44,077 nt of DNA from a virus: IMG/VR virus record IMGVR_UViG_3300031834_000011, positions 1 through 44,077 of that record, one strand, 5' to 3'. A program made the translations under genes and the position numbers. Shown here piece by piece: positions 1 to 44,077 of this stretch; the first letter of the stretch is position 1, and the number at the start of each line of letters is the position of its first letter. The notes under the pieces are model-generated. The model was given only the letters and a program-made list of their open reading frames with translations, did not search any database and had not been told where the DNA came from.

Positions 1-37
1 ATATCAAGGCTAAGTGAGAATTGACTAAGTACTTCCC

Positions 38-616
38 TTAGCTTAGACGCCGCCATTTGTCCTTTGGGTTGGTTGTGATCAAGATGTGCGCCGAGTCTGT
101 GTATTGAAAAGTTGTCGTCCAATCTTCTTCTCCGTTTTCGTCGTACAGTGTATCAGGGCCTTCCAAAAATAGGTGCATTTCGGCTAGTCTTCGCTTGGTC
201 AAACCTGGCAAGGTAACCAGCTTCTGCTTTAGCTTTGCCTTGTCCCAACTAAGCAGACATTGCGCGGCTGACTTTTTGTCCTCACTATTTAGGAACTTAA
301 GCAATTGAGACTTGCCGAGGTTAGTAGGTCCCACGTTGAATACAAAGCTAACCAGGGCGTCAAATTCCTGTTGCAATAACTCTACTTTGACCAAGTTGGT
401 AAGATAACCCTCCATTTGCTTTATATCTTCGAGAAGAATGATGTCGGCCTCGATCGGAGAGATTACCTGGCCAAGTTGCACGCCATCAATATGACCGTAC
501 CCAATTGTAGGAATACCGACTGGGTCTAGGTAGGCTTCTACTATGCCGTTTTTGTTTAGTTTATGCAAACCCTCAAATTTCTTGATCAAAAACAGACCAG
601 CCGGTGATAATCTCAC
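38..616 (-). CDS. GH24 endolysin (T4-lysozyme-like muramidase)
   Basis: This 192-aa protein hydrolyses the peptidoglycan sugar backbone for host lysis. The GH24 catalytic triad is visible near the N-terminus: Glu15 in a KKFEG context, Asp31 in YLDPVG and Thr37 in PTIGYGH. The single-domain length fits the family. There is no signal peptide or signal-anchor, so export would need a holin. The start is GTG at 616 with a strong AGGAGG site just upstream. It is the last gene of a three-gene minus-strand group. The enzyme family is secure; substrate specificity is inferred from the family. Confidence 0.93.
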   Translation of the reverse strand: MRLSPAGLFLIKKFEGLHKLNKNGIVEAYLDPVGIPTIGYGHIDGVQLGQVISPIEADIILLEDIKQMEGYLTNLVKVELLQQEFDALVSFVFNVGPTNLGKSQLLKFLNSEDKKSAAQCLLSWDKAKLKQKLVTLPGLTKRRLAEMHLFLEGPDTLYDENGEEDWTTTFQYTDSAHILITTNPKDKWRRLS

Positions 617-628
617 TATCGCCTCCTG

Positions 629-1408
629 TTAATGATTGTCGTTTATGTTCTCCGCAACAAGGCTGTCCCACGAATCAGTTACGTCCTTAGCACCGCCAAG
701 ATCTAGGATATCGCCAAAGTCAATCTTATTGCCATTAGGCATGACCAGCTTAACATCAGTGTAGTCTATTTCTGGATCGGATTCTGGGTCGTCGCGAGTA
801 GCTGGGTAGCCAGCATAAGCGTCATACTTGATAAGCAAAGTTAACTCTGCCGGGTCATCTTCAGAAATAAGGTCAAAGGTACTAGCCTCACGTTCACTAA
901 ATAAGTGAGTTATGTCGGCTTTTACACCATGACCAGAGAACCATACTTTGCCGTTGTCAGACCAAAACTCAGCAAAAGTCTCTATTGACCCAGAGATCTT
1001 GGCCGTAGCAACACGCCCAACCACCTTGGCTTCTGAATTTTCGGACGACCACTCATATTTGGACACATTGCCATGGTCAGACACTTCCCAGACATTAGGA
1101 AAGAAGTTCTTCTTGTCCAAGTAGGCCAGAAGAGCTTTTTCGGCTTCGTCTGTGGATTTAAAAGTGCCTATGTGCTTCATATTGACCGACACGGAGATTT
1201 GGCTGCCCAAGCTCCCGGCTGGCGAAAAGTACGCATCATAATCGTCAGGCTGATCTTCCTCGTTCTCTTCATCTAGGTCTTCTATCTCCTCTTCCTCTTC
1301 GTAAGCCAATACTATGGCATCGGCATCGGCACGTGCTATTTTGCCGTCCTTTATTTTGATGCCAACATTGGTGCAGATTTGGCTGAGTGAGGTCTTTGTT
1401 ACTCGCAT
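629..1408 (-). CDS. Acidic protein of unknown function with N-terminal shared tag module
   Basis: A 259-aa protein that I do not recognise. Residues 1-32 carry a divergent copy of the short module seen in five other proteins of this window (GIKIKDGKIARAD, compare GVSVIDGKIKPSD at 42175). A strongly acidic stretch follows (about residues 37-55, nearly all Glu/Asp), then a body of about 190 residues with alternating beta-like segments. An AAGGAA ribosome-binding site precedes the ATG. It lies 12 bp upstream of the endolysin and shares its strand. The tag assignment here is weaker than for the other copies, because one residue is missing from the spacing. Confidence 0.8.
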   Translation of the reverse strand: MRVTKTSLSQICTNVGIKIKDGKIARADADAIVLAYEEEEEIEDLDEENEEDQPDDYDAYFSPAGSLGSQISVSVNMKHIGTFKSTDEAEKALLAYLDKKNFFPNVWEVSDHGNVSKYEWSSENSEAKVVGRVATAKISGSIETFAEFWSDNGKVWFSGHGVKADITHLFSEREASTFDLISEDDPAELTLLIKYDAYAGYPATRDDPESDPEIDYTDVKLVMPNGNKIDFGDILDLGGAKDVTDSWDSLVAENINDNH

Positions 1409-1419
1409 GCTTCGGTTCC

Positions 1420-1938
1420 TTATTTAGTCATCCGTCCTGATCGTCCAGACCGTCCAGACCTGTTAGGTGCGCTTTTTTCTGGTTTGGTTGGCTTTTTGGT
1501 TGTCGTCTTAGGTGTTCTGGTTGGCTTAGCCTTCACCTTTGGAGCTAGCGTTTGTGCTCCGTTAAGTAGTGCTGCTATGCAATGCTTACATGTTCTAGGT
1601 GAAAACCTAGGGTTGGTGACAGATGGCGCTGCCCCGTTGGAGTGAATAATATCCGAACTATCCTTACCTTCCAGTGCTACTTCGCACACGTAAAGAAAAT
1701 ACTCGCACGTGCACGACATCCAAGTCTTCGCACCTAGGTCGTGTCTGCCATAAAATTTCAGTGTTACCTGCCGTGGTATAGAATCGGCCTTGCAGATGGC
1801 AACTACTTGTCTGTACTCACCATAAGCGTCCGAACCAGCTTCTACCTTTTTGAACTGTACTCTGACCCTTTTGGCATTTTGGATAATAATAGGATGACTT
1901 CTTTTGGTTACGTCCAATATTTGTTTGGCTGTTAGCAT
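1420..1938 (-). CDS. SWIM-type zinc-finger-like protein with basic tail
   Basis: A 172-aa protein whose central part has a CxC pair (SCTCEY, about residue 77) followed some 40 residues later by CxHC (TCKHC, about residue 117). This CxC...CxH arrangement is that of SWIM zinc fingers, which bind nucleic acid or protein partners. The last 40 residues are rich in Lys, Arg, Thr and Pro and end in Gly-Arg-Ser repeats, suggesting nucleic-acid contact. It is first in the minus-strand group and is divergent from the sigma factor gene, with which it shares a short AT-rich control region. Exact role unknown. Confidence 0.75.
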   Translation of the reverse strand: MLTAKQILDVTKRSHPIIIQNAKRVRVQFKKVEAGSDAYGEYRQVVAICKADSIPRQVTLKFYGRHDLGAKTWMSCTCEYFLYVCEVALEGKDSSDIIHSNGAAPSVTNPRFSPRTCKHCIAALLNGAQTLAPKVKAKPTRTPKTTTKKPTKPEKSAPNRSGRSGRSGRMTK

Positions 1939-2011
1939 ATGCCATCCGTTACCGAAATATAAATGTTACTTATAAAACTATAATATACAAATGCTTAAGC
2001 TGGGGTGTTCT
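1939..2011. promoter_or_regulatory. Divergent AT-rich promoter region
   Basis: This 73-bp gap separates the divergent zinc-finger and sigma-factor genes. It contains a perfect TATAAT at 1979-1984 on the plus strand, plus TATAAATG (1958-1965) and TATAAAAC (1971-1978), which resemble the TATAAATA late-promoter box of T4-type phages. No good -35 TTGACA stands at the right distance from TATAAT. Promoter function follows from position and base composition; which polymerase form uses it cannot be told from the sequence. Confidence 0.5.
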
Positions 2012-3547
2012 ATGGCGTCCAAACGTAAGAAAGTTACTACCAAGTTTTGGGATGATGACACCACCGAGGACGACTTAGACGAGGTTCCGATAGCACCAAA
2101 AGCCGCACTTATGGAAGATGAGTTAGCAGAAATATCAGAAAAGGACATAACTGAGGCCACCGGCCTTTCGCAAATAGACGAGGTACTGCTCGACGACATC
2201 GAGGTAGAGGACGACGATAACTTGTTGCATCCAGCCGAGGTAGCAGCCAAATACCAGGCTACTATAAAAGGTGGCACAATCGGTGGATCTGATGAGCAGA
2301 TACTCAAAGACCTCAGAAAGATGGTTTTCGCCGTCCCACTGTTGCACCAAGAGGAAGTCCACAGGCTTTTCATCCAAATAGACCAATGCATTTTTCCGGC
2401 AGTTCACTCTATTATGGAATGTTCAGTCGTATTTTTCGGATCGGTAATTCAGGTGGTGACCAAAGTAGCGGCTGGCAACACCTACGGCAAAAACATCTAC
2501 GAAAAAGAAGATGCGGGGCCTGACACAGTTAACGCCAAGGGAACGTACAAAGCTCACGAAATGGACTTTTTGGTCAACGCCTATAAACTTATTCGCATGT
2601 TTGCTGACTCCCAAAATAGCAGGACCGGGCCAATCAAGGAAGCCATGGAAAGATGCTTGTTTATTCGTGGTGTCTACGAAGACGTTCTGCACGAGTTTAC
2701 CTCCAAGATGCGTTACTATGACGAGCTTCACTGGATGGCATATGAGGCTAAACAAAACAACCAGGACGAGTATCGCCGCATTTGCGACCTGATCGCCAGG
2801 ATCGACGAGGATTTGGAGCTAAATAGGCACGCCTTCTACATATCGCGAGACGCAAGGCACACTTATACTAAGTATATGCTGCTCCGCTCCACTATTATTG
2901 CACCCTACTTGAGAACCGCCTATTCGGCAGCCAAATCGACCGCACGAAACCCGCACCAAATGCTAGACAACTTCCAGAACGGCTCCATCGGCCTTATGAG
3001 AGCCGTCAGCTGCTATTCCACCCGGCGGCCAGCCTCGTTTGCCTCCGTGGCCAAGTGGTGGATAAAGCAAATGATGCTTCTTTCTATCAAGGAAGACGCT
3101 AACTTTGTTAAGCTACCAGTGTCCACATGGCAGGCCCACACGCAGCTAGAGAAGGCTAGGTCCAGAGTTGGAGCGTCGGAGGAGAATATGGAAGCCATTG
3201 CTCTGGCGGCCAAGGTCCCAGTTAGGAAAGTCAAGTCAGTATACCACACTGTTCGCATTGCCCAGGTATACAGTCTCAACCGCACCTACGACGCAGACGA
3301 AAAGTTGACGCTGGAAGACATCATGACCGATGATGATCGTCTTGGCGGTATCCCAGATGAACTTCTGGACGAGCTACGCGAGCATTGTCTGCGAACTAAC
3401 CTTATTCCGGATGAGCTTCGGGCGCTAGCCCTTCGCCACGGAATGATAGACATACTACCGATTAACGAAGTTGACAATAACGCTGTTTTAATGGAGGCTA
3501 CTGTGCAAAATCTTGCGAAAATTGGCTTTCACTACAAAATCTTTTGA
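2012..3547 (+). CDS. RNA polymerase sigma-70 family factor (phage-encoded)
   Basis: A 511-aa protein that likely redirects host RNA polymerase to phage promoters. Roughly residues 316-365 carry a clear sigma region 2: a GSIGLMRAV core, then STRRPASFASVAKWWIKQ, the classic region 2.3/2.4 with paired tryptophans, then a KLPVSTW segment at the start of region 3. A helix-turn-helix-like stretch and a LEDIMTDDD segment follow. No convincing region 4 is visible. The first 70 residues are very acidic and are not a standard region 1. An upstream ATG at 1991 exists, but the GGGG site fits the start at 2012. It is divergent from the minus-strand lysis-side group. Confidence 0.88.
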   Translation: MASKRKKVTTKFWDDDTTEDDLDEVPIAPKAALMEDELAEISEKDITEATGLSQIDEVLLDDIEVEDDDNLLHPAEVAAKYQATIKGGTIGGSDEQILKDLRKMVFAVPLLHQEEVHRLFIQIDQCIFPAVHSIMECSVVFFGSVIQVVTKVAAGNTYGKNIYEKEDAGPDTVNAKGTYKAHEMDFLVNAYKLIRMFADSQNSRTGPIKEAMERCLFIRGVYEDVLHEFTSKMRYYDELHWMAYEAKQNNQDEYRRICDLIARIDEDLELNRHAFYISRDARHTYTKYMLLRSTIIAPYLRTAYSAAKSTARNPHQMLDNFQNGSIGLMRAVSCYSTRRPASFASVAKWWIKQMMLLSIKEDANFVKLPVSTWQAHTQLEKARSRVGASEENMEAIALAAKVPVRKVKSVYHTVRIAQVYSLNRTYDADEKLTLEDIMTDDDRLGGIPDELLDELREHCLRTNLIPDELRALALRHGMIDILPINEVDNNAVLMEATVQNLAKIGFHYKIF

Positions 3548-3637
3548 TTGAGTGCTTGTATTGGCTTCCCACTAAAACAATGTTAGATTAGTTTATCGCA
3601 TTAGCGACCATAAATGCATTAGCACAAGGAATTAAGT

Positions 3638-5065
3638 ATGAATCTTCCAGTACCAGGACCTCAGTCTGTCCAAAATCACACATTACCTAAAGGTGTATCA
3701 CTGCCGCAAATCAAGGCTGGCTTCGGGGCAGCAACTGGTGGCCGTGCCAAATGGGACGACGGTATCAAGTGGGGAGAGCTTCCAGAAAAGGCTTGGACGC
3801 AGCTCCGGTTCTACGGCGACGTGTACTTGTTGGCCACCTCGTGGATCAAGCACCAAAAGAGTGGGAAAAAGTTTCCTCTTTTGTCCCTAGCGTGGGACCC
3901 GGAAACCAAACACTTCTCACGATCCGGTGACCCGATTCTTGAAGATTTTGATCCGCGTAACTCGACCAATCCAGAAATCAAGGACATTACGCCTCGGCAG
4001 CATGGTTATGGCCACGCTATCTTCCGGCAAGCCCAGCAAATGAACCAAGTTAGACCATGGGCTCCTGTCAAGCTGCCAATTTCGCTTATTCTCAGTATTC
4101 AGCGTCTGTCTGGTATGAATGTTCACATCATCGATGGTCAGCGCTATGAGGCTGATGTCACCGACCCATACTGGGGAGCAGACGTTTATGTACTGTATGA
4201 TTCCACGGCAAGAGCTGAGCAGAAGTACCAAGTACAAATCGGCCCTAAGGTACCGCTGACGGACTTGGAAATTAGCTACATCAGTCAGCAGTACGATTGG
4301 AAGAGCCGGGTGGTTTGGCCATCTCGCGAGGAAGTAATTCGGTCTCTCAAAGAAAATGGTTATTACGACCTGATTGCTCCCCAAAACCACATGATCACCC
4401 AACCGGCGGTGCCGCCTTCCAGCTTTGGCATGCTACCTCCACCGCCTTTCCCACAGGTGCTGCCACCACAGGCCCCGCCACCGGTCCAGCAGCCAGAGTA
4501 CCAGCAGGCGTATGCTCCCCAACAGATGTATGCTCCGCAGCCGCCAGCGCCGCATCCAGACTATTATCCGCAAGCTCCGCAGGGTATGCAAGCTCCTTCC
4601 ACTGCTTCGTTTGCACCTCCACCAGCTCCTCCTGCGCAAGCGATGCCACCGCAGCCGTTTGGCGCTCCGCCAATACCGATGGCCCCGCCGCAGGCCCCGG
4701 TTAATGCGGCTCCGGTTTCTCCGGTACCAGCCGGTTTACGTCCATCGGCTCCAGTATCGGCTCCAGCAGCGGAGGGGCTTATCGAGCTAGATGACATCCC
4801 TTTTGACGGTGCGGCTGAATCAGCCGCAATCGGCCAGGAAGTGACTGAGCGTACTTACCAAGTGGTCGGCAAAGGAAAGCCTATGGGTCACGGTGCTTTT
4901 CAGACCTTGATAGGGCAGTACGCAGAAGCCACAAAGCGCTTGCCGTTAAGGACTTGTAGCCGTGGCGAGCTAGAAGGCATTGATGTACTTACCTGTTACA
5001 GTCAGTATCGTGGTGACTCTGTTTGCATGAAATGTCCGTTGCGCAGATACTGCATAGAGGGATAA
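3638..5065 (+). CDS. Putative ssDNA-binding protein with Pro-rich linker and Cys cluster
   Basis: A 475-aa protein. Residues about 40-220 look like the OB-fold single-stranded DNA-binding proteins of large phages: an aromatic, basic strand pattern (WTQLRFYGDVYLLATSW), then a second half with DPYWGADVYVLYD and a KYQVQIGP segment. Residues about 250-390 form a low-complexity Pro/Ala/Gln linker. The last 35 residues hold five cysteines, including CMKCPLRRYC, suggesting a metal site. It lies two genes upstream of the RecA-like recombinase, which fits a gp32-like role in recombination. The fold call rests on pattern similarity by eye and is moderate. Confidence 0.6.
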   Translation: MNLPVPGPQSVQNHTLPKGVSLPQIKAGFGAATGGRAKWDDGIKWGELPEKAWTQLRFYGDVYLLATSWIKHQKSGKKFPLLSLAWDPETKHFSRSGDPILEDFDPRNSTNPEIKDITPRQHGYGHAIFRQAQQMNQVRPWAPVKLPISLILSIQRLSGMNVHIIDGQRYEADVTDPYWGADVYVLYDSTARAEQKYQVQIGPKVPLTDLEISYISQQYDWKSRVVWPSREEVIRSLKENGYYDLIAPQNHMITQPAVPPSSFGMLPPPPFPQVLPPQAPPPVQQPEYQQAYAPQQMYAPQPPAPHPDYYPQAPQGMQAPSTASFAPPPAPPAQAMPPQPFGAPPIPMAPPQAPVNAAPVSPVPAGLRPSAPVSAPAAEGLIELDDIPFDGAAESAAIGQEVTERTYQVVGKGKPMGHGAFQTLIGQYAEATKRLPLRTCSRGELEGIDVLTCYSQYRGDSVCMKCPLRRYCIEG

Positions 5066-5067
5066 AC

Positions 5068-5367
5068 ATGAATAGCACACCAACGCCAGGTCTAGATCGG
5101 TTTTTGGAACTCAAGGAAAACAAGGTTAGTCAAACTTTCATCTTTCTTCTTGAGGAGGAAGCATCATGGTTAGACGAGGAAACTTGTTGGGTTCATCATT
5201 TACGGTCACCAGTGCACTTAATCAGGCTAAGCGACGAAGAGTTTAAAATACTCGACATCGGAGTGCACCCAAAGACGGTGATCACGAAAGCTGGTAAGGA
5301 AATACAGACGTTTAACGGTGTGCCACGAGTGCAAGTCCTGAAGAAAATTCTCTCTTCTCTTTCTTAA
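5068..5367 (+). CDS. Hypothetical protein, 99 aa
   Basis: I do not recognise this small protein. The start at 5068 sits 2 bp after the upstream stop with AGAGG as its ribosome-binding site; a longer in-frame start at 5023 would overlap the previous gene and has no site. The protein is mixed charge, with a Glu-rich stretch around residue 25-35, and has no membrane segment or cysteine motif. It is probably cotranscribed with the putative ssDNA-binding gene. Confidence 0.75.
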   Translation: MNSTPTPGLDRFLELKENKVSQTFIFLLEEEASWLDEETCWVHHLRSPVHLIRLSDEEFKILDIGVHPKTVITKAGKEIQTFNGVPRVQVLKKILSSLS

Positions 5368-5428
5368 TAAGGTCGGGTGCATAACCGGTCTTCTTTGTTG
5401 GCCGAAAAGCCTACTTTGCCATTAATAA

Positions 5429-5460
5429 GCGGCCTGGCACCTCAGTCAGGCCGCATTTTC
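5429..5460 (+). terminator. Hairpin with T-run before the recombinase gene
   Basis: GCGGCCTG (5429-5436) pairs perfectly with CAGGCCGC (5447-5454) around a 10-nt loop and is followed by ATTTTC. This is an intrinsic-terminator-like structure, 14 bp from the start of the RecA-like gene, so it could also act as an attenuator or an mRNA-stabilising hairpin. Confidence 0.6.
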
Positions 5461-5473
5461 CTCGGAGAAAAAC

Positions 5474-6922
5474 ATGAATCCAGATGTTGCCGCATTGGTT
5501 GCGGAAGGCATTGATATAGACAAGATCATGGGAGCAGCTGTTACCGCTGCTGAGAAAAAGTCCAAGTTGCAACCGGTATACCTAAAACGTGACTCATTTG
5601 CTGCGTACGCCATCCATACAGGATCATTATGGCTTGATCTAATTATGGGGGGCGGCATTCCTCCATCTCGCATCGTCGGGATCTCAGGCCCTGAACACTC
5701 AGGTAAGTCGCTCCTGGCCACTGAGATTATAGCTAACCAATTGCGGGCTGGTCGCCACGCATTCTACAAAGATGCCGAGGGTGGGTCAGATCCGCTGTTT
5801 CTAAAGAGTCGTGGTATCGATTTTGACCTTTTCCGTGGCAAAAGAGATAAGAAAGGCAAGCTCAAAGATGGAGAGAGGGACCTGATCCATTACTACCAGC
5901 CCACCACTGGTGATGAAGTCTTGCACTTCATTCATGAATTGGCGGCTAAGTTACCGGAAAACCGAACGCCAACGTTCCCAACGGCACTCATTACGCTTGA
6001 CTCAGTGGTGGCGCTGGTTACTGATGCTGTTTCCGACGACATAGACTCTAACCGAATGGCTATGCATGCCAAAATGTATTCAGAAATGTTGCCAATCATA
6101 AACAGTAATCTCATTAGAACCGGCTGTAGTTTCATCTATACTAACCAGATTAGACAAAAGCCGATGGCCAGCAAATACGAAAACCCTGATTATGAACCCT
6201 GCGGATCGGCGCTACGTTACTTTGCCAGTATCAGGCTGCGACTGTCGGCCTCTAAGCCAAAGTTTGGAGACAATGACCACCCCTTTGCCGATAAGGACAA
6301 AGGCTTTATCAAAGATGCTGCGCCGAAAGCCGGTGGGGTTTGGGAGGAGCCTCATTACGACAGTGAGGGCCAGGAAGTCGGGCTGGACCGGTACACGTAC
6401 ACAGCCATCAGAACAGTCAAAAACAAGGTCTACAACCCGTTCAAAGTATGCTGGATTAGGACGCAGTTTGAGGAAAACGGCTCCACTGGTCGCGGGCTGG
6501 ACAAGGTGTTTGATGTGTTTAGCTTTCTGCACCAGGTTGGCCTTATCAAGCCAGCGGTGCTGACTGCCGAGGAGAAAGCTGCCAAGGTTAAGGTCGAAGC
6601 AGTTAAGGGTAGATACGAACCAGTGGCTGGCAGTCCTGTTGACTTGGTAGCTTTGGGGATGCCCAAAAGATGGACCTACCAGCAGTTCAAGAAATGGATA
6701 AATGAAACTCCGTCTATCGTAATGGTCCTACGCGATAAATTGTTGGTTTCTGGCTGGGCGTTTAACAATCTGGAAAGCACGCCGGATCACGAGGCTGAGC
6801 GGCAATCTGAGCAAGACGAAACTGAGACTGCTCCGGTATCGCCATCACCACTTCCTCCGCTCCCACCACCAATACTGGCTACGCCACCGCCAGTTATGCC
6901 TTCGCCTCCAGCTCCTGCCTAG
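5474..6922 (+). CDS. uvsX: RecA/UvsX-like recombinase
   Basis: A 482-aa ATP-dependent strand-exchange protein. The P-loop GPEHSGKS is at residues 72-79 and a Walker B strand (TALITLDSVVAL) is near residue 175. A NQIR segment near residue 220 matches the RecA L2/Gln switch region. Fold order follows RecA core proteins. The C-terminal 50 residues are acidic and then Pro-rich, not typical RecA sequence. GGAG precedes the ATG. Neighbours (putative ssDNA-binding protein upstream, gp47-like phosphoesterase downstream) support a phage recombination and replication-restart role. Whether it is closer to host RecA or T4 UvsX needs a tree. Confidence 0.92.
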   Translation: MNPDVAALVAEGIDIDKIMGAAVTAAEKKSKLQPVYLKRDSFAAYAIHTGSLWLDLIMGGGIPPSRIVGISGPEHSGKSLLATEIIANQLRAGRHAFYKDAEGGSDPLFLKSRGIDFDLFRGKRDKKGKLKDGERDLIHYYQPTTGDEVLHFIHELAAKLPENRTPTFPTALITLDSVVALVTDAVSDDIDSNRMAMHAKMYSEMLPIINSNLIRTGCSFIYTNQIRQKPMASKYENPDYEPCGSALRYFASIRLRLSASKPKFGDNDHPFADKDKGFIKDAAPKAGGVWEEPHYDSEGQEVGLDRYTYTAIRTVKNKVYNPFKVCWIRTQFEENGSTGRGLDKVFDVFSFLHQVGLIKPAVLTAEEKAAKVKVEAVKGRYEPVAGSPVDLVALGMPKRWTYQQFKKWINETPSIVMVLRDKLLVSGWAFNNLESTPDHEAERQSEQDETETAPVSPSPLPPLPPPILATPPPVMPSPPAPA

Positions 6923-6929
6923 GCACTTT

Positions 6930-6960
6930 GGGGAATGCATCATAGATTGGTGCATTCCCC
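6930..6960 (+). terminator. Ten-bp inverted repeat after the recombinase gene
   Basis: GGGGAATGCA (6930-6939) pairs perfectly with TGCATTCCCC (6951-6960) around an 11-nt loop, immediately after the recombinase stop codon. No U-tract follows on the plus strand (TAAAAAC), so it is a terminator-like or RNA-processing hairpin rather than a textbook terminator. Confidence 0.5.
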
Positions 6961-6995
6961 TAAAAACAGCGTGTAATAAGAAAAAAGGAAACAAC

Positions 6996-7259
6996 ATGAT
7001 TATTAGCGTAACACCGCAAGAGATGCTGGAAATCTTAATAAGGTCAGGTGTTGATACTGCTACTTCTAAGTCTATTATCCTTGACCTGCTCCTGGCTTCG
7101 GAAGGCGGGCTAAAGGTTCCACAGACAGAAGTAGAAGAAATCAATGAAATAGTGGAACCGTATTTCTCTGAAGTTGACGAGGTGGCCGCTAAGTCTAAAC
7201 GCAAAACCAAGCGGGTTAACTTTAGTGCCTTCGGCGGCTCCGCTGAGAATCTTAAATAA
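6996..7259 (+). CDS. Hypothetical protein, 87 aa
   Basis: An unrecognised small protein, helical in the first 60 residues, with a basic KSKRKTKR patch near the C-terminus. The AAAAAGGAA site fits the ATG at 6996. It lies between the recombinase and a phosphoesterase gene, so a minor role in DNA metabolism is possible, but nothing in the sequence shows one. Confidence 0.78.
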   Translation: MIISVTPQEMLEILIRSGVDTATSKSIILDLLLASEGGLKVPQTEVEEINEIVEPYFSEVDEVAAKSKRKTKRVNFSAFGGSAENLK

Positions 7260-7271
7260 GGACAGGTACAG

Positions 7272-7592
7272 ATGAAGTCGTCACTTACTGCCAGGTTACT
7301 ACTGGGACAGCTGCTTGAGTCCGACCAGATTGTTATGCATCAAAATTTTCCGAAAAACAATCAGCAATACCTGGAGGCCCAAATCGCAAAGCTAGAGGCA
7401 ATTGCTGATCACCACCACAGCATCTCAGTGTCCTTGTCTCATCCGGCCAGAGTAAGAGCTAGGTCCAGAGACATGGAGCAAAGCTGCACAGGGCTGATAA
7501 ATGGTATTAAGTTTGGCATCTCTTTTATGCTGGGTCTGGATCGGGACTTGGCAGAGGAAGACAGAAAAGCCGAAGCGGATGGTTTAGTATGA
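7272..7592 (+). CDS. Hypothetical protein, 106 aa
   Basis: Unrecognised. The protein is mostly helical, with a HHH stretch at residues 38-40 and an Arg-rich segment (RVRARSRD). AAGGACAGG precedes the ATG. Its stop overlaps the next start in an ATGA arrangement at 7589-7592, indicating translational coupling with the phosphoesterase gene. Confidence 0.78.
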   Translation: MKSSLTARLLLGQLLESDQIVMHQNFPKNNQQYLEAQIAKLEAIADHHHSISVSLSHPARVRARSRDMEQSCTGLINGIKFGISFMLGLDRDLAEEDRKAEADGLV

Positions 7593-8596
7593 AATTGCCC
7601 AGCGTATTGACTCCTCACTTTTTGCAAACCGGTGACATTCACATCGGTGAATGCCGAGCCTTGCCAGACTACCTGGACAGGCACGAGAAGGTTTTGTGGC
7701 AAATAGCCAACTTAGCAATAGCCAATAAACTGCCGTTGCTAATGACTGGAGACCTTTTCCATCTTAAGTCTACCAAGCACGAGGAACGGTGGTTAGCGGC
7801 TAGGTGGATTGGCTATCTGGAGGAAAACGAAGTACACAGCATCTTTATAGATGGCAATCACGACCATCTGTACGGTGAGTTTACGCAGATGATGGAATTC
7901 TCGCATATGCCGCTAAAGTATGTGAGAATGGTAGCGTGGTCTCCACGCGTGGTAAATATGCTGGGAGTGTCGTACTTGGCCATTCCGTGGCGTAACTACG
8001 AAGAGAACCAGATAAGAGCGATCGTTACCGCCCATCTTTTGCAAATGACCAGCGATAAGAAGGTGGTGATTCTTCACGAGTGTATAAAGGGCGCACTAGC
8101 CGATAACGGATTTGTTATTCCTGGCGGCACCTCACTGCCAAACATGCCAGAAATTACTTATTGGGCAGTTGGCGATATTCATAAAGTGCAAAAAACTAAC
8201 TTGGATAACGGGTGGTACGCTGGTGCTCCTGCGCAGTTCAAATTTCTAGACCAGCATAGCAAAGGGATTTTGGCTGTTGATCTAGCCAGTCCCTGCGAGC
8301 CTCATTTTATACCAATTGCGTCAAAACCAATGCGCGTGGTATCATCAGTGTCGCAGATTACAGACGACGCGTATTATCAGGTCAGAGGTAATGCTAATGA
8401 GATAATGAAGGCTAGTGGGTTTTCCCAAGTGGTTAATACCAGCTATGACGAATTAGACGCTGGCGTAGATGGTGGTATTAAGCCAATTACTGAGGGCTTA
8501 GACACCTATCTCTTGGACAAGGGAATACCAGAATCTTACCATAGTTACGCAGTGGACTGGGTGGAAAAACTGTTGACAGGAACGGAGCAAGGATGA
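7589..8596 (+). CDS. Calcineurin-like metallophosphoesterase (SbcD/Mre11/gp47-like)
   Basis: A 335-aa protein, the probable nuclease subunit of a recombination exonuclease. Metal-binding motifs appear in the usual order: GDIHIG near residue 12, MTGDLFH near residue 52, and GNHDH near residue 90, followed by a conserved HEC segment (about residue 155) and a VGDIHK segment (about residue 192). Length fits phage gp47. It overlaps both neighbours by 4 bp (ATGA). Its usual ATPase partner, SbcC/gp46, is not in the window and is expected elsewhere in the genome. The enzyme class is well supported; the DNA substrate is inferred. Confidence 0.88.
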   Translation: MKLPSVLTPHFLQTGDIHIGECRALPDYLDRHEKVLWQIANLAIANKLPLLMTGDLFHLKSTKHEERWLAARWIGYLEENEVHSIFIDGNHDHLYGEFTQMMEFSHMPLKYVRMVAWSPRVVNMLGVSYLAIPWRNYEENQIRAIVTAHLLQMTSDKKVVILHECIKGALADNGFVIPGGTSLPNMPEITYWAVGDIHKVQKTNLDNGWYAGAPAQFKFLDQHSKGILAVDLASPCEPHFIPIASKPMRVVSSVSQITDDAYYQVRGNANEIMKASGFSQVVNTSYDELDAGVDGGIKPITEGLDTYLLDKGIPESYHSYAVDWVEKLLTGTEQG

Positions 8597-8904
8597 AAGC
8601 GGTAGCAGATAGGTCAGTTGGTGAATATTTGAATAAAATACGTATTAGAAGATACAAGAATCGTAAACTATACGACACTGTGCACTTCAAGTACATTCAA
8701 TATAAAGCCATTTTTGACATGATAGTAAACGGGGTGGACTTTAGAGTTGTTGACCACATAGGCAAGGATATTACACATTGGACAATAGCGCAAGCAATAG
8801 CCAAGCAGACAGATATGCAGGAAGTGAAGGATGCTCTGGACACGACGGTGTCGATGCTGAGGGGACAAAGCAAGAAAAAGGCGAAGAAGCAGCCATTGGC
8901 ATAG
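8593..8904 (+). CDS. PhaR/PHB-accumulation-regulator-like DNA-binding domain
   Basis: A 103-aa protein. Residues about 17-70 match the N-terminal DNA-binding domain of polyhydroxyalkanoate synthesis repressors (PhaR family): RRYKNRKLYDT, a Tyr-led ytl..I segment, then VNGVDFRVVDHIGKDIT, compared with the family pattern KYPNRRLYDT...G.DF.V.D..TGEDIT. The C-terminal 30 residues are basic (KKKAKK). ATGA overlap couples it to the phosphoesterase gene. In bacteria this domain senses PHB granules and represses phasin genes; here a stand-alone copy may be a phage transcription regulator. A slippery GAAAAAG lies at 8874-8880, close to its stop. Confidence 0.78.
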   Translation: MKAVADRSVGEYLNKIRIRRYKNRKLYDTVHFKYIQYKAIFDMIVNGVDFRVVDHIGKDITHWTIAQAIAKQTDMQEVKDALDTTVSMLRGQSKKKAKKQPLA

Positions 8905-8924
8905 CGTATCATTCGCCACTTGAT

Positions 8925-9140
8925 GTGTCAACAATGATACCAGAGTTAGCAGCGTCTGACAACGCAGTGCTAATACCAATCTATTGCTATCGCGCAGGAA
9001 GCACCAAAATGCAAATAGTGTTTGGTTCCGAACGCGATTTGAAAAGATTTAATATTGACGTATTAGACGCAGCCAATGGCATGCCGTGCGACCTAACAGC
9101 CGCAATGATAGACAAACTAATCTCCAAATTTTTTGCATAA
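8925..9140 (+). CDS. Hypothetical protein, possibly reached by -1 frameshift from the PhaR-like gene
   Basis: A protein-like reading frame ends at 9140 (VLIPIYCYRAG...IDKLISKFFA). No start codon with a good ribosome-binding site exists after the upstream stop: GTG 8925 and ATG 8934 both lack Shine-Dalgarno sites, and TTG 8778 would overlap the PhaR-like gene by 127 bp. The frame is open upstream, is -1 relative to the PhaR-like gene, and a GAAAAAG stretch lies 22 nt before that gene's stop. A frameshift fusion is therefore possible. The start given is a placeholder; product unknown. Confidence 0.5.
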   Translation: MSTMIPELAASDNAVLIPIYCYRAGSTKMQIVFGSERDLKRFNIDVLDAANGMPCDLTAAMIDKLISKFFA

Positions 9141-9169
9141 AAGCGACTGAACCTAAATGCGAGGATTAT

Positions 9170-10102
9170 ATGGAACAAGGACTACCGCCCGGATACAACG
9201 TGAGGGACGAGAAGGTCGCCGACAAGTCTAAGTCCCAGCGAGACGAAGCTAGGAAAAAGATTGCCGACAGGAACCTAGCAGAGATCTCAAAAACAATGGC
9301 CGGAGACATCGTAGCTAGATCTGTTCCCCTTGATTACGACTCTGATGGAATAGCTATCATAGACAGGGCTGAATCGCCACAGGTAGCTCCACCGCCACCG
9401 CCTCAGCCAACCCAACCCCAAGCGGCGGCTCCTGTGGCACCAGCACCAGCCCAACGTGGCCAAAAACAAGAAGAGTTGGCCCTGGCTCATCCGGTGTTGT
9501 CCAAAATGTTGAGAGTCTTTGGCTTGTCCAAAACTAAGTCGTACAAGCTGGACCTGTTCTCTAGTCACGACGGACAGAAAGTGTCGTACGAACTGACTCA
9601 GCTCCCAGAGGAAACCACGGCTTGGGCTCTTGCTGAGTCTAAGACTAAGGGCCTAGGGAACGAAGGCACATTTGCCTACTTCCAAAACCTGTTCGTGTCA
9701 GCGTCAGTGATTGCTATTGATAACGAGCCAGTGTGGATAGTGTTCGGAGTGGCTATCGCACCAGAGGAGCAAGCCATTCTTGACCGCGATCCTAAGAACA
9801 TTCCAATAAGAGTAAGAAAAGCTTGCGGAAAGGTTTTGGCCGAGCTTTTCTGGTCTGACCTAGGTCCGGTGGCAGACAAGCTGTGGAACTTCTATGAAGA
9901 CGTTATCGCTAAGGAAAACAAGGTAACAAGCTCATACGAGAACGAACAAGCGCAACTTGAGCGGTATGTGTGTCCTATTGACGGCTGTAATAACATAGAC
10001 TTCTTGCGCCCACAGCAGGACAAGCCGTATTTTTGCAAAATCCACGGTGTCCACTTGGTTAAGGGCATCGAATGGGGTGGCGGTGACCTCCCTTTGGTCT
10101 AA
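9170..10102 (+). CDS. Hypothetical protein with Pro-rich linker and C-terminal zinc-finger-like end
   Basis: A 310-aa protein. Residues 1-65 are charged and helical; about 70-100 are a Pro/Ala/Gln linker beginning with a run of six prolines; residues 110-260 form a globular domain of unknown family (LSKTKSYKLDLFSS...); the C-terminus has CPIDGC and, about 20 residues on, CKIHG, a likely metal site. GAGGA at 9161 picks the ATG at 9170 over an upstream in-frame start. Its position before the terminase genes suggests a DNA-metabolism or virion role, but no function can be assigned. Confidence 0.8.
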   Translation: MEQGLPPGYNVRDEKVADKSKSQRDEARKKIADRNLAEISKTMAGDIVARSVPLDYDSDGIAIIDRAESPQVAPPPPPQPTQPQAAAPVAPAPAQRGQKQEELALAHPVLSKMLRVFGLSKTKSYKLDLFSSHDGQKVSYELTQLPEETTAWALAESKTKGLGNEGTFAYFQNLFVSASVIAIDNEPVWIVFGVAIAPEEQAILDRDPKNIPIRVRKACGKVLAELFWSDLGPVADKLWNFYEDVIAKENKVTSSYENEQAQLERYVCPIDGCNNIDFLRPQQDKPYFCKIHGVHLVKGIEWGGGDLPLV

Positions 10103-10146
10103 AGGCCGCTGAGTCAATTCCTGAATTGTATGTCCGAGGAATGGTT

Positions 10147-10533
10147 ATGGCTCGCGGCGGGTACACAGTGAGTGACATAAACAGCATGTCTGAAGAGGAA
10201 ATTGCTTTTATATATCACTATCAGGACCTAGCTACCGAGAAACAGCACAGCTACCTAGCGTCGATTTTGGGGGTCGTGTGGACTCGCGATGATGTCACCC
10301 CGGCAGTCGGCAAAGGCAATTCGGTTCCACCAGACAAAATTCTGGTACCACTGTCCATGGCGATTAACCCGAATGTTGTTAGCTATGTGTCATCAGTGTT
10401 CGGTATTGGCAGTACCGAGAAGAAAGAGACTAGTTCTTCGGTGGAAGGTTACACGCCAAGCAATAACGAAAAGATTGTGTCTACTGAGGGAATGGGAAAA
10501 GAAGAGTTCATGAAACTGATTGGGAAAAGGTAG
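10147..10533 (+). CDS. Hypothetical protein, 128 aa
   Basis: Unrecognised. GAGGA 8 nt upstream supports the ATG at 10147; earlier in-frame starts lack a site. The first 45 residues are helical (SEEEIAFIYHYQDLATEKQ) and the C-terminal 40 are Ser/Glu-rich. The small size and location before the terminase block would suit an assembly chaperone, but this is not demonstrated. It ends one base before the stop of a convergent minus-strand gene. Confidence 0.78.
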   Translation: MARGGYTVSDINSMSEEEIAFIYHYQDLATEKQHSYLASILGVVWTRDDVTPAVGKGNSVPPDKILVPLSMAINPNVVSYVSSVFGIGSTEKKETSSSVEGYTPSNNEKIVSTEGMGKEEFMKLIGKR

Positions 10534-10764
10534 TCACCACTTTTTCAATGGGCAATCAGCTGCCTTGAGGCCGGTTTTGATGTTCAGGTAGCACCCGCAG
10601 ACGGTGCACCTGTTTCGGCTAAGATGAGGGCAGGCATGACAAGCTGCCAGTCGCTTTTCCACTACGTCAGAAGATGCGGTTATTTTACCACTAGAAGCAG
10701 CACCAGCCATAACATTGGCAGCTGTCAGCATGAAATTTTTAGCCTGATCAAACATATTAGGCAT
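10534..10764 (-). CDS. Small Cys-rich zinc-binding-like phage protein
   Basis: A 76-aa protein whose C-terminal half holds CHACPHLSRNRCTVCGCYL and ends ADCPLKKW: six cysteines in a CxxC...CxxCxC...C pattern. Short proteins ending in a C-P-(I/L)-x-K-W pattern after CxxCGC are widespread in T4-like and marine phages and are assumed to bind zinc. AGGA on the minus strand fits the start at 10764. It is the only minus-strand gene between the sigma factor and the tRNAs and faces the upstream plus-strand gene, so it must have its own promoter. Function unknown. Confidence 0.82.
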   Translation of the reverse strand: MPNMFDQAKNFMLTAANVMAGAASSGKITASSDVVEKRLAACHACPHLSRNRCTVCGCYLNIKTGLKAADCPLKKW

Positions 10765-10819
10765 AAGTTTCCTACCTGAACAGCATGACATAACGCTCCA
10801 GCATTTAGGTGGCCACAAA

Positions 10820-11374
10820 ATGAGACCTGCAAACAAAATAATCCAAGACCTTGTGGTTGGTGAATTTTCTGACGGACAAATGTTACCACCAACGTTATTC
10901 CCTTCTTCAGTAGAATCGGTCATAATGGGACTAGGATCAGAGTATCAGGACAGGATCGGTGGGTGCCGGACCAAGCTAGAGGTACTAGAGCTTTCCGTAG
11001 ACTATCTGGCCGAGTGTGCAGCTATCGCAGCCGACACATACAGAAACAAACCAATTCCAGATAATGCGTACCAGTTGGCAGCGCTAACCAACGCCCACAA
11101 ATCGGCTTTGGCGCAGTTGGAGAAAATGAAAGATCCGGATGAGATTTTGTCTGAGATAGATGCCAAAATTCATACTATGTTTGTAGCAATGGTAAGAGCT
11201 ATGGCCATAGAAATAGATAAGGTCAAGAGGCAATGGGTTGCCATGCACCCGGAAGACCTTTCGACAATAGACGACCTGTTTACCCGTATGACTAATTCTG
11301 TTCAGCCCGAGACCCAGCGAATTTATGATGACCTAGAAAAATCATTGAAGAAAACGTTGGGAATTAAGAGGTGA
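10820..11374 (+). CDS. Putative terminase small subunit
   Basis: A 184-aa, largely alpha-helical protein with a central segment (AYQLAALTNAHKSALAQLEKM) of the kind seen in phage small terminases, which recognise DNA and regulate the packaging motor. It lies directly upstream of the large terminase gene, with only a tiny overlapping gene between them. GGTGG precedes the ATG. No classic helix-turn-helix is obvious. The assignment rests mainly on position, size and helical character, and could be wrong. Confidence 0.55.
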   Translation: MRPANKIIQDLVVGEFSDGQMLPPTLFPSSVESVIMGLGSEYQDRIGGCRTKLEVLELSVDYLAECAAIAADTYRNKPIPDNAYQLAALTNAHKSALAQLEKMKDPDEILSEIDAKIHTMFVAMVRAMAIEIDKVKRQWVAMHPEDLSTIDDLFTRMTNSVQPETQRIYDDLEKSLKKTLGIKR

Positions 11375-11574
11375 AAGTAGTAAAAGTTGATAACATGCGT
11401 ATTTGGCGCGACCTAAAAGACTTACAATTGGCTGATTTGGCTGACGAGTGGCTGTCGGCCTGCAGTATTGGAACATGTGATGACGGACCAAAAGAGTGTC
11501 AAGACCAGCAAAAGCAAGGCAGAAAAGAAAAAATTCTCGCCTTTCGAGATATTCGAAGAGCTAAAGAACTCTAA
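11371..11574 (+). CDS. Possible small gene overlapping the large terminase start
   Basis: A 67-aa frame starts with GTG at 11371, overlapping the previous stop (GTGA) with AAGAGG upstream, as expected of a coupled gene. The first 35 residues look protein-like (DLKDLQLADLADEWLSAC); the rest overlaps the terminase gene by 95 bp in another frame and looks less natural. It may be a real small protein or only the leader through which terminase translation is coupled. Confidence 0.4.
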   Translation: MKVVKVDNMRIWRDLKDLQLADLADEWLSACSIGTCDDGPKECQDQQKQGRKEKILAFRDIRRAKEL

Positions 11575-14467
11575 CCTTGACCCATCAGTATTTGACAAAG
11601 TTGACGAACGAGACTTTGCCAAAGCACCGAACTTCCTAGACTGGTCTATTGAACCAAAATTTGCCAATACTACCGTGTTGCCTAAGCAGATAGAGATTGG
11701 TGTCAAACTATGCCAGGATTGGTGCCCTAGGTGCTCAAACCCTGGCTACATTAACACCCTGTTCGACCAAACGATAGGTAACATCAAGGACAATATACAA
11801 TTCCTAGTTCACGGCGTTTGCCCCAAGTGCCGTTCAAACCGTATCGAGCTGGCCAACGAGTTTGACATTGAAATCAAAAATGAACTGGTTGGCGCCATGG
11901 GCCAGCGCTGCGTCCCAAAAGACACTCTTGTTTATACTGGTCGTGGCATCATACCAATTGAACAAGTAAAGGTGGGAGACTTGCTTTCCCATGGTGTCGT
12001 GTCAGAAATATTTGACTCCGGCACTCAGGATATGTTGGAAATCAAGACCGAACATGATTGGGCTCTTAGGGGAGCCAAGAACAGCCATATTGTAGCTACT
12101 AAGGTTGGTGACGAAATAGTATACAAACCAATCAAAGAGTTGGTTGTTGGCGACGTTTTGTTGTTAAACTCATGCGGTTTCTGGCCAGAGACTCGTTACA
12201 AATTGCCGCGTTTTGGTATGGCCGGTTTTCCCAGTGAAGTAACAAATGAGTTGGCAAGATTAACTGGTTATCTGGTGTCTGATTGTGCATCTCTTTGTGC
12301 AGAAGTAACCTATGATATTAGACGGTGCAATTTATCAGTTTTTGCGCAGCTGCACCTAACGGAAAATGCTGAATTAATCTGCAAATGGCTGGATTTTATT
12401 GGCCTCGACGTTGCTACTAGGCGCAACAAAATTCCGCAGTACATCATGCAATCTCCAAAAGAGGTACAAGCCGAGTTTTTGGCAGGTTTGTTTGGAGAGG
12501 CAAACAGTGTATACAAGGATACCAACGGTGCAATTAGTCTTAGGTGTATTAGTGCGTCTGAGTTACTTATTAAGCAAGCAAGAATCATATTGCTGAGTTT
12601 CGGAATAGCGGCAAGGTACGCGCAGCTGCCTAGCGGTTACCACATGATTACTACTAGTGACCCGAGTTTTGTTAGCGTATTTGCTTCCTTGGTAAATTTG
12701 GCTGAGAATGATAAGGACAGGCTAATAAAATCAGTTGTCCCAGAGGTGCCCAACACTCAGAGTGACATAACCAGCCAAGGACTTATACCAGCTCCCATTA
12801 CGAGCATTGTCGAGGCTTCAGCAGTTCCAATGATGGACGTTAGTATTCCAGGCAGCAACGTTTACACAGGTGACGGATTCCTGCATCACAATTCTGGCAA
12901 GACGAAGCTAGTAGGTCTCCTGGCCTCGTACATTACCCACAGGTTCCTTAAAGTACCAAACCCGCTGCGGTACTTCGGACAACCAACCGGAGAGCTTCTT
13001 CTTGGTACTTTCTCTGCCTTAACACTGGAGCAGGCGTCGCAAACCCTGTGGGAGTCGTACAAGGGATTTATCAGCGGCTCTCCGTGGTTCTCCCAGTACC
13101 ACAGCTTCCTAAGAAGTGAGGAGAAGCGCCTAGGCGTTGAACTTCTGCACGATCTGAAGAACTCGATTCTGTACACGCACAAGCAGATGCTGTGGCACTG
13201 CACGGGTTCTCAGGACCGGAAGATGCGAGGCAAAACCAGAATCTTCGCGGCGATAGATGAGCTTGGCTGGTTTATTATGGACGATTCCAAACCAGACTTG
13301 CAAAACATGAATGCCGATGCCGTCTATACAGCCCTGTCCAACTCCCTGGCTACCATGAGAATGAAATACCGAATTCTGCTGACCCGTGGCGAATACGACG
13401 CCCCGCCAATCTTGATGGCCAACGTGTCGTCCCCATCGTCAGCCAAAGACAAAATTATGAGGCTGCTTAAGGACGCTAACAAAAATACAAAGATTCTAGC
13501 GGTACAACTGCCTTCTTGGCTATGCAATCCTGACTATACGTACGAAACGCTTAGGGCTGAGTTTAACCACGTCGAAGAGTCAATATTTATGCGGGACTTT
13601 GGTGTAGAGCCACCGTTGGCCCAGAGCCCATTCATGTCTGACGAAATGATGTTGACTCGCATAGCAAAAGGGCCTGTTACCACTGATTACGACACGGTGG
13701 AAATACTTGATGACACTAACAAATTCAAATCGGCACGGTTGCGCATGCATAACGCAAATCGTGGTACACCAAGAATGGTGACCTTTGACCTTGGTACCAC
13801 CAAAAATGGGTTGGCTGCATGCATTTTCAACCTTACTGGTGGGAAGCCGACCTTAGAGTTCGTACTGGCCATAACGCCAAACCCAGCAGCAAAGATCCGT
13901 ATTAACATTGCTGACGTATATGATAACTTTACGGAACCATTGGTAAAGTCTCTAAACGTCAAATATGTGTTCTTTGACCGTTGGCAGTCTCTTGACCAGA
14001 TTGAGAGACTTCGTGCCCTTGGGGTAACAGCCGAAGTGTACTCCTTGTCGTACAAAGACATGGACTCGGTCAGGGGGTACATTAATTCTGAGGCTGTAAC
14101 AATACCAAAACTGCACAAGCCAATCCAGGAAATTATATCAGATTACGTTTCCGACAGTCCTCAATGGCAGAGTAATCCAGTAGGTGCGCTCTGCATCCAG
14201 TTGCTTACGGTTAGGGACAATGGGCACAGGATGATGAAGCCGTTGCAAGGCGATGACGACATCTTCAGAGCTTTCTGTCTAGGAGTGGTGAAGTTGTTCG
14301 ACCCTAGTATCAAGTTGACTATGCAAGGGACCGTTGCAGCCCAAATGGCATCAGCCAGAGCGGTAGGAACAGTTAAGCCAAGAAGTGCCAAAATGGGAGG
14401 CCTTAGTGGCGGCAAAGTTACTGTTGATGGGATAGGTGCTGCCTTTTCTAGGCAGCGTAACCGATGA
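11480..14467 (+). CDS. terL: Terminase large subunit (packaging ATPase/nuclease), intein-interrupted
   Basis: A 995-aa precursor; removing a 328-aa intein leaves a 667-aa TerL. The N-terminal zinc-ribbon-like CPRC...CPKC pairs are at about residues 78 and 115. The spliced Walker A reads GQRSGKT, split by the intein after Arg143. Walker B is IFAAIDELGWF at about residue 600. The RNase-H-like nuclease begins with TFDLGTTKNG at about residue 770, with further Asp/Glu near DGDDD-type residues (QGDDDIFRAF). It pumps DNA into the prohead and cuts concatemers. ATG 11480 was preferred to TTG 11468 and GTG 11477. Portal follows one gene downstream. Confidence 0.92.
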   Translation: MTDQKSVKTSKSKAEKKKFSPFEIFEELKNSNLDPSVFDKVDERDFAKAPNFLDWSIEPKFANTTVLPKQIEIGVKLCQDWCPRCSNPGYINTLFDQTIGNIKDNIQFLVHGVCPKCRSNRIELANEFDIEIKNELVGAMGQRCVPKDTLVYTGRGIIPIEQVKVGDLLSHGVVSEIFDSGTQDMLEIKTEHDWALRGAKNSHIVATKVGDEIVYKPIKELVVGDVLLLNSCGFWPETRYKLPRFGMAGFPSEVTNELARLTGYLVSDCASLCAEVTYDIRRCNLSVFAQLHLTENAELICKWLDFIGLDVATRRNKIPQYIMQSPKEVQAEFLAGLFGEANSVYKDTNGAISLRCISASELLIKQARIILLSFGIAARYAQLPSGYHMITTSDPSFVSVFASLVNLAENDKDRLIKSVVPEVPNTQSDITSQGLIPAPITSIVEASAVPMMDVSIPGSNVYTGDGFLHHNSGKTKLVGLLASYITHRFLKVPNPLRYFGQPTGELLLGTFSALTLEQASQTLWESYKGFISGSPWFSQYHSFLRSEEKRLGVELLHDLKNSILYTHKQMLWHCTGSQDRKMRGKTRIFAAIDELGWFIMDDSKPDLQNMNADAVYTALSNSLATMRMKYRILLTRGEYDAPPILMANVSSPSSAKDKIMRLLKDANKNTKILAVQLPSWLCNPDYTYETLRAEFNHVEESIFMRDFGVEPPLAQSPFMSDEMMLTRIAKGPVTTDYDTVEILDDTNKFKSARLRMHNANRGTPRMVTFDLGTTKNGLAACIFNLTGGKPTLEFVLAITPNPAAKIRINIADVYDNFTEPLVKSLNVKYVFFDRWQSLDQIERLRALGVTAEVYSLSYKDMDSVRGYINSEAVTIPKLHKPIQEIISDYVSDSPQWQSNPVGALCIQLLTVRDNGHRMMKPLQGDDDIFRAFCLGVVKLFDPSIKLTMQGTVAAQMASARAVGTVKPRSAKMGGLSGGKVTVDGIGAAFSRQRNR
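11909..12892 (+). mobile_element. Intein with LAGLIDADG-type homing endonuclease, inserted in the TerL Walker A
   Basis: An in-frame 328-codon insertion runs from Cys1 (CVPKDTLVY) to the terminal His-Asn (LHHN), followed by Ser+1. Splicing block A is C..DT.V, block B carries the NSHIVAT His, and repeated VGD(L/V)L motifs are typical Hint-fold strands. Two LAGLIDADG-like motifs are present: LTGYLVSD at about 12255 and FLAGLFGEAN at about 12470. The usual glycines after the acidic residues are replaced (DC and EA), so nuclease activity may be reduced. All residues needed for splicing are present. Insertion at the P-loop, the most conserved site, is typical of inteins. Confidence 0.92.
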
Positions 14468-14506
14468 ATAGCTATTTTTGTATTAGTCTATACACAGAGG
14501 GCAGAG

Positions 14507-14851
14507 ATGCAAAAACAACCAAGAATTACCGCCGTAGCCACAGTGGTGTCATCGGTCTCAAAGATCAGAAACATAAACCTTACATCGGCTGAGGTAAGTC
14601 GGGCAGCTGAGATTCTCCAAAAGAGAGCGCAAGCTGATTGGGGAGCCATCGAGTGGGACGCTGCCGTGACGTCTCTGGTAGAATCTTGGCGGACCAATCC
14701 GATAGAGCAGGAAAATAAGCTAAAAGTTGTTGCAGCCAATGAGCTTTGTCCGCTTTGCCAACAGCCCGGCCAACCAATCACTCTGATGCGGGGTCGCAAG
14801 GCTTATTACTGCCGTTCTCACACAGTTGTTACTCCTGCGATTGTCAACTAA
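14507..14851 (+). CDS. Hypothetical zinc-binding-like protein between terminase and portal
   Basis: A 114-aa protein. The first 75 residues are helical and basic; the C-terminus has CPLC (about residue 81) and YYCRSH (about residue 100), a possible CxxC...CxxH zinc site. GAGGGCAGAG precedes the ATG. Position between terL and the portal suggests a head or packaging function, but no family is recognised. Confidence 0.75.
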   Translation: MQKQPRITAVATVVSSVSKIRNINLTSAEVSRAAEILQKRAQADWGAIEWDAAVTSLVESWRTNPIEQENKLKVVAANELCPLCQQPGQPITLMRGRKAYYCRSHTVVTPAIVN

Positions 14852-14865
14852 CACGAGGCCTACTT

Positions 14866-17172
14866 ATGCCACTGATAAGATTTAATGAGCACCCAGCTCC
14901 TGGTTATTATGAAGACGGGTCCATGGTGGTGCTCGGCGGCAAATCTGTCGGCAAAGTTAGGCAGCGCAAGATAATTACCGCTGATTGTGCTGGCAGTGGT
15001 GGTGGCTTCGGCATGGGCGGAGGCGGAGGCGGAGGCGGCGGAGCAGGTGGAGGCGGAGGCGGTGCTGGTGGCATTTTCACTGGCGGTGGGGGAGCCGTAG
15101 GGTTTGGCGGGTCCGGTGCTAGCGGGTCGTCTGCAATAGTGGACAGGTACAACCCAGTACGCGACCGGCTAGACGAGGGGTCAATAGTCGAGGACTGGAT
15201 ACCTCGTGATGCGTCAGGCCTTGACGAAATGTTTAAGCTGATGTACCACAGAGATTATATCGCTGGCACCATGGTAGATCTTTTGGCCGATATGCTTTGG
15301 TCTGATTTTGATCTAGTTGGGATCAAAGACCCGACAATTAAGAACATTTACATGGAGTCTATGTCATCTGTTGACGTAATGTCAACAATGCCAGACATCA
15401 CTCGCGAATTTCTCGTCCTAGGGCGAACGATATCGTCTTGGATCTTTGATAAGGAACGCGGCATTTTTCGCGACCTGGTGTCTCATGATCCAGGCCTGGT
15501 GAGATTGCAGCCAATACCAATCAAGGGGTATGACCCAAAAATAGACTTGATACCTTCCCCAGCGATGAGAGCATTTGTTGACTCAACAGACCCGCGTGAC
15601 GTGGAAGCCAGAAAGCTGCTGCCAGAAGCCTATTTGAAAGCAGTGCGCGGAGCTTCTGGTTCTAGCGTGTCTGCATGGGGTGGAGGCGGTGGTGGAGGCG
15701 GTGGAAACGGAGGCGCGATTCCGCTTGACCCAATCAACACCCTGTTTGTTGCCCGGCGCCGATTTAACTTTGACTACATTGGTACGTCGCTTTTCACTAG
15801 ACTGATCACCTTCTGGGCGCTTGAGAAAGCTCTTATTAATGCTACCGTGTCGTCGGCTAGACGTAGAAGTAGACCAATACTCCACGTTAAGACTGGTATC
15901 GAAAACGTGTGGGAACCTACTTCTGAGGAGATGGATGCTATTGGCGGCATGTTCATACAGGCTGACGAAGATCCGGTTGGTGCGGTTGTGGTTACAAGAA
16001 CCGGTGTGGACACCAACGAGGTAAGATCTGGCACCGACTTCTATAAATGGGCCGACGAGTGGTCACTGCTTAACGAGGGCAAGCTAAGAGCCTTGGGCGC
16101 TAACGACGCCTTGTTATCCGGCGATGCGACGTATTCCAATCAGGAGTCCGCTAGGTCCTTCTTTATGGAGCGAGCCGCCTACCTCAGAGACCAGCTAACT
16201 AGCCGTATCTTCTATGCAAAGATGTTTCCGCTCCTAGCTAGGATTCATGGCTTTACCAAAACCAGCGAAGCCCACTTGGCCCACGGTATCAGAGTAAAAG
16301 GTAGCGAAGGCCCGAAATCACAACGGGACAGTCTAAACATCCCAGACTCAGACCTCATCATACCAACCATTCAGTGGCGCAAAGAGTTAGTGTCAGGTGT
16401 TGACACGTCCATGCTGGACGTGTACGAGCGAGTGGCGGATAAGGGAGTACCAATTCACCTCAGGCAATGGGCGGCGGCCTCAAACGTTGACCTGGATGCC
16501 CAAATGCTGGACCTGGAAGCCGATGCCGACTTGCGCAAGCGGGTTGGTAAGTGGAAAAGCAGTTTCGAGAATGAGGGCGGTGGCGAGATGCAGGAGGCAA
16601 AGCTTGAGTTTATTAACTCGCTGCGGGCCTTGTCGCAAACCAACCTCCAAAGAGTGGTAACGTCGTCAGTCAAGGACCTTGGTAATATCTCTAAGTATAT
16701 CTTTTGGAACCGCGAAGCCAAGCTTGGACGACTGTCTGCCAACGAGATGGCCACGGTAATGAAAGAAATTATGGGGTCGTCTGATAACTCATACAAGGTG
16801 CTTGGTGACTCGTTCGCCCTGACGGTCAAGCTAAGACACAGCCTGCAAGACAATGTAAAAGCTGACATTGCCCATTTTCTTATGTGGCGTACTGGGCTAA
16901 CGCCAGTAAGGCCAGCTCTTAATGGCGACACCATCGTTGAACTGTCCAAGGCCATAGAAGCCGCCCTCGACCAATACGCCAACAATGGCAGCGTTTACCA
17001 ACTGGCAAAAGTGGCCGAACAGGAGTTGGCTGCGATCTCAACGTGTCGCCCTAGGAAAGAGACTAGTGCCAAGATCGACAGCGAGTACAAGGCTACTGAC
17101 AAAAGGATAGAGGGCCGAGTCCCCAAGGACCCCATACCAGACACGAGCAATAAAATCTTCTCGGGAGTATAA
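14866..17172 (+). CDS. Portal protein with Gly-rich N-terminal segment
   Basis: A 768-aa portal-vertex protein that forms the dodecameric DNA gate of the head. The core from about residue 90 shows portal hallmarks: SIVEDWIPRD, FEMYHRDYI-like segments, IPIKGYDP, a long-helix region (FTRLITFWALEKALINATV), then EGKLRALGANDALLSGDATYSNQES, typical of portals. Residues about 45-85 are a run of Gly triplets, and a second Gly tract lies at about residue 270-282. The true start is ATG 14866 with ACGAGG; a longer in-frame start overlaps the upstream gene. It follows terL, as in many myophages. The C-terminal 250 residues are less conserved. Confidence 0.9.
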   Translation: MPLIRFNEHPAPGYYEDGSMVVLGGKSVGKVRQRKIITADCAGSGGGFGMGGGGGGGGGAGGGGGGAGGIFTGGGGAVGFGGSGASGSSAIVDRYNPVRDRLDEGSIVEDWIPRDASGLDEMFKLMYHRDYIAGTMVDLLADMLWSDFDLVGIKDPTIKNIYMESMSSVDVMSTMPDITREFLVLGRTISSWIFDKERGIFRDLVSHDPGLVRLQPIPIKGYDPKIDLIPSPAMRAFVDSTDPRDVEARKLLPEAYLKAVRGASGSSVSAWGGGGGGGGGNGGAIPLDPINTLFVARRRFNFDYIGTSLFTRLITFWALEKALINATVSSARRRSRPILHVKTGIENVWEPTSEEMDAIGGMFIQADEDPVGAVVVTRTGVDTNEVRSGTDFYKWADEWSLLNEGKLRALGANDALLSGDATYSNQESARSFFMERAAYLRDQLTSRIFYAKMFPLLARIHGFTKTSEAHLAHGIRVKGSEGPKSQRDSLNIPDSDLIIPTIQWRKELVSGVDTSMLDVYERVADKGVPIHLRQWAAASNVDLDAQMLDLEADADLRKRVGKWKSSFENEGGGEMQEAKLEFINSLRALSQTNLQRVVTSSVKDLGNISKYIFWNREAKLGRLSANEMATVMKEIMGSSDNSYKVLGDSFALTVKLRHSLQDNVKADIAHFLMWRTGLTPVRPALNGDTIVELSKAIEAALDQYANNGSVYQLAKVAEQELAAISTCRPRKETSAKIDSEYKATDKRIEGRVPKDPIPDTSNKIFSGV

Positions 17173-17175
17173 GTG

Positions 17176-17210
17176 CGGACCCGTTGCGACGGGTCCGTTC
17201 TATCTATCTT
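17176..17210 (+). terminator. Intrinsic-type terminator after portal gene
   Basis: CGGACCCGT (17176-17184) pairs perfectly with ACGGGTCCG (17189-17197) around a TGCG tetraloop, followed by the pyrimidine-rich TTCTATCTATCTT. It lies 4 bp after the portal stop codon and ends the packaging block. Confidence 0.78.
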
Positions 17211-17222
17211 ATCCAACCAAGC

Positions 17223-18668
17223 ATGTTAATATCTAATGGAGATCAAAAGTTGGAACACCCAATTTTGGACAATCACCTTATTGTGCCTGTGAACATGGTT
17301 CCACTGAATTGTCTGGAGCGATTCAGGGTAATGCTCAAAGACGTTGACGGAGAGGAGCACATTCACCAATTCTATGCTTACGATGAGACGGACAATGTGT
17401 ACAGGTTTGCGCGTGGCAATCTGGACATGGTCTACGAGATATTTGGTAACTATGGAATACAAGACCAGCGGTCGCGTGCTCCGATGAAGAATAAGCTGGT
17501 GTTTACTGGGTCCCTAAAGCCGCACCAAGTGCCAGTAGCGGAGGCAATAATGGCTGGCAACGGGTACGGGCAACTAAACGCTCCACCCAGATTTGGCAAA
17601 ACTGTTACCCTGACTAGCATAATATGCCAATTTGGGTTTAAGACGCTGTGGATGGCGCACCAGATAGACCTCCTCAAGCAGGCGCTTAAGACGTTCCACC
17701 GTTTCACAAATGTTATGGATCTAGAGTACGAGCTAGGCAGGCCGATTGTTGGGATTGCTAAGGACTGGGAAGACTTCTACAAATATGACGTGTGTTTCAC
17801 CACCTACCAAAAGTTTATTCAATCGTTTGACCGCGTTGGAGAACTTAAGAACACGTTTGGTGCGGTGTTTGTCGATGAGTGCCACTTAGCAAAAGCTGGT
17901 CATTATGCCAAAATAGTATCAGCATTTAACCCAGCTGTTAAGCACGGCGTATCTGGCACCACTGAGGTGAAAGGGGACGCCCACTTAATAAACAACTTCA
18001 CCCTGGGACCAGTTAGGTTCGTTGGTAGGAAGCCAGAGATACCCTGCCAAGTGCGTCTAGTAAGAACTAACACCAGAGTGAGCGCGTCTGGCTCTGGGCC
18101 TAGGTTCTTTGGTATGATGCTAAATGAGTTGGCCAAGAATCAAAAGAGAACCGAATATATTACCGATGTAATCAAAGCATACGCGATGGCTGGCCATTAC
18201 ATAGTAGCAGTTAGTGAGCGAGTACAGCACATTGACGACATAGTTAAAGGATTGTTGGCCGCCGGGATTACGGCTCAGGCTTACCACGGCAAGGTATTCA
18301 AGAATGACCGCCATCGTGAGCAAATCCTGGAGGATGCAAGGTCAGGAAAAATCCGCGTTCTCGTGTCTATCCGCAAAATGGTTCTAGGTCTAGACATTCC
18401 ACGGCTGACTGCTTTCTTCAACTTGCTGCCGTCAGCTAACCCACCAAACTACTACCAAGAAGCGTCACGAGTAGGAACCGAGTACCCAGGCAAAGATTGC
18501 AGCTACGTAGTTGACTTTATTGACGACCACCCGATAGCTCTTGCTTGCTTAAAATCTAGAAACAAGGTTTATTCAGAGCAAGGGTGGGAAGTTGTTAATA
18601 AAAATGAGTTTCCAACAGTCTACAATGCAATGTCTTCATATCGAAGAAGCCCGTCGAGGAGTTTATGA
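17223..18668 (+). CDS. SF2 DNA helicase (UvsW-like)
   Basis: A 481-aa DEAD/DEAH-type helicase. Motifs in order: a Q-like LKPHQ at about 100, Walker A PPRFGKT at about 125, DECH (VFVDECHLAKAG) at about 218, motif III-like SGTTEV at about 250, and motif VI (YYQEASRVGTEY) near residue 410. In T4, UvsW-type enzymes remodel forks and R-loops and promote recombination-dependent replication. The start is uncertain: ATG 17223 has no good site, and an in-frame TTG near 17250 has GGAG 7 nt upstream. It overlaps the next gene by 4 bp (ATGA). Confidence 0.86.
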   Translation: MLISNGDQKLEHPILDNHLIVPVNMVPLNCLERFRVMLKDVDGEEHIHQFYAYDETDNVYRFARGNLDMVYEIFGNYGIQDQRSRAPMKNKLVFTGSLKPHQVPVAEAIMAGNGYGQLNAPPRFGKTVTLTSIICQFGFKTLWMAHQIDLLKQALKTFHRFTNVMDLEYELGRPIVGIAKDWEDFYKYDVCFTTYQKFIQSFDRVGELKNTFGAVFVDECHLAKAGHYAKIVSAFNPAVKHGVSGTTEVKGDAHLINNFTLGPVRFVGRKPEIPCQVRLVRTNTRVSASGSGPRFFGMMLNELAKNQKRTEYITDVIKAYAMAGHYIVAVSERVQHIDDIVKGLLAAGITAQAYHGKVFKNDRHREQILEDARSGKIRVLVSIRKMVLGLDIPRLTAFFNLLPSANPPNYYQEASRVGTEYPGKDCSYVVDFIDDHPIALACLKSRNKVYSEQGWEVVNKNEFPTVYNAMSSYRRSPSRSL

Positions 18669-19246
18669 CAAGCAGTAGCACCGGTGTAGATAAATGGTTA
18701 AGATTGTCTGGAGTGCCGTTTAGGCACATAAAGAAATCGGTAGCAAAATATCAATTCTCGTTAGTAGAATTTGTCAGTAGCGGTGGCGGTAGGGTAGCCA
18801 TCAAACCGGATGAGCAACAGGACTGCTACCAAGAGCTATACACCAAGATAGGCTGCCTAGGGGAGTCTGCTCTTTATGGGATAGGGTCAAACCCAACCGA
18901 GGTGGCGTCGTATCAGTTTGCGGTAGAAATCTGTAGGGCCTACACAGAATACTGTTTCAACTCCCGCCTTGTGGCAAAGATTAAGTGGATAGACTTAGCA
19001 GCACCAGATTGGAGCTATTTGAAGTCATCTGAATTGCAGGAAATAGTGGTAATTCATGGCATTTCCGACGCATCTGATCCAAAAAGGTTGGAACAAGCTA
19101 AGGATTTCATACGAAAGTCGTCAGACTGCACAATTTTGGTTGTCGCCACAACAGTAAACATTGTTGACATGATAATCAGAAAACTTGGCTTGCAGCCAAC
19201 GGCTATTTGGCAGCTTTCCACTATTCGCACCAACATAATAATATGA
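18665..19246 (+). CDS. Putative helicase loader, degenerate DnaC-like AAA+ protein
   Basis: A 193-aa protein. The N-terminal WLRLSGVPFRHIKKSV resembles the segment before the AAA+ core in DnaC/IstB proteins. The position expected for the P-loop reads ALYGIGSNPTEVAS, keeping LYG but lacking the GKT. The Walker B strand is EIVVIHGISD, and ILVVATTVNIVDM looks like a sensor-1 strand. It thus has the AAA+ layout without residues for ATP binding. The replicative helicase gene follows almost directly (one small gene between), supporting a loader or adaptor role. This is inference from pattern and context. Confidence 0.55.
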   Translation: MTSSSTGVDKWLRLSGVPFRHIKKSVAKYQFSLVEFVSSGGGRVAIKPDEQQDCYQELYTKIGCLGESALYGIGSNPTEVASYQFAVEICRAYTEYCFNSRLVAKIKWIDLAAPDWSYLKSSELQEIVVIHGISDASDPKRLEQAKDFIRKSSDCTILVVATTVNIVDMIIRKLGLQPTAIWQLSTIRTNIII

Positions 19247-19253
19247 GGACCGC

Positions 19254-19505
19254 ATGAAGATATCAACCAAATGCGACGGGAAGGAAAAGCGACACAGTTG
19301 GGATGCCTTTGTCGGGGAATATGGCATGCCGGACGATGGCCAGCATTACTCGTACGACATAGTCGCACATGGTAGGACGGAGCAGGAGGCCAAGCAGGAG
19401 CTGTTACTATGCGCCCAATCGCTGCAGGGCGTAATAACGCAGCTGTTGGAAGCTATTAAATCAGAAATAAGTCTTGACGCGCAGTCACCCGAGGAGTTGT
19501 TGTGA
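19254..19505 (+). CDS. Hypothetical protein, 83 aa
   Basis: Unrecognised small protein with a charged N-terminus and a C-terminal helix (EQEAKQELLLCAQSLQGVITQLLEAIKSE). GAGGA precedes the ATG and its TGA overlaps the helicase GTG start (GTGA), indicating coupling. The location between putative loader and helicase hints at a replisome accessory, without direct evidence. Confidence 0.75.
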   Translation: MKISTKCDGKEKRHSWDAFVGEYGMPDDGQHYSYDIVAHGRTEQEAKQELLLCAQSLQGVITQLLEAIKSEISLDAQSPEELL

Positions 19506-20851
19506 AAGCTTTTGACGCAGCCGCCGAGATACAGGCCATAATGACAATCTGCGATTCGGAGCAACGCAGCTTCTTTCTTGGTAGCCTTAGTCAGGACCAC
19601 TTTGGGTCGCCAGCCACCAAGGAGATCATGCAGCGAATCACTAGCCTGCTGTATGCTGGCAAGTCAGTGCCTACTAGCTCCGTTCTGCGCTACGACGAGG
19701 CCCTGTCCGACGTGGCTAAGTCGTCGCTTACCACCCCTATCAAGCCCTTGGTGCACGAGTCTGACTTGGAGGCCCTGAGAAGTACGCTAGACCACTATCG
19801 TAAGGCTCGCATAATACTGGATACCGTGTCGGCTACAATAGAAAAGCTAAAGGATCCCAATCCAAACATAAACCATATCGTGATGGATATACAAGGCTCC
19901 CTAGAAAAGTGCCACTCGGACTCCTCCCGCTCCGAAATGGTTCATTATTTGCCTGACGCCGAGCTGCAAAAGACAGTGGCCGAAGAGCTGGAGTCAGCCG
20001 ACACCGACGCCATCCCAACTGGTTTCTCCGAATTTGATCGCCAAGCTGGCGGGTTTAGACGCAAAAACGCCGTGGTTATGGCGTCAGTACCGGGTGGCGG
20101 TAAATCGGCGATGGCTTTGCAGTGCGCGATAAACCAGTATTACATGGGCTATAACGTCTGCATCATCAGCTACGAAATGTCGGAAATCGAGATTAGATAC
20201 CGGCTGCTATCAAATATAGCAAAATTTGACCATGGCAAAATCCACCTCAAGAAATTGACGGCAGCTAACCGCACTCTTATTAATGACAAATTTGCCGAGT
20301 TCCTGGCGTCCTCCACGGGCAACCGGTTTACGATTTGGACGCCAGAGCGAGAGCTATTTATACCGCAAATGGCGCAAGAGTTAAAGGCATACAAGTACGA
20401 CGCTATATATGTCGATTACTTAGGCCTTCTGCCCAGTTTCCCAGACAAGCCAATGCACGAAACCCTCGGGGACCACACCAGGCATGCGAAATTAGCCGCT
20501 AAGTCGCTTGATGCAGCAATAGTCCTTCTTTGTCAATTTGATAGTGTCGAAAGCAAGATTAAGTACTCAAAGGCTGTAGAAGCGCATGCCAACCTTATCT
20601 GGGCGTGGGACTTTGCAGAAAAAGAGAGACAAACTGGCATTATTGAGGTTCGCCAACTTAAATCGCGGTCGTCAAAAGTCTTTGATTTCTACTTGCAACA
20701 GGACTTTTCGGTTATGTCAATGATGGACTACCGAGGTCCGTCTCCGGACGAAATCTATGCTGATGACGATAAAAATGCTAGCACTAGTAAAACAAAGAAA
20801 AGGAAAGCTGATCCAAAGGCTGAATTACCAAAAATGCCAAAGTTGCAATAG
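19502..20851 (+). CDS. Replicative DNA helicase (DnaB/gp41-like, RecA-fold)
   Basis: A 449-aa hexameric-type 5'-3' helicase. An N-terminal helical domain (residues 1-150) is followed by a RecA-type core that opens with PTGFSEFD; Walker A is VPGGGKSAMA at about residue 199, then the IISYEMSE motif, Walker B-like YDAIYVDYLGLL at about residue 302, and a VLLCQFDS strand. The C-terminal tail is Lys-rich. GTG start at 19502 with GAGGAG. It unwinds DNA at the fork and probably works with the degenerate loader upstream. Confidence 0.9.
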   Translation: MKAFDAAAEIQAIMTICDSEQRSFFLGSLSQDHFGSPATKEIMQRITSLLYAGKSVPTSSVLRYDEALSDVAKSSLTTPIKPLVHESDLEALRSTLDHYRKARIILDTVSATIEKLKDPNPNINHIVMDIQGSLEKCHSDSSRSEMVHYLPDAELQKTVAEELESADTDAIPTGFSEFDRQAGGFRRKNAVVMASVPGGGKSAMALQCAINQYYMGYNVCIISYEMSEIEIRYRLLSNIAKFDHGKIHLKKLTAANRTLINDKFAEFLASSTGNRFTIWTPERELFIPQMAQELKAYKYDAIYVDYLGLLPSFPDKPMHETLGDHTRHAKLAAKSLDAAIVLLCQFDSVESKIKYSKAVEAHANLIWAWDFAEKERQTGIIEVRQLKSRSSKVFDFYLQQDFSVMSMMDYRGPSPDEIYADDDKNASTSKTKKRKADPKAELPKMPKLQ

Positions 20852-20861
20852 GAGAAAGTAC

Positions 20862-21434
20862 TTGAACAGGAAAACCATTGTCGCTATTCACGGGCTCCAG
20901 GGTAGCGGCAAAACTACACTAGCAACAAATCTGTTGCACATCTTTACCGGTACCGTTGGCGTCGTCAGTATCAAAAGCTCATTTAAGAAATACGCCGACA
21001 CTATTATGCAGGACGTGCACCACCTGCTACCGTTGTCAGCTGTGGAGCTGGCCCACAAGGAGCTGCAGAGAGCAGTGTCAACCTGGGGCGAAAGGTTCGC
21101 TCCCCACATCTGGTCAAGGTTGTATAGTGCTGCGGTAATGGAGTCGCCTTTTTCCGTTGTTATTACGGATGATGTCAGAACCGATATGAACATCATGGCA
21201 TTGTGCAAGCTATCGGAGACGAACAACGTGATGTTGGTGCGTCTCATTTGCGGCGAAGAAGCCAGAAAAGCCAGGGTGTCTGTTTGGCGAGAGATTACTG
21301 ACTACACAGAAAGGCTGCTACCGGCCCAGGACGACCTGCAAACCTTTAGCGTTGATACTGGTGAGTTTGGCGCCACTGAGGTGGCTGATGCTGTTGTTGC
21401 TAAATTGGCTGAGTTAGGATGGGCAAATGGCTAA
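20862..21434 (+). CDS. Deoxynucleoside monophosphate kinase-like P-loop protein
   Basis: A 190-aa P-loop kinase: GLQGSGKTT lies at about residues 10-18, and ITDDVRTDMNI (about residue 105) matches the substrate-binding strand typical of phage dNMP kinases such as T4 gp1. It would phosphorylate dNMPs for phage DNA synthesis. The best start is TTG 20862 with AGGAG 7 nt upstream; the upstream ATG frames lie inside the helicase gene. It overlaps the next gene by 8 bp. Confidence 0.8.
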   Translation: MNRKTIVAIHGLQGSGKTTLATNLLHIFTGTVGVVSIKSSFKKYADTIMQDVHHLLPLSAVELAHKELQRAVSTWGERFAPHIWSRLYSAAVMESPFSVVITDDVRTDMNIMALCKLSETNNVMLVRLICGEEARKARVSVWREITDYTERLLPAQDDLQTFSVDTGEFGATEVADAVVAKLAELGWANG

Positions 21435-22524
21435 GTCAGGGCTAGTGCTGCCAGCAAAGGAATTCAAGGAAGCCATAAAGAGTATGCTGTCCTTTTCTAA
21501 CAGTCTTGGTGGCACTTTTGGTTCTGCGGCCACCTTCACGCTAGACCCACCAGCTCTAAGGCTTACCTCGGAGCTGGCCACTTTGGAGGTTCTTCTTCAT
21601 GCCAAGGAAGTGGCGACAGGCGGACCGGAACACTTCCACTTTCATATGGACAGTGTTGCTAAGTTGGCACTAACCGGCACCGAAGTTGAGTTTTCGTGGG
21701 ACGACCTTGTTGTCCTGCACGTGAGCTGCGGTTTGTTTAAGGCCGATCTTACGATAGCCGCTGCTACCCATGTCTCAGTGCCATGGCCAGAAGTCAAAGC
21801 CAGCCTCAGTCTGCCATACGAGGTGGTGCCAGAAATATGCAAATACTTGAGGCTGCCTAACTCATATGTCGACTTGGACGACGGCAATACGGCTATAGAG
21901 CTTAAGTGTGATGGCAACGAGTTCATCGCCTCTTGTGAGGATAGCTTCTCGTTTATCAGATACTTTGTTCCGTTGCCCACAATATTTGATCCAGTGGTGG
22001 TGCCATATTTTACTTTGGCTGCTATTAATGGTAAGCGGGTAAGCGGAGACGTGGTAATAGGCAACAATGGCAATTACTGCATGTTCAACACTCCTGGGCA
22101 TACGCTGTGTACGTCAAGTCTTAACACCAAGCTAAACCCTTGGAGTGTGGCGGTGTCTAGCATGGGCAAGGCAGTAATATCGGCAACGACCGATATCGGC
22201 AACCTAATGGACGCCATTAAACCACTGTTTGCTATGATTCCGCTAAAAGAAAAAAGTAGCGCAATAATATCGATGGTACCAATAGACGGCGGTCTAAGGT
22301 TCGACCTGTCTCAGTCCGGATCGTCCTCCGCGACCTCCATATTGCAGTGCCAAGTTAGCGGCTCAGGAACAATAAACCTGCACCCTAGGGCACTATTTGA
22401 CTTTTTGTCCATGATATCAGGCTTGGGTGCTATTGAGATCCTTGCAGCGCCTGTTGCAACAAGGATAACGACAAAAACCAAGATTGGGACGCTAGAATAT
22501 CTAATAACCAACGTTATTCTCTGA
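21427..22524 (+). CDS. Putative DNA sliding clamp (beta-clamp/PCNA-like)
   Basis: A 365-aa protein with three successive beta-rich repeats and almost no motifs, about the length of bacterial DnaN (366 aa). The N-terminal LPAKEFKEAIKSMLSF resembles the first helix of clamps, and pseudo-repeats of about 120 residues begin near 1, 125 and 245. Its operon neighbours (helicase, dNMP kinase) fit a processivity factor. No single diagnostic motif is available, so this is a fold-level guess. AGGA precedes ATG 21427. Confidence 0.55.
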   Translation: MAKSGLVLPAKEFKEAIKSMLSFSNSLGGTFGSAATFTLDPPALRLTSELATLEVLLHAKEVATGGPEHFHFHMDSVAKLALTGTEVEFSWDDLVVLHVSCGLFKADLTIAAATHVSVPWPEVKASLSLPYEVVPEICKYLRLPNSYVDLDDGNTAIELKCDGNEFIASCEDSFSFIRYFVPLPTIFDPVVVPYFTLAAINGKRVSGDVVIGNNGNYCMFNTPGHTLCTSSLNTKLNPWSVAVSSMGKAVISATTDIGNLMDAIKPLFAMIPLKEKSSAIISMVPIDGGLRFDLSQSGSSSATSILQCQVSGSGTINLHPRALFDFLSMISGLGAIEILAAPVATRITTKTKIGTLEYLITNVIL

Positions 22525-22533
22525 GGTGCGACA

Positions 22534-22899
22534 GTGTCAAAGTGGGAGTTTCAATCTGATGCTAAGGAAAAGGCCAATGAGCTGTATATTGGGCGCGTAG
22601 ATGGTGCTAGCCTGGCAAGAGAACCGACCACGTCCAAGATTATAGCCAAAACTCCTTTGATGACTTTTGAACTGATGTACAATTTGCAAACTAGGCTATG
22701 CGGATACAAGTTGACATATGATTTACCAAAGCTCCAGTCTAAGTTTACAACGTTCAATTCTTGCTTTCTGGCGTTTTCTACTCCGCAACAAATTGAGCCA
22801 AAGCTGGAAATAGTGTACGAAGACCAGGCCGTTAGGCTGCTAACTTATGAGTTCCCAACTGTTGCTGATTTGTGGTTGATAGGCCGATGGAGAGAGTGA
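22534..22899 (+). CDS. Hypothetical protein, 121 aa
   Basis: Unrecognised. GTG start with GAGG upstream. Mixed alpha/beta composition, no cysteine cluster or membrane helix. Seven bases separate it from the next gene, so it belongs to the replication operon; no function can be given. Confidence 0.75.
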   Translation: MSKWEFQSDAKEKANELYIGRVDGASLAREPTTSKIIAKTPLMTFELMYNLQTRLCGYKLTYDLPKLQSKFTTFNSCFLAFSTPQQIEPKLEIVYEDQAVRLLTYEFPTVADLWLIGRWRE

Positions 22900-22905
22900 T
22901 ACACT

Positions 22906-23580
22906 ATGCAATTAGGAATAATGCCGGGAAAGCACCCAGAAGCTGGCAAAAAAGGATATTGCTGTTCATCATGCCAATGGTTCACGGTAGGCTACGCAGG
23001 AAATTGCCAAACTCTGAGAGGTGTCAGTATTGACACGCCAGCATGTATTGAGTATCTGCAACCGCAAGTGGACGAATTTGCTGAGATTATGATAGACAAG
23101 TACCTGGTTGGTCTTAGGGAATCGTTTAAGCACCCAATGTTTAAGCTTGATGATTCGCTAGCGGCTGAGCTTACCGGGTATCTGTTAGACGAGGACCTGT
23201 CTAGCAAGCAAATGGGCACCTTGCAGGATCTGACAAGAATCAACGAAATGTTGCGCAAAATATTGGCGTATAGGGCTAGGGTGTCCAATATATACACCAG
23301 CCTCATAGATATAAAGCATGAGTTAGATGAACGTATTAATTACGCTAACCTGTGGTTGTTTGCTAAGCACAAGGTGTACAAGGATCTAAAGAACGCTGTG
23401 GCCAGGAAGGCTGCGTTTGACCGAATCATGCCAGAGGCTATGCCGATCAAAAAAACCATATCGAAGCTAGAGGTAACTGCCAAGTACGTGGACGATAGGT
23501 TGGACGCCAATGAACGTCTCCTCTGTAAAATCCTTGCATCAGCAGAGCGCATTAAGTTCTCCCAAGGAGGTAGAATGTGA
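22906..23580 (+). CDS. Cys-rich N-terminus plus coiled-coil protein (possible UvsY-like mediator)
   Basis: A 224-aa protein. The N-terminal 50 residues hold six cysteines (YCCSSCQW...NCQTL...PAC), a likely metal-binding knuckle. Residues 95-215 are helical with coiled-coil character and many Lys/Arg; the stretch around residues 145-215 (LWLFAKHKVYKDLKNAVARKAAFDRI...) recalls the helical layout of T4 UvsY, the recombination mediator, but similarity is weak. GAGAG precedes the ATG. Its TGA overlaps the next GTG start. Treat the UvsY idea as a suggestion only. Confidence 0.72.
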   Translation: MQLGIMPGKHPEAGKKGYCCSSCQWFTVGYAGNCQTLRGVSIDTPACIEYLQPQVDEFAEIMIDKYLVGLRESFKHPMFKLDDSLAAELTGYLLDEDLSSKQMGTLQDLTRINEMLRKILAYRARVSNIYTSLIDIKHELDERINYANLWLFAKHKVYKDLKNAVARKAAFDRIMPEAMPIKKTISKLEVTAKYVDDRLDANERLLCKILASAERIKFSQGGRM

Positions 23581-23948
23581 TAGACCTTGACGATAGGACT
23601 GGTCGCCTACCTTCTGATGTGTTTAAGGCTGAGTTTGCCAAGATTTTTCTATCGATGATGGATGTCAGCGTTGGGCACAATCAAGCCAAAATAGAAATGA
23701 CAAGAGCGCTGTTAGCCCAGGGTGTCCAGCTTAATATGCAGGACATGTTCTCCCTGACCGATTTATTGTTGGACAGACTTCAGCGCATATCAATAGTTAA
23801 ATCGATGGCGCCACTGCTGGGGCTAACGGGAGAAATGGAAGAGATCATAGGGCGGGAAATGGATCTTATTTACGCTAGTAGGAAGCAAGTAGTAACAAAG
23901 ACGCATGGCGTGATAAATGGAGATGCAGGAGACAAAAATGACTACTGA
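23577..23948 (+). CDS. Hypothetical helical protein, 123 aa
   Basis: Unrecognised, predominantly helical. The GTG start at 23577 has an excellent AAGGAGG site inside the end of the preceding gene. It overlaps the next gene by 11 bp. Part of the tightly coupled 20.8-25.5 kb operon. Confidence 0.78.
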   Translation: MIDLDDRTGRLPSDVFKAEFAKIFLSMMDVSVGHNQAKIEMTRALLAQGVQLNMQDMFSLTDLLLDRLQRISIVKSMAPLLGLTGEMEEIIGREMDLIYASRKQVVTKTHGVINGDAGDKNDY

Positions 23949-24378
23949 GATATTTGTTATTACCACACCGGACAATATTGGCGTGTCGTTAGTTGAGAGC
24001 TTGGAAAAAGCTGGCTACTATGTCACTCACTCAATGTATGACTGGAACAGCGAAAAGGGCAAAGCAACAGTGGCTAGGTTGTCGCTGCCGCAAGACAAGT
24101 TGCCGTTGGAGTATGAGGCCATAAAGGTTTCGTCGGTACTGGTGGCAGATTTGGAGTGCGACCCTACCTTACTAGCTGAGTTCATGGCTCTCGCTGTTAT
24201 GACCGGATTGCCGTCAGTAGGAGTGTTCCAAATCTCTCCACAACCGTCCAAATTTAGTTCGTGGTTTGAGGCACTGGTACCGCACTCTAAATTGATTGGT
24301 TATTTGGAAGGCCTAACTAAACCGATGCAAAACGAAATGGACAAGGCTGGAGGTAGCGAAGATGATAGCATTTGTTAA
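23938..24378 (+). CDS. Hypothetical protein, possible nucleoside-deoxyribosyltransferase-like fold
   Basis: A 146-aa protein. ATG 23938 follows AGGAGAC. The pattern of an initial beta strand (IFVITTP), then SSVLVADLECD and LLAEFMALAVMTGLPSVGVF, resembles Rossmann-like nucleoside 2-deoxyribosyltransferases, in which a Glu before the helix is catalytic; here Glu is present in LLAEF. The match is short and unverified. Neighbouring dNMP kinase and RmlA genes make a nucleotide-related role conceivable. Confidence 0.65.
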   Translation: MTTEIFVITTPDNIGVSLVESLEKAGYYVTHSMYDWNSEKGKATVARLSLPQDKLPLEYEAIKVSSVLVADLECDPTLLAEFMALAVMTGLPSVGVFQISPQPSKFSSWFEALVPHSKLIGYLEGLTKPMQNEMDKAGGSEDDSIC

Positions 24379-24601
24379 GGACAATCTGCCTAAGATGGAG
24401 ATATACGCCGAAAAGTTGGTAATTGTGCAGGCCTGCCAAATACACGACGACTTTTTTGTCGACGTTGGTGACGTCCGTTTGTCTGGTAAAAGTGGCGATT
24501 ACCTGGTTAAGAGTGTCAACGGTTTTGTTTATCCATGCTCACGGTCGACGTTTGAGTCTAACTACGAAAAACACTGGGTTATCCAGGAGGAGAAGGCATG
24601 A
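24362..24601 (+). CDS. Small GDYLV-motif phage protein
   Basis: A 79-aa protein with [16 protein letters not shown] followed by FESNYE, a compact beta motif common in small phage proteins of unknown function. GGAGG precedes the ATG, which lies inside the previous gene (17-bp overlap). Its TGA overlaps the rmlA start by 4 bp. Confidence 0.75.
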
Positions 24602-25461
24602 AGGGCATCATTTTGGCAGGAGGAAGCGGTACCAGGCTGCACCCGTTGACGATAGCGGTTTCTAAGCAACTTTTGCCGGTTTACGACAAGCCCATGATAT
24701 ACTACCCGTTGTCAGTGCTCATGCAAGCTGGCATTACTGACATTCTGGTCATTTCCACTCCCATGGACATAAGCGGGTTTCAAAGACTACTAGGCGACGG
24801 GTCCAAGTTTGGCATATCTGTCTCGTACCGGGTGCAAACAGTACCAAACGGCATTGCTCAGGCTTTTGTTGTAGGCAAAAGCTTTATTGGCAAGGACACC
24901 GTGGCACTAATTCTCGGCGACAACATTTTTCACGGTGAGCACTTTGGTCGTGATCTGGAAAAGTCAGCCATATTAGCTGACGGCGCTTTGGTGTATGCAT
25001 ACAGAGTGAAGGACCCTGAACGGTATGGAGTTGTCGAATTTGATAGGAGCGGCATGGTGATTGGCGTAGAGGAAAAACCGCTGTTTCCTAAATCCAACTT
25101 CGCGATAACAGGATTGTACTTTTACGACAACTCTGTGGTTGACGTTGCAGCCGAGCAAGTACCCTCAGCAAGAGGTGAGTACGAAATTACCGACGTTAAT
25201 CAGCATTACCTAAACGAGGGCAAGCTGAAAGTTTACAAAATGAAACAAGGCACAGCTTGGCTTGACACTGGGACCCACGCTTCCTTGCAAGAGGCTACCA
25301 ACTATGTTCAAGCGATAGAGAGCAGGCAGGGTCTTAAGGTCTGTTGCCCAGAGGAAATAGCTTGGCGCCGTGGCCTAATTAGTAACGAAGAGCTTGGTAA
25401 ACTGGCAAACGATGCCAAAAAGACTGAGTATGGTTCCTATTTGCTTGGGCTGCTGGTTTAG
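24598..25461 (+). CDS. rmlA: Glucose-1-phosphate thymidylyltransferase (RmlA)
   Basis: A 287-aa, full-length RmlA that joins dTTP and glucose-1-phosphate into dTDP-glucose. The nucleotide-binding signature [11 protein letters not shown] is at residues 8-18; [26 protein letters not shown] (about residue 108), VEEKP (about residue 160) and the LDTGTH motif (about residue 222) are all intact. AGGAGGAGAAGG precedes the ATG. No RmlB/C/D gene is in the window, so the product must enter host or distant phage pathways. The high conservation suggests fairly recent acquisition from a bacterium. Confidence 0.96.
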
Positions 25462-25513
25462 TCACTCTTGTGGCTATTTTATTGCCACACCCGTACGCAA
25501 CGGCGGAGTCATT

Positions 25514-27442
25514 ATGCCAAAACCGCAGTTCAGTTTTAGTGAAGAGAGAAACACCGTCTACTACCACAGCCTCAGAGTATACATATTTGGCGCTGATGTA
25601 ACACCATGGCTTACGTCTAACGTTGTGCTTAATAAGGCTGGTAGGGACGGCATCACTGGCTGCACGTTTAGTCTGTCTAACGTCATGCGGGCTTTTGAAA
25701 TAACTGAGCAAAACGTCCCGCCCATAGGGTCAGGCGTATTTAGAAACAGTGACCCATATAGCCCCGATGGCAGATACTCAGAGCAAGCAAAACACAACAT
25801 CTTCGTGAGGAAAACCAGGGCAGCCAATAACACGAAAACTGCTATCAAAACCTTTGGCCCGATTAAGGGCAGCGTCACTACCAGTACCTCAGATACCAAG
25901 AGACCTGTTTACGGTGGCGTTATTAAGGACATACCAAATTCAGCTTCGGCCCAGACCGACACATACACGACCAGATACCCGATGAACGTTGGGTCGTTGG
26001 TGTTTCACAAGTATGACCCAGTCAGAGTATTTATTAAGAACCCGCTCTCCCGCAGTGAAGACCAATGGACTTGCGAATTTGCTGGTTATATCGATACTAA
26101 GTCGTTTAACCAAAATTACCTAAACGGTGAGTCGATGATAAACGTGTCGTGCCAGGACCTTAGGGCTCTCATGCAAAACATGAGGACGCAAACTAACCCC
26201 ATGGCGCAAGTCGGAAACCAAAATACGTTGGCGTTTGGCGGCACTCGTGGGTTTATTGCTAAGGACACGGCCACGGCTGGCTTCTTCAACGATCTAGTAG
26301 CACCTGGTAGTCTTCTTTCTCACGTACTAGGCGGTAAGACGTTTAAAGACACGATTAAGTACTTAATGTTCGGTGCTTTTGCTAGTAAGGCTGGTAATAG
26401 TGGGGTTGGCACTATGTCTGAAGGAATCACTATATCATACGACCCATCCTCAGACAAGCGCAAAGAGGTTATGGAGAAGTGGAATAACCTAGTCATTTTT
26501 GGCAATGTGGAAGGTACGTATCTAACCAAAAAGCAGATGATAGACATGGGCACCAATACGGTGCCTGGCGGCATTAACTCGCCAGATGCCCAAAAAGTTC
26601 ACTTTCTCTTTCCAGCATCTGGTGCTCCAACCAATAACCTAGTGTCCTTTTCCATGGCAGACAGCCAAGTTGAAGCACGAGTAGAATGGTCGTCAAGATT
26701 GGAGCTGCTAAACCAGATTTGCAAAGGTATCGACTACCAGTTCTATGTCACTGGAATGGGCGACATGGTGTTTGAGTTTCCAATGTATGATTTTTTGCCT
26801 AAAGATTTCAACGAGACTTATAACTTGTTATACACTTTTGACAGGCATCTTACGTCCGATACGGTCAACGACGAAGGCGGGACGCCAATAACCGCACTAG
26901 AGGTGACCTCTAACAGCCTGGTGTCGGAACTAGCAAACCCAACGCAGTCGTCAGCCACCCCTAGCGAGTTGAAACAAACCATTTTCTCCAACACCCTAGC
27001 GTCGCGTGTCGGAGTACACGTAGAAACGCACTTCATCCCTGGCGTAAGCAACCAGGATCGGTTGGCCCAACTGGGTCTCATGGAATTTAACAAAAGAATG
27101 GCTCAGTACGACAAAATGGACTCCGATGTTACTTATCGACCGTACATAGGGGTTAACAGGCCAATTTATAACGTGGTCAAAGCCAAGATGGCGATAGTCG
27201 AGTCTACTTCCACAACATGGGCTGTTGCTGACCGAGGAGAAGTAACGCTGTCAGTAACGCTGGGTTACCTAAGGCGGTTAGAAAATGGTTCGTTTCGATT
27301 TATTACAGGTGGCGAAGCTGTTCCTATTTCTTATAGCAAACTATATGATGGCATCCACATGCCAGGATCGGGTGTCAACTATGATAAAAAGGGATCGGGC
27401 AAGCCAGTTGGTGCAGACCCTGATGCAAACGTGTCAAACTAA
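25514..27442 (+). CDS. Probable baseplate hub protein (gp27/gpD-like)
   Basis: A 642-aa beta-rich protein. It opens with RVYIFGADVTPWLTSNVVLN, a typical first strand and loop of tail-hub proteins in the gp27/gpD superfamily, and has a middle domain with ELLNQICKGIDYQFYVTGMGDMVFEFP, usual in hub proteins. It sits directly upstream of the spike gene, the standard hub-spike order in contractile tails. ATG 25514 with CGGAG was chosen; a longer frame would run into rmlA. Assignment is by pattern and context. Confidence 0.75.
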   Translation: MPKPQFSFSEERNTVYYHSLRVYIFGADVTPWLTSNVVLNKAGRDGITGCTFSLSNVMRAFEITEQNVPPIGSGVFRNSDPYSPDGRYSEQAKHNIFVRKTRAANNTKTAIKTFGPIKGSVTTSTSDTKRPVYGGVIKDIPNSASAQTDTYTTRYPMNVGSLVFHKYDPVRVFIKNPLSRSEDQWTCEFAGYIDTKSFNQNYLNGESMINVSCQDLRALMQNMRTQTNPMAQVGNQNTLAFGGTRGFIAKDTATAGFFNDLVAPGSLLSHVLGGKTFKDTIKYLMFGAFASKAGNSGVGTMSEGITISYDPSSDKRKEVMEKWNNLVIFGNVEGTYLTKKQMIDMGTNTVPGGINSPDAQKVHFLFPASGAPTNNLVSFSMADSQVEARVEWSSRLELLNQICKGIDYQFYVTGMGDMVFEFPMYDFLPKDFNETYNLLYTFDRHLTSDTVNDEGGTPITALEVTSNSLVSELANPTQSSATPSELKQTIFSNTLASRVGVHVETHFIPGVSNQDRLAQLGLMEFNKRMAQYDKMDSDVTYRPYIGVNRPIYNVVKAKMAIVESTSTTWAVADRGEVTLSVTLGYLRRLENGSFRFITGGEAVPISYSKLYDGIHMPGSGVNYDKKGSGKPVGADPDANVSN

Positions 27443-27451
27443 GGGACTGAA

Positions 27452-29059
27452 ATGCCTAACTGGGAATCGTTATTAGTACAGTCTGACGATCGCGAACGCC
27501 AACAGAGAAAATCGCTTACGCAGCCATTCGGTATGATGGTAACGTCCGTCAGCTCAGATACTGAGGTGGCCAAGTTTTCCTACTATGGAAACAGGGACAG
27601 AGCAATAGAACTGTCCCACCCGTTTATGTCATCCGGCGCTTGGATAAGAGGGATGCCGGAAGCTGGCGCCACTTATGTTGGCGTGTTTAGGTCCGACGAG
27701 GCCAATCCGCAGCCAACCACCACCTATATGAGAAACCTGTCGAAGCGAATAGACGCCTACACCAAGGGCCAGTCTATTTACCGGCCAATTATGCCAGGAG
27801 AGATAGACATCTCCTCATCAGGCCAAGGTCAGGCCTTCTTCTCTAGAAGGCCTATGTTCAACTTGCAAGCGGGAATGCTGACCAGGTATGCCGACCAGGA
27901 CGCCCTGTCCATTGTGGACCAGGCGCCGCTTCACCACCAACGCCTGCTGCAAAACAGATCTAACGAAATAGGCGATGAGACTAGACTTGGGATCATCACG
28001 CGCCCGGCGCCATCAGGCTCTGGGTACTCGTCCTGGGACGTAGTGTATCCAAAGGTTGCCGGTGGCTATGCTGCCGAATTTTTGCGTCATATCAAGAATC
28101 CAGCCAAAGCTTCCCCTACTGTTCTGGCTATCACCCAAGAGGGCCATGTACTAAACACGGCTGGTGTGCAAGTTACGCAGTCCAGGACCGGAATCCCGTT
28201 AAGATATGCAAAGAGATGGTACGCAAATAGCGACGCGCCTACTTCTGTCGAAGTTGATGAGAAGGGCAATTATCTTCTGGACCTTTCCACCTCGGCCACG
28301 GAAGGGTTGGAATTCAACGTGCCAGCTGGTAACTTCAAACGGACCATCCAACTGGACGAAATTACGACGATAGCCGGTAATCGGGAAGACGTGGTGCAAA
28401 AGAGCGCCAACTTCGTCATTGGTGAAAATCTTGAAATAAACACTCGCCAAAATGTAAGAATTAGATCAGAGCTTGGCGGGTCGGACCTAATCTTTGACTC
28501 AACTACTGGAGCCGAAAAGGTCCTGCTGCGGACAAAGTCCGGTCACACCCTGATTTTGGACGACACCTCTGGTGTAGAAACCATCTACTTGATCCATAAG
28601 TCCGGATCTCAGTACGTGCTGGACCAAACAGGGTCGCACAAGCTGGTCAGTAAGTCAGGCTGCGTTGTATTTTTGGATGACGAGCAAGGTGCGGTAACGG
28701 TAACGTCAAAAACTGGGTCCATGGTAACAGTAGCAGACTCCATAACGATATCGGATAAGAGTGGCACTCAGTCTATTACCCTTGACGGCAGTAACACTTT
28801 GCAGATCGTTGCTAAGTCCAACGTTGTGGTAAACGCTCCGAAAGTATCAGTCAACGCTGGGTCAATTGACATTGGTAATCTGCCCATTCTCTCGGCAGTG
28901 CTGGCTGAGCCGCTAGCTGCGCTATTTGACGCGCACATTCATGCTACGCCAATGGGACCTTCAGGACCACCATTGCCACCAAATACGGCGGCCCTAATTA
29001 ACTTAGCACCAGCCACAGCTTTCAAAAGTTCCTATGTCAAGATTAGGGGTAATATCTAG
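27452..29059 (+). CDS. Baseplate central spike (gp5/gpV/VgrG-like)
   Basis: A 535-aa protein that would form the membrane-piercing trimeric needle. The N-terminal half likely includes an OB-like domain (FGMMVTSVSSD... AGATYVGVFRSDE). From about residue 320 short beta repeats form a spike helix (GHTLILDDTSGVETIYL, GSQYVLDQTGSHKLVSKSG, GAVTVTSKTGSMVTVADS). The C-terminus has DAHIHATPMGPSGPPLPP, a segment common near the end of phage spike proteins. No lysozyme domain is visible. It follows the hub gene by 9 bp. Confidence 0.85.
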   Translation: MPNWESLLVQSDDRERQQRKSLTQPFGMMVTSVSSDTEVAKFSYYGNRDRAIELSHPFMSSGAWIRGMPEAGATYVGVFRSDEANPQPTTTYMRNLSKRIDAYTKGQSIYRPIMPGEIDISSSGQGQAFFSRRPMFNLQAGMLTRYADQDALSIVDQAPLHHQRLLQNRSNEIGDETRLGIITRPAPSGSGYSSWDVVYPKVAGGYAAEFLRHIKNPAKASPTVLAITQEGHVLNTAGVQVTQSRTGIPLRYAKRWYANSDAPTSVEVDEKGNYLLDLSTSATEGLEFNVPAGNFKRTIQLDEITTIAGNREDVVQKSANFVIGENLEINTRQNVRIRSELGGSDLIFDSTTGAEKVLLRTKSGHTLILDDTSGVETIYLIHKSGSQYVLDQTGSHKLVSKSGCVVFLDDEQGAVTVTSKTGSMVTVADSITISDKSGTQSITLDGSNTLQIVAKSNVVVNAPKVSVNAGSIDIGNLPILSAVLAEPLAALFDAHIHATPMGPSGPPLPPNTAALINLAPATAFKSSYVKIRGNI

Positions 29060-29061
29060 GC

Positions 29062-29277
29062 ATGGATATCAGACTGGTAAACCTGGCCGATTTGCCTCAC
29101 TCTGTTACGGCACCAACGCCAGAAACCTTGTGCGTGCTAATCACGTACAGGAGAATTGTTAACTACTGCAAAGTTGGCAAGGATATGGTACCTGTTTACG
29201 GTGGCGCTATTGCCAGCTATCCAAAAGAGATGGGGTTTAGGCTTAACAGATCCGATTTGTTGCCCAATTGTATATAA
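29062..29277 (+). CDS. Hypothetical protein, 71 aa
   Basis: Unrecognised. It starts just 2 bp after the spike stop with a weak TAGG site. It contains a YGGAIASYPKEMGF segment. Context suggests a small baseplate or tail protein. Confidence 0.65.
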   Translation: MDIRLVNLADLPHSVTAPTPETLCVLITYRRIVNYCKVGKDMVPVYGGAIASYPKEMGFRLNRSDLLPNCI

Positions 29278-29290
29278 CGCGGAGTTGTCT

Positions 29291-29848
29291 ATGTCGGTGT
29301 TAGTAGCCAAAACGAAAGGAACCATTGGTGATAGTGTAATTTTTGAGTATAGTGTAAGAATACCGATAGGAGAGCTGCCTTCTATCCCGTTTCCTCCGTC
29401 TATCACCGTGCCGTTACCAAAATTGCCTAAGCTCCCCAAGCTGCCTAACTTAGCGCTGCCTAGCCTTGGCAATCTGGGCAACCTAGGGATAACGCTGCCG
29501 CCATTGCCAGCCTTGCCCACGCTGCCTAGCTTTGGCTTGCCATCTATTCCGTTCCCGCCGTCCCTTACTATTCCGTTGCCGAAATTACCCAAGCTGCCAA
29601 AACTCCCTAACCTAGCTTTGCCTAGCCTTGGTAATCTAGGTAACCTTGGCATAACTTTGCCGCCGTTGCCAGCTTTGCCTAAGTTACCAAGCTTCGGTTT
29701 GCCGTCTATTCCGTTTCCTCCGTCTATAACCATTCCGTTGCCTAAGCTACCCAAGCTTCCCAAGCTTCCCAAGTTCACCTTACCAAGCTTTCCATTTAGT
29801 CTAAATTCAGGAGAACCAAAAATAACAACGTCAGTGTCAGTAGAATAA
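29291..29848 (+). CDS. Leu/Pro-repeat protein next to the tail spike
   Basis: A 185-aa protein built almost entirely of a 54-residue repeat: residues 29-82, 83-136 and a shortened third copy. Each unit combines LPSIPFPPS, a PLPKLPKLPKLP run, a LGNLGNLGITLPPLP segment and ALPxLPSFG. The N-terminal 28 residues and the last 15 are ordinary beta-like sequence. ATG 29291 has GGAG upstream. A polyproline-like extended rod seems likely. Its place directly after hub and spike suggests a tail-tip or fibre-like part; no known family is recognised. Confidence 0.75.
   Translation: MSVLVAKTKGTIGDSVIFEYSVRIPIGELPSIPFPPSITVPLPKLPKLPKLPNLALPSLGNLGNLGITLPPLPALPTLPSFGLPSIPFPPSLTIPLPKLPKLPKLPNLALPSLGNLGNLGITLPPLPALPKLPSFGLPSIPFPPSITIPLPKLPKLPKLPKFTLPSFPFSLNSGEPKITTSVSVE
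29375..29698 (+). repeat. Two tandem 162-bp direct repeats
   Basis: Unit 1 is 29375-29536 and unit 2 is 29537-29698; a truncated third unit starts at 29699. Amino-acid identity between units is nearly complete, while many third codon positions differ, so the protein repeat appears to be selected and the duplication is not brand new. Confidence 0.85.
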
Positions 29849-29906
29849 TTATGTTAAATGGTACGAGCAACTTTGTGCGCTAAAAGTCAAAACGTTAGGA
29901 GCCTAA

Positions 29907-31256
29907 ATGACATATACAGCCATCAGACAACAAATACATCTTATTCCGGAATTGGTTAAATCAGCCCTGCTGTCCCAAGCTTTGGACGTGGAGCAAGTCA
30001 TCACTGCCACCTTTGTGCCAAGCGATGGCTTCCGCAAGGCAGTAGCCTCGTTGGCGCCAGAAGAGTCTAACAGAGCGTTGACTGCTTTTAGCGACCTTTC
30101 TTTTAAGGCGTATGAGGCCGGTGCTAGGTATGCTAAGACCAAGCCAAAAACGATCGATATACCAGCGTCTTTCGCTGGTGAATTGGAGTCTAGATTCAGG
30201 AACCTGTCCTTGGCTCTTACACCAGGACAAACAACCGACGCCTGCGTCAAGCTCAGTGACGCGATTGCGATAGCCTTTCGCGAAGGAGCCCAAGAGGGCG
30301 GAGCCAAGCCAGCCAAGGTTGTAAAGGCTAACGTTGACCCAGCCTTGGAGGCATACACAAAGCTGCTTGGTACTGCTGAGGCAGAAAAAGTGCTAAGGTA
30401 CTACTTGGGGCTCGGCGAAAAAACGCCAGCGGCAACACCAGTCGTGGCTGCCAAAAAGGATAAAGAAGAAAAGACCATAGACACCGAAAATCCGGTCTCT
30501 TTCCCGGCGTTTTTCCAAGAGGAAAAGAAGGAAAAGGACGACAAAGAGGAAAAGGACGACAAAAAGGATGAGTCGGACAAGATTGGCCCCTTCTATGTTA
30601 ATCCGCTTCGGGAAGCCATTGTTGAGTATTGCAAGGACTTCTCCGAAAAGCTGGAAAACAACGACGGGGTGTACCGAACGATAACCGATGGTGACCTTGA
30701 GTTTTTGATTATTGATGAACTGGTGCCGGGTTGCGATAAGCTGAGTGACGACGCTCTTCTTCGGGCTATGTGCCAGGTGCTTGAGCTTACCGATTGCGAC
30801 GACATCGCTAAGATCTTTGAGTACGGTGACGAGGTAGCAGAAAAGCTGACCAAAAAGTTGGATCTTGACGGTTCATTGCTACTCATGACACTTGATGACT
30901 GCTATTCGCTGGTGTTTTCCTTTAAGCCAAAGGACCTGAAGAAGCTGTGCAAAGTAGAAGCTAGCGCCAAGGACGACAAAAACTTGATGTCGCCGATGGG
31001 AGCACTGTCGGTTAAGGTCCAAGACGAAATCAAAGCGTTAGCTAAGCTGCCAGCCAATTTCTTGTACAAGGACCTTAAGAAGGCGTCGACTAAGGTGGCC
31101 GTAAGCTATTATAGCTCGTTACTAACTGATTTCAGAAATAGTTTAGTGGCACTGCGAGACGCTACCAAGCTTCTCAACGCAGGAATACAGGGTGCCATCT
31201 CAGCAGTTTATGGTCAGGACGCAGCTGATTATTACGATCTGATAACCGCCAAATGA
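29907..31256 (+). CDS. Hypothetical protein with charged linker, probable virion or assembly protein
   Basis: A 449-aa protein with two mainly helical domains (about 1-175 and 225-449) joined by a highly charged linker rich in Lys, Glu and Asp (EEKKEKDDKEEKDDKKDE). No enzyme motif is seen. TAGGAG precedes the ATG. It starts the gene group between the baseplate genes and the effector-like genes. Linker composition resembles that of phage scaffold or internal proteins, but this is only an analogy. Confidence 0.78.
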   Translation: MTYTAIRQQIHLIPELVKSALLSQALDVEQVITATFVPSDGFRKAVASLAPEESNRALTAFSDLSFKAYEAGARYAKTKPKTIDIPASFAGELESRFRNLSLALTPGQTTDACVKLSDAIAIAFREGAQEGGAKPAKVVKANVDPALEAYTKLLGTAEAEKVLRYYLGLGEKTPAATPVVAAKKDKEEKTIDTENPVSFPAFFQEEKKEKDDKEEKDDKKDESDKIGPFYVNPLREAIVEYCKDFSEKLENNDGVYRTITDGDLEFLIIDELVPGCDKLSDDALLRAMCQVLELTDCDDIAKIFEYGDEVAEKLTKKLDLDGSLLLMTLDDCYSLVFSFKPKDLKKLCKVEASAKDDKNLMSPMGALSVKVQDEIKALAKLPANFLYKDLKKASTKVAVSYYSSLLTDFRNSLVALRDATKLLNAGIQGAISAVYGQDAADYYDLITAK

Positions 31257-31265
31257 GGTTTTGAT

Positions 31266-31793
31266 ATGGCCATCACCATGACGTTGGACGACTTTGTTAG
31301 CAGCCACGCTTCAGACTTTGTGAAGGTGGAGTTGGCCATATCAGGAGCTATTTTTGACATAGTTGGTGGTGCTGCTAGGCCAATTGTCCAAATAGACAGT
31401 AGCAACCCAATTGCCTCTATTGATCCTCTTTCTGGTGAGATCAACATAAGGTTTAATGGTCGCCTTGTCATGATGGCCGGTGTGACTAGTAAGCAACTGG
31501 GCGACATACTCAGCACTGCTATGACCAGCCTCGGCCTGTTTTTCGAGTGGTCAGAGGAAGGCGACGTGATGAAGTTCACCGTCGTTATGGCGCTTCTTAG
31601 CTTTGACCCTAGCGTACTGATTCAGGAACCTACCGAGCCAGAAGACATAGGGGGCGGTCCTGCCGAGTCGGAACCTGGCTATGAACCGGAGGAGGCTCCG
31701 GCAGAAGAGGCTCCGGCAGAGGAAACTGAAGCACCGGCAGAGGAAGTAAAAGAGGAAGCTGAACCGCCAGCAGAAGAAACACCGGAAACATAA
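31266..31793 (+). CDS. Hypothetical protein with acidic Pro/Glu repeat tail
   Basis: A 175-aa protein. Residues 1-115 form a compact alpha/beta domain (VELAISGAIFDIVGG... INIRFNGRLVMMAG). Residues 118-175 are a low-complexity acidic tail built of PAEEAPAEE-type units. GAGG precedes the ATG. It is 9 bp upstream of the ADP-ribosyltransferase-like gene. Function unknown. Confidence 0.75.
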   Translation: MAITMTLDDFVSSHASDFVKVELAISGAIFDIVGGAARPIVQIDSSNPIASIDPLSGEINIRFNGRLVMMAGVTSKQLGDILSTAMTSLGLFFEWSEEGDVMKFTVVMALLSFDPSVLIQEPTEPEDIGGGPAESEPGYEPEEAPAEEAPAEETEAPAEEVKEEAEPPAEETPET

Positions 31794-31802
31794 GGGGACA
31801 AC

Positions 31803-33137
31803 ATGGCTGGATTAATGGTACAAGCAGCGCGGCCCCAACCTGTTCCGGTGGCTGTTATGAAGAAGTTCATCTTAGATGAACTGTATGGCATTTTCCACGA
31901 TAAGCAAGCTTTTGGTCTAATTAAACGCTATGGCGGTTGGAATAAAGATTTTTCCCCTGAAGACTACGCTGAGTGGTTTACTCGCGAAGAAATTGAGAAC
32001 GAATTAACAGTTGCTGGTGGCATCCAGTGGCGGCACTTCAAAGCTGGGTCCACACCAAAAGCTTTCTATGTATTTTTGTCTAGACAAATAAAACTGAGAA
32101 TACTGGACAAGTCGAAAGACTATGGTTGGTACGCCTTACAAACAAGCTTGCGAGAACGCGATAAATACCTTACTTTTCTAATCGAACCAAACTATGGCGA
32201 GTTGGTAGAATCAATTCCTAAGTATGTTTACCACACAAGCAATTATTACAATCGAGACAAGATTCTCAAAAAGGGTTTCATACCTCAACAGCAAGGGAAG
32301 AAATCAAAACATCTACCACGCGTTTATGTGGCATTGACGGAAAAAGCTGGTACAGACTTTATGAGCTACATGAGTTTGCATGGGATTGATCCCATTGACG
32401 CATATGAACATGGCGATTATAATCCGCAAATTCTTTTCCGGATTGACACAAGCAAGCTGCGGCCAGGAACCAAGTTTTATTATGATGTTGAAGTCCCAAA
32501 TAAAACCGCTGCTTGGACTTACACTCACATCCCGCCGGAGGCCATCACCGTTATTGACGACCGTAGTCCGCCCCCGGAAGAAGAGACAACAGCCAAACTG
32601 CTTAAGGGCGGCGTAAGTGTTGTTAACGGTCGCGTAAGACGGTGTGACCTAGTTAGGGCTGTTAATATAGTTGCCAGTAATACTGACTTATACCACTTCA
32701 CTAGCTACTTGCTTCTGTACCAAATAATGGAAGAAAACAGGCTGAAACCAGGGTTTGATAGAAAATACTTGTCGCTAACCACAAGCTATGGGTACAGAAA
32801 AGGCGTTGTGCGTGGTGGTGATGGCAGGCAGAACGGTGTATACGTGCAAGTGTGCATAGTGTTGGATGGAGATAAGCTAGAAGCTGACTACATTTTGACT
32901 CCTTATGAAGACCCATATTACACTGGAGAAGATGAGGTAAGAGTAGAAGGGTCAATAAGCAGTTTAGATAAGTACATCAAAAAGGTTATGCTGTTTGAGG
33001 ATGATTGGGCCAACTCAGTAGATGGATGCGAGGATCACGACTACATAGTCAAGTATCTTGGCATAGAAGACGCCAATGTAAATGATATGGCTGATTTTGT
33101 TAGATCTAAGCAGGTAGCATGCGAGGTAGTGTTCTGA
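31803..33137 (+). CDS. Double ADP-ribosyltransferase-like protein with internal tag module
   Basis: A 444-aa protein in three parts. Residues about 135-250 resemble an H-Y-E type ADP-ribosyltransferase/KptA fold: YVYHTSNYYNRDKILKKGF, then RVYVAL, ending PPEAITVID. Residues about 262-292 are the tag module found N-terminally elsewhere in this window (GGVSVVNGRVRRCDLVRAVN). Residues about 296-440 are a second similar fold: LYHFTSYLLLYQIMEENRL, then KYLSLTTS, then EVRVEGSISSL. The layout looks like two ancestral genes fused at the tag. No usable internal start exists there. Modification of host targets is the likely role, inferred from fold only. Confidence 0.72.
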   Translation: MAGLMVQAARPQPVPVAVMKKFILDELYGIFHDKQAFGLIKRYGGWNKDFSPEDYAEWFTREEIENELTVAGGIQWRHFKAGSTPKAFYVFLSRQIKLRILDKSKDYGWYALQTSLRERDKYLTFLIEPNYGELVESIPKYVYHTSNYYNRDKILKKGFIPQQQGKKSKHLPRVYVALTEKAGTDFMSYMSLHGIDPIDAYEHGDYNPQILFRIDTSKLRPGTKFYYDVEVPNKTAAWTYTHIPPEAITVIDDRSPPPEEETTAKLLKGGVSVVNGRVRRCDLVRAVNIVASNTDLYHFTSYLLLYQIMEENRLKPGFDRKYLSLTTSYGYRKGVVRGGDGRQNGVYVQVCIVLDGDKLEADYILTPYEDPYYTGEDEVRVEGSISSLDKYIKKVMLFEDDWANSVDGCEDHDYIVKYLGIEDANVNDMADFVRSKQVACEVVF

Positions 33138-34183
33138 TGACCAAGGTTGCTATGGAAAAGACCCGCGACAAGTTGGCCAGTAGTGGCATTAACGTTATTA
33201 ATGGTTGCATTAGGCACAGTGACCTAGTTAAGGCCGTTAATATACTAAGTGACCAGTCCTCCCCGGTCAAAATAGAGCTAGATGGGTTCGTATTGTCTGG
33301 GTATCTTGGTGGTACTGACCACACCTGGAAGCTCACCAAGAGTGGTGAGTTGGCCACCTCAGCGCGAGTCAGGTTTCTGCCAAATTCTGATTTCCCAGCA
33401 TTAAACGATATCATCTCCTTCCCGGAATATCGTGGCCAAGGGCTTGGAAGAAAAGTTCTCGTAGAGTTGATTAAACACTATGGTAAACTCAGGAGTGATG
33501 ACCAAGGCAGAACTAGTGACCGTGCCGCTAAGATGTGGGAGTCACTAGGAGCCAAAAGTCTACTGAATTCTGCCAGAGGCTATGGCAGGTCCCATTACGC
33601 TATGGTTTGGAAAGATAGTAAGCCAGCCAACGCCGTAGCTGTTGTTGCCTCAGCACCTGATGCTATTCCAGATCTTGATTTTAGTGTTATTGGCAAGTGG
33701 TCCGAAGGTTATTCTACTAGTACACGGCTATCTTCCGCAGACATGCAAGAATTAAGGCTGATAGGGAACTGGGCAAAAGGCCTTAACGCATTTAGGACAC
33801 CCAAGATTCTTTATAGAGGAATAAGACTTAGTGATACAAAAGAGGTGTCCATAAATACTGTAAAGGATTTAGTGAAAAACCCTTCTTCCTGGTCTACTAC
33901 AAAAGTAGGTGCTAAGTATTACATAGACGGTGACAAAGGTGTATTTATAGAGTGGGAATCTCCACCAAAGGAAGACATTCTTGTTGATTTTACCAGGTTA
34001 AGGAAGTTGATGATCAATAGCTTCCAAGATGTTTGGAAAAGTTCAACATCGCCTATATCTGAACCAGACATAAACGAATATGTAGCGGAACCAAAATCCT
34101 TCACAGTCGTGGATGTGATTGGTCCGTATGACACCAAAAACCCAAACTATGGTAGGTCTTGGTGGTATGTAAAGATTAAGTAG
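33137..34183 (+). CDS. Tagged GNAT acetyltransferase / ADP-ribosyltransferase fusion
   Basis: A 348-aa protein. The tag module is at about residues 10-38 (SGINVINGCIRHSDLVKAVN). A GNAT domain follows, with FPEYRGQGLGRKVLVELI as the acetyl-CoA-binding motif A (about residue 95) and a C-terminal SHYAMVWK strand. Residues about 195-345 form an R-S-E class ADP-ribosyltransferase: LYRGIRL (Arg), SSWSTTK (Ser-Thr motif), then EYVAEPKSF (Glu motif region). ATG 33137 overlaps the previous stop by one base with GAGGTAG upstream; ATG 33152 is an alternative that aligns better with the other tagged starts. T4 Alt is a functional analogy. Confidence 0.75.
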   Translation: MTKVAMEKTRDKLASSGINVINGCIRHSDLVKAVNILSDQSSPVKIELDGFVLSGYLGGTDHTWKLTKSGELATSARVRFLPNSDFPALNDIISFPEYRGQGLGRKVLVELIKHYGKLRSDDQGRTSDRAAKMWESLGAKSLLNSARGYGRSHYAMVWKDSKPANAVAVVASAPDAIPDLDFSVIGKWSEGYSTSTRLSSADMQELRLIGNWAKGLNAFRTPKILYRGIRLSDTKEVSINTVKDLVKNPSSWSTTKVGAKYYIDGDKGVFIEWESPPKEDILVDFTRLRKLMINSFQDVWKSSTSPISEPDINEYVAEPKSFTVVDVIGPYDTKNPNYGRSWWYVKIK

Positions 34184-34213
34184 CGCTGCCAAAGAGCACT
34201 AAACCTTTGCTGT

Positions 34214-34375
34214 TAGGACTGCTATGGAAAAGAAGATGTTGGTGGCCCAACACAAGAGGATTTAGAGAAAGCGATAAAGTCGGAGCGAGAATCAGAATAC
34301 AAACCAAAAGATTGCAAAGAATTTCCTGACGCAGTCTCAAAGAAGGCAGGTCTTACTCGTTGGGCAATCGGGTAA
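34214..34375 (+). pseudogene. Decayed or truncated gene remnant
   Basis: The 313-bp gap after the GNAT/ADP-ribosyltransferase gene holds a protein-like frame without a start codon, reading DCYGKEDVGGPTQEDLEKA and on to SKKAGLTRWAIG before TAA at 34373-34375. An ATG at 34224 is in another frame and stops after 13 codons; its context GCTATGGAAAAG matches that of 33149-33160. It looks like a broken gene, perhaps another cassette, with a frameshift near its start. Confidence 0.45.
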
Positions 34376-34384
34376 CATCATTGC

Positions 34385-34402
34385 GGGAGGCCTGGGCCTC
34401 CC
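34385..34402 (+). terminator. GC-rich hairpin, terminator-like without T-run
   Basis: GGGAGGC (34385-34391) pairs with GCCTCCC (34396-34402) around CTGG. It lies after the decayed gene and about 95 bp before the next start codon. No U-tract follows, so termination is uncertain; the remaining part of the gap (34403-34495) shows only an AT-rich TTATAT stretch near 34446. Confidence 0.4.
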
Positions 34403-34495
34403 ACACCACCCTACCAAAAGCCTCTAGGTCTTTTCCCTAACGACCTTATATCAAACTGTAGAAAAGGCCTAAAACCAAAGTTATGGAGGCCAAAA

Positions 34496-35119
34496 ATGGA
34501 AGATTATGTCAAACTGCCAATTAAGACAAAAAACGGCACTTTGGAAGTGTTAGTTGACTCAGACTCTGGTGCAGACGTTACTGGGCACACTTGGTTACTG
34601 AGCAGTTTGGGACACCCGTACAGGCTAATCAAGACCGACGATGGGCCTAAGGTTGTGCACTTGCCAAGAGTAGTTATGGGCGTGACCAGCAAGCGGGTTA
34701 AGTTTGTCTCGTCCAATAAGTTAGATTGTCGCAAAGCCAACCTGGTAATAGGCAAATCTGTACCAGAAGAAGTTGGCACTGCTAAATTGGCGTTGGAAGA
34801 GGTAAAGGCTGAGGAGCTAGTAGAAGAACAGATTATTGAGCTACCCAAAATTATCGTTAGAGACCAGCCCATTGTGCCAGAGCCAGTAGACGACATTAGG
34901 CCAGCCACTACCAGAATGCCCTTTACCAGCCACCAAGAAGAGAGTACGCGGCAAAAACATGAATTTATCCTGCGAACTGGTGGAGGGCGCGAGGTTAGGC
35001 TGCGCCAGAATGCGCAACAAGCAAAAGTAGTGCCCATTGACCAGCAAATCAAAGGCGTACCACTAGAACTGTTAATTAGGGAACTAAAAGTCAGGGGAGC
35101 TACCAACATAATTTTCTGA
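34496..35119 (+). CDS. Protein with degenerate HNH-endonuclease-like N-terminal domain
   Basis: A 207-aa protein. Residues about 15-90 follow the layout of phage HNH homing endonucleases: VLVDSDSGADVTGHTWLL, a HLPRVVMG segment in place of HRLIM, then VKFVSSNKLDCRKANLVIG in place of VDHINGNKLDNRRSNLRI. The catalytic His of the HNH core is replaced by Phe and the conserved Asn in DNR by Cys, so nuclease activity is unlikely. Residues 100-150 are a Glu-rich linker; the last 50 residues form a separate small domain (LELLIRELKVRGATNIIF). GGAGG precedes the ATG. It looks like a domesticated nuclease domain. Confidence 0.7.
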   Translation: MEDYVKLPIKTKNGTLEVLVDSDSGADVTGHTWLLSSLGHPYRLIKTDDGPKVVHLPRVVMGVTSKRVKFVSSNKLDCRKANLVIGKSVPEEVGTAKLALEEVKAEELVEEQIIELPKIIVRDQPIVPEPVDDIRPATTRMPFTSHQEESTRQKHEFILRTGGGREVRLRQNAQQAKVVPIDQQIKGVPLELLIRELKVRGATNIIF

Positions 35120-35129
35120 TGGGTTGTGA

Positions 35130-35333
35130 GTGAAAAACGCAAGTATTAGCGGTTTGGTACTAGAAGAGCGCATTTGTTCTGGAGGGTGCGGTAAGGTGTT
35201 TAGGGTCATGCCGGGGTCCAAACAGCGTACTGCGCGTGGTGAGTGCAAGATAGTATGCGATCCTGACCCACATCGGAAGATGACTGTTGAGGAGAGAAGC
35301 AAGATAAACGGTAGGTTCTTCCCACCGAAATAG
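35130..35333 (+). CDS. Small Cys-containing hypothetical protein, 67 aa
   Basis: A 67-aa protein with CSGGCGKVF and a later EC...VC pair, which suggests a zinc knuckle. It starts at GTG 35130, 10 bp after the previous stop. Basic overall. No family recognised. Confidence 0.65.
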   Translation: MKNASISGLVLEERICSGGCGKVFRVMPGSKQRTARGECKIVCDPDPHRKMTVEERSKINGRFFPPK

Positions 35334-35402
35334 TCCTCCCTCTATTATACTTGCGGGGTGAGCACACGTTGAAGGCTATTTTTCTTAGTGGAGGCGCACA
35401 AG

Positions 35403-36194
35403 ATGAGATATAACGATATTAGAGCCAAAAAACTAGTCCAGATTGCAGCCAACAACCTGCCGGATAACCCAGCGAAAGCCAAAGCACTTCTCATGGTAGC
35501 CTTGGCTGACTCGAAGTCTGTTGATATTTTCGGTGGTGATATATACGAGTACATAAGTGAGAAAGAAGCCGAAAAGCCTCAGGAGGGCGACACGCCCCAA
35601 GAGGAAGCTGAAGATAGGTTGGACGATGCAACTGAGGACGAGGCACCCAAAGACAACCCTGATTCCGTAGTAGATGATGACTTGGCGAGTGGGGGAGAAG
35701 CTGGGGATAAAAAGGCTGGTTCCGATCAGGAACGGTTGTTGGATGGCGGAGACAGGGCTCGTCTGTTGGGTGCTGCATTAGCAGCAAGGTATAAAGGTAA
35801 GATTGGTTTAGCACACCAAATCGAGCTAAGTCTGTCAGCGGACCTTATATCGTCTCTCCAAGAAATTCTTATGCACGAAGCCTGTCTGTTTGATACAAGA
35901 ATAGCATACCTACACTTGGGAGAAATGCCAGGAAGTGTTTCTGGCATCCATAAGATGCAGTCCTTGCTCCTCCAAATTGGTGCTGAGCCTACTCTAACTA
36001 GGATGGCCTTGCAATCATTGCCAGAAAGAAGTATGGCCGGATTAGCCACAAGAGAGAAGGCTATTATTAGCCAGTTGCACGTACTGTACGAAGGGTTATT
36101 GGCAAAGCTTGATATTGCCAACCCTGTTGAGTCAGAGCTGTACCTGGGCATTAAAGATTTGCAAAGCCACCACCAGTCAGAGCTTGTACTATGA
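35403..36194 (+). CDS. Hypothetical protein with acidic central region, probable virion protein
   Basis: A 263-aa protein. The N-terminal 50 residues are helical and include AKALLMVALADSKSVDIFGGDIYEYIS; residues 55-105 are strongly acidic and low complexity; the C-terminal 150 residues are helical. GTGGAGG at 35388-35394 supports ATG 35403 as start. Its stop overlaps the next ATG (ATGA). A structural role is guessed from neighbours. Confidence 0.75.
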   Translation: MRYNDIRAKKLVQIAANNLPDNPAKAKALLMVALADSKSVDIFGGDIYEYISEKEAEKPQEGDTPQEEAEDRLDDATEDEAPKDNPDSVVDDDLASGGEAGDKKAGSDQERLLDGGDRARLLGAALAARYKGKIGLAHQIELSLSADLISSLQEILMHEACLFDTRIAYLHLGEMPGSVSGIHKMQSLLLQIGAEPTLTRMALQSLPERSMAGLATREKAIISQLHVLYEGLLAKLDIANPVESELYLGIKDLQSHHQSELVL

Positions 36195-36778
36195 CCATGT
36201 TGTCCCAAATCCAGGAAATAAAGCGTGACCTAGCGGAGTTAGGCAGCGAAATTGACGCTCTGCCAGACGACAATAAGGACGGTGCTGTCTCCTCTTACAA
36301 TGGGGCCGTGTCAGCAATAGACAATCTTTTGGCCTCGGTCGAAAAGTATTATAAAGACAAAACCCTGTCCGACCAAATGAAAGTAGACATACTAGCCAGA
36401 ATTGACGAAAGCTCAGTCTACGCTGGCCTGACAGCTGAGGAAAAAGAAGTAGTAGCTGGCAGGATTATTGAGTCGTCAGACAAGAAGGTGTTGTCACCGG
36501 CTGAATTCTCTGAGTACGTCTTGTCCAGGCTGAGGGAAAAGAGTGATGAAGAGTTGACCAAAATAGCATACAGCGCACAGGATATTAGCAGTCTTGGTAA
36601 GGCTGTAACAGAGGGAGTTCAGCCCGACTTGGTTTTCTACGAAGCCGGACTTGAAGTGGCCAACAACTTTGTCAAAACGCCCTCTGGTCGAGAAGAGGCG
36701 CTGACTCGTGGCCAAAACAGAGTGAGCAAAGATCCTAAAGCCTCAAAGGCTTTCCTCAAAGCCTACTACGCGCTATAA
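36191..36778 (+). CDS. Hypothetical helical protein, 195 aa
   Basis: Unrecognised, highly helical and acidic, with coiled-coil tendency in the first 60 residues and an Arg/Lys-richer C-terminus. ATGA overlap couples it to the upstream gene; the next gene starts 13 bp later after AAGGA. Probably part of a virion-assembly group. Confidence 0.75.
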   Translation: MTMLSQIQEIKRDLAELGSEIDALPDDNKDGAVSSYNGAVSAIDNLLASVEKYYKDKTLSDQMKVDILARIDESSVYAGLTAEEKEVVAGRIIESSDKKVLSPAEFSEYVLSRLREKSDEELTKIAYSAQDISSLGKAVTEGVQPDLVFYEAGLEVANNFVKTPSGREEALTRGQNRVSKDPKASKAFLKAYYAL

Positions 36779-36791
36779 GGACATATCTGAC

Positions 36792-37760
36792 ATGGAAGAC
36801 TCTGGCGAAATCCTAAAGAGACCGGCTCGGACGGCAGCAGAAGCTAAGCGATACTTTTCTCCTGACAAAATTAAAACTTTGACCAAAAGAGTGATCCAGA
36901 GCTATGTGGAAAGTTTTTTCACTGGCGCAAACATGTCAATTATGTCCTCGATTAGCCCAAGCTCCGTCAACTTCAATATTGATAAGTCATTTGACCAGAA
37001 GCTGGACCCGACCCAAAGGAAGTTGCAGATCGCCAGGTATTTCAACGAGCTTCGCAACGTGCTGCCAGCCATTCTAATCATGGACGGTGGCGTAATACCG
37101 GTATCAAATAACATAGGCCAACTCGGTTCCCAAACTCTTCGTGGTAATGAGTGGTACGGGTACTATCCGGTAATAAGAGCGATACCAATCACTGTTGTGG
37201 CGGCGGCCCGCAGTGTTGAGGAAGCTGACGAAATGTCGGCCCTGCTTTCCTTAATCTTTAACGAGCTGCGCAACATATCCGGCGGGTCTTACATGACCGG
37301 CAACAAGGAGGAAGGTGAAACGTGGGTGATTCACCTGCCTAATGAACCAGTAGAGGTGTCAGGCATCTCAGATACAGAGGTACCAGGCGACCCGGTAGAA
37401 AAGATTTGGCATGCTGAGGCTGTGTTGTCATCCGTGCTCTACGAGGATGTCGTAGCGATTAAGCGCCAAGTGTCTGATCTCCAGTTTGGCGGTGTGGTGG
37501 TCAACTCTCCCAATATGCTAGACACGCTACTGCCAAAGATTGTCATTCCTGACGTGATATCGCTCAACCAGCAAATAACCATTCTGGTGACCAACATGAA
37601 AGACAATTATCGTGTTGTCTTGTCTGACTCCAAAATAGCCACGCTGAATTACCAAATGTTACTTACCCCTCGTCGGCCAGGCCAGCTTACGATCAAAGTG
37701 GTTGACTACTCTAGCCATCACCGCACCATCGTGCAAAGCAAAACCATCACTATTCAATAG
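36792..37760 (+). CDS. Putative virion structural protein, 322 aa
   Basis: A beta-rich protein with an N-terminal helical part (residues 1-85), a central domain with LPAILIMDGGVIPVSNN and VIRAIPITVVAAARSVEEADEM, and a C-terminal Ig-like segment (VISLNQQITILVTNMKDNYRVVLSDS...). The central part recalls neck or tail-completion proteins, but no diagnostic motif is present. It ends the gene run before a short AT-rich gap. Confidence 0.7.
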   Translation: MEDSGEILKRPARTAAEAKRYFSPDKIKTLTKRVIQSYVESFFTGANMSIMSSISPSSVNFNIDKSFDQKLDPTQRKLQIARYFNELRNVLPAILIMDGGVIPVSNNIGQLGSQTLRGNEWYGYYPVIRAIPITVVAAARSVEEADEMSALLSLIFNELRNISGGSYMTGNKEEGETWVIHLPNEPVEVSGISDTEVPGDPVEKIWHAEAVLSSVLYEDVVAIKRQVSDLQFGGVVVNSPNMLDTLLPKIVIPDVISLNQQITILVTNMKDNYRVVLSDSKIATLNYQMLLTPRRPGQLTIKVVDYSSHHRTIVQSKTITIQ

Positions 37761-37805
37761 CTCATGCTTATAAAAGTATTATATCCCACATAACGGAGAA
37801 ATATT
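37761..37805 (+). promoter_or_regulatory. AT-rich gap with TATAAA box
   Basis: TTATAAAAGTATTATAT occurs at about 37769-37785, just upstream of the small membrane-protein gene. It resembles the TATAAA-type boxes near 1958-1978 and CATAAATG at 3609-3616, so it may be a phage-type promoter. No -35 element is evident. Confidence 0.35.
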
Positions 37806-37955
37806 TTGGTATCCTTTGTGAGCGTGATATGGTCAGTCTGTGCCTACTGCATAAAGGCGGTGTTGGTAGCACTAGTTATCTATATCTCTGTGCCGTTATT
37901 GGTTGGTGCGGTCGCTTATCTTTTTACCGTCAAGACTAAGAGGAAAAAATGTTAG
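37806..37955 (+). CDS. Small membrane protein (holin candidate)
   Basis: A 49-aa frame starting with TTG 37806, 6-8 nt after GGAG. The product has a long hydrophobic stretch (AVLVALVIYISVPLLVGAVAYLF) and ends in a basic KTKRKKC tail, a typical small bitopic or hairpin membrane protein. It overlaps the next gene's ATG by 7 bp. A holin or membrane-modulating role is possible; endolysin is far away (1-0.6 kb), so the link is weak. Confidence 0.62.
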   Translation: MVSFVSVIWSVCAYCIKAVLVALVIYISVPLLVGAVAYLFTVKTKRKKC

Positions 37956-39178
37956 CCAAAGTTCATATTATTGGCGGTGGAACAGTAGCCCACGTCAGAA
38001 ACCATCTAGCGCTTTGCGCTCCTGCATATGGCACTACTGCTCGTGCCTTGTTTGACAAGTGTTTGGTGCTGTTCAACACCTCAGAGGTGGTTGTGCATCT
38101 GTCCAAAATGGCAGCCATGGAGGACCGTGGGTCGTTTGAGACTTGGAGCGACCTGTCCAACTTGCTAGACGAAATAGTGGAAGACCCAAGGACCAAGGTT
38201 ATCTTTTTCAATGCCGCTGTCGTGGATTTCCAAGGCTTTATAGAGGGAGAGCACAGCGGTAAGTACAAGGAAAGGTTGAAAAGCTACCGACCGTATACTA
38301 TGGAGCTTAAGGCTGTACCAAAGCTGGTCAACAGAGTGAGGAAGGAACGAAAGGACATTTTCTTAATTTCGTTTAAGACTACCTGCGGTTTGTCGGAACA
38401 GGCCCAATATCTTGCCGGTCTTGAGTTGCTCAAGAGGTCCTCGTCCAACTTGGTTTTGGCTAATGATGTCCTGACAAGGACCAACATGATTATAACGCCG
38501 GAAGAGGCTGCCTATCATGTTACTAAGGACAGGGACGAAGCCCTGGACTGCTTGGTGCAGATGGCTAACCTGCGCAGCCATCTTACTTTCACCCAAAGCA
38601 CAGTGGTGGCTGGTGAGCCCATTAGTTGGCTGTCACCAGAAATACCAGCGTCTTTGCGTACCGTGGTAGATTTTTGCATAGCCAGTGGCGCATACAAACA
38701 GTTTCATGGCGCCACAGCAGGCCACTTTGCCGCCAAGTTGTCCGATACTGAGTTCCTTACTTCGAGACGGAAAAGCAATTTCAACAACCTGCAGCAAGTT
38801 GGGTTGGTGAAAATCAAATCTGATAGTCCAGACACAGTGCTGGCGTATGGCAGTAAGCCATCAGTTGGCGGTCAATCGCAACGCATAGTATTTAGGGACC
38901 ATCCGGGGCTGGACTGCATTGTGCACTTCCATTGCTTAATCAAAGACGATTCGTCAGTTCCGCGTGTCTCCCAAGAAGAATTTGAATGCGGTTCGCACGA
39001 ATGCGGGGCCAACACATCGCGTGGGTTAGGCCAATTTGGCAACATCTGGGCGGTATACCTAATCAATCATGGTCCTAACGTGGTATTCCATAGCTCTGTT
39101 GACCCGGTTGAGGTAATGGACTTTATCGCGGCCAATTTTGACCTCAGCATAAAAAGCGGCGGGTACCAACTTACCTAG
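37949..39178 (+). CDS. CoaB-like phosphopantothenoylcysteine synthetase domain fused to class II aldolase-like domain
   Basis: A 409-aa protein. Residues 1-210 follow CoaB, the C-terminal half of Dfp: IIGGGTVAHVRN at the N-terminus, FFNAAVVDFQG at about residue 88, GKYKERLKS, FLISFKTTCGLSE, and SNLVLANDVL at about residue 170. Residues 235-405 resemble class II aldolase/adducin proteins: LRTVVDFCIASGAYKQFHGATAGHF, then LDCIVHFHCLIK with two histidines spaced as in the metal site, and later LINHGPNVV. AGAGG precedes the ATG. CoaB joins cysteine to 4'-phosphopantothenate; why a phage fuses this to an aldolase-like domain is unknown. Confidence 0.75.
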   Translation: MLAKVHIIGGGTVAHVRNHLALCAPAYGTTARALFDKCLVLFNTSEVVVHLSKMAAMEDRGSFETWSDLSNLLDEIVEDPRTKVIFFNAAVVDFQGFIEGEHSGKYKERLKSYRPYTMELKAVPKLVNRVRKERKDIFLISFKTTCGLSEQAQYLAGLELLKRSSSNLVLANDVLTRTNMIITPEEAAYHVTKDRDEALDCLVQMANLRSHLTFTQSTVVAGEPISWLSPEIPASLRTVVDFCIASGAYKQFHGATAGHFAAKLSDTEFLTSRRKSNFNNLQQVGLVKIKSDSPDTVLAYGSKPSVGGQSQRIVFRDHPGLDCIVHFHCLIKDDSSVPRVSQEEFECGSHECGANTSRGLGQFGNIWAVYLINHGPNVVFHSSVDPVEVMDFIAANFDLSIKSGGYQLT

Positions 39179-39190
39179 GAGAATAAAGAA

Positions 39191-39532
39191 ATGCTGAAGG
39201 AAATAGTGTTTGTATCAAAGGATGAAGATACGATCGAGGTGCAGGAAAGCCCATACGGAGACGCTGGGACAACTTACACTGGATATCTTGGCATGCTCAA
39301 CCACTTCAGGTTACAGCTAGTGTCTTTTCGCGAATTGCCAAAAACCAAAAAAGAGTTAGAGTATCTGAATCGCGATATTGAAGGTTACGATATGATCTTA
39401 GCCAGCAATAGCGAAAGCAATGCAGAAGAGTTTATTGTGCGCAAGTCTGAGGCTAGAAAGTCTGGCAGCAAATACGCCGACAACCTGGCTGTAATCGAGG
39501 CAATAAAAGCTGATGGAAAATGGAAAGAATAA
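39191..39532 (+). CDS. Hypothetical protein, 113 aa
   Basis: Unrecognised. AGGAG precedes ATG 39191. Beta-rich N-terminus, then a charged helical half (LEYLNRDIEGYDMILASNS...). No membrane or cysteine motif. Confidence 0.72.
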   Translation: MLKEIVFVSKDEDTIEVQESPYGDAGTTYTGYLGMLNHFRLQLVSFRELPKTKKELEYLNRDIEGYDMILASNSESNAEEFIVRKSEARKSGSKYADNLAVIEAIKADGKWKE

Positions 39533-39552
39533 ATTGGTAGTTTAATAACACG

Positions 39553-39732
39553 ATAGCAGTAGAATTTAACAGAAGTAAGAAGCAAAAACAAGGACTATGC
39601 CAGTGTTGCTTACTATCAGCCATGTTGCATGAGACAACTGTTACCTACGCAGCCCAAACTGGTAGCTCACGCGATATTCGTGTTATTACCGACTTGTGCT
39701 CTTCCTGTATTATTAACTTATTGCACTATTAG
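39553..39732 (+). CDS. Possible small zinc-ribbon protein lacking a canonical start
   Basis: A frame ending at 39732 encodes a protein-like segment with LCQCC and, about 30 residues on, LCSSC, a CxxC...CxxC zinc-ribbon layout. No ATG, GTG or TTG precedes the first Cys pair before the in-frame TAG at 39538-39540; the first near-cognate codon is ATA at 39553. It may use a non-standard start or be a truncated gene. Confidence 0.33.
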   Translation: MAVEFNRSKKQKQGLCQCCLLSAMLHETTVTYAAQTGSSRDIRVITDLCSSCIINLLHY

Positions 39733-39741
39733 GAGCGTTTT

Positions 39742-39888
39742 ATGGCAAGTTACTTAGTAAAATTTACGACCGACCAGGACAATGAGCCTATGCTGGCCAG
39801 CGTTGAGGCAGAAGATGCTGACGAGGCTGTAGCTGCCATCAAAGAGGAAGCACAGGTGGCGTCTATTGTTGAGTGCGTACCGATATGA
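39742..39888 (+). CDS. Small acidic protein, 48 aa
   Basis: ATG 39742 has a near-perfect TAGGAG site 6 nt upstream. The product begins MASYLVKFTTDQD and contains VEAEDADEAVAAIKEEA; this beta strand followed by an A/E-rich helix is typical of small phage proteins. Function unknown. It is the last coding gene before the tRNA promoter. Confidence 0.72.
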   Translation: MASYLVKFTTDQDNEPMLASVEAEDADEAVAAIKEEAQVASIVECVPI

Positions 39889-39917
39889 GTTTTCTGCGCT
39901 AAGTCATCCTTTCACCG

Positions 39918-39945
39918 TTGACAACACGCAGTAGGCTGTGATACA
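39918..39945 (+). promoter_or_regulatory. Sigma-70 promoter of the tRNA cluster
   Basis: TTGACA (39918-39923) is a perfect -35 box. GATACA (39940-39945) lies 16 bp downstream, preceded by TG at 39937-39938, giving an extended -10. The first tRNA starts 19 bp after the -10 box. This is a host-type promoter and fits early transcription. Confidence 0.75.
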
Positions 39946-39963
39946 CTGTTCTTGTACATAAAA

Positions 39964-40040
39964 GCGGATGTAGCTCAGTTGGCTAGAGCGGCGCGTTGCC
40001 ATCGCGCAGGTCGAGGGTTCGAATCCCTTCACCCGCTCCA
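39964..40040 (+). tRNA. tRNA-Gly (anticodon GCC)
   Basis: A complete 77-nt cloverleaf with encoded CCA: acceptor GCGGATG/CACCCGC (one A-C mismatch at the fifth pair), D-stem GCTC/GAGC with GG in the loop, anticodon stem GCGCG/CGCGC with loop TTGCCAT, T-stem GAGGG/CCCTT with loop TTCGAAT, and discriminator T as usual for glycine tRNAs. The anticodon reads GGC and GGU codons. Confidence 0.93.
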
Positions 40041-40050
40041 TTTTCCTTGC

Positions 40051-40178
40051 TGGGGTTTTTGGTTAGGCTTGGTGCTTTGGTGCAGGTTGTCCTAGTAAGC
40101 GAACGGATATTCTCACCGTAAAATACTAAGTAGCTGAACAGTCAGTCAGGCCTGAGGGTTCGATTCCCTCAGCCCCAA
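40051..40178 (+). tRNA. tRNA-like element with extended middle, identity unresolved
   Basis: TGGGGTT (40051-40057) pairs with AGCCCCA (40171-40177), and a canonical T-arm (GAGGG, TTCGATT, CCCTC; 40154-40170) stands directly before the 3' acceptor strand. The 96 nt between acceptor and T-arm are about twice the normal length and contain nested inverted repeats TAGTA/TACTA around ACGG/CCGT, and CTGA/TCAG. No standard D-arm or anticodon arm could be assigned, and no CCA is encoded. It may be an interrupted tRNA, one with a very long variable arm, or a decayed copy. Confidence 0.42.
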
Positions 40179-40186
40179 ACTATATT

Positions 40187-40262
40187 GCGGACGAAGTTCA
40201 AATAGAAGAACACCCTAGTACCACTAGGGAGGTGCAGGTTCAAGCCCTGCCGTCCTGCTCCA
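40187..40262 (+). tRNA. Unusual tRNA-Gly-like gene (anticodon ACC)
   Basis: A 76-nt cloverleaf with encoded CCA: acceptor GCGGACG pairs fully with CGTCC-GC once one T is bulged out; D-stem GTTC/GAAC; anticodon stem CCCTA/TAGGG with loop GTACCAC; T-stem GCAGG/CCTGC with loop TTCAAGC; discriminator T as in glycine tRNAs. Oddities are the bulged acceptor, a D-loop (AAATAGAA) lacking the conserved GG, and the rare anticodon ACC for GGU. Its last 23 bases overlap the end of an antisense coding gene. Function is uncertain. Confidence 0.62.
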
Positions 40263-40788
40263 CCCTTCCCTTAATTCTTGCCATAATACGCCCAAACAGT
40301 GCAGAGTTGGCTGGTTTATCAGCCGCTTCGTCAACCTGTGGTATCGCATAGACTTCCTGGTTGGCCTGGGTGCTGGCCAACTGGTTCAGCAACCCTTGGT
40401 AAACGGACCTTTTCTTGGCCAATTCTGCACTCAGGGTGTCTATTCCAAGGGAATCCCTCTCGGACGCCATTTTGGCCAGCTCACTTCTAAGGTTAGTCTC
40501 CACGCTGGCTAGTTCCAGCCTGAGTCTGGCTAGTTCACCCTTGATCTCAAGATTGGCGTCCGGAGCTAACTTGTTACCCCAAACTCCTTTGCCAGCCCTG
40601 TTTGCTAGTTCCTCAAATACCTCTGGCCTCTTCTCCGATTGCATAGAATACCTGCCTGGTTTTTCCTTTGGCTCTTGCTTCTCAACTTTGTTCGGGGCAC
40701 TGTAGCGCTTGTTATACATCAGCGTAGTTACCGACAAACACAGCACAGCAAAAATAACGGTACTAACTATATCCACGTCTACCTCCAT
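40240..40788 (-). CDS. Membrane-anchored coiled-coil protein
   Basis: A 182-aa protein with one N-terminal membrane helix (IVSTVIFAVLCLSVTTLMY) and, from about residue 85 to 140, a coiled coil (GELARLRLELASVETNLRSELAKM). This layout suits an inner-membrane spanin-like or other envelope protein. The start is ATG 40788, or an in-frame GTG four codons later, which has GGAGG at the right distance. Its final codons and TGA stop lie inside the antisense tRNA at 40187-40262. The neighbour across the short divergent gap is 40892-41428. Confidence 0.72.
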   Translation of the reverse strand: MEVDVDIVSTVIFAVLCLSVTTLMYNKRYSAPNKVEKQEPKEKPGRYSMQSEKRPEVFEELANRAGKGVWGNKLAPDANLEIKGELARLRLELASVETNLRSELAKMASERDSLGIDTLSAELAKKRSVYQGLLNQLASTQANQEVYAIPQVDEAADKPANSALFGRIMARIKGRVEQDGRA

Positions 40789-40891
40789 TTCACCAGTCCT
40801 TTTTGGCGTAAACACGGTTTCTAACAAGATACTATGCTGGAACCTAAAATCGCACCGTGGTAGGCAACAACAACGCACAGTAGGTAAACAA

Positions 40892-41428
40892 ATGAAAGAA
40901 CAGGCCACGGTGACTGATGAGAAAAAGGCGTCACTTTTGCAACAGTTGCAGCTCCGGTTAGAAACGGCAAGAACTAAGTTTAGTCTCCCACCAACCACGT
41001 TGGTTGTTAGCAAGATAGACAACTTGGGCCATGTTGCTGGCTTTTACGTGCAAAGCCATATGCAACCGCGTGCCGAGTTAGGGCTGACGGCAACTGTTAT
41101 TAAGGAGACTGCAAAAGACGTAGAAAATTTGGCGTCAAGTCTTAAAGACCTGGCGTCGCGTCACGAAGACATTGACGCCGAAACCCTTCTGGCCGGAATA
41201 AGTAGCGAGTGCCGCCGACTCTCGATCATACGGCGCAAGCTTCAGGATGTCATAGAAGCGTCGCACAGGCGCATGTTAGCCAATAGAGATGCACAAGCCC
41301 CGGTTGGGTACGTAGATATTGCCGACTATGGCAAGAGCAGCAAGGATGTGATTCGCACCACAACGGCCATTATTGTAAAGGCCGAAGATGTTGGCGACCT
41401 AATAGGCGAATACACCATTAACGTTTAG
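40892..41428 (+). CDS. Hypothetical helical protein, 178 aa
   Basis: Unrecognised. It begins MKEQATVTDEKKASLLQQLQ; ATG 40892 with GTAGG was chosen because the longer frame overlaps the divergent gene. Mostly helical up to residue 130 (DVENLASSLKDLASRHEDI), followed by APVGYVDIADYGKSSKDV and a short beta end. TAGGAG after its stop serves the next gene. Confidence 0.73.
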   Translation: MKEQATVTDEKKASLLQQLQLRLETARTKFSLPPTTLVVSKIDNLGHVAGFYVQSHMQPRAELGLTATVIKETAKDVENLASSLKDLASRHEDIDAETLLAGISSECRRLSIIRRKLQDVIEASHRRMLANRDAQAPVGYVDIADYGKSSKDVIRTTTAIIVKAEDVGDLIGEYTINV

Positions 41429-41437
41429 GAGATTGGT

Positions 41438-41677
41438 ATGCTATCAGAAGGATTAGAGGTATTATCAGGCTATTTCACTGCCGACAAGGGTTCAGGAGAA
41501 CTGTTAGTCAAGGACGAATACGCAATTATATTGTGTGGAGAAAGAGTCATTGTGTCTGCTCGTGAGCTGAATGAGTGCGCTTGGAAGCCTAAGAAAGTGT
41601 CGCTTTTTGGTCGCGATCACGGCTCAATACTAGACGATATCGAAGTGTTCAAAAAGATCGAGATAGGCAGTTTATAA
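41438..41677 (+). CDS. Hypothetical protein, 79 aa
   Basis: Unrecognised beta-rich small protein ending KKIEIGSL. Its last 25 bases (41653-41677) recur almost unchanged at 42138-42162 between the next two genes, showing that this gene end was included in a local duplication. Confidence 0.72.
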   Translation: MLSEGLEVLSGYFTADKGSGELLVKDEYAIILCGERVIVSARELNECAWKPKKVSLFGRDHGSILDDIEVFKKIEIGSL

Positions 41678-41686
41678 GGAGGATAT

Positions 41687-41788
41687 ATGAGCGATACAAG
41701 ATCTAAGCTAACCAAGGCTGGCGTATCTGTTATTGGTGGCAAGGTTAAAGCTAGCGATGTCGCTACGGCTGTCAGAGTCTTGGCCGCT
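41687..41788 (+). repeat. Cassette repeat copy 1 (tag-encoding)
   Basis: About 100 bp encoding the tag module is repeated at 42175-42276 and 42946-43047 with high nucleotide identity, for example AAGATCTAAGCTAACCA shared by all three. Identity drops sharply after the module, so the payload coding parts are unrelated. Confidence 0.85.
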
Positions 41789-42088
41789 AGCGACACTATG
41801 ATCGTAACGGTCTATTTTGACGATCACATAAGCGAATCTGAGCACAACAAGGCAGACCTAGTCAGAGTTGTGACAATGTCTGCGGATGACGCTGAGGAAT
41901 ATCTTACTAATCATGGCACTTATGTGCGAGGCGACCAAGATGAGGGCAATGAAGATGAAGAAGATGAAGAAGATGACATGGGCTGGTTACCAAGTGGTGA
42001 TCTAGAATTTTATACTCATGGTTCTCTCCCGAATAATGACTGGTGGGAAACAGAAGGTAAAATAGAATGGACAAAGGCGTTGGCCTAA
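41687..42088 (+). CDS. Tagged protein 1 of the tandem cassette array
   Basis: A 133-aa protein. Residues 1-34 are the shared tag (MSDTRSKLTKAGVSVIGGKV...VATAVRVLAAS). The payload is a beta strand and helix unit (MIVTVYFDDHISES...VVTMSADDAEEYLTNHG), an acidic run of about 17 residues, then WLPSGDLEFYTHG. A perfect AAGGAGG site precedes the ATG. No payload family is recognised. It is followed by two gene-end remnants and then a second tagged gene. Confidence 0.82.
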   Translation: MSDTRSKLTKAGVSVIGGKVKASDVATAVRVLAASDTMIVTVYFDDHISESEHNKADLVRVVTMSADDAEEYLTNHGTYVRGDQDEGNEDEEDEEDDMGWLPSGDLEFYTHGSLPNNDWWETEGKIEWTKALA

Positions 42089-42101
42089 GTTCTTCATAGG
42101 G

Positions 42102-42139
42102 TTAATCAACTCCCCACCACTGCTTAGACAGCGTTTTAA
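42102..42139 (-). pseudogene. Remnant 3' end of the membrane-protein gene at 43454-43795
   Basis: On the minus strand these bases encode KTLSKQWWGVD and a stop, nearly identical to the C-terminus KTLSKKWWGVE of the intact membrane protein. A 31-base core differs at only two positions from 43460-43490. The rest of the gene is absent here, so this is a truncated duplicate. Confidence 0.82.
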
Positions 42140-42162
42140 AGATCGAAATTGGCAGTTTATAA
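42138..42162 (+). repeat. Remnant copy of the 3' end of the gene at 41438-41677
   Basis: AAAGATCGAAATTGGCAGTT and the following TATAA match 41653-41677 with two substitutions. It directly abuts the membrane-gene remnant, marking the junction of a tandem duplication. Confidence 0.8.
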
Positions 42163-42174
42163 CAGAGGGTGTTT

Positions 42175-42276
42175 ATGAGCGATGCAAGATCTAAGCTAAC
42201 CAAGGCCGGTGTATCTGTTATTGATGGCAAGATCAAGCCTAGTGATGTTGATACGGCTGTCAGGGTATTAATCGCC
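42175..42276 (+). repeat. Cassette repeat copy 2 (tag-encoding)
   Basis: Second copy of the tag-encoding DNA repeat. It differs from copies 1 and 3 mostly at third positions and in the variable residues after GKIK. Confidence 0.82.
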
Positions 42277-42885
42277 TCTGATGAGTCTATTGACGCTGGG
42301 CTAAATCAACTGCGAAATGCTGGATACAAGATTTGCAGCGCCTTTTGGACTGGCTCCAGTGATAACGTGTATCTGTCATATATTGCAATCAAGGACCCCA
42401 CTAATTGGAATAGCCACAAGCCTTTTGGAACGGATGGATTATTTGGGCTGTATTACTGTTATGCGGGAGACATCTCAGAATTTCCTAGCAAAAATGGCAC
42501 AACCGACATGAAAGCCCTAGAGAATGGGATTTCTAGGATCGCCAAAAAGCATTCCATTACTGATCTCAAAGCCGAACAGACTGGCGATGGCATAATTAAA
42601 TTTACCTTTAGCGACTCGTCCGGCTTGGGCAGTATCACTTATGATGTTAGGTCTACCGATAGCTGGTCTGACGATGACCACCCTGTCGAAGAGAAAATTA
42701 TTGACGATATAACCAATTTGGCTGATGACTGTTATAGATCGTCGCCTCAGTTTCTTGGTGCCCCAAGTGAGGTGCCTAATAGTGAGGTAATCGGAGATGC
42801 CCAAGACGCACCAAAGCTGTCAGAAAGAATCGAGTCTATACTCAGTGGGAAAGCAGACAACGATGGAGGATTTCGTTCCGAATGA
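42175..42885 (+). CDS. Tagged protein 2 of the tandem cassette array
   Basis: A 236-aa protein with the tag in residues 1-34 (MSDARSKLTKAGVSVIDGKI...). The payload (residues 38-236) has an alpha/beta character with FWTGSSDNVYLSYIAIKDP, LYYCYAGDISEFPS and DDITNLADDCYRSSPQFLGAP, and no recognised family. ATG 42175 (AGAGGG upstream) aligns with the other copies; an in-frame start two codons earlier is less likely. Its upstream leader is the duplicated end of the 41438 gene. Confidence 0.82.
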   Translation: MSDARSKLTKAGVSVIDGKIKPSDVDTAVRVLIASDESIDAGLNQLRNAGYKICSAFWTGSSDNVYLSYIAIKDPTNWNSHKPFGTDGLFGLYYCYAGDISEFPSKNGTTDMKALENGISRIAKKHSITDLKAEQTGDGIIKFTFSDSSGLGSITYDVRSTDSWSDDDHPVEEKIIDDITNLADDCYRSSPQFLGAPSEVPNSEVIGDAQDAPKLSERIESILSGKADNDGGFRSE

Positions 42886-42945
42886 AGCTGAGGATGATAA
42901 ACCTATTACAGGAACAGGATTAATACTGGTTTATGAGGATGATAT

Positions 42946-43047
42946 ATGAGCGATACAAGATCTAAGCTAACCATGGCTGGCGTATCTGTTATTGATGGCA
43001 AGATCAAATCTAGTGAGGTTGCTACGGCTGTCAGGGTCTTGGCCGCC
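42946..43047 (+). repeat. Cassette repeat copy 3 (tag-encoding)
   Basis: Third copy of the tag repeat, including the leader bases GATATATGAGCGATACAAGA shared with copy 1. Confidence 0.83.
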
Positions 43048-43449
43048 GCGCCGCCGAAAGCCGAATGGAAAAGCAGCCCCAGTGGGAAATGGATCAAAAA
43101 TTATGGCGACGGCTGGTATGGTGTAGTACAGGAAACAACGCCGTCTACCGTGATAGAGTATTATGGGAGAAAAGGATTAAAGATTCGAAAATATGTATAC
43201 TACCTAACCAAAAATACTAGACAGCGTGTACCGGATAATAACGGGAATGGGAACATATCAGGTGCTATTACTGAGAAAGCTGCCAGGGATGCTTGTGACC
43301 GTGCCCACGCAGAAAATTACGGAAAGGATATAGAGGATCGCGAGGTTTCTGAGGAAGTGTGTGGTAATTGTGGGTGGGAAGGGGATACTAAAGACTGCCA
43401 TAAAGATGCCCGGCATATCTACTGCCCTGAGTGTGAGCTGTCTCTATAG
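42946..43449 (+). CDS. Tagged protein 3 with C-terminal zinc ribbon
   Basis: A 167-aa protein. Tag in residues 1-35 (MSDTRSKLTMAGVSVIDGKI...). The payload contains WIKNYGDGWYGVVQETTP, a basic middle part and a C-terminal zinc ribbon: CGNCGWEGDTKDCHKDARHIYCPEC, read as CxxC...CxxC with an extra Cys-His. GAGGATG precedes the ATG. It converges on the membrane-protein gene, 4 bp away. No payload family is recognised; the ribbon suggests nucleic-acid or protein binding. Confidence 0.82.
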   Translation: MSDTRSKLTMAGVSVIDGKIKSSEVATAVRVLAAAPPKAEWKSSPSGKWIKNYGDGWYGVVQETTPSTVIEYYGRKGLKIRKYVYYLTKNTRQRVPDNNGNGNISGAITEKAARDACDRAHAENYGKDIEDREVSEEVCGNCGWEGDTKDCHKDARHIYCPECELSL

Positions 43450-43453
43450 TGCT

Positions 43454-43795
43454 CTATTCCACTCCCCACCATTTCTTAGACAGCGTTTTAATATTTTTGG
43501 GTATTGGCTGAGTACCAGGCTCGCTGTCCTCCTTTATTGGGTAGCGAAGCCTTACTCCCTTCTTTTCCAGGCTGCACAGTTTTTGGCGCACATTTTCGTT
43601 CTGCTTCGCTAACAAAGCCGCCTTGGAACATTCAGTAATTAGTAGCTCCTGTTGCTTGACCAGCTCGTTATAAAATACCACCATATTGCCATACTGATAG
43701 TGCCACTCAGCCGACATATAAGCGTTAATGCTACCCCATATCAGGAGCAAAACAATAGTCACAGTTCTGTGGGTAAGTAAGGCGACCTTTTTCAT
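43454..43795 (-). CDS. Single-pass membrane protein with periplasmic coiled part
   Basis: A 113-aa protein: a basic start (MKKVALLTHR), a membrane helix (TVTIVLLLIWGSINAYM), then a helical, charged segment (YNELVKQQELLITECSKAALLAKQNENVRQKL) and a basic tail ending KKWWGVE. The size and layout resemble inner-membrane spanins or other small lysis proteins, but no outer-membrane partner is recognised. GGAGG fits the ATG at 43795. Its 3' end is duplicated as a remnant at 42102-42139. Confidence 0.75.
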   Translation of the reverse strand: MKKVALLTHRTVTIVLLLIWGSINAYMSAEWHYQYGNMVVFYNELVKQQELLITECSKAALLAKQNENVRQKLCSLEKKGVRLRYPIKEDSEPGTQPIPKNIKTLSKKWWGVE

Positions 43796-43950
43796 AACGC
43801 CTCCGAATTTACCAACGTTCCGATACTTACTTTTGAACAGCGGTACATATTTGCATGGTACAACTAGGTTATGTTGTTTCCAGTAATTCACAGAGCCACT
43901 GGAAGCTCACGCAGAAGGGCATAGGCTCGGTCATCCAAGGAGAAAAGTTA
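43796..43950. other. Divergent intergenic region
   Basis: This 155-bp gap lies between the minus-strand membrane gene and the last plus-strand gene. It should hold promoters for both. A TTGAAC at 43833-43838 and TACAAC at 43859-43864 are too far apart for a good sigma-70 promoter. No tRNA or strong hairpin was found. Confidence 0.35.
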
Positions 43951-44077
43951 TGGACTACAACCGGCTTTGTGCTAGTCTCGAACAAAAAATTTCTAAGACT
44001 GTTGGGCATCGCGTTGACCTCCAATTGTCGGACACCAAGAGAATCAACCAGTCAACAGCACATTTCATGGTGGCGTA
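43951..44077 (+). CDS. Partial gene running off the window, N-terminus only
   Basis: ATG 43951 has AAGGAG at a good distance and is followed by 42 open codons to the window end, beginning MDYNRLCASLEQKISKTVGH. Too short to classify. Confidence 0.65.

Follow-up and report, generated by a model that had tools for sequence, protein, structure and literature searches.

A conserved leader on unrelated proteins and a preserved duplication junction in a large tailed phage

How did one short leader come to stand in front of several unrelated proteins in a phage genome, and what does it do there? The question arises from the IMG/VR virus record IMGVR_UViG_3300031834_000011, a linear record of 44,077 nucleotides (positions 1-44,077) that was analysed over its whole length and is called the window here. 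It encodes a terminase with an intein, a portal, a UvsX-like recombinase and a DnaB-like helicase and comes from a large tailed phage. The closest matches of the portal, at about 31%, are from phages of 190-260 kb of Xanthomonas, Erwinia, Rhizobium, Pseudomonas and Dickeya. The insert in the large terminase gene (11468-14467) is intein-like and shows a C-terminal ...HHN before SGKT. The terminase of the related phage G004 (portal 58%) has an intein-like insert at the corresponding place, and the terminase of G003 (portal about 54% identical) aligns solely to both sides of the insert.

In three consecutive genes (41,687-43,449) the RBS and the first 34 codons are alike and the remainders differ. 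We call the common part the leader and the remainder the payload. The locus contains the following features:

41438-41677, plus strand: gene of 79 aa (the 41438 gene); its last 25 nt (41653-41677) form one edge of the duplicated unit
41687-42088, plus strand: tagged gene 1, 133 aa, with the leader at 41687-41791 and a very acidic payload of 98 aa (net -23) behind it
42102-42139, minus strand: second-copy 3' end of the membrane gene, KTLSKQWWGVD-stop; left half of the duplication junction
42138-42162, plus strand: repeated 3' end of the 41438 gene; right half of the duplication junction, overlapping the membrane-gene scar by 2 nt
42175-42885, plus strand: tagged gene 2, 236 aa; leader 42175-42279, then an unrelated acidic payload
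42946-43449, plus strand: tagged gene 3, 167 aa, with the leader at 42946-43050; payload C-terminus zinc-ribbon-like, CxxC...C...CxxC, with the cysteines read directly
43454-43795, minus strand: intact membrane gene, 113 aa, with a single N-terminal hydrophobic stretch

The spacings 3' of tagged genes 1, 2 and 3 are 86, 60 and 4 nt, and no plausible ORF for an immunity gene was found directly downstream of any of them. A short overlapping frame after gene 2 (42797-42949, ...EDFVPNEAEDDKPITGTGLILVYEDDI) resembles the acidic tail of a former payload and is possibly the frameshifted end of gene 2.

The leaders of the three cassette genes are identical in 85-92 of 102 bases in each pair (83-90% DNA identity), with a dS of 0.22-0.55 and a dN of 0.07-0.10. 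The leader is under purifying selection, dN being below dS. When the genes were compared in register, the identity ended sharply at codons 33-35 in every pair and was at background beyond. The payload proteins 1-3, compared in pairs, aligned no better than shuffles (p = 0.93, 0.84 and 0.56), and the payload DNA pairs scored at shuffle level, 17-20 with a null mean of 18-19, whereas DNA that had diverged like the leader (simulated at 17% divergence) should score about 340-700. Given the modest leader dS, it is excluded that the payloads merely drifted apart after the duplication, since payload DNA copied in the same event should still align strongly. By these scores, either the payload was exchanged behind the leader or other genes received a copy of the leader at their front, and the sequence fits both alike. 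An earlier note on this DNA had claimed that the tag DNA is conserved on unrelated payloads, which is borne out at both the DNA and the protein level; of its further claim, replacement behind a constant leader, the unalignable payloads stand, and leader copying onto other genes fits equally.

A repeat search recovered the leader with its RBS in three copies (41670-41787, 42158-42275 and 42929-43046; 78-91% to the reference copy) together with two scars of neighbouring genes, at the places given in the earlier note. The 3' end of the membrane gene at 42103-42139 repeats 43455-43491 (89% of 37 nt; KTLSKQWWGVD and KTLSKKWWGVE), and 42138-42162 repeats the 3' end of the 41438 gene at 41653-41677 (92% of 25 nt). 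The 86-nt gap between genes 1 and 2 thus holds the final 38 nt of the membrane gene followed by the final 25 nt of the 41438 gene, with a 2-nt overlap at 42138-42139. When 42089-42174 was compared with the two parent genes, scores of 25 (membrane gene) and 19 (41438 gene) were obtained; the best of 1000 Markov shuffles reached 13 and 11. The abutting gene ends noted earlier are therefore real. Most simply, both scars would be a single tandem-duplication junction in which a position like 43491 was joined to a position like 41653, since one duplication with breakpoints inside both flanking genes leaves both scars. The tandem duplication proposed for the unit is thereby well supported and the separate truncation that accompanied it is not needed. 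Of the 41438 scar, copy 3 of the leader retains no more than the final few bases, and for this reason it probably arose by a second, shorter duplication. The earlier description of the cassette is kept for its repeats and corrected in that gene 2 starts at the ATG at 42175 and copy 3 is nearly without the 41438 scar. A terminator or promoter was considered as the cause of the conserved scar DNA, and no such site was found there.

The earlier note overlooked that the leader reaches beyond the cassette: further copies lie elsewhere in the window, on a left-hand contig and in G004. The features outside the cassette are:

38-616: lysozyme-type endolysin (PHROG 7, E 1.5e-42), adjoining the possible tagged gene 629-1408
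629-1408, minus strand: possible tagged gene, MRVTKTSLSQICTNVGIKIKDGKIARADADAIVL..., very acidic; the resemblance is by eye only
31803-33137, plus strand: protein of 444 aa with an internal leader-like domain (32577-32681; leave-one-out E 2.3e-6)
33119-34183, plus strand: diverged tagged gene; leader 33152-33256 (leave-one-out E 2.5e-9), a GNAT-like segment and an ART-like segment (YRG...SSWSTT...E)

The 31803 and 33119 genes are located downstream of tail/spike-like genes. When the record was searched with the leader, the copies in these two genes were found at 32583-32675 and 33152-33250. In the 31803 protein the leader sits behind an N-terminal half recognised as ART-like by eye and ahead of a C-terminal half with a weak likeness to KptA, and no ATG start is nearby. 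A contig that is 99.98% identical to the left end of the window reaches 3.1 kb further and adds two tagged genes near the endolysin (leave-one-out E 2e-9 and 5e-8). Near-identical contigs occur in the IMG/VR samples 3300031997 and 3300031772. In G004, two tagged genes between the portal and the helicase carry the leader on two other unrelated payloads; their leaders were found with E 2e-6 and 6.5e-6 when each was left out, and with 0.0012 and 0.028 from a model without both. In total, about seven supported copies belong to the window phage and another two to G004, with a different payload on each. The 629-1408 gene was not recovered in the leave-one-out search and is a possible member at most. 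In G003, an ORF at about 129888-130364 (L023:15888-16364) starts with a leader-like FKKQRVVAALEELGVRFKDGKANKSDVESIL, which is not significant (E 0.07-0.9). At the left end of the window, the 1420-1938 protein has a SWIM-like C-x-C...C-x-H pattern and a match to an uncharacterised PHROG (E 1e-12).

The leader was absent from all 13 named large phages searched, which had related portals or a weak match to the 31803 protein. Searches of IMG/VR with the leader profile, a leader DNA pattern and the proteins of payloads 2 and 3 found no close relative covering the cassette, and neither did those of phage records and of genome contigs, the latter also made with the portal. No relatives of the 31803 and 33119 proteins were found, with only weak matches in phage records (E 0.06 and 0.8). 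The comparison with related phages that the earlier note had called for was thus met by no close relative, but by the more distant G004 with its two other payloads.

The leader protein comprises about 34 residues with the consensus MxxxxxKLxKxGVxVxxGKVKxSDVxxALxV. It is basic in every copy (net +1 to +8), whereas most payloads are acidic. AlphaFold2, run with a ten-row alignment, predicted helices at 2-10 and 22-36 around an extended loop (pLDDT 82). One of the G004 leaders reached 24.9 bits against Pfam SAP (PF02037; cut-off 23.9) and E 6e-4 in another search, while the leaders of the window itself matched no Pfam family. A fold search against the PDB gave no significant match, with a SAP domain at E 4.4; matches to EscJ (E 0.16) were taken as chance for a motif of 40 residues, and a sequence search of the PDB gave nothing convincing. 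A likeness to SAP is therefore a lead and not an assignment. The leader matched no known targeting signal. A gp21-type cleavage site has the form L/I-x-E, and such a T4-type prohead-protease site is absent at the leader end in the supported window copies, as read from the alignment.

For payloads 1-3, searches of Pfam, PHROG, NCBIfam, phage records and a defence library, and for payloads 2 and 3 also of IMG/VR, gave nothing convincing. No tagged protein matched an internal-protein family or a toxin family in PHROG, Pfam or NCBIfam, and those of the window had no match in the defence-system library. The distant copies gave weak signals. In the 33119 protein, the GNAT-like segment has a Pfam E of 0.0027, below the cut-off, and the ART motifs YRG and SSWSTT align to an ART-like ORF of G004 (E 0.005 in a single comparison), below the library cut-offs; a neighbouring untagged G004 ORF matched an RNA-polymerase ADP-ribosylase PHROG (E 0.0076). 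An AlphaFold2 model of the 33152-34183 protein, made with no alignment, had a pLDDT of 38 and was not used. The 31803 protein matched KptA weakly (E 0.067). A ParB-like signal (E 0.06) came from one left-hand tagged gene, which also has a D-G-x-H-R motif in common with a G004 payload. Taken singly these signals are weak, but as a set they suggest accessory, host-directed proteins. Two G004 neighbours, one tagged and one untagged (L014:8926-9408 and L014:9714-10415), have a similar DG-x-(H/A)-R ParB/Srx-like motif at their ends, and a tagged protein left of the window (L012:11409-11795) matched PADLOC JetD weakly (E 1.2e-4).

At the level of sequence, a constrained common leader, unrelated proteins downstream of it, a preserved duplication junction and dispersal in the genome are established. 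What the leader does may be explained as follows, in a proposal that we hold with evenly divided confidence: the leader would be a common address label that brings accessory anti-host or anti-defence proteins into the virion for ejection with the DNA. The sequence itself shows a basic domain of about 34 residues, SAP-like by prediction, fused to unrelated proteins, and tandem duplication with recombination at the leader boundary that changes the payload behind it. The leader would address ART-like, acetyltransferase-like and perhaps ParB-like and acidic proteins to the virion, and the packaged payloads would leave the particle together with the DNA, as with the T4 capsid-targeting leader of Ip1-3. 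Both the role as an address label and the virion as the address are inferred from three precedents. T4 Ip1-3 have nothing in common but the N-terminal packaging leader, and the GmrSD enzymes that they block differ (PMC12373910), and ten residues of the T4 leader are enough to package foreign proteins (PMC9026906). In PVC, unrelated payloads enter a contractile particle by way of an N-terminal packaging domain that is both required and enough for loading (PMC10097599). Packaging of ARTs in myoviruses has been predicted, and ART, GNAT and ParB-like classes are reported for packaged phage effectors (PMC9503650; PMC5512222), the classes to which the weak payload signals here correspond. The constraint on the leader with its sharp end, the unrelated payloads and the dispersed copies downstream of tail/spike-like genes, near the endolysin and, in G004, between portal and helicase also speak for the proposal. 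Several results count against packaging: the absent L/I-x-E site, the lack of a match to a known targeting signal, the absence of the leader from the 13 named phages, the mostly weak payload assignments and the cassette payloads having no detectable family. The internal leader of the 31803 protein also counts against it, being unlike a cleaved N-terminal propeptide.

The main rival, possible though on the doubtful side, is that the leader is a small SAP/HeH-like nucleic-acid-binding domain that anchors diverse effectors, inside the cell, on the DNA or RNA of phage or host, with no packaging. The G004 leader above the Pfam SAP cut-off, basic leaders on mostly acidic payloads and the predicted helix-extended loop-helix all suit such an adapter, and the internal position in the 31803 protein fits a domain better than a cleavable signal. 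However, the window leaders match no Pfam family and no fold significantly, and mere DNA binding leaves the common leader on many unrelated accessory proteins unexplained. Were the leader carried along on the DNA, such an adapter could also bring about packaging. In a more specific form of the address-label reading, which we consider doubtful, a large-phage lineage would have a new SAP-like domain for loading cargo, by which unrelated effectors are fixed to the packaged DNA or the head core; unlike the T4 propeptide it would be folded, retained and also at work inside a chain, and the injected arsenal would change by recombination behind it.

It is improbable that the leader is a 5' module of RBS and start region, spread by recombination and serving expression and a stable start of payloads captured by chance, with no targeting. 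The RBS does lie inside the repeat and recombination is evident at the locus, but the diverged copies (31803, 33119, left-hand and G004) retain the protein pattern although they have no long DNA repeat in common with the cassette, the internal copy has no start codon close to it, and dN is below dS. It is very improbable that the locus is of the polymorphic-toxin type, with which the earlier note compared it; such loci join a constant N-terminal trafficking region to interchangeable C-terminal toxins, accompanied by immunity genes. The locus has the constant leader, swapped C-termini and recombination scars of such systems, but it consists of small proteins with their own starts, no trafficking domain, immunity ORF or toxin-family match was found, and the leader is internal once and also stands on distant ART/GNAT-like and possibly ParB-like payloads; without immunity genes and a trafficking domain the locus is not a polymorphic toxin locus. 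That the payloads are homologous and diverged fast after duplication can practically be discarded, as no supporting point was found and their DNA and proteins score as shuffled, in contrast to the 83-92% identity that persists in the DNA of leader and scars.

Should the leader prove to be a loading signal, the injected effectors of this lineage, most of them without known relatives, could be listed from sequence without culturing, and it would be a second independent case beside T4 of injected anti-defence proteins diversifying behind a fixed leader. If its role is no more than that of an adapter binding nucleic acid, the locus is still a record of payload exchange in which the breakpoints are preserved.

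Among known systems, SAP/HeH domains share the length and the predicted helix pattern of the leader, and one G004 copy passes the Pfam cut-off; the window copies are below detection and nucleic-acid binding is putative. Among the polyvalent proteins and packaged ARTs of large phages, ART, GNAT and ParB-like domains occur in chains that are believed to be injected (PMC5512222, PMC9503650), but these are large multidomain chains, whereas the window family mostly has one payload per short leader. The PVC/eCIS cargo domain likewise is an N-terminal region that loads unrelated payloads, but it is predicted to be disordered and the particle is not a phage. The T4 internal proteins with their capsid-targeting leader are a better analogy than polymorphic toxins and the nearest working model. 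Ip1-3 (IPI, IPII, IPIII) are small accessory proteins that share only the N-terminal leader and vary among relatives, and the packaged T4 proteins include Alt, an ADP-ribosyltransferase (PMC12373910, PMC9026906). The T4 leader has 10-19 residues and is cleaved by gp21, whereas the window leader has 34 residues, is basic, predicted to be folded, without a gp21-like site and once internal; no homology was detected between the T4 internal proteins and the tagged proteins. Because of leader length, cleavage site and homology we do not file the tagged proteins as members of the T4 internal-protein system, but by analogy they may well work like it.
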